From NCBI GenBank assembly GCA_037042915.1, contig CM073194.1, positions 1,674,001-1,738,000 of the forward strand: a DNA stretch of 64,000 nucleotides, in the 5' to 3' direction. Positions 1 to 64,000 of the stretch are shown here, piece by piece (position 1 is the stretch's first letter; every line of letters begins with the position of its first letter). This DNA comes from Auricularia sp. M13 (lineage: Eukaryota > Basidiomycota > Agaricomycetes > Auriculariales > Auriculariaceae). The position numbers and the translations under genes are program-made. The notes under the pieces are model-generated. The model worked only from the letters and a program-made list of their open reading frames with translations, made no database searches and was not told the origin of the DNA.

Positions 1-2300
1 GCCCCTGCCGATGTCTCAGAATTGTCAAATTTGTGCATTTTGCGGCCCCCAGACCCCCTTAAATGTCCGAAAATTTTCGGCTCGCCAGTATCACGATGTC
101 CGGAAATCCAAATTTAACATCCAAAGACATATTCGGGGGTCCTGGTCCATGACATTGGCGAGGTTGGCACTTGGGCCTTCTGGATGCCACCACATAGTTC
201 TGACGCAGTTTAGGCGCGGGCAAACATTCTGCACAACGTGCACGTAGCCCTCATTAGCGTGCAGTACGTCCGTTACACTACATATCTGCTGCAGATACCT
301 AATCTATCACCTTTCCTCGCAGCGGTTTCTCCACCGACGCGTTCACCAACCCCAACGGTACGGGCGGCAACATCGTCTTCCTGCGCCTCTTCATAGATGC
401 TCTCGCCCTGCAGCCTTGCAATCCGACCTTCCTCACGGCCCGCACCGCCTGGATTCAGCCTAGTGCCAGAGTGCGGGCTTCCGCGAGCAGTGCCGTGAAT
501 AGGTTGCGATCCCGAGCCAGTGTCGTAAGAGTTACGGTTTCCCAGACCGGTCCCTGCAGCGTGCTGCCGCTTTTCACTTCGCGTTCGCGATGGACCTGAA
601 GGAAAGCTGAGCGCTGAGCCATGGGATACGAGGACGTGCGACGATCGTCCCTGGAACCAGGCGCCGCGATACTGGAAGTATGTAGTGGTTGCCCAAGCCG
701 GCAATAAAACGGCCAAACGCCACATCTGGAGTCGCGTGCTCGCGCACCTGGTGCACAGACATCTGCAGGCTCGGCTGCGGACTTCGACTCCAGCGAGCAG
801 CGATGCCCTTCTGCTCTTTCTAAGCCCTAGCCATCCAGGACAGAAACCAAGCGTCGCCGGGGTCGCGGTTGGAGATTTCCAGCGACGCGAGCATTTGGCG
901 TCGTGCGAGCGTCAACGCGGCCACCGAACCGCGTTTAAGAGCTTGTAAGCCTACGCCTACGGTCTATGCTAGGACCATGAGCGTGTATGTAGCTTGACTG
1001 GCGAATTTCGACGCGCCATAAGGCCGAAACCCGCAGAGAAATACTGTATGGGCTGGAAAGAACTGAGCCGTTGCCGCAACTGTGGTCACCGCATCAGACG
1101 ACGGCGAGCTCATTGATTACGAGCGGTACGCTCGCGAGCATTGATGGGATAAGGCGAGTTCGGGGCGAGGAATGAACCCCGATTCCCGAACGAGGCCCAG
1201 TTTTAGGCGGCGCAGAGCGGAGTTCGACACCGTGACGTCCGACGTGCTCGCCCGCTCGGCGACCTTGTGCTCGGATTTCCTCATTTCGTCACTCGCGGCT
1301 ACTCTGTATACGCTCGGCTCTGCATAGGCAAGAGTCGGTTTCGGATGGAAGCATGTTGTGGCAGGCCGAAGATTGGGTTCAAGACGTGAGCGGGTGTAAG
1401 CCAGACTGCTGCATAATGGTGGTCTTGTTGCAAGCGGACGCGTCGTTGGGCTCTTTGGACGCTGAATCTTGGGATACTCGGTATGAAGGCGTGCGCGCGT
1501 GCAGAGTTTACCAAGTGAAGTCTCGGGTTCGGTTCACGAGCAGTTCGTCATACAGGCAGCGCTGCGTGACCACAGCACTATAACGCTTGACAGGCTACAG
1601 TGTTAGTACATTTCTTCCTGTGCTGGCCTAATAATGATACCTCGTATTTTGACGCGAAGGAGCTCAGATATTGAAATTGTTATCGATATTCGTACGTCAT
1701 TCCCTTTCTCAAGATTGGCTAGATCGAAATTTCCCTCGACGATACTGGGAACAGGGGGCGCCTAACGCGTCGCACTCAGGCCCCGCAACACCGTCACCAA
1801 GGAAGTCGTCAAGTCCGTAGTTGGCGCGCAGTCGGCTCTTCGCGTCGACTGCGCATACGTTGTGCATACGCACGCTGTACGCGCGTCCCGACGAGGACCG
1901 CGCGAGCGTCCGCAAGCGACGCGACGTCGCACCTTCGCTCTTGCCGGAGTCTGACGCGTCAGGCGCAGTGGGTGAGCTGACGTGTCGACAGAGATACGGA
2001 CGTCAAACGAGGTCAAACGCCGGCAGTCAGAACGAGTACTCGGGGTGCGGTCTGCCTACACAGAACTGTCAACCAACTGTATGGGCCGCTAAGTTGCAAA
2101 AAAGACGACATGTCGAGAGCTGAAGACGGTGAGTAGAGCCTCCAGCACTGTTTCAGGCTAATCAGAGGTTAATAGGCGTTGCCAGCGCAATCAACATCGG
2201 AGTTTCCGGACTGTGCGAGGCGTGCTCTTTCTGTCAAATTCGGACGGCCGCAGTGACATGATGATCTTGACACGCCACAGCCGCAGCTCAGTACTGTGGC
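1..2300. other. No recognisable gene
   Basis: Open frames here are short, overlap on both strands and show no family motif or plausible intron-exon structure. The first 130 bases carry AT-rich words (ccgaaaatttt, attgtcaaa, gtgcatt) that vaguely recall the arms of the foldback element at 62.8-63.8 kb, but too weakly to call a copy. I see nothing else in this stretch. Confidence 0.6.
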
Positions 2301-2304
2301 GCCG

Positions 2305-2310
2305 TATAAA
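2305..2310 (+). promoter_or_regulatory. TATA box of NmrA-like gene
   Basis: A consensus tataaa lies about 55 bases before the start codon at 2365, a normal fungal distance. Inference from sequence and spacing only. Confidence 0.5.
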
Positions 2311-2364
2311 AGAGGGAAACGCGCCTCCCAGAATCGGCACTTTCGAATTAGCTGCTATATCGCA

Positions 2365-3626
2365 ATGCCCAAGTTCGCCCCCATCCAGAACGTCGTCGTG
2401 CACGGTGCCACCGGCAAGCAAGGTTTGCGAGTTCATGAATACAAACATCTCAGCACTCACTGACACATATCCCAGGCGGATCCGTAGTTCGCGCACTCTC
2501 CAGCTCCGGCTTCAAGGTTCGCGCTGCAGTTCGCGATCCCGAAGCTCCCAAGGCTCGGGAGCTGGCCGCTCTGGACAACGTGCAGCTAGTGGTCATCGAC
2601 CTTGAAGACCCCGACTCCCTCGTTGCTGCATATACAGACGCTGACGCGGTAAGGCCTACTTCGCGTACGCTTGGCCTATTCTCATCCGTCCCAGGTGTAT
2701 GCCTGCACGGTTCCAGGCCCGTCAGAAGTTGCTCATGGCAAGAGGATGGCCGACGCCTCGAAGGCAGTAGGCATCCGGCTTCACATCTTCCCGACGCTTC
2801 GGTCTGTCGAGAGGGTTACGAACGGCGAACTCAAGGTCAAGAACTTCGACGACAAGGCTATAATCGCCGACTACATCACCTCCCTCGGACTTCCTACGAC
2901 CTTCATTTATCTCGGCGCGTTCATGGAAAGTGGGTCCTTCAGATTATACTTCAGTTTGCATCATTCTGACGCGACAAAGACTTCGTGAACGTCCCGGGCT
3001 TCGCCAGCGTTAAAGAGGACAAGGTACACATCAACTTCGGCGCGGTAGAGACCTCTAGGAAACGTGTGTACCCTGATATTCTGCTTTACGCCCTATCTCA
3101 CGACGCGTGCCTTGGTAGTGCCGTTGCTGCACGCATCGAAGGACATCGGCCAAGTTGTCAAGATCATAGTCTCCCACCCGGACGACTTCGTCGGACAGAG
3201 CATCGGGCTCGGGAACGTGTCTCTGAGCGTGGACGAGCTGGCCAAGATCATCCAGAAGCTCTCCGACAGCAAAGCCGAAGCCGAAAAGGGGCCCTTGGTC
3301 CCGTCGGTACGTCCCTTCATTTTCCTACACATGGCCCTCCTCAATCAGCTACCTCCAGCATTTCCCCTTCGCGGAGTCGGCCAATAACACGTTCAAGTTC
3401 GTCAACGACGACCGCTGGGGTGGATACTTCGGCGATATCCCCGTTCCCAGTCCTCTGCTGAAGAGTGAGTCGCGACTATCCACGCGTATACCTGCAACCA
3501 TCGCTTACTGGCGCTGTAGAGCATGGATTCAAGCCGGCCTCCTTCGAGGACTTCGTCCGCGAGTCTTTCATCCCCCACTTCAAGTTGTCCGAATCGACGC
3601 GTCGGCAGTGCCCCTTCTCTCACTGA
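2365..3626 (+). CDS. NmrA-like NAD(P)-binding oxidoreductase
   Basis: Predicted 316-residue protein of the atypical short-chain dehydrogenase group (NmrA-like). Exons 2365-2422, 2476-2648, 2695-2929, 2980-3063, 3119-3306, 3359-3464, 3520-3626; the six introns are 46-55 bp and keep frame. The N-terminus has the dinucleotide-binding loop VVVHGATGKQG with its glycines split by intron 1. It is followed by the family block AVRDPEAPKARELA and a later YLGAFMEN segment. Such proteins act as NAD(P)H-dependent reductases or redox sensors; the substrate cannot be read from sequence. The gene is paralogous along its whole length to the gene at 41510-42764 and to the pseudogene at 6695-7799, with matching intron positions. 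It has no TM segment or signal peptide, so is probably cytosolic. Confidence 0.88.
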
Positions 3627-3992
3627 TTTTGTCCTCCAGTTCCGAGTCCGTCTAGTCGCCTTTGTTCCCCGCGGCTGTCCTGAGAGATGCCGCTAGGCCA
3701 CGTGAAGAGCACCTTGTATGTACGTTGTAGCCGCTCTTGGGAATTCATACGCATATCCCGCGCGATCTACTGAGGAGCAAGGCTCATGAAATCCATTCAA
3801 CTCCGCAACCTGTGACGTGGGCCTTTGCACATGCCCGCATTTGCTTGATATCTATTATTTTCGGAATGCCACACGGGCCTACTGTTACAAGACGTCTATG
3901 CGACTCTAACTGTTACACCGAAGCGATCGACCACATACGACCTTCACGACCAGCACCCCAGGGACATATGACACAAACAGCGGTTCTCACCG

Positions 3993-5915
3993 TCATCGAG
4001 GTAAGTACTCATCCTCGTCTTCAGACGGCGGGTATTGCTCATGTTCCTCGTAGCTGAGAAACGTGGGAATGTGCCACGGCATGGAGCGGTCGGTGGTGAT
4101 CGTCGACGGCGTGCGCGGTAGAGTGCCGTAGCTGTGCCAGGGCCCCAGCGGATCCATGGGCACCGCCTGTGTCGTCTCTCCGTGCTCTGCAAGCATGGCG
4201 TCCGCTGCGGCGGTCAGCGTGCCCACGAGCTCCGGGTTCGCAGAGTCGCGATTCCGCCGGCGGATATTCAGCAGCATGCGGTTGCCCAATATCGAGATGA
4301 TGGCGATGCTCGGGCCGTCGAGGAGTTCACGCTCGGGGATCTGAGAGTCGACATCGATGGAATGAGACCGTGGGGAACGTCAAGCGCGAAGAATGAAGGC
4401 TGTGTACATCACTTTGGGCCCACAGAATCCCCTCGGCGAGATATAACACGAGGATGCTGAATCCATTGAGCATTCGTTGGCGAAGGGAACGCCTGGAGAC
4501 TAGGAGGCTCACATGGCAAAGTATACTAGATTGTCACGCATGATGACGTGCAGGAGCGTCTTGCGCGAAAAGCGCACTCGCTGGTCATGCCGGAGCTGGA
4601 AGCAGACCTTGTACATAAGGAGTCCAAATGCGACTGCCTCAAATAACAGCACAGGGATCCTATAACCCAAGGTCTCAATGCACAGACACAGTAAGATGGG
4701 CGAATGGCGCACCAAACGACATACAGAGGGCCCGTCCCATTGATTGCCACGCACATCGTGAAACCAGGATATGGGTGGGCGGTCACTTCGCCACAACGAA
4801 CCTGGCATCAATATACATGATTTGACTTGCTCGCAGTACTCACCGCGCATGCGCGCCGCGTTGTATATGAACACGGAGAAATACGCGGACGTGGTGACGG
4901 CGAGGAAGGCCGTCATGGCGATCAAGAAGCTGCGCTTGTTCCCGTAGACCGCGTTGAGACGCGCGAGCAGGATGGACTGGGCGATCAAAATCTCCATCGC
5001 GCCTGTTACAGAATTCCGCGTTGAGTATACACACAAACAAAGCGCGGGGACCCTTGAGACGCACCGGACCACGTGTAGAGCCCCGCCAGCCAGAATTTGC
5101 CTGATCGGGGCGCGAGGTAAGCATCTGGAGACCCTGCGCGACCCTGCGGGCTTAACTCACAGCTGCAACAGGGGCAAGACCATGGCGAACGAGAGAGCGG
5201 ATTGCCGAGAGCGGGGAAGCGTCAGAAGCTGAGCCACGGAGACGCAGAGAAGAAGGCACGGACAACTGCGGGAGGTTTATCGTGCACGTTGTGAGCTGAG
5301 AAGGGAAGGATGCAGGGGGCGTGCTCACGAAATCACTTCCGATGGGGTGCAATTGCGCTGTGTGGAGAGGAAGAACGCCGCGATGTGAAGAGTGCGTCGT
5401 CAAGCATAGGGGAGACACGGCGTACCTGCAGTGTTGAAAGTCTCAGAGAAGATGGGGATGTATCTGTTCTGTTTACACGGCCGCGACTGCGTGAGAATTC
5501 CGCGCCATCAGAAGCGAACGCAGTGCTCAGTGCCCACCAAGAAGAAGAGTGCCGCTGGCCACGAGAACCGGCCATGCTGGGCGACGAGTTCAGTTCTCAT
5601 GCGCGCGACACGAGGAGGAGGGTGACGTACCCAGAAGAACTCAATCTTGAAATGGGGAGCGGGCGCCGCGCCCGCCTCGTCAGCATCGCAACCAGGCACA
5701 AGGGCGACGAGCGCACCTCCTGGGGCAGGGTCAAAGCATAATCCCAGTACAGAAGCGAGGTCGCCGCGACTAGAAAGCGTTCGTGTCAACACTCAGAACG
5801 CGTCATACTCGTTGAGTGTCAATGTACCGTGCGAGTACTGGGCGGCCTGAAGGATGTGCGCCTTGCGGAACAGGCGGAACAGCTCCTTCAGCAGCTCGCC
5901 CCCGTCGCCGGCCAT
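3993..5915 (-). CDS. DUF6533-type multi-pass membrane protein
   Basis: Multi-exon minus-strand gene. The start at 5915 opens a short leader (MAGDGGELLKEL). Later exons give the DUF6533 signature: a WDYALTLPQE block, then LFFL joined across an intron to NRYIPIF. Further exons encode ILLARLNAVYGNK, a segment ending VVW joined to IPVLLFEAVAFGLL, and RDNLVYFAIILVLYLAEGILW. The hydrophilic tail is acidic near its end and stops at 3993. Several hydrophobic stretches alternate with short loops, as expected for this agaricomycete-expanded family of unknown function, probably in the plasma membrane. Introns at 4407-4341 and in the VVW/IPVLL and LFFL/NRY junctions are well supported. The exon between about 5160 and 5400 is uncertain because no splice choice fits all phases cleanly. 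Family assignment is from motif memory, not a search. Confidence 0.72.
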
Positions 5916-6694
5916 AGGGTCGAAAAGGAAAAGGGACCGGAAGACGAGCGTGGGCTATATACCAATCGCGAGTGTGTTGGTGTGCGTCGTGCGAGAGGTG
6001 CAAAACTGGTTTGTGTTTGCCCATTCCAATTCCAATTAGAATAGGATGCACGAAGGTGCCGGACAATGTGATCCGGAAAATCCTGGTTCTCTCGCGACGG
6101 CAACGGCGCGCGCCCTAAATTTCGCTAATATCACGAAGGCGCTGTGCCAGCTGGCATTGGTCCTTGCAGTCGACCACCGGTACACGTGTCGGGGACGAAA
6201 CGACGCTGTGGAGATTTTGTGCGCGCTTTTCTTTGGCAAGGGCGGGATCGATTGGCGTCGACTTCGATTGATCGGAAGAACCAAGAGTCAATCAGGTTGA
6301 CGATTCCGACGGAGCGGCCGAGCCGCAATACTTACTATCTGATAATATTACTATGGACTGAAATCAATCCTCCAGCATCCTCAGATGGCCGTGAAAGTCG
6401 GCATATATAAAGGTGGAACTTCGAAATTCGAGCCTTCCGCAAGATCGTATAATATGTAGGCCCTCGTGCCTGCAACCATCCTCTGCCCTGCATGCTGATA
6501 GAGGTACCATTACTATGATGTGATGCCGGATACATGCATTATGTGTTAGAGGTGCCTGGTCAAAAATAAGAAGCAAAACTAGGAGAACCGAGGCGTCGAT
6601 ATCTTCGCCCGCAATGACTAGCCTGACTGTGAATGCATGACATTACGGGTGTGCATGATAGTATATCCATTATCACTTCGAGAGCGAATGCGTA
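5916..6694. other. Intergenic, nothing seen
   Basis: No frame with family motifs, repeat or RNA gene was recognised. The stretch separates the 5' end of the DUF6533-type gene from the 3' end of the NmrA-like pseudogene. Confidence 0.5.
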
Positions 6695-7799
6695 TTAAGC
6701 AGCCATCTGAGGAAGCAGCCTCTACCGAACGTAATCCTCAAATAGGGACAGCTTGTATCCGTATTCTGCAGAGAGTCGATTAGTTACTAATGGTGCAGCG
6801 AACCAGTGTTGAGATGCGAACTCTCGAGAAGTAGGTCAGGACTAGGACAGCCTTTGTAATGGATGTAGTAAGTAGGGTCCGTTCAAAAAGGCCTTCAACG
6901 GAAGAAAGCTCTAGGATGAACATGCGTCAGCCTTTCACATCCTCAACCGGAAAGCGCAACGCACGGGCACATCGTCATCGAATGTAGGGTCGTCGACCGC
7001 CCGTGCCTTATGACCAGAGACGTTCTGGACGGTGCGGGCTTATCTTCCGGTGTTAGCTTCCTATCCGCCAGAGCAATTGCCTTGCCATCAAACTCTTCAG
7101 CGTGCGCAAGAATGATCTTGACGGCCGGGAATAGGTCCCGTTCCACCCAAAGCAGCCCATCTAGATGGCGTGAAAAAGACGTTGCACTCAGCCAAATAAA
7201 TGCTTACGGTTGACATCTGTGCAAAGACCTACATAGTGAACCTCGATGGTGTCCTAGTCCTCGATGAACTTCCATTGGTTTGGGGTATTGACAAGATCTG
7301 CATCGGTGAGAAACAACAGTCAACTTCCTGAAACGGGGGTGCGCGAGAACGACTCACTCTCCAAGCCGCCGAGGTATAGATCAGTGTATGGCATTCCAAG
7401 CGAAGCGACATATCCCGCGATCTCGGCTTTCTCTTCAAATTTCGGTACCTCGAGATTTTGAGTACCCTTGGCGAGTTTCTGAATGCTCTCCAGCGCGGAC
7501 CAGAATAGCTTTACGCCGGCCGCCTTGGCTGCGTCTGGTCTTTGCCGTGCGTGCTGCGCCTCATCCGGACCTGGAACACTGCACGAAAATACCTATGTGC
7601 ATGTAAGACGCACGAGAACTTGAAAGGGCATCTCGCACCTCTGCACGAACAGTATATCCAGCTGCCGCGAGCGCGCGAGCAACAAATCCGCCTGAATATG
7701 AACGGATACTTTGGTGATCGAAACAGTAGCATATACTGGCTGCTAACCTTGGAGACCGGTCAAACCGTGAACTACAACTCTATTAATGACCTGTGACAT
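6695..7799 (-). pseudogene. NmrA-like pseudogene
   Basis: A full-span but broken relative of the two NmrA-like genes. The ATG at 7799 begins MSQVINRVVVHGLTGLQG, close to the start of the 41.5-kb gene, and intron 1 follows at the same place. GGFVARALAAAGYTVRAEVRD is visible, then about 40 codons are missing before VFSCSVPGPDEAQ. KAAGVKLFWSALESI and AGYVASLGMPYTDLYLGG follow. Downstream a TAG interrupts the block after QWKFIED. VKIILAHAEEFDGKAIAL is intact. A frameshift separates it from QNVSGHKARAVDD, and a second TAG falls before RLLPQMAA, ending at 6695. Introns remain at conserved places, so this is a DNA-level duplicate rather than a retrocopy. It looks closest to the 41.5-kb gene and lies inverted relative to both intact copies. 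Confidence 0.85.
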
Positions 7800-8250
7800 C
7801 TGTTCTGTACGAGTAGGGGTAAGTGGTTGTGATGGAGGAACCCGTCGCAATTCCGGGGATGTAAGCACTGCTGTCCGCAATTTCTTCATTTTATGCACTC
7901 AGACTGCCCAGCACTTTCAGTTGCGCTCCAAAAACTTCTTCAGGCTCTTGGCACACCTCTTCGGTAGGGAGCACCCGGCGAGCTTGTGCCCTAGACGCCG
8001 GATGACGGTGACACTCGTAACTCGCGTTTTCTGTCTTGGCTGCACGCGCTATCGTTCGTTGTGAATTCCCAGGAAGCGTTCTATCCTCGAGAGTCTGCAT
8101 TAGTACCTATTAGGATATAGCATGCCAAGCAGCCCGGCACTCGCGATGGAAGGATGTGGGGGAGCACAAAGCGACCACGCTTTCCAACTCCGATCTCCGC
8201 CCCTTGTCTTGCTTCGCTCTCGTTGCATCTGGAAGCACAGAGTCCGCATC
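7800..8250. other. Intergenic between divergent units
   Basis: Contains the presumed promoters of the pseudogene (-) and ORC5 (+). The ORC5 frame is open upstream to 8122 but that part lacks family similarity, so the start was placed at 8251. Confidence 0.5.
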
Positions 8251-10203
8251 ATGCTAGCCTCATCTACGCTCGAGGCTCTTGAGGCCGCTCACCCTGGCCG
8301 CTCATCTATTATTCGCTCGCTCAGCGCCCTCTTTGCCTATCCCGAGACAGCACCGCCATTCCTGTACCTGCACGACGCGTTTTGCCCTCGGCGAACTCGG
8401 AATCTGTTGTCAGACATATTGGATGTCGTAGGCTCGAGAAAGGCGATCGTTGATGCGCGCATCTCTGTCTCCCAACGAGGCTTCTACGAATGTGTTTTGC
8501 GTCAACTCGCCAAGGGCAAGTTTAAAGAGTTTGCATGGGAGAAATCCTGGAGGGACAGCATTGATGGCTTCTGTACTGGCCTCCGCGCTATATTCGACAA
8601 GCAGGTCGTGCACCGAACTTCGCGCTCGCCCAAAAAGTCTTCTTCGAAGGGTAGAGCTGGCGCCAAGTCCAAGTCTCGATCCCCGACAAAGAAATCCACG
8701 CCGAAAAAAGTTAAAGCCAGGGAATCTGACGATATGGGTGACGATTCCATGGATGTCGATCCTGGGCAGTCCGATGAACGTGGCGCCGTTGTACTCGTCA
8801 TCGATTCAGCCGAGCAATTGCGCGCTCATCTTGGGGACATCGTTGTGCCTTTGACACGCCTCCATGAACTGGTAATATCATGTGCTTTATTGTCGTCTCC
8901 CTGACCCACATCGATAGGCACGAATTGACATCACGACTGTGTTCGTATCGTCAAACTCCTGGATGGACATGCAACCACCGTTTGCTGCGTCTCCCGATCC
9001 ATACTTGATTCATGTTCCGCTGCTGGACAAGGAATGTGCGTCAACCTGCAGGATTCTTTTTACGCAGTGTTAACGAGATTGCTCAGCTTTGATAGCCACT
9101 CTTATCCTGCCCTACGTGGCCACCTCATCAACTGCAATTGTTGATGGCCCGTATTCTCCGGTCCTGACGCCTCTATACCGCCGATTCATCGAATCGCTCT
9201 ACGCCACTTGCCATGCATTTGTGCGCGATACAGATGAACTGGCATACATTGCCGCATCGATTTGGCCTGCGTTTATTCGACCGATTATCAATGCTTGGGC
9301 TGCTCGTGACGAGCGAGCGGAATTTTCTCCTGCCATACTGCCCCCTGCGCCAAATGAAACGACGTGCATGCGGCTCATCGTCGTTATTACCTCCGCCTTC
9401 AACGTGGCACTGGACGCCCTCTACACGCGCGCGATGTCGCCTTCGGAGTTTGTCCTGCAGCACGTTGCACCACCGCTTGCCAACGTAGTCGTCTCTTTCG
9501 ATCGCGGTGATACAACTATTTCAACTCTTCCCGCGTCACCGACAAAACCGCCTAGGCGCGAAGCCCCAAAGCAGGACGAAGTCGAGGCGCAGTCGCTCGC
9601 AGACGAGTTCCCGCGGATGGCTCAGTTCGTGCTTGTTGCTGCGTATGTAGCGAGCTTCAACCCGCCGCGAAGCGACGTGCGCATGTTTTCGCGCACATCG
9701 GAAGAGCGCGGGCGCCGTAAGAGGGGCGGCGGTGGGCCGAAGCGCTCTCTCGTTGCTAAGGTCTGTTTTATCTACATCGCTGCACAACACCTGACCGTGT
9801 TCATCGTGTCTAGATCCCACCTCGTCTTGCTGGCCCGGCGCCCTTCCCTCTTGACAGACTCATCGCTCTGCTTGGTCGGTTCCTGGAGGACTACGATGTC
9901 CCACCCGACGAGGGCGCGCTCAACGTGCACGAAGTTGCTCGCGATCAAGCAGAGATGGATGTCGGTCGCGTGCAGACTCTTGGATGCGTGAGTCCGCTTC
10001 TCGCCCAACTGTTTTACACGCTCATTGTACGTTGACAGATCTCCGAACTTGCAACAATCCGACTTCTACATCGTGTAGGAAGCGTGGACAAAGCTCTGGA
10101 AAGCCCTCCCATGTTCAAATGCGGCATTTCGCACGCGATTGCACTTGCCCTCGCGAAAAACATCGGCGTTCCGCTTGCGGATTACCTCTGGGAGAACACT
10201 TAG
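8251..10203 (+). CDS. ORC5: Origin recognition complex subunit 5
   Basis: Predicted 583-residue nuclear subunit of the six-protein complex that marks replication origins and loads the MCM helicase. Exons 8251-8871, 8918-9035, 9087-9760, 9814-9987, 10039-10203, with introns of 46-53 bp. Visible family features are the N-terminal AAA-like region (RSLSALFAYPE, PPFLYLHD), a Lys/Ser-rich insert at about residues 130-165, the Walker-B-like VVLVIDSAEQLR, and the C-terminal ORC5 block FVLVAAYVASFNPPRSDVRMF followed by a basic RGRRKRGGGGPKR run. The last exon ends in a helical region typical of ORC5. A classical Walker A loop (GxxxxGKT) is not seen where expected: the corresponding segment reads YLHDAFCPRRTRN. 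The protein is somewhat longer than animal ORC5 (about 435 residues) because of low-complexity inserts. Confidence 0.87.
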
Positions 10204-10464
10204 GCCAACATCACTTGGCGTGCTACTTTCTTGGAAAAGAACAGCGCCTGATTACTCTGACTATGGTGCTGTATTTATTATGCACTCTGTCGATGTTATC
10301 GGGCGGCAGAGTATGAAATATAACTAAACTCGAGAATTCTGGAGACAGCATCCTTCGTTGCAGCCTCACGTGCAGCCTCTCCTCGATGGATTCTTCATGC
10401 GCTGCCCCGGATCCATACTCTATTGTGTGAGAATTATCGCCGCCTACATCAGGATCTACAGTAT

Positions 10465-12207
10465 TCAGCCATTAGAAGTGGACACTGGCAACTTGTCGCG
10501 AAAGATACACTCGAGATCGTCCATCCGCCATACGTCCGCGTCGATGTGGCAGTTGTCCGGCTCGGACTTGAGCGAGAAACATACATCGTCTGCTAGAGCG
10601 TTCAGAAGGCGCATCCCAGAAGCACCCTGGTCCAAATCGATGGGCTCTACCCCGGTGATAATGAGCCTGCGCAAGCGGCGCGGATTGCAATGTCCGGTCG
10701 TCACGAAGCGTTCGATGAACGCATGCACATCGATCAGAGAGACTGTCAGGGTCTCCTTGCAGCAGCAGGAGGGCGAAGTGCGCCAGGGATCCAAGCATGG
10801 AAGGAAAGTCTTGGTCGAATGGCATGTCTGGGACAGATGGTAGCTGAGGTGCAGCGTTTCGAGCTGAGGTGTGTCCCAAATGTGCAGACCTAGTTGATGC
10901 AGCACGCCGACGCCTTCCGATAGCTCATGTTTGTAGTCGATGCATGATGCGAGCAAGACCTTGATGGTGCGTAGGACAGGGAGGCTAGGTAATCTGATTG
11001 CGGACACCGCAATACCAAGCAATACATAAGCTACCTGCATCTCCGCCGGCGGCCAGAAGAATTCGTGTATGCTGAGCGTCGTGAGTGCAGATAGCGTTGA
11101 CACGACGGGCATGCCTGGCAGAAGGTCGTAGAAGTAATCCCCTATGTGCGACGGCCGGCAGCGCACGAGAAGGTCACGTTTCGTCGAGAGCGTGCGGGCG
11201 GCGGCTTCGAATAGATGCAGGCCCACGGAGAGTGCGGTGAACGCATAGCCAAGTGCAGATGCAGCCAACTCGTCCAAGATGGGGTCATACGGAACAAGCA
11301 ACTTCTCGTCGAAGACAAAACGCTCGATGCCCAGGTCCGCTATAAAATTGGCCATATTTTCCACAAGTTGCACGTCCAGGTGGACGTTGCGCACATTGCG
11401 CTGAAGGGGTGGGCTGTGGGCAGTGGAATCCCAACACAACGCCAGAGCGGTGAGCTTCAGCAGCTTCAATTGCGGAAGACAGCTCAGCGCGCAGAGGATG
11501 TCTTGTTTTTGCAATTCTTCTCGCTCCAGTCGCCAGTGGAACGTCTGGATGTTGGCGAGAGCCGGACAACCAAGGGGTGGCAAAAAAATGTTGACAAGAG
11601 TGCACACGCGTAGCCGGATTGCCTCGCCTGCGAATAGAGAAGTGGGAAGCTCGGCTGTGTTCACAAAGCCAGGACCGAAATGATATAGGAACGAGACGGA
11701 GAGGGATTCTAGCAGCGGCGCCGGCGCATTTAGGGAATCCACCATGTTTTTCGCGGATTGACGAGCCTCTTCCTCATCCATCGCGTCCGGGAGATATGGG
11801 TGCCAGTGAAGAATCGTTACCGGCGCAACAATGGTGAGGGAGAGCATATTCGGCAACATTTCATCGATCAGGCGCGTGAGGAAAGCCGACTGTCCAAGAC
11901 TCCATTTCAGATCGAAGTGTACGAGCGGTTCGTGGTCGCAGAGCTTCGCGATTGACGACGCTCGAATGTAGCTGCTGTTGCCGCTCTCCGCAGATGTGGC
12001 AGCCCAGCGTTGCGGCCATCCCATGAGCGAGGTGCGCAGCAGACTGCAAGTCTGGGCGACATAAATGCAGGATTCTAGGCTTGTGAAGGAAAGGATACGA
12101 TACAAGACCGCGGAAGGGAGGGCAGCGAACTTATTGTGTTTATTGATGGCAGCAGCATGTCGGGACAGTTGGCTTCGGACGAAGTCGTGCCTGGCAGCCA
12201 TACCCAT
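10465..12207 (-). CDS. F-box protein with LRR-like body
   Basis: Intronless gene for a 580-residue protein. An F-box-like segment lies at about residues 27-70 (FAALPSAVLYRILSFTSLES), the usual Skp1-binding module of SCF ubiquitin ligase adaptors. The remainder is a long series of leucine-rich, irregular repeats (for example LPQLKLLKLTALALCWD) that would form the substrate-binding part. It shares the layout of the four F-box genes at 35.3, 39.4, 50.6 and 52.8 kb (length near 580-600, DV-x3-F/V-x-R segment followed by a G(L/V)xxID motif near the C-terminus) but is the most diverged of the five. It is tail-to-tail with ORC5. Substrate unknown. Confidence 0.75.
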   Translation of the reverse strand: MGMAARHDFVRSQLSRHAAAINKHNKFAALPSAVLYRILSFTSLESCIYVAQTCSLLRTSLMGWPQRWAATSAESGNSSYIRASSIAKLCDHEPLVHFDLKWSLGQSAFLTRLIDEMLPNMLSLTIVAPVTILHWHPYLPDAMDEEEARQSAKNMVDSLNAPAPLLESLSVSFLYHFGPGFVNTAELPTSLFAGEAIRLRVCTLVNIFLPPLGCPALANIQTFHWRLEREELQKQDILCALSCLPQLKLLKLTALALCWDSTAHSPPLQRNVRNVHLDVQLVENMANFIADLGIERFVFDEKLLVPYDPILDELAASALGYAFTALSVGLHLFEAAARTLSTKRDLLVRCRPSHIGDYFYDLLPGMPVVSTLSALTTLSIHEFFWPPAEMQVAYVLLGIAVSAIRLPSLPVLRTIKVLLASCIDYKHELSEGVGVLHQLGLHIWDTPQLETLHLSYHLSQTCHSTKTFLPCLDPWRTSPSCCCKETLTVSLIDVHAFIERFVTTGHCNPRRLRRLIITGVEPIDLDQGASGMRLLNALADDVCFSLKSEPDNCHIDADVWRMDDLECIFRDKLPVSTSNG

Positions 12208-12531
12208 TGTTGCATCCGAGCTATTGGGTAGTGAGCTGGATATAGTTACATATTATAGAATACGACAGACCTTGAAGCTCGGTTGAGAGTATCTTTTACT
12301 GCGCTCAGCCAGGTCTGAAGTGTTTCTGTATCATTTGTGACGGTTTCACTTGACATGGCGCGTAGAATAAGAAGGTAGACTGATGTTTGAAGATGAATGG
12401 AGAGCTGAAGTAGCTGTCACCCTTTGGTACAGAGATGGTGAGTGTTCGGGAGCAAGTCTCAACTGGGTCGGCAATAGCCATTGGCCATTGCATCTTGCCG
12501 TCCGACTTGCTGGCGCTTGCTCAATGCGTCT

Positions 12532-15315
12532 ATGCCGCTGCGCAGGCTTAGACTAGCACTGTCGACAATCGTGCTCTCCAATATTCTTCTCCCGCTTGCT
12601 GGCGTGGCTGCCTGGGCTGTCCAGCGCGGCTACACGAACGATGGCAACTACGTACGCCAGCTTACACTAGCCATTGTGCAATAATTAACACAACACAGGA
12701 TATAACGTTGCTACATGTAAACGATGTGCATGCTCATTTGGACCAGGTACCTGCACTTGTCCTCAGCACTCAGAGCAGATGAGAGAATCCGATGAGTGGG
12801 CCGTGAATGGTCTCCCCGAGTATGGAACAGGGATCCCATAGGTCTTGTTCATATATGAAGAAGACAGTATTCCATGAGCTCTTGAAGGGAATGAAACTCA
12901 CGGGATCCTTGTGACATATTTCATGGACATATCCCGCGGCACTCAACCACTCATCGGATTGTCTCATCTGCTGGTACTGCTGCAGGCCTGATGCACAAAG
13001 CTGATGTTGTCTGTAACATAGTTCCAGCCATCAGGCATGGACTGTGATTCCAGGTGCGTGCAACTTGTCGAAAGTATCGTTGCTGAAGCAAAGTGCTGAC
13101 CATATGCACATTGCTCACAGTCACGAATGTGTAGGCGGCTACGCACGACTGAAGGCCAAGATCGACGAGCTGCGTGCGCGTCACCCGGATTCGCTGCTGC
13201 TTAACGCGGGCGATGAGTTTCAGGTATGTGCAATGTTCCCGTGCTGTGGCCGGGATGGTTCTAAGATGCGTGCAGGGCACTCTGTTTTATTCATATTATA
13301 ATAGTAAGTGTCATGGAATACGGGTCTCGTGGTGCCCGAAACGCCTCGTAGGCGTAACCGCAATGAAATCTGCAACGAAAATGACAACGTTTCGTAACCG
13401 CTCGCAAGAGCCATCTCAACAAATTTCGCGGTTTTTTCCTCATCTTGGGACGCTGTGTCCATCGTATCTTTCATCATGCTTGGCCTCACCAAAGCTCACG
13501 CTACCCTGTTGAAATGTTGTCGATGTGGCTGAACTTTGATACTTAGGTACGGGCGAGAAGATTGCAGAGACGATCAACCAGCTCGGGTTTGATGCTTTCG
13601 TTCTGGGAAACGTACGTCCTGCTTGTCTTTCCTCCATCATCTTCGCCCGGTCACGATGCTTACCAGTACTATCCGCACAGCACGAGTTCGACGAAGGCGA
13701 TGATAATCTCGGAGCATTCGTGCGTCCACCGTGCCCACGACGACTGGCTGCCCACCCTCTAACTACTCTCCCCACCCAGCTCCAAACCCTGAAATTCCCG
13801 GTCCTCTCCGCAAACCTGCGCACCACCAACGCGGCGCTCCTAGCGTCCAACATCAGCGCGTACCACATATTCGACAAGCACAAGCTAGCCGTCATTGGGC
13901 TCACGACGCCAGACACAGTAGGCACCTCGTCGCCCTCGCCCAGCACGTCCTTCGCCGAGCCGCTCCGGATCCTCAACCTGCAAGTGCAGGCGCTCCAGCG
14001 GTCGCACCCTGACATCAAGCGCATCGTTGTTCTCTCGCATCTGGGGTACGAAGAGGACATCGCGCTGGCTCAGGGGAGCAGTGGCGTCAGCGTGATCCTC
14101 GGCGGGCACTCGCACACGCTCGTCGGCGACATGAAAGGCGCGAAGGGCAAGTACCCGACGGTCGTGAAGAACTGGCTCGGGTACGACGTGCTCGTCGCCA
14201 CGGCGTACCGCTATGGCGAGTATCTCGGCGTGCTCAATGTCGGCTTCGACACGCGCGGCAAGGCCGTGCGGTGGAACGGCGGTGCGTCCGTTTCTTTTTG
14301 CAGACCGAGCCCGCTGACGCTTGGCAGAACCGATCCACATGACGCAAGCCATCGCGCCGGACGCCGCGCTGCAGGCGCAGATCCTCGCGTGGCGCAAGCC
14401 GTTCGACGAGTTCGGGCGCACGGTCATCGGGCGCACGACGGCGGCGATATCCAACGCCCACTGCCACACGGGCGAGTGCGCGCTCGGCAACCTCGTCGCG
14501 GACGTGCTGGCGGATTACCGGCGCGCGCTCCCCGCGCCGACGAGCCTCGTCGCGCCCGATCCGGGCGTGCACGGCGCGATGGTCAACGGCGGCGGGATGC
14601 GCGCGCCGATTGCGAAGGGCGAGATTAGGCGTAAGGCGGTCATGACTGCGTTGCCGTTTGCTAATGCTGTCGTCGTGCTGGACGTCACGGGCCAGGAGCT
14701 CTGGAATGTGTTTAGTGGTACGCGCTTGTGCCTTCTTTGAGGCGGGATGATGCTGATGATGGTGTCGTCTAGCGATGGTGAACAGACGGACGATGGACGG
14801 GCACGCCATCGAGACCTTCCTGCAGGTCTCTGCGGACTTCGAGGTCGTTTACGACCCCGCGCAACGCGTAGGATCACGGCTGCTTAGCGTCAAGCTTGGC
14901 GGAGAGCCGCTCGTCCTGCACCAGCATTACTCTGTGCGTCCGTCCCAGCTCCGCGTTTACCCTTCGCCTCACATTCTGCCTCACCTCCCCTGCATTGTAG
15001 ATTGCAACGAACGACTTCCTGGCACAAGGCGGCGACTTCTTCTTCTCCAACATCACGAGAGCCGGCCCGCCGCTCGCGGCGGTCGATGAGCTCGTCGTCA
15101 AGTACCTCCAGGCGCATAATCCATACACACCACCGCGCGTCGGTGCAAGGCTGCGCAGAGTCGATTCCGGAGCGGCAGGAGAGCAGGAGGTCGGCGATGG
15201 TGGGTTCCCGGTGGAGGATGCCAGCTGGAGCGCCCTCGCCATGATCGCGAGCGCGTTGACGGTGTTCGTGCTTTGGTTGGAGTGGGTTCGGGTTCGAGGC
15301 AGGGAGCGGATTTGA
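12532..15315 (+). CDS. 5'-nucleotidase-type metallophosphatase
   Basis: Predicted 600-residue secreted or surface enzyme that removes phosphate from nucleotides or similar esters. Eleven exons: 12532-12651, 12699-12746, 13022-13053, 13121-13223, 13276-13303, 13547-13611, 13681-13719, 13780-14281, 14328-14717, 14773-14933, 15001-15315. An arginine-rich start and a hydrophobic stretch (residues 10-30) look like a signal peptide or anchor. The two-metal site is complete: DVHAH, NAGDEF, GNHEFD (split by an intron) and GGHSH. The C-terminal nucleotidase domain has GNLVADVL, NGGGMRAPI and GDFFFSNI segments. A hydrophobic helix followed by RVRGRERI ends the protein, so it may be membrane-held at both ends. 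Introns 2 (275 bp) and 5 (243 bp) are far longer than the local norm; intron 2 carries an inverted-repeat element. The short exons 3 and 5 are the least certain. Confidence 0.85.
12774..12972. mobile_element. Small inverted-repeat (MITE-like) element in intron
   Basis: Inside intron 2 of the 5'-nucleotidase gene, 26 bases at 12774-12799 (starting agcagatgaga) are repeated inverted at 12947-12972 with one mismatch, leaving a loop of about 147 bases. No coding capacity. The size and clean arms suggest a short non-autonomous DNA transposon or its relic, and would explain why this intron is 275 bp when its neighbours are about 50. No clear target duplication was found. Family unknown. Confidence 0.55.
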
Positions 15316-15491
15316 GTGGATTTATTTCTCCATTAGTTATGCGTTGGTGTACGTTGTCAGACAGTCAGCTCACATAGAGACAGGGATTTCATACGGTTAA
15401 TTTATGCAGGTCACAGGTGTCACGGTTTACCAGAGCGCGTCATGCTGAGGATACCATCTATTTCTGACCCATGCAAGTGGCTTGACACATG

Positions 15492-15499
15492 TGACGTCA
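15492..15499 (+). promoter_or_regulatory. CRE-type palindrome tgacgtca
   Basis: A perfect 8-bp cAMP-response-element palindrome, the site used by fungal Atf1/CREB-type bZIP factors, lies 17 bases before a TATA box and about 85 bases before the start codon at 15583. Binding is inferred from the sequence only. Confidence 0.55.
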
Positions 15500-15515
15500 G
15501 TGGCTTTACGGGGCG

Positions 15516-15523
15516 TATATAAA
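15516..15523 (+). promoter_or_regulatory. TATA box
   Basis: tatataaa, followed by a pyrimidine-rich leader and the ATG at 15583. One of the clearest core promoters in the window. Confidence 0.55.
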
Positions 15524-15582
15524 CTACTCGACGCGCTCTCCTCCTTTTCCTTTCCCCAACAACCTCAGCATCTACATCTACA

Positions 15583-16501
15583 ATGGCAACCACCATCGCA
15601 CCATCACCGTCGCAGGAGAACATCGGGCGCGACCGCCCCGAGCTCCCACACCGCAACTCGTCGACGAAGCACGTGCCGGAGCAGCAGCAGTCGCAGCTGC
15701 CCCACCAGTCCAAGCAGTCAGTCCAGCAGGATCAGGACTCGGCGCTGCCGCGCACGTCAACGACGACGGTGCCGCGCGCGCCGCATCGTGGTGAGGGGCA
15801 CGGCGAGTCGAAGCCCGCGCCGCGCGACGGCCACGGCGCGCACCCCGGCACGGAGAAGGTTGACCTCGACGGTCCGCCGCAGCCTGACTGGGAGCGCGCA
15901 GAGGCAGAGCGCAGGGAGCGCGCTGAGCAGGCGCAGCAGGCCGCCAAGGAGGGCCGCGAAGGCGCCGACTATCCCGAGCAGCTGCATGCGGGCCAGGTCG
16001 GCCTTGGGCCCGCATTTGCAGACCATACGCGCGCTGTGAGTGCCTAAACTCGGCAATTAGTAGATGGATGGATGCTGACGGGTGGTTGAACAGACATTCG
16101 GAGATAAAGTCGCGGGAATGAAGGACGTGCTCACGAGCAAGGTCAAGCATAATCCAGAGCTCGCACAGGTTCGTACAACATCCAGCTCCCCGTTTCCATG
16201 TTTCTATGGTACTAACAACTCTGTCGTTTAGGCGGGTCACGACCGTATGACGGGCGAGGCCAAGCGGCGCGAGTTCCAGCACCAGAACGAGGCGGACCCG
16301 TTTAAGAAGGACGACAGCGACAACAAGACTCAGAGCAAGCAGCCAGACGCGCCTAAGACGGAGGATGCCCCGGCACAGGCGGGCAGCGCCCCCGCAGACA
16401 AGCCACCGCAGGAGCCGTCCAATGTGCCGACGACCCAGACCCAGGGAGTACCGGGCTCGCGCAACGTCGGTTTCGCAGACACTAGCAAGCAAACTGTGTA
16501 G
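15583..16501 (+). CDS. Hydrophilic, probably stress-linked protein
   Basis: Predicted 265-residue protein from exons 15583-16035, 16094-16168 and 16232-16501. It is very hydrophilic and probably disordered: Gln/Ser-rich start, a charged central helix rich in Glu, Arg and Ala (about residues 100-135), then a conserved-looking core FGDKVAGMKDVL ... AGHDRMTGEAKRREF across the exon joins, and a Pro/Gln/Thr-rich tail. The core resembles the GDK-x-x-G-x-K / TGE repeats of small basidiomycete proteins akin to CsbD or LEA-type stress proteins; this is a resemblance, not an assignment. A strong promoter with CRE and TATA sites fits a stress-induced gene. No TM or signal peptide. Confidence 0.7.
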
Positions 16502-17518
16502 ACATCGCCGGAGGATGCTGCGCCAGCCTTTCAGCGCGCAGTCCGTCGACAGGCGGAGGCAGAAGAAACTGGAATCCGGAATGGCGAATGGACATGTGTA
16601 CGACTGCCTGTACAATACGAATTGAAGCAATAATGTTTTCATGATGGAACAAGAGCGAAGTTTTCGAGCGCCGAGATTAAGGCAGTTTGATGGCATCCTG
16701 AACGGAATCTGGACAGTGGAGACTTGGAAGGAGGGCAGGAGCTGGCAGGAGGACAAGAAGAAATTGCATCCGCGATCCGTACTTGGTTGTTCCTTGCCTC
16801 CCACATTACTCATGCTCTCTGAACCTGCCAGAGCAAAGGCCCAGATATGTGCACTATGGCTGATGACAGCTTTCTGCAATGCATCTGCTTAGGTTAACTC
16901 GCCAATTCTATCATCTGATCTGCTTTGCAGTCGTTTTCCTCATCGTCGGCCGGCTTATTCACCTGGCACGAAACCAACGCGTGCTACTCGCCGGCTTTGG
17001 CAGATAAGCTGTCGAGATTGCGAATAATGTTACAGTGTTTCCGCAATGATGTTCTTTCTTCAGGACTCTGCATCGTACAGGATCGGCTCGAGGCTCCGAC
17101 TCGACGACTCGAGCCGCGCCCGTCACTCGCTATCGGATATGCATCAATGCCCACCGCAGCAGAGCCCTACGGTATGTCTAACGAGCATTCTGCGAATCGC
17201 TTCGGTAGACGAACAGTACACGCAAGCGTTCAAGACTTTGGTTCTACTGACAACTCAAGGGTCACAGCAGCGCAGCCAGGGCCCAGGTCGATCCACCTAC
17301 CGGGCATCTCACTGGTTATGAGCCCGGCTGGATATCACAGCATGTCTGTGGATGCTATAACATGCGCCGCGAGTCCTGCGCATAGCTCCCAGCCGTCTAG
17401 TTTCTTGTGTTTCTTGTTGGCGCTTTGGCCAAAATAGCGTCCTCGGCAACGACTGGCCCCCAAATGTCTCGTTCTCTCCCACCTTCGCCCACCGCATCTG
17501 ACGCGCGCTCGGTCACAT
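16502..17518. other. Intergenic, nothing assignable
   Basis: An open frame of 170 codons at 16925-17437 overlaps others and has no recognisable composition or motif. It was not accepted as a gene. Otherwise the stretch holds the 3' region of the preceding gene and the upstream region of the next ORF. Confidence 0.45.
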
Positions 17519-18106
17519 ATGCGTCTAGTTGATGCGAAGTCGGGCGAGGAAGCGAGGCTGCCTGACGAGTCTCTGCACGACTTCAAAGGCGTCCTCCTCC
17601 GCGTGCTGCTCTCCTACCTGGAGCAGCTCTCTGAATCCTCCTCCTTCGGCGCTGCAGCGCATCGGAAGAACGTTATCTTGGCGTCAGGCTTGGTGGACGG
17701 CGAGCACTACACGGACTGGGACGACGAGCGCTTCGCGGCCACCATGACACGCGTACTCGAAGCAGCGGTGCTCGAGCTGCGCAGCTGGCAGTGTCCTTCT
17801 CCCCATGGCCAGATATCCAGTCTCGGAGGATTCGAAGCAGAGATCATCCTACGCGAAACGCCCAACTCACAGCCGAGTCGCATCCCTCAGGCGTGTCCCC
17901 AAGTCCTTCGTATATTGCACCTTCGCGGCCTGTGGCATTTCATGGTATCGGCGGACTCATTCTGGAGTTACGATGAGGCGCAGGAGGTCTTGTTTGTCTT
18001 GCAGCGCGCTGCGTCGCTCATTCCGGAGGTCTGGAAATCTGCTGCGGAGGATTTGACTAGAGTCTGTGTAAGCTGTGCCACGAATAGCTTTCTTATACGG
18101 GTTTGA
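17519..18106 (+). CDS. Orphan protein, 195 residues
   Basis: Single uninterrupted frame with coding-like composition: Leu-rich amphipathic helices such as LLRVLLSYLEQLSE and VLEAAVLELRSW, acidic patches, no TM segment. I do not recognise a family. It could be a small alpha-helical protein, the remaining C-terminal part of a larger decayed gene, or a gene whose upstream exons I failed to see. No start-proximal TATA was obvious. The ATG at 17519 is simply the first in the frame. Confidence 0.4.
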   Translation: MRLVDAKSGEEARLPDESLHDFKGVLLRVLLSYLEQLSESSSFGAAAHRKNVILASGLVDGEHYTDWDDERFAATMTRVLEAAVLELRSWQCPSPHGQISSLGGFEAEIILRETPNSQPSRIPQACPQVLRILHLRGLWHFMVSADSFWSYDEAQEVLFVLQRAASLIPEVWKSAAEDLTRVCVSCATNSFLIRV

Positions 18107-18324
18107 TTATGCCAATCCGTTTGGCTGCTTGTGGCGCCGCTCACTGGCAGCTCTCTCGGGCAGTGCGGACTTGCGTGCTCCCTGTATTTACAGTACATCT
18201 CCGTGATGGATGCTTTGGGCATGAATCCTTCATTATCTGTCTACCTAATAGGCGCGATGCGTCGGGAGCGCAGCGAACGCAATGAAGAATCTGTTGATTC
18301 GGTAGCAGTAAATGAGTGATTAAT

Positions 18325-18487
18325 GGCAGCTACGTCCCCCTGTGCTCGAAGTACCTACCGGATGTGTAAGTCCAGAGTGTGCTTGTGGCCCACGACGCGT
18401 GTCGAGACGCGTCAGGACGCGTCCATCGAGCTGCAGCAGTGACACATCATTGTTGACACCGTCGATTAATCCTTGGCTGATTGTGCC
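18325..18487 (+). repeat. Dispersed repeat copy 1 (triple ACGCGT)
   Basis: About 165 bp that recur in inverted orientation at 38821-38987. The core at 18385-18423 is identical over 39 bp between the copies and contains ACGCGT three times. The flanks also align (agctacgtccccctg at one end, gcagtgacac and gattaat at the other) with scattered changes. No coding capacity. It may be a MITE or a fragment of a larger transposon. Confidence 0.7.
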
Positions 18488-18859
18488 CTCTAGTATGTGC
18501 TCCCCTTCAATATGGATTGCCGGACATACGGATACATTGACACTGACAGAGACTGGACGCCCATTGCACATTTTCGGCAGCCGGCGCTTTGTACTGTACA
18601 TACTAGAGTATTTGGGCTAAACCTGGACGCAAGCGACGACTTGCTACAGTGAAACCGTGCTCCAGGTCACCAAGTTCAACTTCTCCGTGGATTATCGTGC
18701 TGGGCGGGTCTACAGACTATAAGGGAGGCACCCAAATGTGGTCTCCCTACAGGACTTATAATTATCGGCCATATTTGGCCAATTAGCCTCCGGCCGATGC
18801 GGTCGGACCGGGTACAGTTGCGCAACTCTCCCTCTTGCACCCAAGTCGTAACGTCCAAT
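18488..18859. other. Upstream region of aldo-keto reductase
   Basis: No gene seen. Holds the presumed promoter of the downstream reductase. Confidence 0.4.
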
Positions 18860-20370
18860 ATGTCGAGCACGCAGAAGTTCCGCCCCGTTGAGTATCGCCA
18901 GCTTGGAAAATCGGGCCTGCGCGTTTCTGTGCCGATCGTATGCTTGTCGGTTGCCCACAAACGCATATAGCTGCTGACATTGCCTTTGCTACAGGTCGGC
19001 GCAATGAGCTTTGGACATCCCGCCTGGGCTGTATGTTCGTTGCATCTGTCAAGGCTACCATGACTGATCGTGATCAGCCATGGGTCCTCGGCGAAGAACA
19101 GGTTGGCAGCGATCAGCAGGGAAAGATAACAGGGTGACTAATGACCTTCGTACACAGAGTCTGGAGATTCTGAAAGCCGCCTGGGACCGTGGTATCAACA
19201 CAATCGATACCGCCAACGTTTACAGCAATGGCCACTCGGAGCTGATCGTCGCCAAGTTCATTGAGAAGGCGAGTTGGTCTGACAGTAACATCATCTGTGG
19301 TATGCTAAATATTCCGGCTGCATATTAGTACCAAATTCCTCGTAACAAAATCCTCATCCTTACCAAATGCTTTGGCATGGTTCCAGACGACCCTTCTATT
19401 CGTGGAGTAGTGTGTATCTACTACCTTTCTGTCACCCCCATGACTTCAACGATCTGTAGATGCGCCCAGATCTTCAAACTACACGCGACTTCATCAACCA
19501 GCATGGTCTCAGCCGTGCTGCTATTTTCAACGCTGTCGAGGCCTCAATCAAGCGACTGAACACGCCGTACATTGATCTCCTGCAGATCCACCGCTTTGAC
19601 CCTAGCACGCCGCCTGAGGAGATCATGAAGGCATTGCACGACCTTGTGCAGAGCGGCAAAGTTCGCTACATCGGTGCCAGCAGCATGCGCACCTGGCAGT
19701 TTGCCATGCTCAACGACGTCGCCGAAAAGCACGGCTGGACCAAGTTCGTGAGCATGCAAAACGAATACTCGCTTCTGTACCGCGAAGAGGTTGGTATCGG
19801 CTTCGCGTCTGGATAGCACACTCTCACGCTTCTTAGGAACGCGAAATGATTCCGTACTGCAACTATAACGGTACGTTCTGCTCCCGGTTCACCGGACGAT
19901 CCTCATACTCCGCAGGCATCGGTCTCATCCCGTGGGGCCCTCTGCAAGCCGGCGCTCTTGCCCGTCCGCTGGAGGACGAAGCGGCATCCGCGCGCGCGCA
20001 GGCCACCAAGGGGACCCCGTTCGAGTCCAAGCACACCGCGGCGGACAAAGAGATTATCAAGAGAGTTGGCGAATTGGCGAAGAAGAAAGGCTGGTCCATG
20101 TCCGAGGTCGCTCTTGCCTGGGTAAACAAGAAGGTCTCCAGTCCCATCGTCGGCTGCAGTTCGGTACGTGTCTATTTTGCCTACCATTCGACCAGACATA
20201 TAATCCTTTCAAGGTGGAGAGGCTCGAGCAAGCCATGATCACTGGCTTTGTACTCACCGACGAAGAATCCAAGTACCTGGAGGAACCGTCAGTAACAGCC
20301 TCATTTCATAACGCCCCGTGCTCACAGAACATCTAGATACGTTCCCAAGGTTGTGCGCGGCCACGCGTAA
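18860..20370 (+). CDS. Aldo-keto reductase
   Basis: Predicted 349-residue NADPH-dependent reductase with the (beta/alpha)8 fold, cytosolic, of the subgroup related to potassium-channel beta subunits and fungal aryl-alcohol or versiconal-type reductases. Ten exons: 18860-18937, 18995-19030, 19078-19101, 19158-19268, 19329-19409, 19460-19789, 19837-19870, 19916-20163, 20214-20287, 20337-20370. The catalytic tetrad is visible: Asp and Tyr in [13 protein letters not shown], Lys in ILTKCFGM, His in LLQIHRFD. The cofactor region near the C-terminus reads [16 protein letters not shown]. The intron at 19269-19328 needs a GC donor (AAG/gcgagt), since the family expects FIEK to join YQIPRNK. Likely substrates are aryl or alkyl aldehydes or ketones; not determinable here. 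Confidence 0.9.
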
Positions 20371-20601
20371 ATTCCCCGTCGAGTTCAATGACATCCCTAT
20401 CGTGTAACAATGCGCAATGCCAAAGTGCCCAATGACAGATTGACCTGACTGATATTGACGGTGAGAGATCACGATGGTTATGTTGAGCGATTAGAATGCA
20501 ATAAGTACATGAGAGCACGACAAGTCACCCACTTAGGGAATAAGGACAGGTAATCAAGGAATGTGTCCGTGTCCGTGTACAGGTAACAGAAGTGATCTGC
20601 A

Positions 20602-22523
20602 TCACTGACCTGCGAAGACCCGACGTGCTGACGAAACGTTTGACGCGTACTTCGGTCCCATGGAGGTGGCCAAAGCAACCTCTGCGCAGAGGAGGATGCT
20701 ATAGAAGACCCAGAAGAGTACCGCAGATATTCCGGACGAGACGAGCGCGCGCCGGATCAGGTCGGCTCCCTGGTAGAACGCGCTCTCTATGGCATGGCCG
20801 AACTTGTCGGGCAGCGAACGTTCAACCACTTCGATCTCAAATGGCAGGCGTACGCCGAGATGTTCGGACAGTACTCGCATGGCAGACGTTATCCCGTCTT
20901 CATGGAACCCGTATCCTGACCATGCGCCCGCGAAGGTGATGCCCCGTTTGTTCTGAATCGACGGCAGCGCCGCCTTCGCAGCCTTACTCTAATGAGGTGT
21001 GAGATAGATTACACAAGAAGGGTCAGGCTAAACTCACCGTGGCCGTCATATGCGGGTGCTCGTAGTTGTACTCGCCCAGCACAAGGTCTGCGCGCGGCTC
21101 GAACGGCGGGTTCAAGGTGCCCAACACAGTCCCGAATTTCGACTCTGGGATATTCTGAAGGAGATTCATCCAGAACGTCCTGAAAGTATAACGTCAGCTC
21201 GCAAAGGGGATCCGTTCTCACGAGGAGACGTACACCGCAACCTTGCTGTCACCCTTCCTCTCCTGTGTCTGCGTGAGATAATTCCAGGCGCACCACGCCT
21301 CTTTGCGGGTCGGCATCAGCTGCATGGCAATGCATCAGATCGTGGTGCCCTGCATGCTGGAGGAGCGGTCAGAGGAAGCACTCACGCTCGGGTCCGAGTG
21401 AACGACTACGCGGTTATTCTTCCCGAACTCAAAGCCAGAGAGCACGGTCTTCTCCTCGAGCGTGAGCCCCTCTCCGCGCTGGAGTATCTCGAGCGTGTGG
21501 TCGGCGTGGCAGGTCATGATGACGTGATCGAACTCGAGCGTCTCACCATGCGAGGTGGTGAGAGTCAAGACTGTTGAACCATCTGCTCCAAGACCAGATG
21601 ATACGGATTTCAGGGGCGTGCGGAAGTGCTGTTGCTCGGCTGGAAGCTTGCTGAGCACCTTATCGATGTATGCTTTACTGCTTCCCGCCACAGTGAGCCA
21701 TTGCGGCCGCCCCTCAATCTGCATCAGGTGATGATTGTGCATGAAACGAACAAGCGACGTGGTAGGGAAGTCGAGTGCCGTCTCGTCGGGCGGTGTGGAC
21801 CAGATCGCCGCTGTCAAAGGCTAACATCGTGAGGATTTCAGCAGGTGCTCAGCGAAGGCGACGCACAATGAGGTAATCGTCGCGAAAGGCACGCGAATAG
21901 CCGTTGCGCTCGAGGTAGCTCCCGATGCCGTCCATGATTTCCTCGCCGTTGAGAAGGATGCGCGTCGCGGTCGCGTTAAAACGCAGCATGTCCCACAGCA
22001 TGCGCCACTGTGTTGGCCTGAACCAGTTCTGCCACTGGAGGAACACGCCGCGGAGCCCGTGCGACGCCCACTCATATGCACCGCGATCGCGGGACACGGA
22101 CCACGACATGGAAGACTCGCTGTGCCCGATGCCCAGCAGCGCGAGAAACTTGCAGAAATGCGGATACGTGACAGTGTTGAAGACGACGAACGCACTGCAG
22201 CGTCAATCACGTACATGTGAGTCCAGCGGTAAGCGAGCGCTGCGGCATAGACGCACGTTTCAGTCCACGCGACATCGGCGTCCTCCATGGCCTCTCCCCG
22301 CTTCTGCTTTACGCGCGCGTCGAGAGAGGGGAAGGGGATAGCGTGCGCATGGCCTCCTGCGTAGCCTGCAGCCTCAAAGAGGTGCACCTCGTGTCTTGTA
22401 CGGTGAGAGTCAACGACAGCCACACACGCGCCTCGGATACTCTTAAACGCACTCCGAGTGCTCGTTGAGGAAGTAGGTGGCGGAGATGCCCGTCACGCCT
22501 GCGCCGACGACAGCGACTTTCAT
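20602..22523 (-). CDS. FAD-dependent amine-oxidase-like protein
   Basis: Multi-exon flavoprotein of the NAD(P)/FAD-binding, amine-oxidase-like superfamily. The start at 22523 encodes the Rossmann loop VAVVGAGVTGISATYFL, followed across an intron by the ribose-binding acid in HEVHLFEAAGYAGGHA. FVVFNTVTYPHFCKFL follows, as in bacterial relatives encoded beside cyclopropane-fatty-acid synthase, then WLTVAGSSKAYIDKVL, FDHVIMTCHADHTLEIL and, near the C-terminus, ITFAGAWSGYGFHEDGI, the second FAD-contact motif. The last about 60 residues include a hydrophobic helix (VLFWVFYSILLCAEVALA), so the protein may be tail-anchored. The segment between the start and FVVFN has more than one splice option. Function beyond a flavin-linked oxidoreductase, perhaps acting on lipid, is inference. 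Confidence 0.8.
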
Positions 22524-23381
22524 GGTGGATGAGAGAAGAGGAACCTGAGAAAGACAAGAGGGTGCTGACCTACTCGCAAATCCAGGATATATGATCGATC
22601 GGCACTGTGACTGCGCCAACAGTCCGCGAATCTTCCGTGAAAGAAAAGTCAGCCGGTGGTTATAAGTTTGTGCGGACAGCCCGGCGTGTGGATCCCAAGC
22701 GGAGCCGTGTATTGCAGGCGCCAGGCCTCCTCGCGCCCTGTTCGCGCCCCTCCTCACGGGCTTACTCAAGGAGTTCGTTCCAAGATTAGGCAGTCAGGAA
22801 ACGCTCGTTGAGCGACTCAGCCCCATCGACCAAAATTTCACGTTGTAAATCTTGCGGGAAGCTCCTCGCAGCCAGCACACCTCCGAATCTGGTCGGACTC
22901 GCTCCAGGCTTGAGTCCGGACTGATACAGTTATCTCCCGATTACTCATCGATGAGTACTCATGCATATGCGCTGGCATGATTCTTGGCCTGTGTTGTAAC
23001 GCATTGGGTTCGAATTTGGGTACAGCTCGAACACGTTTGAGGGTGATGATGGTATGCGGTGCCAGGAAACGCTGGAATGCAGAGGCCAGCTCAACAGTTG
23101 AATATACTACCGCAGCAGAGCCGCAGAATGGCTCTGAACCGCGAGTCCCACGCTCCTAATCCGGTCTTGTACCGACAATCCGCGCGGTAAGTAATAATCT
23201 CAGACTGATCCTTGCAAATCGCACCTTTGGCAACGCAAGAACGCCGGCAGCTGCGGATAAGAAACAGCGTGGTCACTGTCAGGTCCACGGTCACCGTCCA
23301 GGTTTCCAAGTCAATGATTATTGCAGCGACAGAGCGAGCACAGCGAGAGACGTCTAACTGGAACGTACTGACTGAAACAGA
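22524..23381. other. Intergenic, nothing seen
   Basis: Upstream region of the flavoprotein and downstream region of the NEDD8 E1 subunit gene. Only short overlapping frames without motifs; no repeat recognised. Confidence 0.5.
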
Positions 23382-25233
23382 CTATTTCGGGTTAGCAATG
23401 ACGCCGGTCCAGCTCCCGATGAGGTCGATAACGCAGTAGCCATTGATGGGCACGTATTGCGTGGTGATAAGCTTGATGACCTCTTGCGCGACCACGCCGC
23501 CGAGGAAAGCGGCCGTCGTGGGCAGGTCGGCCGTCGGCGCGCGCACACTGCAAAATCGAAAACATGAGCACCATACATAGCAGCGCGCACAGGCACGTAC
23601 AGCTCGCCCAGGGCGACGTCGAGCTCGTCGGGCGCCTCGAAGCCGGGGCCCGCGATGGCCAGCGCCTCCGCCTGCAGCTCCTCGAGTGTCGGGCTGCGCC
23701 CGGAGCCCGGCTTCGCGAAGTACGCGGAGAGCGCGGACAGCGCAAGGTGCGTGGCGGCCTCGCGCGGCGGGTCGTTTGCGGTAAAGGCGGCAGCGAGGTC
23801 GGCCTGATCCTCGTCCAGCGCGCCCCAGCGCTTGCCGCGCAGGATCTTGATGCCGTGCGCGTTCTTGACGAATTCTGCGACGAGCCCGTCGTGCACCTCG
23901 ACGTCGAGCAGCTTCTTGAACTGCTCGCGCTCTTCCTCGGCGCGGCGCTTGTAGAGCGTCTGCAGGTGCACGTACTGCCGCGTGTCGCTCTTCATGTCCG
24001 GCAGCGCGGCACTGAGCGGGAGCACGTGCGGCGGGCGCTCGACGAACTTCTTCAGCGCGTTGAGCAGGTGGAAGAACGGCGGCGAGTCCGCGTTGAGCCC
24101 GATGAGGCCCGGGTCCGCGAAGAGCGCCTGCACGTCCGACGGCACGCCCGGCGAGGACCAGATGCGGTACGCCTGCGCCTCGGCCTCCTCGAAATTCTCC
24201 TCGTCCGGCTTGCGCCGCATGTCGAGCACGGCGTGCTTGAACGCCCTGCGCTCCTCGTACGTGGTCGGTGGGTTCCCCGAGTGTGCCTTCTTCCAATCCT
24301 CCAGCGCACGAACAAGGATTACGACATAGGGCACATGTGAGTGGTCGACCGGGTCCATATTGGCAAAGTCGAGCGATGTGGCATGCTCGAGCAGGGCTGG
24401 GAACGCCTTGTCTATACGCAAAGACGGCGGCGTGTCGCTGTGGCTGTCGATGACTAAACTTCACTTGAGCACTCGGACGAAAGCATCACGCTCCACTGAG
24501 TAATCTTACCAGTGTGTTCATGGAACTGGATGTAGAACTCTGCGAGGAAGCCAGCGGAGCGAACGACGACTAGCGGCGGGAGCGAAGCATTCTGCCACAA
24601 GATCGTGGACAGCTGTGCGAGTTGTTGCGGGTCGATATTGTGTGCGATGACGAGGCTAAATGTAGCAAAGTACTCAGGCCGCTTTACCAGTATCTCGTCC
24701 AAGTCCTGAGGTTGTCAATGACGGCCAACTGTATGATTATTCCGAATGAACTCACGGATTCATCCGCGACGCCTTCAACCGAGTCGTTGAGCTCGAGCAG
24801 CAACCGCACGGCCTCCTTGGCTCTACTCTTTCCAATCGACGACTGGCCCTCAAGGAAAAAGTTGTTGCCAGCGTCCTCTGGAGAGACCTTGGCCGCGTCG
24901 AGGATGGTAAAATGCCCGATGCCAGGCAGGACCAGATTCTTCAGGATCGACGTCGACGTTGCCGAGCCCGACAGCACCAGGACACGCGCAGCCTCCAGTG
25001 CATTCTGCCCGCTGGCAGCCCAGAGCCTTTGCGCTGCGTTCAGATCGCATTGGCAACAATGTGGCGCGTACGCACCGTAGCTGGCGATCATATCGCCGCG
25101 TCTTCGCGTCGGGCGGGCCTCTGGCGACGGTGAGCACGCGATTTATGCAGAGCTTGGTCGATTCTTACTGTGTCACGGGCGAGAGCTGCACAGTGGCGGC
25201 CTCGATGTCGTGTGCTTGCGGATCTTGGCTCAT
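23382..25233 (-). CDS. ULA1: NEDD8-activating enzyme E1 regulatory subunit
   Basis: Orthologue of NAE1/APPBP1 (yeast Ula1), which pairs with Uba3 to activate NEDD8 for conjugation to cullins. Start [11 protein letters not shown] at 25233. Exons 25233-25169, 25120-25076, 25026-24756, 24705-24511 and 24453 onward; a last intron near 23560 is ambiguous. Family blocks: [56 protein letters not shown], a central [15 protein letters not shown] region, and the C-terminal [19 protein letters not shown]. No catalytic cysteine is expected in this subunit. It acts in nucleus and cytosol and controls cullin-RING ligases, including those that use F-box adaptors such as the five encoded in this window. Confidence 0.92.
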
Positions 25234-25907
25234 CGCGCTCGCGGTACGCGTACAGGCCGTTTGCTTCCGCTGCCTCTGATCACTCAGCCACATCGGTTGA
25301 CAACTTCAAGTTGAGCAAGTCCGCCGAAAGTCCCCACAGACGGTCGTTACAACACAAGAAACGAGGTCTTTCAAAGCGAAATTTCTCCCAAACAAGATAA
25401 AGGATTGAAGTTCCACACCCATTTTCTCTCAACTTGTTGCCACCATTACAAACATTTGCCTGCCCCTTGTTAGAAATTGAAGCGCTCTCGTTCAGCCTGA
25501 AATTTCATACAGTAAGCAACAGCCTAAACCTTCATCCAATACTCAGGCGTACTCAGCGCAACTCAGCACTCAGCATCCGCGCAAACCACCAAAGACCAAT
25601 TGACAAGCCATCCAATTATGCCTAGCTCTACCTGAAAGCCCATAAATAACCGGTCACAGCTAGATACCGTAATGTAGATGCAGATGCAATGACGACGACG
25701 AAGGACGAAAGATTTGAGCGAGTAGTGAGGATGGTGCGTGTGCGGGCTAGAGCGAAGGGGGGGGGGGGAAGGGAAAGGACAAACAATCCGACCGGCGAAT
25801 ACTTAGCATGGGTGAAATGTAAGGTAAAAAGAGCGAGAGCGAGAGCGAGAACATCCGGCTTCCTCGAGACGCGAGAAGGGGGCATATGGAGACCGTGAGC
25901 GAGATCG
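25234..25907. other. Intergenic between tail and head
   Basis: Contains a run of ten G at about 25757-25766 and a GAGC-rich purine stretch near 25830. No gene seen. Confidence 0.5.
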
Positions 25908-27488
25908 TTACAAGGCGCGCAGCTGGCGCAGGGCGAACATGACGTCGTCCACGGGCACGTAGCCCTTCCGCCCGTCCGAGTCGACGACCTCGACCTGCGT
26001 CTCGGACGTCGCGGTGTGGCTCAGGCTCAGCGAGTGGCTCGGCGTGTGGCCCTTACTGAAGTTTGCGGGCGGCGGCGGCGGCGGCGGCGGGAGCGGGTGC
26101 GCGGGCACGAAGCGCACTGGTTGTTGCTGTTGTTGTTGTTGTTGTTGCTGCTGCTTGATGGACATGGACGTCTTGCGCTCGAGCGACCGCTCGCGATCGC
26201 GGTCCTTGCGCAGCAGCTTGCCCTGCGCCGCGCCCGCCGAGGCGGAGCCCGAGCGGAAGAAGCGCGCAAAGCGGCCCTTCTGCTCCGGCGCGACGGGCGG
26301 CAGCGGCGCGCTGTTCGTGTTCGTGCCGGGCAGCATCGTCTGCGACGACGCCGGCGTCGGCAGCGGCGGCGGCGCCGCCCCGGGCGCTTCGCCGAGCGCG
26401 GCGGCACGGTCGGACTCGATTTGCTGCGCTCGAGCTGCGCCGGCCGCTCGGGCGGCACGGGCGGCAGCGGCGCGCGCGCGGGCGAGAAGGGGTCGGTGAA
26501 CGCCGGCGGCGCGGCGTCGACGCTCGGCGACGAGACGTTCGCGTGTCCGAGGCTGCTGGAGCTCGCGTCCGTCCACTCGGCGCGCAGCCGGCGCTGCTGC
26601 GCCGACGGCAGACTGTGCGCGCCCTCGCTCGACGCCTTGGACACGCCGGCGAGCGCGGCCATCGTCATCTCGCGCCGCCGCGCAATCGACTCGTCGCCGC
26701 TCGCATCGTCCATCTCGTCCTCATCGTCCGACTCATCTTCGAGCGCCCGCGCACGGCCCCTGGGCCGCGGCCGCGCCCCGCGGCGCCACATCCAGTCGAC
26801 GTCGCCGTCCGAATGATCGACGACGTCCGCGGTGATCAGCGCGCGGCCGTGCCTCCGGCGCTGGCCCGTCTCGTAGTCCGACTGCGCGGCGTCCCACGTC
26901 GGGTCCGGGTCCTATGTAGCGATGCAGGATCAGCCCACGCAGGCTGAGGGAAAGCAAGCGGCAAAAACGCACCAGCTCCAGCGCATACCCGCCCAGCGCA
27001 AGCTTCCCAATCGGCAGGCCGGTCATCGAGCGGCTCTTGCGGCGGCGACTGTGCGCGCGCCTTGGGCGCCCCTCCGACGAGCCCGAGCGGCGCAGCGCCG
27101 CGGCGCCCATCCTGTCATTATCGTCGCGCACAGCAAACACCTGCTCGTCCCCGAGTTCCGACGGCGTTTCGAGGTTTGGGTGGGGTTGGCGGCGGCGGAA
27201 GGACGCAAAGCGGCGCGTCGACGAGGCGGACGCGACCGATTTGGACGAGGGCGAGGCGAGCGAGGACGCCGCCGATTCGCGCGAGTTCGTGCGTGCGTGC
27301 GCGTGCGCGTGCGTCCGTGGTTTCGGCGTCGCGACGGGGAAAATGGGCAGCGCGAGCGACATCGAGAACGCACGGCGCGGCCGGGGACGAGTGCGCGTGA
27401 GGGATGAAGAGCAGAAAGCCAGCACCACATCATCATCGTCATCAAGCGGCAGCCGGGACGCACAGACGAACACCGTCGAGACAGGCAT
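25908..27488 (-). CDS. Low-complexity protein with C-terminal conserved end
   Basis: Multi-exon minus-strand gene of unknown function. An N-terminal Ser/Arg-rich exon ends in MTGLPIGKLALGGYALEL. After an intron the next exon reads DPDPTWDAAQSDYETGQ and HGRALITADVVDHSDGDVD, the most conserved-looking part. It is followed by an acidic stretch (EDESDDEDEMDD), Pro-rich LPPVPPERP and, after a roughly 66-bp intron, PPVAPEQKGRFARFFRSG. A polyglutamine run of about eleven residues and a polyproline run lie close together. The C-terminus VVDSDGRKGYVPVDDVMFALRQL ends at 25908. The disorder and short linear motifs suggest a scaffold or signalling protein. The start at 27488 is tentative: the gene might instead continue upstream into the unit at 28-30 kb. 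Confidence 0.6.
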
Positions 27489-27899
27489 GTGAGCGCAGTC
27501 CGCCAGAAATCAAGAAATTAAGCGTGCAATCGGAGGAGGTGAGAGAGCAACGAAGCAACGAAGAAGCAGCCCGCGCGCAGTCCGTCCATCCGCCATATCG
27601 CACAGCCCAGCCCGACGGAACAGTTTCGGTTTCGGTTTCACACCATGGTCAGGGGGGGTGCAGTACCGGTACAGCGATGTGCGGTAACAGACCACACACA
27701 CACAGCATACAGTGGGCGCCAGGGATTACCCCCGCAGCCGTGCAGGGGCCAGGTCGAATCGCACCCGGGATGGGCAGACGGAAGAAATCAGCATCACCGC
27801 CACAGAGGTAGACGTGCAGATCCGGCAAGACGAAGGCCAAAAACAGGAATAGGTACGCGCGCCACGACGATGCAGGAACCGGCGGGTGCAGCAGCGAAT

Positions 27900-28425
27900 G
27901 GAAACCGGACGGGAGTTTCGCGTTTCGCAGCCGGAATGCCAGGATCCACGATACCCAGACGAGAGAGCCGCGTACAAGAAACAGCATCGAGAGAAAGGAG
28001 AAAACAATGAAAAGCCCGGTCAGCCTCCTCGAACAGATAAAAAAAGAAACGGAGGAATGGACGTACCGGCGCAGGCGCTTTCTCCCGCTCACGCTCGCGT
28101 TCAGGTGGCGGCTGTTGAGGTGGCGGCTGTTGAGGTTGGCATTGGCAGGAAGCGTGCGCGAGTTCGCAGCCGGAACGCCAGGAGAGGAGCCACAGGGGAT
28201 CCACGGCACCGACGGAAGCGACAGCGTGTAGCATAAAAGAAGCGACAGAAAATAGCAACAGCATGCATGAGGAGCAAAGGAAGAGCGGTGCCCGGTCAGC
28301 TTCACGTTGCAGTTCCACCTCGCAAAAACGGAATGGAGGAATAGGACGCACCGGTGCAGGCGGTAGGCTGCTGCTGACGTTCGAGTTCACGGGTGCGGGC
28401 GCTTTCTCCCGCTCCCGCTCGCGTT
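27900..28425 (-). repeat. Imperfect tandem duplication spanning exon end and intron
   Basis: Read on the minus strand, two successive units each contain a GAACGCGAGCG purine-rich exon part encoding ERERERE and KAPAPV, a GT splice donor, then the shared intronic words gtCCattCCtCC, gaggctgaccgggc, gtggatcc and ggcattccggctgcgaa. The second unit is about 310 bp downstream of the first. It appears to be a duplicated exon-intron junction at the 3' end of the gene ending near 28067. Confidence 0.55.
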
Positions 28426-30306
28426 CAGTTTCGCGTTGAGGTGGCTGATCTCGCGGGACGGGCGCCGGTGTGGGTTTGAGCGCGTAGGGGTTCACTTTTT
28501 CAGTTGCAGGAGTGGCGGCGGGGGCGGGTGTACGGGGATTCGCATTGGGGATGGCGAGGAAGTTCGCGTTCGCGTTCGGGCGCAGGTTGGACGGCGACTC
28601 GGCGCTGGGCGCGGTGCTGGGCCGGATGCTCTCGCTCGTCGCGCGCGCGTGCGTGTGCGTGCCCATCGTCATCGTCATCGACGCTACGGTAGACAAGGTC
28701 AGCAACGAGCCAGGGAATGAATGGTATTAGGGAGGCAGGCAGGGACGCACCAGGGACGGGCGGCAGGGGATGCTCCCTCCCGCGGCCGCTCCACGCGTCG
28801 AAACTCTTCTTGCGCATCAAGCCTCGGAACCCCCCACCCCCACCCCCTCCTCCAGCTCCAGCTCCAGGGGCAAAACTATCAAAACTCATCTTACTCTCCA
28901 GCGACGTCCTGCTCGTCCCAGCGCCGATGGAGATGGAGCCGGCCTTGGCCATCTTCTTCGCGCGCTTGAGCTCCTCCTTGGCGCGCCGTTTCTCCTCCTT
29001 CTCGCGCTCCTTCTCCTTGTCCTTCTCGGACTTGACGGCCGGCCGGATTTTGGGCATGGGCAGCTCGTGGCCGTAGACGAGGGCCATGGGGTCCGCCTCG
29101 GCCTCCTCGCGCACGGAGCGCATGCCGGCCGTCTTGGGCCGCAGCTTCAGGTCGCGCTCGATGCTGCGCCGCGTGAGCTCGCTGACGTTCGTGCCGGTGC
29201 GCGCGAGCGCGAGCGTCGGCGTGCCCGGCTCGGTGCTGAGCGAGCTGCGCGGCGAGGTCAGCGTGGGAGTGGGCGTGGGCGACTGCACGATGCTCAGCGC
29301 CGCGGGGACGCCCCTCGTCCGTGGGGGCGAGGGCGGCGGGGGCGCGGGGCTCGTCGCGCGCGGCGGGGGCGGGCCGGCGGCGGCGAGGCGCGCGGAGAGG
29401 TTGAAGCTGGCGAGCGCGCTGAGCTCCAGGCTCAGGCGGCGCTTCGCGCGGCTCGCGAGCCCGGGGCCGGACGCGCTCGGCGCGCGGCGCAGCGAGCGCG
29501 GCGGCGTGGCGGCCTCGGCGATGCTGCCGGCGCCGACGCTGAACGCGGTGCCGGTGCTCGCGCTGCTCGAGACGGACGAGTGCGACGAGACGGGCGCGAG
29601 CAGCAGGTCCGCCGGCACGTTCTCGCCGAGGTAGCGCTGCAGCTTCGCCATCTGCCTGCGCGGCGCGGCGGGCGACGCGGGCGGCGTCAGGCCCGTGCTG
29701 GACGACGCGGACGTCGAGGAGACGCTGCCGCGCCGCGTCGTGGGCGGCGCCGGCGCGGAGAGCGTGCTGCTCGGCGTGGGCGCGGCGGACGAGAGCGGCG
29801 AGGGCGCGATGGGCGGCAGCGGGTCGGTCGCGGGGACGATGCGCAGGGTCGGGTGCGGCGATTGCGCGCGGGGCAGGTCCATGCTGAGCGCTGCAATGCA
29901 AATACAGTCAACATCTAGATGCACGGCGTGGATTGATGGCTGGCTGACCCGGGCGGGGCCGTATATGGTGCGCGCTGGGCGACACGGGCGACTGGGCGGT
30001 GGGCGTCGCGCTGCGGCCGTCGAGCGTCGTGCGGCGGCGCAGCGAGCTCCCGGACTGCGGCGGGGCGTCGTGCACGAGCGTGGGCGTCTCGCCGAGCACG
30101 CGCTCGAGCTTGCGCGCCGTGCGCCGCAGCTGCGACCGGTCCGCGGCGGCGAGCACGTTCGTCGTCGGCGGGCGCGCGGCGAGCTCGGCCGTCTGGGTGC
30201 GGCGGTGACTCGGGGTCGCTGGGCGGGGGGAGTCGTGCGGGGCGAGCCAGTCGTCGGGCGCGGTCCAGGTGGGGGTATGCGAGCGCGCGGCGGCATGGGG
30301 GTCCAT
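28067..30306 (-). CDS. Long disordered protein with two LGE motifs
   Basis: Minus-strand gene beginning with ATG at 30306. Exon 1 carries LRRTARKLERVLGETP and a SLRRRTTLDGRSA segment. A short intron with donor gtcagcc and acceptor attgcag leads to a long exon with KLQRYLGENVPADLLL, many Ser/Pro/Ala stretches, a basic coiled-coil-like run (KEKEREKEEKRRAKEELKRA) and a Gly-rich patch, FAPGAGAGGGGGGGGFRGL. A third exon has TATEKVNPYALKPTP and ends in ERERERE repeats. The motif K-L-x-R-x-L-G-E occurs twice, about 120 residues apart. The 3' end is not resolved: coding sequence is followed to the donor at 28066 and no convincing stop exon was chosen. No family recognised; probably a cytoskeletal or signalling scaffold, but that is a guess. 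Confidence 0.6.
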
Positions 30307-32153
30307 TCGAGGATCGAGGCGGGCAGCGAGCGGAGGTCAGAGCAAAGCAGGCAGCAGGCAAAAAGCAAATGAAAAGGAATGACAACTTGTGCCACGCGGT
30401 GACGGCACTCACGGCGAAAACGAGCGAAAGCAGGGAGGAACGGTTGCAACTCCTCCGGGCCCTCCCGCCCTCCCTCCTCCTCGCTTCCCCGACAAGCCTC
30501 CCACAAACGGCACCGATTTCCCCTGCATACCCCCGTTCTCCTCCTTCGGAAGCGCCCTCGGGCCTCGGGGCGGACATATCGCCCAACATTCCGTTGCTAA
30601 GCGACGCCGGGCTGTACACGTGCTATCCCCGCAACACAGAACACTCATCTCTCGCTGTCTCACTCGAACTGAAGGCTGAAACAACACTCACAACAAGCAG
30701 CCTACCTAGCTCCCCGCCGGTTACCCTGTGCAGGGAGCTGACCGCTTGGAGCCAGACCACTGGAGCTTCTGTCACGAGCGCCCCGCCCTCCCCCGCTTCG
30801 CTGTCAGCGCCGGAAGAGTTATCAGTATAATAATATGCCTCGTGCACATGCAGCCCTCATTTCGCCGTTTTCCCCACAGCACAGTCACCAATGACACGCA
30901 CAGGTTGCGGTGGACCGGTCCGGCCCTCCGTTTCAATAAAGCTGACCGTTATGCGGAGAGCGCAGTGTCGAGCTGGAAGTGGATCTGACTCTGAGATGCA
31001 GACGGTGTGGGACGGCGAAGTTCTGCCCTAAGTGGACGGCTGGCAGCTGTACTGTAATTCGGAGGTCCAGCTGGATTCAAGTTCTTCCGACCATCCTTGA
31101 CGCGTTGGATCCTTCGAAGAGCTTCACATGACATGCTCAGAGCACCGGTCTCAGCGTGTTGGAAACGTGAAGAGCAGCGCTGACACCGGCGACCGCCGCC
31201 TCGCCTTGCAAAGCGACAAAGAAAAAAAAAGCTCCAGATAAAGACGGCAACGGGAAGAACATTTCAAATCGACCCCACAGTCTACGGTCATGGTGATATA
31301 CATGGTAGGCGCCGAGCTGAAGAGTGAGAGAGATCGTGAAGGGCCGCACCCTGATTAGAGCATTGGATATCATATTGGGGTCTCCGCATTTACTTGCAGA
31401 TCAGCGATCTCGACAATGGCAAATTAGGCAAAGGTACTGTAATATAAACAACCCCTGCAGCTCAGGTGATATCGGATGGCTTCAAAGTTCAGAAATGCGG
31501 CGCTCCAGTACCGTTACGAACTTGAAGTTCAAATCAAAGGACACCACCGGAGAGAACGGAGCAGCGCTGGCAGCAGGGATTACCAATACTTACGCTGGCT
31601 CAGACTCGGAGCTCAAGGTCGAGGATTGTCTGAATCGTTACCCCGGGCCCCTGCGAAGACGCGCTTTCGTACTTCGGGTCGACAGCCGGAGGAGCAATAC
31701 TAGGAGTCGCCGAGCCTGGGAGTCATAATGCAAGGCGCGCTGATGGACTGGTTGGTCGCGTTCACGCTCTCTGCTGCTAGACCTGGTACGAAAGGGGAAC
31801 TGAAGAGCTCTGAGGCCTGAGGTCTGCAACGGTGAGAGGCGGGAACTGGTTCAGAATTCGGTGCGGACCACCGACTCCTCGCTCTACAGAGAGTCCCATG
31901 CGCATCGCTGTTCAAATTGAAATTAGAGTTCGCTGCAAGCCGTAATGTCCAAAGGTCGATATCGAGCAGCAAGTTGGGAGGAAGAAAAGACGCGTCGAGG
32001 CATACGGACGATCGGGCCGGTTACTCACTGAATGCACCCGCGAGACGCTCGCAATGCACGGCCGTCCGCGGACGGGGCAGCACGTGTGGGCCTGCAGGCC
32101 GCATCCTGACGTTCTTCGCCGTCCGCCATCCTTTCGTCCTTGCCTCGCCTCCC
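30307..32153. other. Long intergenic region between divergent genes
   Basis: About 1.8 kb between two divergently transcribed low-complexity genes. Open frames up to about 150 codons occur but overlap on both strands and lack motifs. The frame of the downstream gene is open back to 31917, yet that extension has no supporting composition. I see no RNA gene or transposon. Confidence 0.45.
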
Positions 32154-34157
32154 ATGTCGTGGAGCCCGCCATCCCAGCCATCGGGCAGCCCCGCGCCCGT
32201 CGTCGTCGTCATCCACGCCTCGGCAGCCCCGCAGGTCGTCCACATCCACCTGCACCCCCACCCAGCCAATGGCGAGCCCCAGTTGCAACCTCCGTCGACG
32301 TCGCCACCGTCAGCGCCCCGCTTCGGCACCCCGCGCATGGGTTCAGTCTCCCTCGGCCCGCCGCAGACGCTGCCAGTGAGGCCAGAGGACAACCAGCCGC
32401 CGCCCCCGCCCGCGCCGGCGCCTGCATGGCGCCGCGTGCAGTCCTCCCCCGCGGCGCTCGGCGACCCGTTCGCGGAGAGCGAGCAGTGGTTCAACCTGCA
32501 CGCCCACCGCCCGCCCTCGCGCTCGCCGACCTGGCTCGGGCCGTCGGAGCCTGCGTGGCGCAGCGTCCGGCGCGAGCACGGCCTCGAGCTCTTTGTCGAC
32601 TCGCCCGCCAGCCCCGCGCTCTTCCCGCAACCCCAGCCCCAGCCCCAACCCCAGCCTGCAACGGTGCCGCAGCCGCAGCTCGTGCAGATGCACCAGCTGC
32701 ACCACGAGCAGCAGCTGCGCTCGCGCCGCGCCTACGTCGAGACCGACGCCGAGACCGACGCCGACACGAGCCGCTCGCGCTCGGTCGTCTCGCGCCTCAT
32801 CCACCTCACCGACACCGAGTCGGTCGTGCACCTCCGCCGCTCGACGTCGGACGTCTCGGAAACGGGCACGCGTCTCTCGGATCCAGCACCGGGACCCGTC
32901 ATTCGCACCGTGCCCGTGTCGCACCCCGAGAACGACGACACCGAGCCCGAGCCCGAAGCTGAAACAGAGAACCAGAACCAGCACGACCAGGAGGAGCTCT
33001 TCGAGGCCGCGCGCGCGCTCTGGGCCCAGACGCACCAGGAGGACGAGGACGCGGACGCGGCGCGGGAGGAGGCCGAGCAGGTCGGCTGGATGATGCGTGA
33101 ACTTCATGAGCGGCAGCAGCAGCAGCAGCAGCAGCTCCAGGAGCGGCAGCAGCAGCAACTCCAGGATCAGCAGCAGCAGCAACAGCAGCTCCAGGATCGG
33201 CAACAGCAGCTCCAGGATCAGCAGCAGCAGCAGCAGCAATACACATTCCAACAAACGCCGTACTACACCTTGCATCCCCCGGCTCCAACTCAATCTCAAT
33301 CGCAATCTCAATCCCAACTCCCGCGCCCGCCGCAGCCGCTGCTGCTGGCGCAGCTGACCCCGACGTCGCTCGACGAGCCGCTCCTCCCGCGCCAGTCGCA
33401 GTCGCAGCAGTACTTCCAGTTCCAGCCGCAATCCCAAGTGCAACCTCCTCCTCAACGCCAGTCGCTGTACCAACACGAGGACCAGGCGCAATCGCAATCG
33501 CACTTCCAGTTCCAGTCGCAGCCGAATGTCCGGTCGCCGCGCTCGCTGCTGCACGCGCAGCTGTACCCGGCGCAACCTCACTCGCACTCGCAGTTCCAGC
33601 CCAGCACCAACGGCAGCGGCAGCCTGAACCCCTTCCTCTCGCCCCCTCCACAGCGACGGGTGCGGCCGAGCACATGGCACGACGCATTCCAGGCGCACGA
33701 CGGCGGGAACGGTGGGCCGCAGATCGTCCACCCCGACGCGTTTTGGCCGCCGAGCCAGCCTGCCGCGATGATGATGCCGCGCAGCTTGGTACAGGCGCGG
33801 GGGCAGACAAGGGATGAAGCGTCGGGGCGGCGCTCTGATTCTGAATCGCCCGGCCAGCAGTCGCGTTCGCCTGGGCAGCGCGGCCAGCAGTCGCCCGGGC
33901 AGCAGCAGTCGCCCGCCCAATCCCAGTCCCAGGCGCAGGCGCGTTCGCCCGCCCAGCAGTCGCCCGTCTCCCCGCCCAGCAACGGCAACACGCTCTCCCC
34001 GCCGCGTCCGCACCGCCACCCCGCGCTAGCCGGCTCGGGCGCGGTGTACCGCCCGCCGTCGGCGCACGTCCCGCCGTCGCCGAACCTGCACCTCGTCGAG
34101 CCGTGGAACTGGGTCGACCACCCGCACCCGCAGGCGTGGGGCGTCGTGCCGTCGTAG
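32154..34157 (+). CDS. Gln/Pro-rich low-complexity protein
   Basis: Single-exon frame for 667 residues starting MSWSPPSQPSG. Composition moves from Pro/Ser-rich to an acidic middle (TEPEPEAETENQ), a charged helix (EELFEAARALWAQ), then polyglutamine stretches at about residues 319-364 and repeated QSQSQ and QFQ blocks to near the end. The C-terminal WNWVDHPHPQAWG is distinctive. Such Gln-rich proteins are often transcriptional regulators or prion-like condensate proteins, but no DNA-binding domain is seen, so no function is assigned. The frame is also open on the opposite strand because of GC-rich codon use; that frame is a shadow. Confidence 0.65.
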   Translation: MSWSPPSQPSGSPAPVVVVIHASAAPQVVHIHLHPHPANGEPQLQPPSTSPPSAPRFGTPRMGSVSLGPPQTLPVRPEDNQPPPPPAPAPAWRRVQSSPAALGDPFAESEQWFNLHAHRPPSRSPTWLGPSEPAWRSVRREHGLELFVDSPASPALFPQPQPQPQPQPATVPQPQLVQMHQLHHEQQLRSRRAYVETDAETDADTSRSRSVVSRLIHLTDTESVVHLRRSTSDVSETGTRLSDPAPGPVIRTVPVSHPENDDTEPEPEAETENQNQHDQEELFEAARALWAQTHQEDEDADAAREEAEQVGWMMRELHERQQQQQQQLQERQQQQLQDQQQQQQQLQDRQQQLQDQQQQQQQYTFQQTPYYTLHPPAPTQSQSQSQSQLPRPPQPLLLAQLTPTSLDEPLLPRQSQSQQYFQFQPQSQVQPPPQRQSLYQHEDQAQSQSHFQFQSQPNVRSPRSLLHAQLYPAQPHSHSQFQPSTNGSGSLNPFLSPPPQRRVRPSTWHDAFQAHDGGNGGPQIVHPDAFWPPSQPAAMMMPRSLVQARGQTRDEASGRRSDSESPGQQSRSPGQRGQQSPGQQQSPAQSQSQAQARSPAQQSPVSPPSNGNTLSPPRPHRHPALAGSGAVYRPPSAHVPPSPNLHLVEPWNWVDHPHPQAWGVVPS

Positions 34158-34310
34158 GGCGTCGGTGGGTGGGTGGGGTGGGGGAGGAGGGGGAGGCGTG
34201 GGGTGGGGAGGAGGGAGGGAGGAGGGAGGGTGGGGTGGGGTGAGGATAACGGGAGGATAGGGTAGGGAAGGATAGGGTTGGATAGGATATAGGGAAGGGA
34301 AGGGAAGGAT
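34158..34310 (+). repeat. G-rich tract with quadruplex potential
   Basis: Immediately after the stop codon of the Gln-rich gene come more than ten runs of three to five G, separated by one to a few bases (gggtgggtggggtggggg and so on to about 34240), then gggaagg/ggata repeats to 34310. This fits a G-quadruplex-forming 3' UTR or terminator-region element. Function is inference. Confidence 0.6.
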
Positions 34311-35304
34311 ATACATATGCTGGTCTTTTTCTTGCTTGGTTTGCTGCTATGTACTGTACTCTACCGCTGTGTCACAGTCTGATCTCCGAGTCGGCTGCGT
34401 GGTGTCGTTTTACTATTAGTATGAAGGCTGGTTCCCCAACCAAAGCTACGATCGAGCTGCTGAGCTCACTCAGGCTGGCATCATGATGAGACCCGACGTT
34501 CGTCTCACCGGGTCTCGATCTGGATTAATTGAGAAAAGACCCCAGGCTGCGCCGTGCTCGTTTTTTTCCCCACTGGCCGAGTTCATCGGGAAGCATAGGG
34601 CATCTCTGGCCGACTTTGAATGCCGGAATCTTGCAAGTTGCAGCAGCGCCTCTCACTCTCAGTGCGCGGGGTGGTCGATGACAGCTGCAGTATAACGCCC
34701 ACATCGCTAAATTACCACTGTGACTGTCAATGGGTAGGTGGATCATTGGCAATGGGATAGGCCGGGGGGCCTCGCCAGTTGAGTCGGGTGTATTGAAACA
34801 GAGAGAATGATATGGGATTGTTTCTGAATCGATCTGCGGCATTACAGTACTGTATCGTGTGCGACACTGCATGGTTCAACATTTCCGATGTGAGATTAAT
34901 ATTGTATGCGAAGGTCATTATTACGGGAGCCGAAGACGCCATAATGCACGTGGCGTGCGAGAGCCAAAAAGACTAATAGTGAGAGCGAGAAGCAACTCCC
35001 ACATCGAGGGTCACGGTATTGCGCAATGCGCATAATCCGGGGAGAGAATAGTAGGCAGCGGTTCCTACGGCCTCAGTGTCAGTGAGTTCTTGCACGATTT
35101 AATTGCAGGTGGAAGTGCTGGCAAACGCGTTGGCTCGGAGAGAGCCCGCAGAGTCAGGAATAAGGACGTCCAGTACATAGCCCGCTGCCCCAATAGCGAC
35201 GTATATGGGCCATATCCAGAAGTGAACGGGATTGAAAAGCGGAGCGCGGAAGGAAGGGTGAGGGACAAACAAGCACAAAGTATATTCTTTTCTCGCAGAA
35301 CTTC
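34311..35304. other. Intergenic, with promoter shared by F-box paralogues
   Basis: No gene. The last about 230 bases resemble the region before the paralogous F-box gene at 39375: both have an aataag ... gacgtccag segment and the word ggacaaacaagcacaaa shortly before the coding start. Confidence 0.45.
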
Positions 35305-37041
35305 ATGGACAACCGGGCTGCTGTTTCTAGGGAGCTCCCTCTGAGACTTGCTTCATGGACACGAGAGCTCATTGCTCACACCGCTGGCAACACGCGCGAA
35401 GCTGCTGCAGACGACAAGCTAATGACTGTAGAGTCACATAACCAACGAGGCGCGGTTGTGCGAGCCTTACTTGCTGCCGCACGGTGTCGTTCGCAATCAC
35501 CGTCATGGTTTTTCCGCCTTCCTGCGCGGGTTCTTGAGCTTATCTGCCAGTACCTGCCGCTGACGGAGCGGATTGTGCTTTCTCACGTATCGCACGACAT
35601 CCGCGACCGTCTTCTTAGCCTCCCTCGCGTCTGGAGCACAATAGACACCAGATCTCTTTGGAGGTCTTATATCAATGCAGACATACTACAGGCTTTGGTG
35701 GCGCGTAGTGTCGACAGACGACTCCTGCTTGACCTGACCTTATACGACAAAAACATCCTGCCCAGCTTGCGAACGGTCACACTGCATCTTCATAGGATAC
35801 GTTCCTTATCGTTATCCGTCAACGCCGAACAGGAGGTTGCAGATGCCTCCACCTCTGACCCGACCTCGTGGAATGCCACGCTCGATGCGCTCCTTGCGCC
35901 GGCGCCGCACCTCGAACGACTGTCTTTGCGCTTTCGGAACCGTATCATATGGTTTCATGATGAACCGTTCTATGCATTTCCCCACGCTTTCCCGCCATTA
36001 TCTACGACCCTGCTCGCTGGACATGCTCCGCTATTGCGCACATTGGAGTTATTTGGGGTGCGCCTTCCTAAGTTCAGCTGCTCAGCTTTCAGCCGCCTTC
36101 GTTACTTCAAATTCTCTTGGATCGGATGTCTGGACGTTGACGAGGTCGCGCATGCTGTCGCGCTGATGCCGCAGCTGAACACTCTGGCACTGGAGGCCAT
36201 TCGCATGCACGCTGCAATGCGCGGAACTACTAGTAACGGCGGATATCATATGTCGTCGTCCCTGCGGAACCTGCTGTTGCGTATGTGTACCGTAGACCCC
36301 GAAATTCTGGGCCGTTTCATCGATTTCCAGCACCTACAATGCCTCGACCTTGTTGACTCCGTCGAAACTGCGGAGCTCATTATGGCAGCATATCCGGCCC
36401 TGAGCATCAAGAGGCTAGTAATGGCGTTCATGCGGGACGCCTTCATAGTCGAGGACGACTCTGGGCATCTGCTGACGACCATCCAATCCTACCCTCGCGA
36501 TTTCACAGCCTTCGAGCCGTGCCTCACTGTAACATGGCTCGCGGTGCACGAGCTCCACTGGCCGGGGAACGGCGTGCTGCCTGCGCTCCCCGCGCTGCCG
36601 GCCGTGCAGACACTTCGCATCCGCCTCGCGACGTGCTACGAGAGTCTGAAGGCCGCCAATGCCGTCAGCATTCTCGCGCACAACGAGCCGGGTTCCGCGT
36701 GGCAGCTCGCGGCGCTGCGCGAGCTCTACATCACGGCACCCATGGCCAGCCCTGCATGCATACCCAAGGACTGCACTTGCCTCGCAAGCCGCAGCGTCGC
36801 GCTGGCCGACGTCGCGCGCTTCGTCCGGTTCGGCATGCAGTTCGACGCCCCGCGACTTGACAAGGTGCGCCTTGCGGGCCTCCGTATCATCGACACCGAC
36901 TTCTGTGCGGCTTGGGAAGAGATGAGCTCGTGGGCCGAGGTCGTCGAGCTTGTGGAGGAACCAGAATTCATACCTCACATGGAGCTAGAGTATCGTTCCG
37001 ATTACGACATCGAAACCGTCTTTCAGGGCCGTGAGATGTGA
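35305..37041 (+). CDS. F-box protein (paralogue of 39.4-kb gene)
   Basis: Intronless, 578 residues. The F-box lies at about residues 70-112 (RLPARVLELICQYLPLTER, then SHVSHDIRDRLLSLP and VWSTID), predicting Skp1 binding in an SCF ligase. The rest is a chain of irregular leucine-rich units (LSLSVNA, LERLSLRFRN, LRTLELFGVRL, LNTLALEAIR) ending in a conserved VARFVRFGMQF ... LAGLRIIDTD block. It is paralogous over its whole length to the gene at 39375-41105, and more distantly to those at 50628, 52800 and 10465. Agaricomycetes commonly carry large fast-evolving sets of such F-box genes; the substrate is unknown. Confidence 0.82.
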   Translation: MDNRAAVSRELPLRLASWTRELIAHTAGNTREAAADDKLMTVESHNQRGAVVRALLAAARCRSQSPSWFFRLPARVLELICQYLPLTERIVLSHVSHDIRDRLLSLPRVWSTIDTRSLWRSYINADILQALVARSVDRRLLLDLTLYDKNILPSLRTVTLHLHRIRSLSLSVNAEQEVADASTSDPTSWNATLDALLAPAPHLERLSLRFRNRIIWFHDEPFYAFPHAFPPLSTTLLAGHAPLLRTLELFGVRLPKFSCSAFSRLRYFKFSWIGCLDVDEVAHAVALMPQLNTLALEAIRMHAAMRGTTSNGGYHMSSSLRNLLLRMCTVDPEILGRFIDFQHLQCLDLVDSVETAELIMAAYPALSIKRLVMAFMRDAFIVEDDSGHLLTTIQSYPRDFTAFEPCLTVTWLAVHELHWPGNGVLPALPALPAVQTLRIRLATCYESLKAANAVSILAHNEPGSAWQLAALRELYITAPMASPACIPKDCTCLASRSVALADVARFVRFGMQFDAPRLDKVRLAGLRIIDTDFCAAWEEMSSWAEVVELVEEPEFIPHMELEYRSDYDIETVFQGREM

Positions 37042-37361
37042 GCTCTAGCCATTGACGGAAACACCAGGAATCATATTGCATCTGCTGCTGGGAACGGCGG
37101 ACTAGAACCCCTGATATTCGATGGATTGTGCCACTGGCTCACCGCGGAGCCCGTTTTGTGCTTCTCAGTTGAGTAATCGATGTAGTTCCTCCTCTCCTGT
37201 CGGTGAAGGCGCGCGGATCGGTAACGTATGCACTCGAACACTTTCTCAAGCAAAGCTATTGCGCCAGTTGGCTAGCCAAGGTCCTGGAGTACTGATCAAG
37301 ATTACAGTAATTATAGCTTTAGAAACCCAATTAACTTCTTTACCCGTACATTTCAATTAGC

Positions 37362-38810
37362 CTAGACGATCACTGTCTCCCCGATCGCCGTACACGCGTC
37401 GAAAGCACCGGGCTCGATGCCCACTTTCGCGCACTCCTCCTTCAAGCGCTGCGGCGGCTCCAGGACGTCCTCAGAGGTAAGGACCCACGTGCCCCAGTGC
37501 ATGCCCACAGCGCGTTTCGCGCGAATCTGCAGGAAGAGCTGCACCGAGTCCTGCGGCGCACAGTGTATGGGGCTCATGAACCGGCGCGGGAGGTACGCGC
37601 CGATGGGGATCATCGCAAAGTCGAACGCGCCGAACTCCTCGCCGATTTGCTTAAACGCCGGGCAGGTGGGCACCGTGTCCTCGTCCTCGCCGTCCTGGAC
37701 GGAGCGGTAGCCCGTGTCGCCACCGAACCACACCTTCTTTGCGCTCTCCCCGGACGTGGTGAGCGCCCAAGACGCCCAGAGGGTGTGGAAGCGGTCGAGG
37801 ACGCCGCGACCCGTGAAATGCTGCGCGGGCGTGCAGTGCAGCGTCGCTTCGCCGTGCTCCGTGCACAGGCTCGCTGATTCCCACCAGTCGAGCGTGTGTA
37901 CGTACTCCTTCGGGATGTGCAGCCCCGCAAAATAGCCCTCGTTCCCCAGCGGAGCAAATATGTGCGGCTTGCGGTCCCGCTTGAAGAGCGTGGTAATGGT
38001 GTGGGTGTCGAGATGATCGTAGTGGTTGTGCGAGATGACGATGGCGTCGATCTCCACTATATCCGAGATTTCGCAGGGCGGCTCTGCAACGGAGGATTAG
38101 GGAGGGTACTTACAAGTGGGGCCTGGACATACTGGTGAAACGCGCGGGGCCGACCCACTGGCTCGGCGAGCAACGATGTGAGAAGACGGGGTCAAACAGC
38201 ACACGCACGCCGCGTTCTGCGGTCGGTGAAGCGCGCGGCAACTCGAGGAGGAAGCAGGCATGCCTATCCAGGAAGCCGATTAGCACAAGCCGGTAGCGGA
38301 AACACAGAGAAAAAACGACTCACCCAAGCCATGTCGCCTTAATCTTATCCGAACTCGCTCCGGCGCCCCACGTTGGTTTGCGCACGGGCAAACGCTGCTC
38401 GATATCTCCAGGTGGTTTGGCACGTGTGAGCTCGGGGATGGCCTGCATATGCATCTATAAGCCTTGAAGCTGCAGCAGAACTGCGTATACGCACACGAGC
38501 AACATCCCAGAGATGGTGCTCTCTGAGATAATAATCGACCATTCATCCCGTCAGCTCCGAGCTTCGCGGGCGCCAGCGGCCGCTGTGAAACTCACTTGAA
38601 GCTCGGCCACGGGTTCACAAATCGACCCTTGCCGTGATGGCCCTTGTCTGCCGCTCTTTCACTCGCCGGTAGCTTGGCTACTTGTACGACACTGGAGGCA
38701 GCGACCATCGTGCTGACGCGGCGGCGCAGGAGGAGGGACAAAAGGGACATTCGGCTTTTGGCGGCAGGGCAGCGCGATCTTGTATCCCCAGATGCCGGAA
38801 CGTTCGTCAT
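37362..38810 (-). CDS. NAPE-hydrolysing phospholipase D (MBL fold)
   Basis: Predicted 404-residue metallo-beta-lactamase-fold enzyme of the NAPE-PLD family, which releases N-acylethanolamines from membrane phospholipids using two zinc ions. Exons 38810-38596, 38522-38495, 38442-38324, 38263-38133, 38083-37362. Family features: [10 protein letters not shown] at about residue 62-71, [35 protein letters not shown], the metal motif SHNHYDHLD, then [28 protein letters not shown] and MHWGTW. The length matches the animal enzyme (393 residues). Its start overlaps the N-terminal mitochondrial or membrane-directing type seen in fungi (Arg/Leu-rich first 40 residues). It lies on the opposite strand between two F-box paralogues. 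Confidence 0.9.
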
Positions 38811-38820
38811 GTAGGCCCCG

Positions 38821-38987
38821 CTGACTAATCATTCATTAATCTTCGATGTCAGCAGTGGGTGTCACTGCGGCAGGTCGATCGACGCGTCCTGACGCGTCTC
38901 GACACGCGTCGTGGGCCACAATCCTGGGCTCACACACCCGGTATTAGTATTACGAGCACACTGCACGCAGGGGGACGTAGCTGCGCC
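38821..38987 (-). repeat. Dispersed repeat copy 2 (triple ACGCGT)
   Basis: Inverted counterpart of the repeat at 18325-18487. The 39-bp core at 38881-38919 is the exact reverse complement of 18385-18423. It lies just upstream of the NAPE-PLD start codon (38810), so the three ACGCGT boxes could lie in that gene's promoter. Confidence 0.7.
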
Positions 38988-39374
38988 ACTAAGCACTAAG
39001 TTACTGCTCCAAATCAACACAACTTCATTACACAATCGCCAGTGCGCCCCCGACGCATCGCGCCTGTCCGGTATATACCCGGGTAAGTCTGCAATGAGAT
39101 TGACACGAGATATATAGTCACAGCGTTGCGCTTAAAAATCGAGTCACTGGGGAAACTTGTTGCCATGGCCGCTGGAGAGCACGAATAAGAGTATCCGAGA
39201 CGTCCAGAGCGTGCCGTTGATCATGACCAGCAAAAACAAACGTAGGGCGACGAAGCAGTACTTATCCCAGTGGCCCTGGGCCGCCGCGGCCAGCAGGTCA
39301 CGGTGGACAAACAAGCACAAATTACAACTTCTCCTTGGCCCGACTTGAACGAGTGCTCCCAATCACAGAGCGTC
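38988..39374. other. Promoter region of F-box paralogue
   Basis: Includes gtatataccc near 39070 and the ggacaaacaagcacaaat word at about 39302-39320 shared with the 35.3-kb paralogue. A minus-strand frame at 39144-39362 encodes a hydrophobic segment (LRLFLLVMINGTLWTSRILLFVLSSG) that may be the relic of a membrane-protein gene. It is not supported as a gene. Confidence 0.4.
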
Positions 39375-41105
39375 ATGGGCGACCAGGCTGCAGGCATGAT
39401 GCAACTGCGTCAGGAACTCGAGTCCTGGACTCAGAAGCTGCTCACCCACGTCTCTGGCGTCTCTGGCGTCACGCGCAGCGTATCTGCCGAGTCTCTGACG
39501 CAGCATCCACTTTATTCTCGAAGTACAGTTGCGCGAGCCTTACTTTCCGCCGTTCAGCGCATTTTATCCTCAAGTTCGCAGCTTCATCGCCTCCCTGCGC
39601 TGGTTCTTCAGCTTATCTGCCAGTACCTGCTGCTGACGGAGCGGATTGCGCTCTCTCACGTATCGCACTACATCCGCGATCGTCTTCTCAGCCTGCCCGG
39701 GGTATGGAGCGATATCGACTCCAGGGATGTACATCGTCCCTACATCAGTGCAGACGTGCTGCAAGCTTTGGCGGCACGTAGCATGGATAAGCGACTCCAG
39801 CTCTTCGTCACATTATACGACTGCAACATCCTGTCCAGTTTGCCAATAGTCGCCCTTAATCTTCATAGAATATTCGCCCTATCACTTACTGTCCACACTG
39901 AGCATGACTTTCCTGCGCCTTCGACATCCGACCCGACTTTCTGGAAGGCCATGCTCGACGCTCTCCTCGCGCCGGCACCACACCTTGAACGCTTGTCTCT
40001 GTTCCTTTTCCGCCGTTTTACATGGACAAATTCAGAAGAATTCTATGAACATGTCAGAAATCCTGTGCCACTATCTCCGACCATCCTAGCTGGACACGGG
40101 CCTCTCTTGCGGACCTTGCAGCTTTCCGGGGTACGGCTTTCATCGATTGGATGCATGGCATTCCGCAACGTTACTTGCTTCAACTTTTCGAGGTCCGGAT
40201 CTCTGGCCCTCAAGGAGGTCGCACACGCTGTCGCGCTGCTACCGCAGCTGCAGACCTTAGGCCTGACAGCATTCGGCATACGCTCTGCACGTCCTGGAAG
40301 CACAGTCGAATATCCTCTGCCTTCCCTCCTGCGGAATCTGCTCCTGCGGCTGCAATACCTCAAGCCAGAAAGTCTATGTCGTGTCATAGATTTCCGCCAG
40401 CTACGATTCCTCGACGTGTACCTCTCCGAGGCTGCAAACGTCGTCGCATTGTATCCAGCTTTAAGCATCAAAAGGCTGGTAATGGCGGACCGTGGCGATG
40501 TAATCACCGTCGAGGACGACTCCGGGAACCCTCTGACGACTATTCGCATGATGCCTTGCGCGAACCCGATTGTCGGGACATGGTCAGCTGTGACGTGGCT
40601 GGCGCTCCATGAGTTCCGTTGGCCTGGGAGCGGGATATTTCACCCTGCGTCGGCCGCAATGCCAGCCGTAGTGACACTCTGCATCTGCCTTGCCGCATGC
40701 GACGAGAGTCTGCATCCCTCACTGGCAGATCCCATCGGCATTTTTGTGCACAACTTTGCGCCTGGCTCCGCGTGGCGTCTCGCGGCGCTGCGCGAGCTCT
40801 GCATTACTGCTCCCAGCGCGTGCCTAGCTGCATCTACACATTCGACATGCTTGGGGAGCCGCAGCGTTGCCCTCTCAGACGTTGCGCGCTTCGTCCGGCT
40901 CGGCGTGCAGTTCGACGCCCCGCGGCTGGACAAGGTGCGCCTTGCGGGCCTCCGCATCATCGACATCGACTTCTGCGCCGCTTGGAATGAGATGAGCGCG
41001 TGCGCCGAGGTCGTGGAGCTCGTAGAGGAACCTGAACTGATACCCGGCATGGACCTGCACTTTCCTTGGGAGTACGACCTTGAAACTGTCTTTCAGGACA
41101 GGTAA
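39375..41105 (+). CDS. F-box protein (paralogue of 35.3-kb gene)
   Basis: Intronless, 576 residues from ATG at 39375; an in-frame upstream extension exists but is not conserved with the paralogue. The F-box is at about residues 71-113 (HRLPALVLQLICQYLLLTER, SHVSHYIRDRLLSLPGVW). LRR-like body and C-terminal VARFVRLGVQF ... LAGLRIIDID match the 35.3-kb gene throughout, so the pair arose by duplication, probably of a block with its promoter. The NAPE-PLD gene between them shows that the duplication was not simply tandem or was later rearranged. Confidence 0.82.
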   Translation: MGDQAAGMMQLRQELESWTQKLLTHVSGVSGVTRSVSAESLTQHPLYSRSTVARALLSAVQRILSSSSQLHRLPALVLQLICQYLLLTERIALSHVSHYIRDRLLSLPGVWSDIDSRDVHRPYISADVLQALAARSMDKRLQLFVTLYDCNILSSLPIVALNLHRIFALSLTVHTEHDFPAPSTSDPTFWKAMLDALLAPAPHLERLSLFLFRRFTWTNSEEFYEHVRNPVPLSPTILAGHGPLLRTLQLSGVRLSSIGCMAFRNVTCFNFSRSGSLALKEVAHAVALLPQLQTLGLTAFGIRSARPGSTVEYPLPSLLRNLLLRLQYLKPESLCRVIDFRQLRFLDVYLSEAANVVALYPALSIKRLVMADRGDVITVEDDSGNPLTTIRMMPCANPIVGTWSAVTWLALHEFRWPGSGIFHPASAAMPAVVTLCICLAACDESLHPSLADPIGIFVHNFAPGSAWRLAALRELCITAPSACLAASTHSTCLGSRSVALSDVARFVRLGVQFDAPRLDKVRLAGLRIIDIDFCAAWNEMSACAEVVELVEEPELIPGMDLHFPWEYDLETVFQDR

Positions 41106-41509
41106 TCGTGCTCTGGGACGACGACGACCGGAAGCGCCCCACGCGTGCCATGAAGCCTTTGATTTGACTTGTTATCCAGTTGCACGGGTTCTCCATGTCC
41201 AATGTTGTTCGAGGTAACTTGTGCTAGAACTATCTCAAATGTTGTCATATTGTCGCCATGCATATTGTCACAGGGCCACAAAATGTATGGACTGCGCCGG
41301 CCTCTGTGACGGCTGATGGACGGCGGTCCCCTCGAGATATGGAAATGGTATCCCACCGCATTCTGCTTGTTGATCTGCTTCTAATCGTGACTAAGCTCCG
41401 CAGCTGTAGCCGGTGACGCGATGGTGCTTACGGCGGCGTTATTGTTCTTCCCATAAAAAGCCAGTTGCTCGAGAGTTTACAATTCGGCACCGGATAAGAA
41501 TACCAGCCC
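41106..41509. other. Promoter region of second NmrA-like gene
   Basis: No gene. A TATA-like cataaaaa at 41452-41459 lies about 55 bases before the ATG at 41510, the same spacing as in the 2.4-kb paralogue. Confidence 0.45.
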
Positions 41510-42764
41510 ATGTCACAGCCTATCAACGCTGTCGTCGTTCACGGTGCTACTGGCTTGCAAGGTAGGGAACTGAGCCTCCCAAATCTTGCTCAAGAGCTTA
41601 CAAATTTCCGCTCCAGGCAGCTCTGTAACACGCTCGCTCGCGGCCAATGGCTACACCATACGTGCTGCCGTACGTGACTTTGAGGCTCAGAAAGCTCGGG
41701 AGCTTGCGGGGCTGCCAAACGTTGAGCTCGTGCTTGTCGACCTGTCCGACGTCCAGAAGTTGATCGGCGTCTACACCGGTGCCGATGCCGTGCGTCCTGC
41801 TGCACGATATGGTTCCCCTGACGATTGAACATGACCTGCAGGTCTTTGCATGCACTGTGATGGGCCCTGACGAGACGCAGCAGGGCAAGAACATGGCAGA
41901 TGCGGCCAAGGCCGCGGGCGTGCGGCACTTTGTGTGGACCACTCTTGAGGGCATTTCCAAGATGACGGACGCAGTGCTCAACATCCGTGTTCCTGGATAC
42001 GATACTAAGGCTGATGTCGCGGAATACCTCGCCACCCTCGAGCCGGATTTGGCGTACACCAACTTGTATCTCGGTAGCTTCATGGAGAGTGCGCCCAAAT
42101 CTCACCATACGCCTGCTGGGTGGATACTATGATTCACCAATCTTTCAGACTTTATTAGGTTCCCCGGGTACGCCAAGTACATTGCCTCCGAGGACACAAT
42201 CGAGCTGCAAAACTCGGGCATGAGTCCCAAAATGCACGGTACGAGTTCCCCATTTCATTGTCTCCCGCAACGCAGGACTCAATGCAGTCCAAGGTGGATG
42301 GCTGTGGGTAGAAAGAGATATCCCCGCCGCAGTTCTCATCATCCTCGCCCATCCGGCCGAGTTCAACGGAAAGGACATCGCGCTGGCGGACATCAAGGCA
42401 TCTCTCAACGACTTCGCGTACATCGTGCAGTGCGTCTCGGGACATAACGCGCGCGCTGTCGTGGATGAGACATTTATGAATGATGTTCCGGTAAGTCGCG
42501 TTCATTGTTGGGTGACTGCAATAACTGCTGAACGAGCTGGGCTGTGAATTGATTAGCTCTTCCGTACTCTGAAGGAATATTGGAACGGGCCGAACTTCCA
42601 CCACTTCAAGGGCTGGCCGAGCCCGCACCCTCTGCTCCTCAGTGCGTTCGGACCCGTATGTTTATCTTGAACCTGTCCTTGATCGTTTTGTAGAGTATGG
42701 CTTCAAACCCGCATCGTTCGAAGACTTTACCCGCGAGAGGCTGCTTCCGCACCTTGGCATTTAA
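41510..42764 (+). CDS. NmrA-like NAD(P)-binding oxidoreductase, second copy
   Basis: Predicted 306 residues. Exons 41510-41561, 41617-41789, 41842-42088, 42149-42238, 42288-42490, 42557-42641, 42694-42764. Dinucleotide loop VVVHGATGLQG, then IRAAVRDFEAQKARELA, HFVWTTLEGISKMTD and LAYTNLYLGSFMEN; the C-terminal domain has ILAHPAEFNGKDIALAD and YGFKPASFEDFTRERLLP. For intron 4 the acceptor at 42287 (49-bp intron) is preferred over 42275 (37 bp). Intron positions match the 2.4-kb gene, so the two are DNA-level paralogues; the pseudogene at 6.7-7.8 kb is nearer to this copy. Cytosolic reductase or redox sensor; substrate unknown. Confidence 0.88.
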
Positions 42765-43108
42765 CGTGGACGCCTCGCAGGATCCAGATAATACCAGAAA
42801 CGATGTAGGATTGTGACCCATGTAACCTCCCTTGACAGTACAACGTGTTCAGGGATTCGTCAGGCTGTGAATCTGTGAGCGATGAGCCTCATCGTGAAGT
42901 CATCATTATTGATGGCGAGCTGCGTGAGGATGCTGACACGAGAGCGAAGTCTTAGTAGGATACTTGAAGTTGGGCAGCGCAAGCTTCGCCTGAAGAACCC
43001 AGAGTATGATTGAGGGTGTGTATGATCCCAGCTCTTTTCAAATCTATGCTACAATCCACAATCACCGTGACGACGTAAGAAACCAGGGCAGTTGTCCTGA
43101 GAGTCCAG
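42765..43108. other. Convergent intergenic region
   Basis: 3' flanks of two convergent genes; nothing else seen. Confidence 0.5.
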
Positions 43109-44472
43109 TCAGCTCGTCAACCGACACCGGAACTCGCGCTCCGGCGCCAGCTGGAGCGCGTCCACGTCCAGAGCAAGGCCGACGTCGCCAATCCCATGCA
43201 CGAGGCTATCACTGCACAGTCGATTAATGACGAGTCAGTCCATCAGGATCGCGAGTCCATCCATACCAAAACACAAAAAAGCACATGGCGATGGTCGGAA
43301 AGGGGGTGGTGGTTCAGAGATGGGAAGGGAAGGAAAATGAAGCAGAGACTTGGAAACGAACAGGATGGAGATGGAAACGTGAACGGCGTAGAAGAAAAGA
43401 CGCACAAGATTTGGTGAACGCTCTCCAGATCTCCGTCTTGCACAGCTCGTGCCCACAACTTGGCAAACTCTTCACGGTCTCCCTCAGGGAGACAGAGGAC
43501 TACGTCGTCTCGTGCCGGCCAAGGAGTCATGATCACGTAACATGGCAGCCGATCCTCCAGTGTGGCAAGGGTCCGCAGCTGGTGCACAAGGGCAGGAGAT
43601 GGCTTGAACTTGCGTTTCGGCGACTTGAGGTGCTGGCCGCCGAGCATCAGGCTGGGCCGCTCAGCTCCGAACAGAAGGAGAGCTGTCGATGCGAAGAGGT
43701 TTGCCTTGCAGAACTTGCGGTGGGTGGGCCAGTCGGCAGCTTGACAGTGGCTGTGCTGAGTCAGCGGGCAGTTCAAGAGAGAGGGAAGAACGCACCGATC
43801 GCAGAAGCGAATCCGGCGGCCGAGGGACTGGCAGCGTGCGCAGACGGGGAGCAGCCCATGCGGGTCCGGGCAGCGGCACGCAAAGCAGATTGCCTCGAGC
43901 TCGTCAATTGTGGTGTGTTCGAGCACGAAAGGGTACACGATCGGGTGACCCGGGCGCGGCGTACGGTCTGGGTCGTCCTCGACGCAATAGAACGCGCGCA
44001 GTGTGTCGCGCGCGACGACGCTGAGGAATGTGTTCCGGATTAGACGGATTTGGTGCCACTTGGCCTGCTGCGTGAGCGTGCCGTGCAGGTGCACGACGCC
44101 TGCGTCGAACGCGACGTTCGGCAGGTAGCGCGCGTCCGGCAGCGGCGGGTCGCACAGCGCGTGCACCAGCTGCAGCAGCCCGTCGCCGAGCAGCGTCCGC
44201 AGACGCGCCTCGGGACAGAACTCCCAGATGGCGCTGCCCACAGCTGCGCATGCGGCTGCGAGGCCGCGCAGGACGCATTCGGCATCCGGCGCCTTGCTCC
44301 AGCGCGCGTCAAAATCGTCGTAGGCGCACGCCATGCATGCCAAGTCCGTCAGCTCGCGCTGGACGCGCACGAGCTGGTCCCGAAGCAGGCCGAGCTTCGG
44401 GAGGTAGTTGTCGCGCTTCCAGAGCTCGTCTTCGGCGTCTTCAATGCCGAGCCATTCCTCGACGGCCGTCAT
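43109..44472 (-). CDS. MYND-type zinc-finger protein
   Basis: Predicted 374-residue protein from exons 44472-43796, 43750-43406 and 43211-43109. The first about 200 residues are alpha-helical with no named domain. The finger follows: CFAC, CARC, then FCDR joined by a 45-bp intron to HCQAADWPTHRKFC, giving the C-x2-C ... H/C-x-C pattern of MYND domains, usually protein-protein interaction modules. Removing the 194-bp last intron replaces a low-complexity run-on with FDSLVHGIGDVGLALDVDAL and a stop at 43109, which looks more natural. MYND-only proteins of this layout are numerous in agaricomycetes; function unknown. Its start faces UBR7 across 374 bp. Confidence 0.75.
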
Positions 44473-44846
44473 GTCGTTCTGGCAGCTGGAAACTGAAAAA
44501 TGGTCTTCCCATGCCTGCCATACAGTCTGAACTCGTGAGAACAGGAGAAAAAACAGTGTTTGCGCACCGCATTCCAGGCATGGAGCGACGGGTACATGGT
44601 TGGGGGCCCAGGACTAAACATTGTGGCGTTCATGGGGTTCGTGCGAGGTCAGCAGGCCGGGGGTATAAGTACTGAGCGGGCGCTGGTGGTGGTTCTGGCG
44701 AAACTGCCGGGCATGCATCGGAGAAAAGAAAGCGTGGTGGTAGCGAAACACGCTGACGCTTGACCGGGAACAGCCGGCATTGTGGTTGGCCACAAATCTT
44801 TCGATCCTGATCATTCGTCTGTGATTACTAGCATAATCCCGACCTG

Positions 44847-46298
44847 ATGGCCGCCCTGTTAAGTCTGCTCGACGCCGAGGACGCGCAGCGCCGTGAGGCC
44901 GCGCTCGCGCTGCCGCACGCGTTCGACAAGTGCACGTACGAGTTGGGCCACATTCGCCAGGCCGTTTATCTCTGCTTAACCTGTGCACTACCTCGTGGCA
45001 TTTGCTCAGCATGCTCCATAGCCTGCCACACAGGTATGCGTCTATATGTGTCTTATAAACTGGCAGCTGAGTGCTCTAGACCATGAGCAAGTCGAGCTCT
45101 TCCCAAAACGCGATTTTCAATGTGACTGTCCGACAACAGCTCTGCCGCACCCGTGTTCGCTCGTCAAGGGACTAGACTTACCGCCCAACGCGTCAAATAC
45201 GTATGGCCAAAATTTCAGAAACCAATTTTGCCGTTGCGGCCTCCCATATGACGCCAAGACAGAGCGCGAGACTATGATTCAATGTCTAGCTTGCGAGGTC
45301 CGTTCATGCGTAATTAACCCAAGGCAGCTTGTCTTATTTTCTTCAAGGACTGGTTCCACGAGTCTTGCCTGAACCTGCGTGACCGTGTGCCGCTAGCGAC
45401 AGGCACGACTCCGCGCGAGGTGCTGCCAACAACGGAGGGCGACGATGATGCCCAGTCGGTTGCCTCAGACCCGGACCTCCCGCCCGCTTTGCTTGCGCGT
45501 GACGACTACGACGCGCTCATTTGCGGTGCCTGTGCGCGCGACATGCCGTTTCTCCAGCGCTACGCTGGTACGCCCAATTTCCTCCTCGTAGTCCGCCCCG
45601 ATGGTCCCGGTCCGTGGACAGTGCTTGGACGCGAAATTACCAGCAGTACCACTAGCAATGCAGCTGATCCAGATGCAACGGCATCCGCCTTGGCTGGCGC
45701 GGGAAATACGGCCAATGTCCACTCCAATGCGAAACGGCGTCTTGAAGACGATGACGAGGTCGCGTCCAGCACCAAGAAAGCTCGTCTCGACTCCGAGTCC
45801 ACCGCGGCGTCCTTGTCTGCTGTCGCTGACTCAAACGGTACCCCACCTGCGGCTCACTGCATAGCACCGAGAATATCCCCTTCCATCGCGGCTTTCTTTT
45901 CCGGCACTGCTACATCCACTTCTCCCTCCCCGACCTGTGCGGGCGACATCTTCCTCGTTGAACCCTGGCGATCCGTGCTGTGTACCTGCTCTTCCTGCGC
46001 CTCGCATTATCCACCCTACCTCGTTCAAGATGAATCCGAAACCACTTACTCGCCGCCGCCGGACCCCGACGTAGGGATGAGCCTGGAGGCACTCGGCCTT
46101 CGAGCGCTGGCGAGTGGCGCGCTGCCGCATGCCCAGGCTGTCGAGGGCGCCCGGCTTTTTGGAGTGCTCCGGGATGATCTGGCCAGTTTCTTGAGACCAT
46201 TTGCTGCGGAGGGACGCGAAGTGAGGGAGGAAGATGTGAGGAGCTTTTTCGAGAGGAAGAGGGAGGAGCTGAGGGCACATTTGGATGCCATGCGGTGA
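44847..46298 (+). CDS. UBR7: UBR7-type E3 ubiquitin ligase
   Basis: Predicted 451 residues; exons 44847-45033, 45080-45297, 45348-46298. A UBR box at about residues 29-80 (CTYELGHIRQAVYLCLTC, GICSACSIACHTDHE, FPKRDFQCDC) is followed by a PHD-type finger from about residue 113 (FCRCGLPYD, MIQCLACEDWFHESCL, LICGACARDM). This order is that of animal UBR7 and fission yeast Mlo2. Family knowledge: UBR7 is a nuclear histone-H2B-directed E3. A Ser/Thr-rich insert with a KKAR-type basic patch follows, then a C-terminal block EPWRSVLCTCSSC and a helical end. The PHD loop is long, as in the family. Confidence 0.9.
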
Positions 46299-47598
46299 AT
46301 TCTAGGCTTGAGTGGTTTTCTGGAAGCTACCGATTCCTTGGTCAAAACATAGTGTTGTGATATGCAGTTCGGGCCAGAAACACAATACTGGTCGACGAGA
46401 CCTATCGACAGGAAAAGCAAAGCAGCAGTCAACTTGAAGGTCTCAAAAGTCTGTGATGTTAAGGAGCCAGGACAAAGCATTGACGAAGGCAGGTGGTTAG
46501 CAGTAAGCTCCTAGTAGTCCGCTGAGAGTTGAGAACTGGGGACCCGGGAAATAAAGATCGAATAGCAGGCCAGTCGAAGAACCCTTGTTTGAACAAGCCG
46601 CTTGAGGTTGGCCACAGCAGAGAACATGACTGCACTGGTATGCAGTTGCACACACCAAGGTCATGTATAGCCTGGCCAGCCATCATGATGGTGGTACGAG
46701 CAAGAGTGCCATCGGAAGCGTAACCGCTGATTGTTTGGACACTGCTTGAATGTGACAGTTGGTGCCGAAGAGATTACCTCCGGCTGCAACTGTACAGCTA
46801 TGAATCAAGACAAGGAGAATCAAGACGGCTCGGAAACAGCATTTATATGCAGAGCAAAAGAGATACTATCTAATAGCTGCAAATGATTTTAACAAAATCG
46901 AACACTCGGACGTAACGGGTTGCACCAAAGACGAGGTTGCGTGCTCAGAGCAGATAATGAAAAATTTGTGGATGCAACCGGAATCGAACAAAGAACACCT
47001 TGAGCAACAGAGGAAAGGTAGTGCACAGTGCTAACCACTAGTCCATCGAGACACACCAAATAGCATGAGTTATTACATTTACGACCATGATAACTAAGTA
47101 TAATCATTAGTAATTAATCACCATATGATTACAACCTTCGCTAAGAATTTAATTGTAATCTGTAATGGTGTTTAATCGATTATAATGAGTATGTAATTGA
47201 ATGGGTTGGAGCCTTAATCTGACGGGTACCAGCGTCTTACTTGCTGTATTTTCGGCTTCACGAGGAAAGTGTACTATACTGTTATCTTTGGTACTGTTTC
47301 CAAACTGTTTCGAACTTCTCAATCGAATGGCACATCAATCGTACCAAGGGTATCAAATAAAAAGGTGCTGAACGAATGCCAGCATTGCGAAGTCTTTGGT
47401 GAAGTGGATAAGTCTTTCATTATCGCCCCTTATATCGCAGTGTTCAATCTTTCTTAGTCCGCGAATCCGAGGAATGTGATACTGGACAACGCGGGATCGG
47501 AAGCGGCGGGCGTCAGGGAAGAGTCGGGCGATGACGGAGTGGGCGCTTATCTTGGAAAGATTTGGCTTCCCGGTGTGCAAGCTTGCCTTCCGCTCGTC
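46299..47598. other. AT-richer intergenic region
   Basis: About 1.3 kb without a gene. It holds a tRNA-like segment (46970-47057) and, at about 47060-47220, an AT-rich stretch dense in taatca/ttaat words. It resembles decayed repeat DNA. Confidence 0.5.
46970..47057 (-). repeat. tRNA-like segment, possible SINE head
   Basis: On the minus strand an A-box-like ggactagtggttagcac is followed about 40 bases later by a B-box-like gttcgattcc, the internal promoter layout of a tRNA. The arms do not pair into a good cloverleaf: the acceptor ends and the T stem fail. A tRNA-derived SINE or tRNA pseudogene is more likely than a working tRNA. Confidence 0.35.
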
Positions 47599-49862
47599 AT
47601 GTCGCTCGTCGCCCGCAGAGCGCTCGCGCTCGCCCCGCGCGCCCTGCCGCGCATAACGCGCCCGCAGTACCGTCTATTGGCAACGGCAACGGCAACGGCA
47701 GCGCCGGCACCCGTACGCGTCCAGCTCCTGAGTATCCTGTGCTCATTTGATTAATATTATTATTCTGCAGAACGGCAACGGCAACGGCAACGGACGCTCG
47801 CGCTGGCGGTCGTTCCTGCAGAACCTGGGCCGGCTGACGCTGCTGAGCATCGCCGGCGCCGGCGGGACGCTGTACTACCTCGCGCAGAAGGACCGGCACC
47901 CCGGCGCGCAGCTGCCCTTCGACCCGAGCAAGAAGACCGTCGTCGTCCTCGGCAGCGGCTGGGGCGCGACCTCGTTCCTCAAGACGCTCGACACCGACGA
48001 GTACAACGTCGTCGTCGTCTCGCCCCACAATTACTTCCTCTTCACGCCGCTGCTGCCGTCCTGCGCCGTCGGCACCGTCTCCCTGCGCTCCATCATACAG
48101 CCCATCCGCTACGTGACACGCTTCAAGAAACGCCAGGTTATGGTCATTGAAGCGGAGGCCAAGGAGGTCGACGTGAGTGCTCGAACGAGTTTCGCTGCTA
48201 TGAGCCTGACAATTGCACTTTAGCCGGTCAAGAAGACGGTGACATTTCAGGGTAAGCGCGCCGCACATACCCTGCGTTCGTGCTCACACGCTGCCAGACA
48301 CCTCCGTGATTAAGGGAGAAGTTGAGTCCACGTCGCTGCCGTACGACTATCTTGTCTTCGCCGTCGGCGCCGAAACCCAAACGTTCGGCATTCCGGGCGT
48401 CCGCGAGAACGCATGCTTCATGAAGGAGCTGCATGACGCCGAGCGCTTCCGCGAGAGCATGATGGATTGTGCGTTCTCTTCACCCCCGTGTTGCATTGGC
48501 TGAACCCGCGCAGGCATCGAAACCGCTGCGTTCCCCGGTCAGAGCGACGCCGAAATCGACAGACTGCTGCACATGGTCGTCGTCGGCGGCGGGCCCACAG
48601 GTGTCGAGCTCAGCGGCGAGCTGCATGATTTCCTCGTCGACGACTTGAAATATTGGTACCCCGGTGAGTCGCGGTCGCGTCCTGTCCCGCCGTAGGTGTG
48701 CTGAACTCGATGTGGTAGAACTGGCCAGTAGACTGCGTATCACGCTCATCGAGGCGCTACCCACCGTGCTGCCCATGTTCTCCAAACAGGTTAGAAGCGG
48801 CCACCGTCCCGGTGCACAGCGACTGACGCAGCGACGCAGCTGATCTCGTACACCGAGTCGACGTTCAAGGAGAACAAGATCGACATCCTGACCAAGACGA
48901 TGGTCAAGGAGATCAAGCCGCATGCTGTGGTCGTGCAGAAGGAGGACAAGACGCTGGCCGAGCTGCCCTTTGGCGTCCTCGTGTGGGCTGGCGTGCGTAT
49001 CTCCTCCCATCCCCCTTTCCCATCCCTCCTCCCCACACTCCCATGCCCCCTTCCTCCTCCCTCTGCCTCGCGGAAAACGCTAACTTCCCGCGCATACCAC
49101 AGGGCAACGCCGCGCGCCCGATCACCAAAGCGCTGATGGCGTCGCTCGGCGCGGCGCAGGCGGGCAAGCGCGCGCTGGCGGTGGACGACCACCTGCGCGT
49201 GCTGGGGTCGGACGGGTCGCTCTTCGCGCTGGGCGACTGCTCGCAGACGAGCTACGCGCCGACGGCGCAGGTCGCGAGCCAGCAGGGCGCGTACCTCGCG
49301 CGCATGTTTGAGCAGATGGCGAAGAAGGACGCGCTGGAGCGCGATTTGCAGGTCTTGAGGGCTGCGGGGGGTGAGGAGGTTGAGGGGGATGTTGCGAAGG
49401 TGCGTCTGGTGTGGCTGAGTGGCTGGAGCTGATATTGGGCGGGGACTTTTGAAGGTGCAGGCGTCGTTGGAGCGCGCGGGGCGCTTTGCGCCGTTCCATT
49501 ACTCGCACCAGGGCTCGCTGGCGTACATCGGCTCGGACCGCGCGATCGCGGACCTGCCCATCTTCGGCTCGGGAAACGTGCGTCTGCGCTCGCTCTGACC
49601 TGCTGTGCACCGCGCTGACGGTGAGAATGCGATGTTTTTATTTTTATTTCAGCTGGCGACGGGCGGCGTCGCGACGTACCTGTTCTGGCGCAGCGCGTAC
49701 ATCAGCACGCTCTTCTCGCTGCGCAACCGCGTGCTCGTCGCGACCGACTGGCTGGCTACGAAGTTGTTTGGACGGTACGTTCTCCGTTTCCCTCTCCTCT
49801 CTTTACTCCCTCTGCCTGTTGCTGACTGCGATGGCTGCGACAGGGACGTGAGTCGCGAATGA
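47599..49862 (+). CDS. Alternative (type II) NADH:ubiquinone oxidoreductase
   Basis: Predicted 549-residue mitochondrial flavoenzyme that passes electrons from NADH to ubiquinone without pumping protons. Exons 47599-47712, 47771-48172, 48224-48251, 48298-48468, 48514-48663, 48719-48789, 48840-48992, 49103-49399, 49455-49577, 49653-49774, 49844-49862. The Arg/Ala-rich start ([18 protein letters not shown]) is a targeting peptide. A hydrophobic helix [15 protein letters not shown] before the catalytic part suggests an inner-membrane anchor, as in external (NDE) forms. Two dinucleotide loops are present: [14 protein letters not shown] for FAD and [16 protein letters not shown] for [13 protein letters not shown] and [12 protein letters not shown] complete the quinone/FAD side, and the protein ends in a family-typical amphipathic C-terminus. 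The (acggca) repeat is split by intron 1. Confidence 0.92.
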
Positions 49863-50627
49863 ACGATCCAACCGTTCTACGTGCCTGCCGCGCTACTGTA
49901 TATGATGATTAGAACACCGGACCTCTTGAGTCTGGACACCGGACACCCACCCATAGACGATAGACTGCCCGACCCACCGACGCTCTTTGATCGTTCCTTC
50001 ACTGCATCGTTTTTTTCCATCTCGCTTGCTTGCTTTCTCGCGATGAACCATAGACTATTCGTACCGCGCCTCCAGTTGTTATCCCGTACAGTATCTCGAA
50101 TGCCTGCATGGTTTTCCTTCATTCTATCTGGCCGAGCTGCCTGTTGCGACGGTCCCTGGCTGCCCAGCGGCCAGTTTACCCTGACGAAGTTGCATTTTCG
50201 CAAAGCCTAGAGGTGTTCGCTTTACTGTCGGCTCAACCTGGCGACGTGGAGGTCAGGCTGGCGAGGTGGAGGGAAGAGGGAAAGAGGTAAATCGATGACA
50301 TGGCACGTCACGGTGGATTAGTGAACTGATTCTGAAGATCTTCGCTGGGTCTGGGTGACCTGGCTGGACTCTGATGCCGCGCTGGACGACTTTGCTTTGA
50401 TATGCGGTACCGATCATTGGAAGAGCTTGGGAAGGGTATGTCAATGTCTGGGTTCATTGATATGATGATAATCGTAAGGCTCTTCAAATTTCCTGGCCCG
50501 CTGAGGTATTGAAACTATTGGAAAGAAAGATTCGGAGAGCTTTGTACTTGTTTGTGGGGAGTTGCCCTCAGCTCCCGCCTCCCCTGCTCTCCAGTTTCCG
50601 ACCGGCGTCTTCGCTTGCCTGCACGCA
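49863..50627. other. Intergenic, nothing seen
   Basis: 3' flank of the NADH dehydrogenase gene and promoter of the next F-box gene. A short duplicated promoter segment near 50478-50520 (taaggctcttcaa ... gaggtattgaaa) recurs before the gene at 52800. Confidence 0.5.
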
Positions 50628-52427
50628 ATGGCCGCGCTGGAACTAGATCTTCAATCTCGGCTGGAGATATGGACACGGCGCGCCGTGAAACGGATGATGT
50701 GCGCAGCGACAGCCAGCCAGGGTGCCTGCATTGACGTCGGCGAATGTCTATCGAAACTCACCTCCGTACTGAACGCGCGTCGAGGATGTGGGTGTGGCCT
50801 ACTCTCCAACGCCCCACGCGCCGTTATCTCCGGCATCTGCGCCCATTTGTCGCTGTGGGAGATCATGCAGTTATCCCTGACATCTCGAGGAATGCGCGCA
50901 ACGCTTCTCGCCATTCCAGAGGTCTGGAGCACCTTATGCCTTCCAGCACATGAGCGAGGTTGGGACCCTGTGTTAATCAGCTCTGATCAGCTCGCACCGT
51001 TCCTTGCTCGCAGCGCGCCGGCGGCCCTCGACCTCAGACTAGACCTTATGCCGTACCTACTCCCAGAGCAAGCTCCCATTCTTGCGTCTCATATCAACCG
51101 TACGACTAGGCTCCGTATCACCCTTTACAGCGATACATCGGAAGACAATACCACGTTCTGGACGCCTCTGTTTCGGGACGGTCTTTCCGAATCAGCGCCC
51201 CTGCTCACGACATTAGAGATAGAGTCCGGCGTCATGGAAACGGCCGAGGTGGTCTATCCTAGAAGGCGGTCTGCTCGCGTGAGAATCTCCCATCCTCTGT
51301 TCTCTGGATTTGCTCCCCGCCTTCGGACGTGTCGGCTGACCAACATTTCTCTCCCACCCAATGCTCTCTGCCGCGCTTTGCGAAACGTGACGAGGTTCGC
51401 GTACACGCCCCGAGGATATCTTGAACTCAGAGATCTCGCTCGTATCCTCGCTATAATGCCGCAGCTCGAAAGTCTGCAGCTCAATGCTTTTTTCGGTGCG
51501 CCCAGCGGAAATTCCGAGCCAACGGCCGCATTCCCACTCGCTTCATCCCTGCGAGAGTTAATGCTGCACATGTCTTTTCGCCATATCGATTTGGCCGCTG
51601 TGGGTCGTGTGGTCCCATTGGGTCAGCTTCGAGAACTACGCATAGAAACGGACCAAAGCGCACCGTTCCATGCCATTGCCGAAGCGTATCCGGGCATCGA
51701 CAGTCTGTGTTTGCTGATACGACAGGGGTGCCCGACTGGTTGCCTGACGTCCCGGGCAGGCGGCGTCGCAACCGACATCACATTCAACTGGGGACTGGGA
51801 CTAGCCCGCACCGCTCGTCTTGCGGATTTCTGCACACCCTATCCCAATCTCACATGCCTCGAGATACACGAGTTCTTCTGGAACCACGACACCTTCGGAC
51901 CGCCGCCCGCTCTTCCGAACCTCACCATCCTGTGCGTGCATCTGGCACGGCGGACTGATTATTCGGCGCAATGGCCCTTGCAAAAAAGTCTCAAGTTGCA
52001 GTGGTGGCATACATGGGAGGCGCTGGGTATCGTCCCAGATCAAGACGAGCCGGTATGGAGCCTCCCTGCGCTCCGAGAAGTTCATGTTACTGCAGCATGG
52101 GGAGCCGATCTCGACGCAGAGGTGCAGGCAATCTGCGAATCGCAGAGTCTGCCGATGGGTATCCGCGGGACGCCTATGAGCGTCTCGCTACGCGACGTGG
52201 CATGCTGGGTGCGCGATGGAATGGCCTTCAAAGCTGCAAAGCTCGAAGTCATTGGACTCTCGGGCCTACAGGCTATTGATTTCGATTTCGCGGTGGCGTG
52301 GGAGGAACTGATGGCCCTCACCATGTCCGTGCAAATGACGGAGACGCCTGGCAGGCCTTTCTGTTTGGCTACTGGGCCGCGGGGATATCACGAACATTCT
52401 CTGTCTACCCGCTGGTCGTCAGATTAG
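50628..52427 (+). CDS. F-box protein, tandem copy 1
   Basis: Intronless, 599 residues from the ATG at 50628. It starts MAALELDLQSRLEIWTRRAV; an F-box-like segment at about residues 61-102 reads NAPRAVISGICAHLSLWEIM and TLLAIPEVW. Irregular leucine-rich repeats fill the rest, with the family's C-terminal VACWVRDGMAF ... LSGLQAIDFD block. It is nearly collinear with the gene at 52800-54587 and shares whole stretches such as FCTPYPNLTCLEIHEFFWNH. Probably an SCF adaptor; substrate unknown. Confidence 0.8.
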   Translation: MAALELDLQSRLEIWTRRAVKRMMCAATASQGACIDVGECLSKLTSVLNARRGCGCGLLSNAPRAVISGICAHLSLWEIMQLSLTSRGMRATLLAIPEVWSTLCLPAHERGWDPVLISSDQLAPFLARSAPAALDLRLDLMPYLLPEQAPILASHINRTTRLRITLYSDTSEDNTTFWTPLFRDGLSESAPLLTTLEIESGVMETAEVVYPRRRSARVRISHPLFSGFAPRLRTCRLTNISLPPNALCRALRNVTRFAYTPRGYLELRDLARILAIMPQLESLQLNAFFGAPSGNSEPTAAFPLASSLRELMLHMSFRHIDLAAVGRVVPLGQLRELRIETDQSAPFHAIAEAYPGIDSLCLLIRQGCPTGCLTSRAGGVATDITFNWGLGLARTARLADFCTPYPNLTCLEIHEFFWNHDTFGPPPALPNLTILCVHLARRTDYSAQWPLQKSLKLQWWHTWEALGIVPDQDEPVWSLPALREVHVTAAWGADLDAEVQAICESQSLPMGIRGTPMSVSLRDVACWVRDGMAFKAAKLEVIGLSGLQAIDFDFAVAWEELMALTMSVQMTETPGRPFCLATGPRGYHEHSLSTRWSSD

Positions 52428-52708
52428 TAAATGACAGGCTTGAGTAAAACACGTGCAAATGTTGCGCTTACATTGCATACTGACTGCAATTCGTTGTCCA
52501 GATACCACTATGACCAGATCCCTGGCAGGGCGTTCCATTCCAGCCGAACAGTTCCCCCTGCTGGTGTTTCACGGGTGACGTATCATTTAGCTCTGTCCAC
52601 GATGAGTGTTCTTCATCTATGAAGCCCCTGTTCAAGTGCTGCCGATCTGTCCTCTGCGCAAGCATTGCTAATTCTGATGAGCGTAAGGCCCTTCAATGCC
52701 CGCTAAGG

Positions 52709-52716
52709 TATTAAAA
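52709..52716 (+). promoter_or_regulatory. TATA-like element of tandem copy 2
   Basis: tattaaaa about 84 bases before the ATG at 52800, inside the duplicated promoter block shared with tandem copy 1. Confidence 0.35.
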
Positions 52717-52799
52717 GAGCGCTTTGTGCTTGTTTATAGTCAGTTTCCCCCTTCCGCCCGCTCTGCAGTTTTCGGGTGCCGTCCTCGTCTCTATACGCG

Positions 52800-54587
52800 A
52801 TGTCCGTACTGGCGACAGATCTTCAATCCCGGTTGGAGACATGGACTCGGCGCGCCGTGAACTTGTTGGCGCACACACCGACTGCCGGTCCTGCGTGTGC
52901 GGGCGCTGGCATCGCCGAATACCTATCGCACCTATCATCCGTCCTAGAAACGTGTCGATTAACTGCGGGTTGCCCGCTCACCAACCTCCCAAGCACCATT
53001 ATCTCCGGCATTTGCTCCCATATGTCGCTGTGGGACATCATGCAACTGTCCCTGACGTCCCGTGGCATGCACGCGGCCCTTCTCGCCATTCCAGAAGTCT
53101 GGAGCAGTGTGGGCCTTCCATCACACGAGCGATACTGGACAGAGCCAGTGCTTATCGGCTCTCATGAGCTTGCGCCATTCCTTGCTCGCAGCGCGCCGGC
53201 GGCCCTTGACCTCAGATTACACCTTGTGCCGTACCTACTCCCGCAGCAAGCTCACATTCTGGCGTCCCATATGTATCGCACGACTAGGCTCCGTATCGGT
53301 CTTTTCACCCACAGGGGACAGGACATATACAGCTGCTGGGCGCCTCTTTTCCAGGAGGGTCTCTCCGAACCGGCACCGCAGCTCACGACACTAGAGCTGT
53401 CCAACATGGTCCTATATTCTGACGTGATCTATCCCGGGGGGTTCTCTGATGCCGTGGTATTTCCCTATCCTCTGTTTTCTGGACTAGCTCCCCGCCTTCG
53501 GACGTTTCGGCTATCTCAGATCCTTCTCCCACCCCACGCGCTCTGCCGCGCTTTGGCGAACGTGACAACGTTCTCGTACGACCGCCCAGGAGTTGTAAAA
53601 TTGAGTGATCTCGCTCACATATTTACGGTAATGCCGCAGCTCGAAACTCTGCAGGTCACTGGTACTTTCTTCGAGCCTAGCGGAGATCCCGTGCCAACGG
53701 AGATTCCACTCGCTTCATCTCTGCGAGGATTAATGCTCTCTTTTGTTAATTTTGACTTGACCACCGTAGGTCGCATGGTGCCGTTGCGTCAGCTTCGAGA
53801 GCTTCGCATGGAAATGTGCGAAATCGACCCGTTCCATGCCGTCGCCGAGACGTACCCGGCCATCGACAGTCTGTGTCTGCTGATGCAAAACGGACGGCCA
53901 GATGGCTGTCTCACGTCCCGAGCAGACGGCGGCGTGCTAGAAATCACATTCAGCTGGGGAGGAGCCCACAACACTCGTTTTGCGGATTTCTGCACGCCGT
54001 ATCCCAATCTCACATGCCTCGAGATACACGAGTTCTTCTGGAACCACGATACCTTCGGACCGCCGCCCGCTCTTCCGAATCTCACCATCCTTTGCATGCA
54101 TCTGGCACGGCGGACTGACTATTCGGCGCATTGGCCTTCGGAGGCCGGGCTTACATGGTGGCATGCATGGCAGGCGCCAGGTATCCTCCCCGATGCAGAC
54201 GGGCTGATATGGAACCTTCCTGCGCTCAGGGAGGTTCATGTTACTGCAGCATGGGGAGCCGATGTCGACGCAGAGGTGCAGGCGATCTGTGAATCGCACT
54301 GCCTGCCAATGGGTAGCCGTGGGACGCCTATGAGCGTCTCGCTGCGCGATGTGGCGAGCTGGGTGCGAGGCGGGATGGTCTTTGATGCTGCAAAGCTCGA
54401 CGTCATCGGGCTCTCTGGCGTCCAGGCGATCGATATCGATTTTGCGGCGGCGTGGGAGGAACTTATGGCTCTGTCCATGTCTGTGGAAATGACGGAGACG
54501 CCTGGCAGGCCGTTCTGTTTGGCTACTGGGCCGCGGGGATATCACGAACATCCTCTGACTACCGTTTGGCAAACGAGTGTATCGTAA
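52800..54587 (+). CDS. F-box protein, tandem copy 2
   Basis: Intronless, 595 residues. MSVLATDLQSRLETWTRRAV at the start; F-box-like segment at about residues 62-104 (LPSTIISGICSHMSLWDIM, LLAIPEVWSS). The body and end match tandem copy 1, including SCFW/HETPGRPFC-type C-terminal sequence (METETPGRPFCLATGPRGYH region). The 372-bp spacer plus promoter similarity point to a recent tandem duplication of a whole gene with its promoter. Differences concentrate in the middle LRR-like part, as expected if that part binds varying targets. Confidence 0.8.
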   Translation: MSVLATDLQSRLETWTRRAVNLLAHTPTAGPACAGAGIAEYLSHLSSVLETCRLTAGCPLTNLPSTIISGICSHMSLWDIMQLSLTSRGMHAALLAIPEVWSSVGLPSHERYWTEPVLIGSHELAPFLARSAPAALDLRLHLVPYLLPQQAHILASHMYRTTRLRIGLFTHRGQDIYSCWAPLFQEGLSEPAPQLTTLELSNMVLYSDVIYPGGFSDAVVFPYPLFSGLAPRLRTFRLSQILLPPHALCRALANVTTFSYDRPGVVKLSDLAHIFTVMPQLETLQVTGTFFEPSGDPVPTEIPLASSLRGLMLSFVNFDLTTVGRMVPLRQLRELRMEMCEIDPFHAVAETYPAIDSLCLLMQNGRPDGCLTSRADGGVLEITFSWGGAHNTRFADFCTPYPNLTCLEIHEFFWNHDTFGPPPALPNLTILCMHLARRTDYSAHWPSEAGLTWWHAWQAPGILPDADGLIWNLPALREVHVTAAWGADVDAEVQAICESHCLPMGSRGTPMSVSLRDVASWVRGGMVFDAAKLDVIGLSGVQAIDIDFAAAWEELMALSMSVEMTETPGRPFCLATGPRGYHEHPLTTVWQTSVS

Positions 54588-54702
54588 TAGTACAACCTTC
54601 TCGCAAGTACAAACAACAAACATGCGAACCCATGATAATGATAAAGATACTGTACACTGACTGGCGCACGCTCTACTGCATCTGTGAATGACCTCGCCCA
54701 AA

Positions 54703-56399
54703 TTACACCTCAGAAACGACCTTGCTCGTGCTCATGTTCACGCCTCCTCCGTCCTTAAGCGTGCTCATGTTGTACGCGTCCCCGCGGGAGCCCGAGGTTC
54801 CCTGCCCAGTGAAGGACATGGAGTTCTTGCTAGCGCTCCCCGTCACGACGTCCCGCGAGTACGCGCGGCCGCGCGCGACGCGGATCATGATGAGCAGCGG
54901 CGCAATGCACTTCAATGTAGAAGGTTGTTACTTAGTTTCTGTTTCTGCGACGGACTTGGTGGGGAGGGGAGGGGACGGGGACGAACCATGATCTGCGCCT
55001 GGATGGGTAGGCAGACGTTGAAGAGCGAGTTGTTGATCGAGTACGTCGCGATGAAGAGGATGGAGAAGATGGCGTAGACCGCGGCGCTCTCGACCTGTTA
55101 GTGCGCAGAGCGAGCACTGAGCTTCCTGAAACTGAATGGGGAGCAGACACGCACAATCATCGCCACGATGCCAGTGTATATCCTCGCGGACTCCCTGCCG
55201 AGCGCAGCGCTGATGCGGCGGCGCAAGACGAGCAGCTCGGCCGCGATCATGATCGTCAACATGAGGTTCAGCGCGATACTACAGTATGTATGCGACGTTT
55301 GGTCAACCCTGCCTGCCTGACTCGGACCACGCTGCTAGGACTGACCTCAGACTGAAGTACGGGAGGGACATGGCGAGACCGACGTGCGAGAAGAACTTGG
55401 CGCCTGGCTGCGCGAGCTGGAACACGGCCAGGATCGACATCACTGCGAATCCGTGCATCATGGTCAGCGAACGAACTCTGGACTGTTCGCACCCGTAGAC
55501 CCCAGGAAGACGAGCAACGGGAACGCGATGACGAGCCAGTTGCGGCTGTAGATGATCCATGTGCGGTACAGCTGCCAGAGACGGCGCATGCGTGTGAGTG
55601 GCCCGGAGATTTCGTCACGAGGACGAGGATAAGGATGCACCGGAGCGAACTTACAAGGAGGCCGTCGGCGAGGAAGTTGTTGAAGATGTACGCGGCGTTG
55701 CCCGTGATGACTACATATGCGTGGGCAAAAGCGAGAAAACAGAAAGAATCAGCGAGAGGAAGGGTGAGAGCGAGATTCAGCGGAAATGAAAGCTTCGTGA
55801 TTCTGCAGGGCGTACTCATTGGCGTGCTGTACTCCGTGAGGTAGTATCCGAGGGGGCCGCCTCTGCCAGGTTCAAGTTGATGAAGTGCGTCTCAGATCTC
55901 CACCAACACATCAAGCCGTGCAGAAGCGTACGGGTAGTTCCTGCCAGTGGGTTTGAACGCTCAATCTCAGTCGCGTCCCACATGTCTCGAGAGGAACTGT
56001 GTAACACCACTTACCGGTTCTCGATCCACATATCCCCCGCCCACACAGACGTCGCAGCCATATACACCGTCGACCCGCAGAAAAGCAGCACCTGCATCGA
56101 TATCAGCCACGATAAGTTGATTCAGACATCCCGCAACGTGAGACAACACGCCGGTGGGGAGAGGGACGACGCACGGTATAGCCGACCAAGCCCCACTCGA
56201 CCCTCCGCGCCGCCTGGCCATGGCCACGGAAGAAATAATACAGCGCGACAAGCGCGAGGACGGTATGGATGCCGTAAAGGTACGTGCCGACGATCGTGCC
56301 CGCAAAGTTGGTGCGCTCGATGTACAGCTCGGCGGCCGTCTCGCCGTCCGGGAGGTAGCTATAGCGTTCTGGTCCTGGGGCGGTCTCGTGCGTTGCCAT
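54703..56399 (-). CDS. Seven-helix basidiomycete membrane protein
   Basis: Multi-exon minus-strand gene starting MATHETAPGPERYSY at 56399. Exons encode hydrophobic segments in order: FAGTIVGTYLYGIHTVLAL; VLLFCGSTVYMAATSVWAG, then MWIENR; ITGNAAYIFNNFLADGLL joined to LYRTWIIYSRNW; LVIAFPLLVFLGST; SILAVFQLAQPG; SIALNLMLTIMIAAELLVL; AMIVESAAVYAIFSILFIA; CIAPLLIMIRVARGRAY. A polar Ser/Gly-rich tail ends at 54703. This is the common layout of a large agaricomycete family of seven-transmembrane proteins with NFLADGLL and VESAAVYA motifs and no known function; it is not one of the classical pheromone receptors. The exon joins near 55800-56000 are the least certain. Confidence 0.75.
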
Positions 56400-57488
56400 T
56401 AATTGCCTCGGAGCTCGGAGTGCGGCTACTGAGAAGGGGACAAGCTGAAGCTGGCGTAGGTATAGAGATATGTCGGAAAAATCTGAGATATGTTACATTG
56501 CGATGTAATGCATTGTAATCTATCGCAACATTCTGGGGTCTTCGGTATCGTTACAAGTTTTGCGTCGTCTGTTTTGACAATCTCATAAGTGTTGTAACAA
56601 ATCTGCCGGCTCGTTGTGACTATTATGAGAGTCTTGGATATACTAGACGTTGCCATTGCTGCATCCCATGCCACTATTACCACCGTAGTTGCGGATGTAC
56701 GCGATGCGAGGTGTACAACTATTTTGAGCGCTAGGTTTGTGCTGACGGTCGCGTCCGGGCAGGCGGCTGAGCCGAAAAAGGCTTATCCGCTCACCATCCC
56801 ACTCCCCGCACTTCCGTCCCCTGCAGGCCGCAGCCCGTTCCAATCAACCCGCTCTACAATTACTGTACGCTGGGATCTTCTATCTAATCTAATCCTGGCT
56901 CTATCTATCCATATTCCCAATCAGACACTGTCTAGACTCTAAGCACTCGGATCCTAGGTCAGCCGCTCAAATGCGCAGCATGCTCTACTTATCACTAGTA
57001 CAGTCCTGCTCCCGAAGGGCCTGTTGAGTGTTTATGATTTAACTCCAACCGACGGTTCAATAGGTTAGCTGGAAAAGAACTCCGGCTTTGTGCTTGCCCG
57101 CTTATTCGAGCTCAAGGGACGAGTAGGGGTGTGTATTAGGCGGGATCATGGTAGAACGACAGTACTGAGCGGTTTCCAGGACATTGACGAGGCTACCAAC
57201 CAAAGACTAAGGCGCTAGGACGGCATGGTACGTCGTTTGCTCACCGGCTTGCGCGCGATGGCTCTGATGACGAGATCTCAGACTGCATGCTTGCGACGCG
57301 TACCACGGCGGACAGGAGCGCCGCCGCGAGCGGCTTTCGATGCGGTTGGTGCCGGCTCGTCGGGTGGAGACGGCGGAACGATGCGCACGTTTGCGCGGTG
57401 CGTTGTGCCGTGACGAGCCGCGGCGGTGCGCTCCAAGAAGGGCTGCCTGTTCAACGTAAGCCGCCAAACACGAGCCAGCATACGCGAC
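56400..57488. other. Intergenic, with repeated tgttgtaaca-type words
   Basis: No gene. Around 56488-56620 motifs such as tgttacattgcgatgtaat and gtgttgtaacaaa resemble sequence just after the Plavaka transposase (62775-62836). They may be transposon subterminal repeats; see findings. Confidence 0.4.
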
Positions 57489-59168
57489 TTACGAGTTTGG
57501 GTCATCTAGGTCCATGCTGACAGCAAGAGCAGACGTAGCAGGGTCGCCGCCGTTGCTGTATAGATCGTCGTCATCTTGAGGTGCGGATGGCGGCTCGCGC
57601 CCAGCATTACCGTCCTCGTCTTCGCTCCCACTGCGCAGGAACAGAGGTTCCTTGACGACGTTGCTCTGGTCACGCGTCTCGTCCAGCTGCACATCGGGCA
57701 TGGGATCGGCATTGCCGCCGTCAACCTGGGCGCGGGCACGTCAGTCCCTAACGAAGATCGATGTGGGGGAGGCGCACCTGTCCGGCGGCATCGCGCACCT
57801 CCTCGTTGCCTTCTAACGCAGCCCTGACCTGGAGCTTCTCCTTCCGCTCACAGTCGAGGGCGAGCACGCGCGGAATGTGCGGTTTTGCTGTTTCTGGGAA
57901 GATCGTCTCGTTCCAAACGCGGAATATGTTGATGACCGAGGCTTTGCGCGCCTTGAGGCCATCGTCGAGATAAGACTTGTACTGGTTGAAGCGATCCGCG
58001 TAGTCGATCCTCGTGCTCTTTCCGCGTGGATAGAATGCATGGTCGGTGGACAGTGCGAATAGAGTCTGCATCTCTTCAGCAAATATACCACCTCGCGTGG
58101 TTCCGAGCAGACGCACCATGACTGAGCTACCCGCGATGGCGCCTGATGTTATGCGGTCAATGCCATGCAGCTCCTCAAGAGTCTGCTTGGGGTTTTGTTC
58201 GATGGGTTGTCCGAGGAAGTATGCTTTGAGGCCGCTTGGCGCGCGAGTGTACGCCATGTAGCCCTATGACAATGTGAGTAGGATCACCAGAAAAGACGCT
58301 GTGCACGCACCATGATCACGGACTGGCCGAGGAAGACCTCGTCCTTGCGAAAGCCTTCGGCGGCGGTTTTGTGTAGAATCGGGACGTCGAAGACCGAGTA
58401 GTGCGGCCCGTTAACGTCGTCGGGCTTGTACCCGATGAGCCACTTGAGCTTTTGCTTGTGCTCGTTGTCGACCATGTCCGGCGCGTACTTTCCGAATATG
58501 GTGGCCGCACAAATGGTGCGGATGCGGAGGACTGCTTGCGAGCGTTGGTGATTGAAACCGTTTGTGAACTGCCAACAAAATAAGCAATCGGCAAAAAGAC
58601 AGATAACAGTAGGACCGTACCGCAGAGGCAAACCAGTCCGCATGCATATGCGGCTGGAGATCGAGGGGCAGGAAGGCCTGAATCTCGTGCAGCTGGCCCT
58701 GCGCGAGTCCATCCGGGCAGCCTTGCGTGTCGTAGCGCTGCTCAGGGCGGTAATCCGCGCGGAGTTGGCGGCGAAACAGGCGCTTGCCGCCAAAGAGAAA
58801 GAGCTCGTGCTGGATGAGAAAGAGACCGCCCTGGGAGCGCGCATGGTTGTCTTGCTGCTCTTGGTCATCAGCAACGTGCGGCTTCTTCTCCAGAACGGGC
58901 GAAACGGCCGGTGAATGAGCGCGATGGGCAGGTACAATGTGGTGCTCGACGTCGGCCGAAGCAAGCTGGTTCCTGAGTTCGTAGTTGGCGTTATTGGCGT
59001 CGTCGAGCTTGAGCTCAAGCTGCCGCATGCGCTACGGACAAGTAAATAAGTAGTCTTGTCCCTCCGCGGCAAATAGACTGTGCGTACACGTTCCATATTG
59101 ACGATGAGCTCGTCTGGCTGCGTCTTGGAGGGCTTGCGCGGTGCTGGATCCTTCTTGTGCGTAGACAT
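57489..59168 (-). CDS. DUF6698-like protein
   Basis: Predicted 490 residues; exons 59168-59088, 59031-58621, 58568-58311, 58263-57778, 57725-57489. A Lys/Pro-rich start and short coiled coil (MRQLELKLDDANNANYELR) precede the domain: FTNGFNHQRSQAVLRIRTIC, ATIFGKYAPDM, GITSGAIA-like GAIAGSSVMVRLL, STDHAFYPRGKSTRIDYADRF and a WNETIFPE end. This run matches my memory of DUF6698, an agaricomycete domain of unknown function that is often present in many copies. An acidic tail with EDEDGN and DDDDLYSN follows. The start codon faces that of the Plavaka transposase across 373 bp, so the two may share a promoter or a transposon. Confidence 0.7.
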
Positions 59169-59541
59169 GGGCAATTTGGAGAGCCCTATGAGCCGGGCAG
59201 CGCTTTATAGCATAGGAAAAGGTCCAGGCTCGTGCCCAGACCTCTCGCTTACCGTGCTGTGCGGCTGCAAGCACTTCTGCTAGCCGTCGGCTACGGTGTG
59301 CACGTAAATCTCAACGGTGAGGCTCCCATCTCATGGCCAAGGGCAGCCTGGGTGTATCACACTGTTAGCTGGTCGTCTGGGCGTCCTGGCAAATATATTT
59401 GAGCTACTCACCAAATGGTGTGTCGTGCCTGGGTCTGCGCGCGCATGGCCCTGGATGAACGCGATTGATGCTCCGCTTGAATCCGAACAACCAGGTTCTG
59501 TGTCCCACTCCGTGTCGCTGCCCATCGTTCTACATCATCTA
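59169..59541. promoter_or_regulatory. Shared upstream region of DUF6698-like gene and transposase
   Basis: 373 bp between two divergent start codons. No clear TATA for either gene. The transposase frame is open upstream to 59317, so its start may lie further 5'. Confidence 0.4.
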
Positions 59542-62500
59542 ATGGGAGATAAGCGCCAGCTGTGGTGCCGGTACTGCGACAAGTGGTGGTACCGGCGGGG
59601 ATTCATCATGCATACCACTGCCTGTGAGGTCAAGCACCGTGACTGTGCAGCCAACGCCGTGCACCAGACTGGATCGGCAAGCGTTAAGCGCACGGAAACT
59701 GCAGTATTTATTCCCAAAGTCTGTTTCTGCCTCCGTACTGTGTCCGATTCTCACTCATTTTACCAGTCACCCAGTGCCATGTCCGTTGATTCCGCTGGTG
59801 CAGACAGCACCGCAGATGAGCCTCAGGCAACACCGTCGTCGGTTCCCCAGGACGACATATGCTATTTCAAGTATGTCTACCATCCGCATGGTTTGCTGGT
59901 GGACAAGATTGTCCCAGTGGCTGGGATGCCTGCTGCACCTGGCAACGTCCCTGATCGGCACCCACGGATCTCTGCTGCGCTACCTTGGGCTCCGTTCCAG
60001 TCCTATGCCGACTTCACGTTCGCTGAGCAGGCTACGAAAACACAGAAATCTCAAGACGACATCGACATTGAGCTTGGTTACATCCGCAAACTGTGGTCAG
60101 TTGGCGGCTCCGCGCTGTCTTTCCGGACGCACCGCGACCTGAATTATGCTTTGGCTGCCGCACAAAATCTGGTCGTCCAGGTGTGTTTCAGATATGGCTG
60201 TAAATTAACATTTTTGACCCCTGGACAGTTTCAACATGGATCAGTGTCGCAGGACTGGCGCGGCCGTAACATCTCCTTCGGCTTTGACTACCGTGACCCA
60301 TGGGAAGTCATCCTCAGCCTCGTAAAGGATCCTGTGTTGGCTAGTGTCTCAGAGTGGCATTCGTATAAGAAGATTCTGTTTGATAACGGGACTGAGGAGA
60401 TCTGGTACGACGAGCCCAAGAGTTCACTGCGCTGCTGGCAAATTGAGGTGAGCCAATGTATTCCCCGTGCAGTAGACTTGACCAACACCATAATTTTTCT
60501 GTACAGAGCACACTGCCTGACCGTGATCCCTACGAGCACGTTTATCTCCCTTATATTGTTTGGTCAGACAAGGGCAACGTGACGAAAACCACGACCGTCT
60601 ATCCAAGCCTATTCCGTGCTGGCTGGATTCCGGAGCCCATTCGAAATGGCTCTGGAAATGGCGGTGGTGTGCTCATTGTGCATCTGCCAGTTGTGAGTCG
60701 CTTTATAATATTAAGTAATACTTCTAATGCCTGCAGGTCAAACATCCTGATGGTCTTCCCGAGGAGAAGGCCGCCAAAGATCCCGAGTTCCGACTGTTCA
60801 AGATGCGAGTCTATCAAAAGGTCTACGCACACGTCTTTGCCACACTGCAAGACCCATCCTTCTACGGTCAGACCGTTCGATGTGGCGATGGAGTCACCCG
60901 CGTGTTGCACCCTGGGCTTTTCATTGAGTCCATGGATGCTGAGGAATCAGCATTCTTTAATGCTTGCAAGGCAGCATCAGCTAAATTCCCGTGCCCAAGC
61001 TGCCTTGTGCGTGACGACCAGTTGCATCTGATCAGTCGCTCCTTTGAGCAGCGGACGTCTGCGCGGATGAAGGCGATCTACTCCGATGCTCAGAAGATCA
61101 CAGGCAAGACTGCCAGAGAGGCTTTCCTCACCGAATGGGGGCTCAAAGATGTTGAGGTGTGTTTCTGTTTTTGTGCATGTACGCTTTCAAGTTCTCATCA
61201 TCAGCAGCAATTCCTTTGGGACTTCCACAACTCCGATCCTTATCTTGCACGGTCATACGATATTCTGCACTTTGATGACATAGGCAAATGGGGCAAACAT
61301 CTCTGGCTGATAGTCAAGGATGCGATGAAAGCTGGCGGACATGAGGATGCGATGAACCAGCAGTGCGTATTTCCAGCCATGTCTGTGCCAACTTCTCACC
61401 AATCAGTTTGAGGGAATTTCCACGTTTTCGAGGCCTAAAGCACATTCAGCATGCAACAGAGACTACGTATGCAGATGGAAATTGGTATCGTGATCTCCTG
61501 AAGGTCAGTTGCTGTTTGATTCTATTATCCCTCTCACCCACCACCACCTAGTGCATCTTGCCATGCATCGTGCAGTACTTGCCAAAAGACGACCCCCTCA
61601 TACATTGCATCAGAGCGTACACCAAGTACCGCATGATGGCAGGGCTTGAAGGTCAGACAGAAGCGCGTTTAGCGACTGTCAAGACTTTCATTTCAACCTA
61701 TGAGAAATGCTGCAAGGCAAGCTGTTTGCTTTACTCATATAATTTAATCTGAGCTGACCCACAGGGTGTAACGGCAAAATATGGCAAATCATTCGACTTC
61801 CTTAAGCAGCACATGACAGCGCACGTCGTTGACGACATTCGCCAAACCGGTAGTCTCAGCAACAAGACCACGCGCATCAATGAGGCATACATCCAGGAAG
61901 CCCGTGCACAGTACGAGAAGACAAATTTCAAGAATGCAGAACACCAGGTGAGCTGCCAATGTCACATTCATTCTATAATTTACACAATCCTAGATGTCTG
62001 AAAAAGACGCAAATATGGAAGCAGTTGCTTTCATCCGGATGGCCCTAAACGATCGCATTGCGGCAGCCGTGCTGCTCAACGAAGATGACGACAACGATGT
62101 GGAGGAGCAAGACACACCTCGTGCCTGGAAATTTGCTGCTCCATCTAGTGGCTGGCTTGACGCATACACATTCGAGCAGTCTCACCACCACAACCGCTTT
62201 TTCCAGGGCTTCAACTCACACTTGCGTGCAGCGCTCAGCCAGTCATTGGGGCATCCGTTGAGTGGGCATACTTCTGTGGAGGTCTGCTTTTGCTGTTTCC
62301 CGCTTGATGATCATTACTTACTATCTACAGATTAAATTCTACAAATGTGTGCACATCTACTACCAGTCGCAGGACGACCTTCGCCTTGGGCACGATATTC
62401 TCCACTGCAGCCCAGAGTTTCATGGTCATTCACGGAACGACTGTGTGATTTTCAATGACTCTGAGGGAGATTTGGGCTTCGCACGCCTTCACTCACTCCT

Positions 62501-62756
62501 GCGCTGCAGACTCTCGACAAAAGAGACAGTTGACATGGCAGCTGTGACGGTGTTTTCAGATTCAAAGTGGCACCCACACACTGTCTGGGATGGCTGCGAG
62601 GTCTTCGATGAGGAGTCAAAGCTCTCCTTAATCTCGCTTGACGATGTCTTCCGCGGTGCGCTTATGTGTCCAGCGTATGGATCGAATCGTCCGCAAACTC
62701 ACTACTTGATTGACGATGTTGACGGAGACATGTTCCTGCGCTTGAATGGCCTGTAG
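59542..62756 (+). CDS. Plavaka-type transposase
   Basis: Predicted 910-residue DDE-type transposase of the Plavaka group (CACTA-related, agaricomycete). Exons 59542-59718, 59767-60180, 60229-60447, 60507-60692, 60737-61156, 61205-61362, 61407-61503, 61552-61716, 61765-61947, 61994-62281, 62331-62756, all introns 43-59 bp. A zinc finger at the start (WCRYCDKWWYRRGFIMH ... C) is followed by the family block WAPFQSYADFTFAEQ, EWHSYKKILFDNGTEEIW, STLPDRDPYEHVYLPYIVWSD, the CGDGVTR motif, HFDDIGKWGKHLW and a C-terminal KFYKCVHIYYQSQDDLRLG block. The intron at 61717-61764 uses a GC donor (AAG/gcaagc). The 48-bp intron at 59719 is in frame and could be retained. No internal stop or frameshift is seen, so it is coding-intact and probably young. 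Confidence 0.85.
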
Positions 62757-62834
62757 TTACCTACGATTTTTGGCAAGTGTTACAATTGCATCGTAACATG
62801 TTGTAACATACCGCTGGTTTGTTGCAACGGGTGG

Positions 62835-62841
62835 CCCATGC
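62835..62841 (+). repeat. Target-site duplication, left
   Basis: cccatgc directly abutting the left end of the foldback element; repeated exactly at its right end. Confidence 0.7.
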
Positions 62842-63819
62842 TGTGGTATCCGGGATGACCGTGGACAAACCGCAAACCGCAAATTGATGCCCGGTCGACC
62901 TAAGCGCCGGGCGCACCGTTCACAACGTTTCCTCGAGGCCAACCCGGGCACAGATACGGGTTGCGTTGTGCTCACCGCCGTCGCCGGCGCCGGCGCCAAC
63001 GAGCTCAATGCACTTTTTTGACAATTTTCCGAAAATTTGACACCGTTGTGCTCAGAATGTCTTTCTCTTTGACGTGGAATCGACAAAAAGTGCTCAATAA
63101 ATGTCATTGTCGAGGGCCAGTGCGTTCTTTGGCTCGATTTTCCAAAGCTCGGCCCTTTCCGAAGGGTTCAAACCCCGTGGAAAAGCGCGACCGACGGCCG
63201 TTGAGGGCAATGGGATACAACATCTTCTTATACATGGCTCCTCATTTCTTCAAAGTTCTTCAAAGAACTTCAACAGACTTGCCTTTCTTGTGCAATGAGT
63301 CAGATTGTACATAAATCTCTGGTCCAGAGAGGATTTGATGAGTATTCAGCGTCCAAGAGTCTACATTTTCGACGATATCAGGAGAACGTAAACTCCTTTG
63401 CAGCATTCACAGGCAATGAGGAGCCATGTATAAGAAGATGTTGTATCCCATTGCCCTCAACGGCCGTCGGTCGCGCTTTTCCACGGGGTTTGAACCCTTC
63501 GGAATGGGCCGAGCTTTGGAAAATCGAGCCAAAGAACGCACTGGCCCTCGACAATGACATTTATTGAGCACTTTTTGTCGATTCCACGTCAAAGAGAAAG
63601 ACATTCTGAGCACAACGGTGTCAAATTTTCGGAAAATTGTCAAAAAAGTGCATTGAGCTCGTTGGCGCCGGCGCCGGCGACGGCGGTGAGCACGACGCAA
63701 CCCGTATCTGTGCCCGGGTTGGCCTCAAGGAAACGTTGTGAAAGGTGCGCCCGGCGCTTAGGTCGACCGGGCATCAATTTGCGGTTTGCGGTTTGTCCAC
63801 GGTCATCCCGGATACCACA
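62842..63819. mobile_element. Foldback element with 400-bp inverted arms
   Basis: 978 bp. The left arm (62842 to about 63247) is repeated inverted (about 63418 to 63819) almost base for base; visible differences are a few substitutions and a small indel (for example the run of t in acttttttgac and caccgttcac versus caccttTcac). The ends read tgtggtatccgggatgacc. Just inside lie repeated gcaaaccgc words. The loop of about 170 bases has no coding capacity, and the apparent frames inside the arms are mirror images of each other. It is flanked by a perfect 7-bp target duplication, cccatgc. This is a non-autonomous DNA transposon of foldback or long-TIR type; superfamily not recognised. The near-identity of the arms suggests recent movement or gene conversion between arms. 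Confidence 0.8.
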
Positions 63820-63826
63820 CCCATGC
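63820..63826 (+). repeat. Target-site duplication, right
   Basis: cccatgc, identical to 62835-62841. Confidence 0.7.
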
Positions 63827-64000
63827 AATGCGACAATGTTAAGCCTGCTGTGCCTTGGGGTTTGGTTGCAAGGATAGTCGAACGTCCGGGCGCAGAGAAC
63901 ACTCGAACGAACAACTAGAGCCTTCGGTGCGTTATTGAGCACACCGGCTACGTCGAGTAGCACGACCGAAGGGACCGCGAGCAGCAGAGGACTCAGACGA
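63827..64000. other. Window end, nothing assignable
   Basis: Continues the sequence interrupted by the foldback insertion. A minus-strand frame running off the window has no recognisable motif. Confidence 0.4.

Follow-up and report, generated by a model that had tools for sequence, protein, structure and literature searches.

A long-arm foldback element in Auricularia sp. M13, its relatives in the genome and the possible source of its transposase

What is a 978-bp sequence that consists almost entirely of two inverted arms, and which enzyme moved it? The question arises at the right-hand end of the window, the 64,000-nucleotide stretch of Auricularia sp. M13 DNA analysed here (C2:1674001-1738000 of an assembly of 52.1 Mb in 14 contigs, which was searched for relatives). 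The evidence set out below makes it very probable that the element belongs to a small, non-autonomous family of DNA transposons of the foldback type, bounded by terminal inverted repeats (TIRs).

Anatomy and coding content of the window element

A previous, sequence-only reading of the window had proposed a 978-bp structure of two arms, exactly flanked by a 7-bp duplication and devoid of genes. The structure was confirmed at 62842-63819, with arms of 405 nt and a loop of 168 bp, as was the exact CCCATGC flank, the match of which is not prolonged by the bases outside it. The parts of the element, in window coordinates, are as follows.

62842-63819: whole element, 978 bp, two inverted arms round a loop
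62835..62841, + strand: left target-site duplication CCCATGC, adjoining the left end
62842..63246, + strand: left arm, 405 nt; weaker pairing runs on to 63270
62842..62870, + strand: outer 29 bp, putative transposase recognition site, the same in 7/7 arms
62866..62879, + strand: two tandem CAAACCG units (CAAACTG x2 in both arms of the C10 copy)
63183..63203, + strand: inner arm block AAGCGCGACCGACGGCCGTTG, invariant in 7 arms and also present in a different repeat family
63247..63414, no strand: loop, 168 bp, no gene found
63415..63819, - strand: right arm, inverted copy of the left arm; 4/404 aligned positions differ
63820..63826, + strand: right target-site duplication CCCATGC, adjoining the right end

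The 405-nt arms make up 810 of the 978 bp, and the inverted repeat can be followed over 429 nt at 97% identity (14/429 mismatched). The ends read TGTGG..CCACA, the terminal sequence of the family being written in two forms, TGTGGTATCCGGG and TGTGGTATCCGGGATGACCGTGGACAAAC, and the tandem CAAACCG pair lies at arm positions 25 and 32. The strand folds into a single hairpin with an energy of -593.5 kcal/mol, whereas shuffled sequences average -155.1, and 0/20 shuffles fold as well.

Complete ATG frames reach 90 aa at most, and none of the eight stop-to-stop frames of at least 60 aa that overlap the element matches Pfam at E 0.1, which bears out the absence of a gene. All Rfam matches at the C2 element lie below their gathering scores: two weak matches to veev_FSE, one to mir-5345, and one to MIR447 (46.7 bits, gathering score 200) that was rejected as the typical yield of a long hairpin. 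The arm sequence GGTTCAAACCCCG looks tRNA-like; this reading was likewise rejected, since the tRNA search, which covered the C2, C5 and C10 copies, found none.

Other repeats lie close by. A Plavaka transposase exon is encoded upstream (60728-61411, Pfam, E 2.9e-14), and the foldback element starts approximately 85 bp past the last stop (62756) of that region. Together with the 160 KDZ matches of the genome, this exon would by itself point to a fungal source, probably a basidiomycete. The PlavakaA group has TGT..ACA ends and a 2-bp duplication (excerpt of PMC12730594); such ends fit the foldback element, but its family has duplications of 6-7 bp rather than 2 bp, and this candidate was rejected. 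On the other side, 10 bp to the right of the foldback duplication, a high-copy repeat begins at 63837 with TGTTA. It recurs at 33 or more other places, several of them in pairs about 7.9 kb apart, a spacing as expected for the LTRs of an 8-kb retrotransposon.

Copies in the genome and their insertion sites

A search of the genome with the left arm gave nine matches, corresponding to four elements (that of the window included) and one lone end; as the product of a DNA search, this count is a lower bound. The search with one arm, expected to find many copies if this is a family, brought up relatives with common ends in the genome, but not large numbers of them. The copy at C5:3571974-3575614 is 98% identical to the window element, whereas that at C10:3153794-3154770 is more diverged (84-86% in the arms, 82.5% overall). 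The C8 copy is partial, comprising the loop and the right arm, and is interrupted by a Copia element with reverse transcriptase, integrase and gag domains; no left arm was present in the 10 kb read upstream. The loop of the C5 copy holds a nested, short LTR-like element with two 200-bp direct repeats (3/200 differences) and GAGTC on both sides (positions 1988-4652 of the extracted C5 locus).

The lone end, 34 bp at C1:4322944 with one mismatch (position 28), is read as a remnant. No second end was found within approximately 20 kb at up to 4/19 mismatches, the weak inverted hits there having 5-6, and the sole CTCTACT downstream (4337254) does not adjoin an end. Eleven open frames to the right of it gave no transposase match, and two weak hits below cut-off, to DUF6596 and a fungal kinase. 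When the end sequence itself was sought genome-wide (32 bp, at most 3 mismatches), eight sites were returned, namely the seven family ends and the C1 end, and the reversed control gave 0; a further search returned only the same eight, with one reverse match in its reversed control. A 20-base query at 3 mismatches added C8:2373439 (3 mismatches), and its reversed control gave one forward and one reverse match; this site does not rise above the control level and was not accepted as an extra end.

Duplications can be read only at the three copies that retain both ends, and all three have one: CCCATGC (7 bp) in C2, CATTGG (6 bp) in C5 and GTTCTTC (7 bp) in C10, where a filler GTGT separates the duplication from the right end. 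Their form varies. With regard to the 7-bp duplication noted from the window, C2 and C10 (with its four filler bases) agree and C5, at 6 bp, does not, so the length is best stated as 6-7 bp. The true length may also be 6 throughout, if C2 and C10 contain filler bases.

The genome was also queried with joined flanks, and two of the three two-ended copies have paralogues that are free of the insertion. That of the C5 site lies at C5:2996974-2997475 (100% over 502 bp) and that of the C10 site at C10:3029170-3029690 (81%), which indicates that the element entered pre-existing sequence at both sites. For the window copy no empty site came up; its left flank matched itself only, among the 40 of 141 candidates scored. 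The duplicated foldback flank, at C5:2996974 and C5:3571722, lies within one contig and is identical over its 502 bp; a second duplicated stretch, C2:428000-433000 and C2:657500-662500, is 99.9% identical over 4964 bp. Both near-identical pairs are read as recent segmental duplication or as uncollapsed haplotype.

Long palindromes are a known assembly artefact, and the window element might in principle be an inverted duplication created by a chimeric contig. This is extremely improbable, because distinct copies elsewhere differ in their flanks and in their arm mismatches; moreover, some hold nested retrotransposons, the target duplication is exact and two sites exist without the insertion. The family shows common ends, 6-7-bp duplications and unlinked copies of different age. 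The proposal that the long-arm element is mobile and non-autonomous, and duplicates its target, is upheld by its relatives in the genome and by the two insertion-free paralogous sites.

Conserved ends and the likeness of arms within an element

The seven arms were aligned over 414 columns, of which 313 are invariant, 13 gapped, 11 in more than two states and 77 in two states; grouping of the arms was counted on the 77 gap-free two-state columns, the multi-state and gapped ones being excluded. Within an element the two arms differ at 1/405 positions in C5, 4/404 in C2 and 29/407 in C10. Between elements the figures are 6 to 9/404 for C2 against C5 and 55 or 65/404 for C2 against C10. Some copies of the family are young, the C5 arms differing at a single position.

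Among the two-state columns, 27 join both arms of one element (23 for C10, three for C5 and one for C2) and 0/77 join same-side arms of different elements. Thirteen others split C2 and C5 from C10 and C8, and 35 are private to one arm. Two odd columns, one grouping the C10 left arm with the C8 right arm and one grouping the C2 right arm with the C10 and C8 arms, are noise or homoplasy. The subterminal units follow the same pattern, as C10 has CAAACTG for CAAACCG in both units of both arms. Side-specific changes would be expected had left and right arms evolved apart, and there are none; the arms of each element are thus homogenised, as judged from the three elements that keep both arms. They could be kept alike through conversion, or through repair templated by the hairpin, around the time of transposition or replication.

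None of the outer 29 columns varies among the seven arms, and the lone C1 end is changed at position 28. If the 101 variable columns are placed at random among the 414, only 0.035% of 20000 trials leave the first 29 untouched, and 2.2% contain an invariant run of at least 29 anywhere. This conservation suggests that the outer 29 bp are probably a transposase recognition site.

Two inner blocks of the arm, alignment columns 147-174 and 346-371, are invariant as well. The latter contains the 21-mer AAGCGCGACCGACGGCCGTTG, which has 25 genome matches at up to 3 mismatches: seven in the foldback family, nine elsewhere at up to one mismatch and nine at 3 mismatches (the reversed control, likewise at up to 3 mismatches, gave no forward match and three reverse ones). 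The nine close sites outside the family, which have longer flanks in common, are these:

C2:430526, C2:659988, C2:4029880, C3:976087, C4:3240198
C9:390388, C10:3138802, C5:3791086, C10:3222035

One of the nine was read at length, together with its twin. The repeat there, in C2:428000-433000 and its 99.9% counterpart, is approximately 0.8 kb long; its ends read TGTCCC..GGGACA, and its inverted repeat measures 30 bp. The 21-mer is thus common to two otherwise unlike repeats, this one and the foldback arms.

Candidate transposases and comparison with known systems

In the proposed mechanism, a DDE transposase from another element would have recognised the outer 29 bp and mobilised the foldback element by cut-and-paste. 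The suggestion that an autonomous copy with the same termini might name this enzyme was not borne out, since no transposase-bearing element with foldback ends was recognised in the assembly; the source enzyme is absent from the assembly or unrecognised in it. Among candidate elements with readable ends, a minority of those considered, none matches the foldback end past its first bases. TG..CA ends with 6-7-bp duplications fit IS3EU/GingerRoot best, and an integrase-type transposase of that kind is the best single guess, although less likely than not; the rivals are MULE, P/Galileo and hAT7/KDZ.

A parent of the IS3EU/GingerRoot type (integrase-fold, Pfam rva_4), of which the foldback element would be a deletion derivative, is accordingly proposed only tentatively. 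The PF24764 domain is abundant in the genome (38 matches, 36 above cut-off). In one near-identical PF24764 pair (99.3% over 2943 bp) the likeness stops just after CCATA, so that the end, of which only the right-hand one is seen, reads TATGG, one base off the foldback TGTGG. In rusts, IS3EU has 6-bp duplications, TAYGG..CCRTA ends and TIRs of more than 30 bp (excerpt of PMC12730594), and GingerRoot has 6-bp duplications and now and then TG..CA ends (excerpt of PMC10045372). However, the foldback ends are unlike past the first bases, and the foldback end is absent from 15 PF24764 loci (about 3.4 kb each, two overlapping) at up to 3/16 mismatches; hits with 4 mismatches in 6/15 of these loci look like chance. 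Moreover, a 6-bp duplication is expected of this parent, and two of the three foldback duplications are of 7 bp and one of 6.

A Mutator-like (MULE) parent, as for Drosophila FB/NOF and nematode Tm1, is rather unlikely. MULEs often have long arms, and seven MULE domain matches, six above cut-off, occur in the genome. Nevertheless, MULE duplications are usually 8-10 bp, a range outside which the 6-7 bp of the foldback family fall, and the foldback end is absent from the seven MULE loci (about 3.2 kb each) at up to 3/16 mismatches, three loci being hit at 4. The loci's own ends were not found within the seven stretches cut out. Tm1 is placed in a 'Mutator/Foldback' family by the title of its paper, and for MuDR with IS256 the excerpt of PMC10045372 gives duplications of 4 to 10 bp. 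Another long-arm inverted repeat, at about C5 2825750-2826475, adjoins a MULE-domain locus; its ends, TA-CAGTCACGG..CCGTGACTG-TA, suggest by eye a Tc1/mariner-like class with a TA duplication.

The P superfamily was considered because Galileo fits the anatomy: it has long foldback arms and duplications typically of 7 bp, sometimes 8 (excerpt of PMC4168063). P-like transposase genes are indeed present at three places in the genome, in elements of about 6 kb each with CAAGGG ends:

C1:868246, about 2747-8655 of the extracted locus
C5:335041, about 2943-8913 of the extracted locus
C10:3217275, about 2709-8735 of the extracted locus

A P-superfamily parent was dropped as quite unlikely because the ends and 8-bp duplications of these elements (CGTCCACA, GGCAAGGC and GGGATACT) differ from those of the foldback family; the foldback end, too, is absent from all three at up to 4/19 mismatches, and their assignment to P itself falls below the Pfam cut-off. 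Against the P-type Pfam model the three transposases give E 0.08-0.27, and 0.013-0.027 in a second search, all below cut-off. Their conserved motifs, SDG and TDRLE, are suggestive of P-like transposases outside the reach of Pfam, and a profile of the three transposases found no match among the solved structures searched.

A hAT (hAT7) or KDZ parent is less probable still. Both groups have fungal members with 7-bp duplications (excerpt of PMC12730594), and the genome holds 28 hAT matches, 25 above cut-off, and 160 KDZ matches. Against this, the KDZ element Kyakuja has CA..TG ends and a 7-bp duplication but no TIRs, according to the same excerpt, from which the TG..CA ends and long TIRs of the foldback element differ. 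Two hAT loci were read, and the right end of one hAT pair reads CTAAAG inwards, not TGTGG. It is also unlikely that the family represents an undescribed fungal integrase-type lineage (TG..CA, 6-7 bp), with its autonomous form lost from this genome and its arms cross-copied at each move.

The few members of the foldback family allow arm homogenisation to be seen directly, and the family points to a missing transposase; unless an autonomous relative appears, its practical value lies chiefly in annotation. Foldback elements whose arms are very long can cause chromosomes to rearrange, as described for Galileo and inversions, and no title in the literature searched announces long-arm foldback elements in mushrooms.

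Among known systems, miniature inverted-repeat elements (MITEs) are short and non-autonomous, with terminal inverted repeats, a target duplication and high copy number. The foldback family shares the first four features; unlike in a MITE, its arms are most of the element, and the DNA search found only four copies and a lone end, a lower bound. With FB/NOF and Tm1 it has foldback architecture and non-autonomous copies in common, but FB arms contain many repeats and FB duplications are of 9 bp, whereas here each arm has two short CAAACCG units and the duplication is of 6-7 bp. Likeness to IS3EU/GingerRoot lies in the TxTGG end of the local IS3EU-type pair, the duplication near 6 bp and the abundance of transposase genes; known IS3EU ends are TA..TA, unlike the foldback TG..CA, a form possible in GingerRoot. 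Dada elements are without terminal inverted repeats and insert in small RNA genes (excerpt of PMC3706591), and are ruled out by the long TIRs; no tRNA was found at the C2, C5 and C10 sites, and no Rfam match at C2 reached its gathering score. Galileo, of the P superfamily in Drosophila, resembles the foldback family in its very long inverted arms, transposase-less copies and 7-bp duplication (excerpt of PMC4168063). Unlike Galileo, the family has other ends, no linked P transposase, a 6-bp duplication in one copy and no preferred palindromic target evident at its three sites. The earlier view that no family that could be named matches the element needs to be qualified by Galileo, with its long foldback arms and 7-bp duplications, and by fungal IS3EU, with its 6-bp duplications and TAYGG..CCRTA ends (excerpts of PMC4168063 and PMC12730594). 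Overall, the family is new and of low copy number, but the kind of transposon to which it belongs is known.
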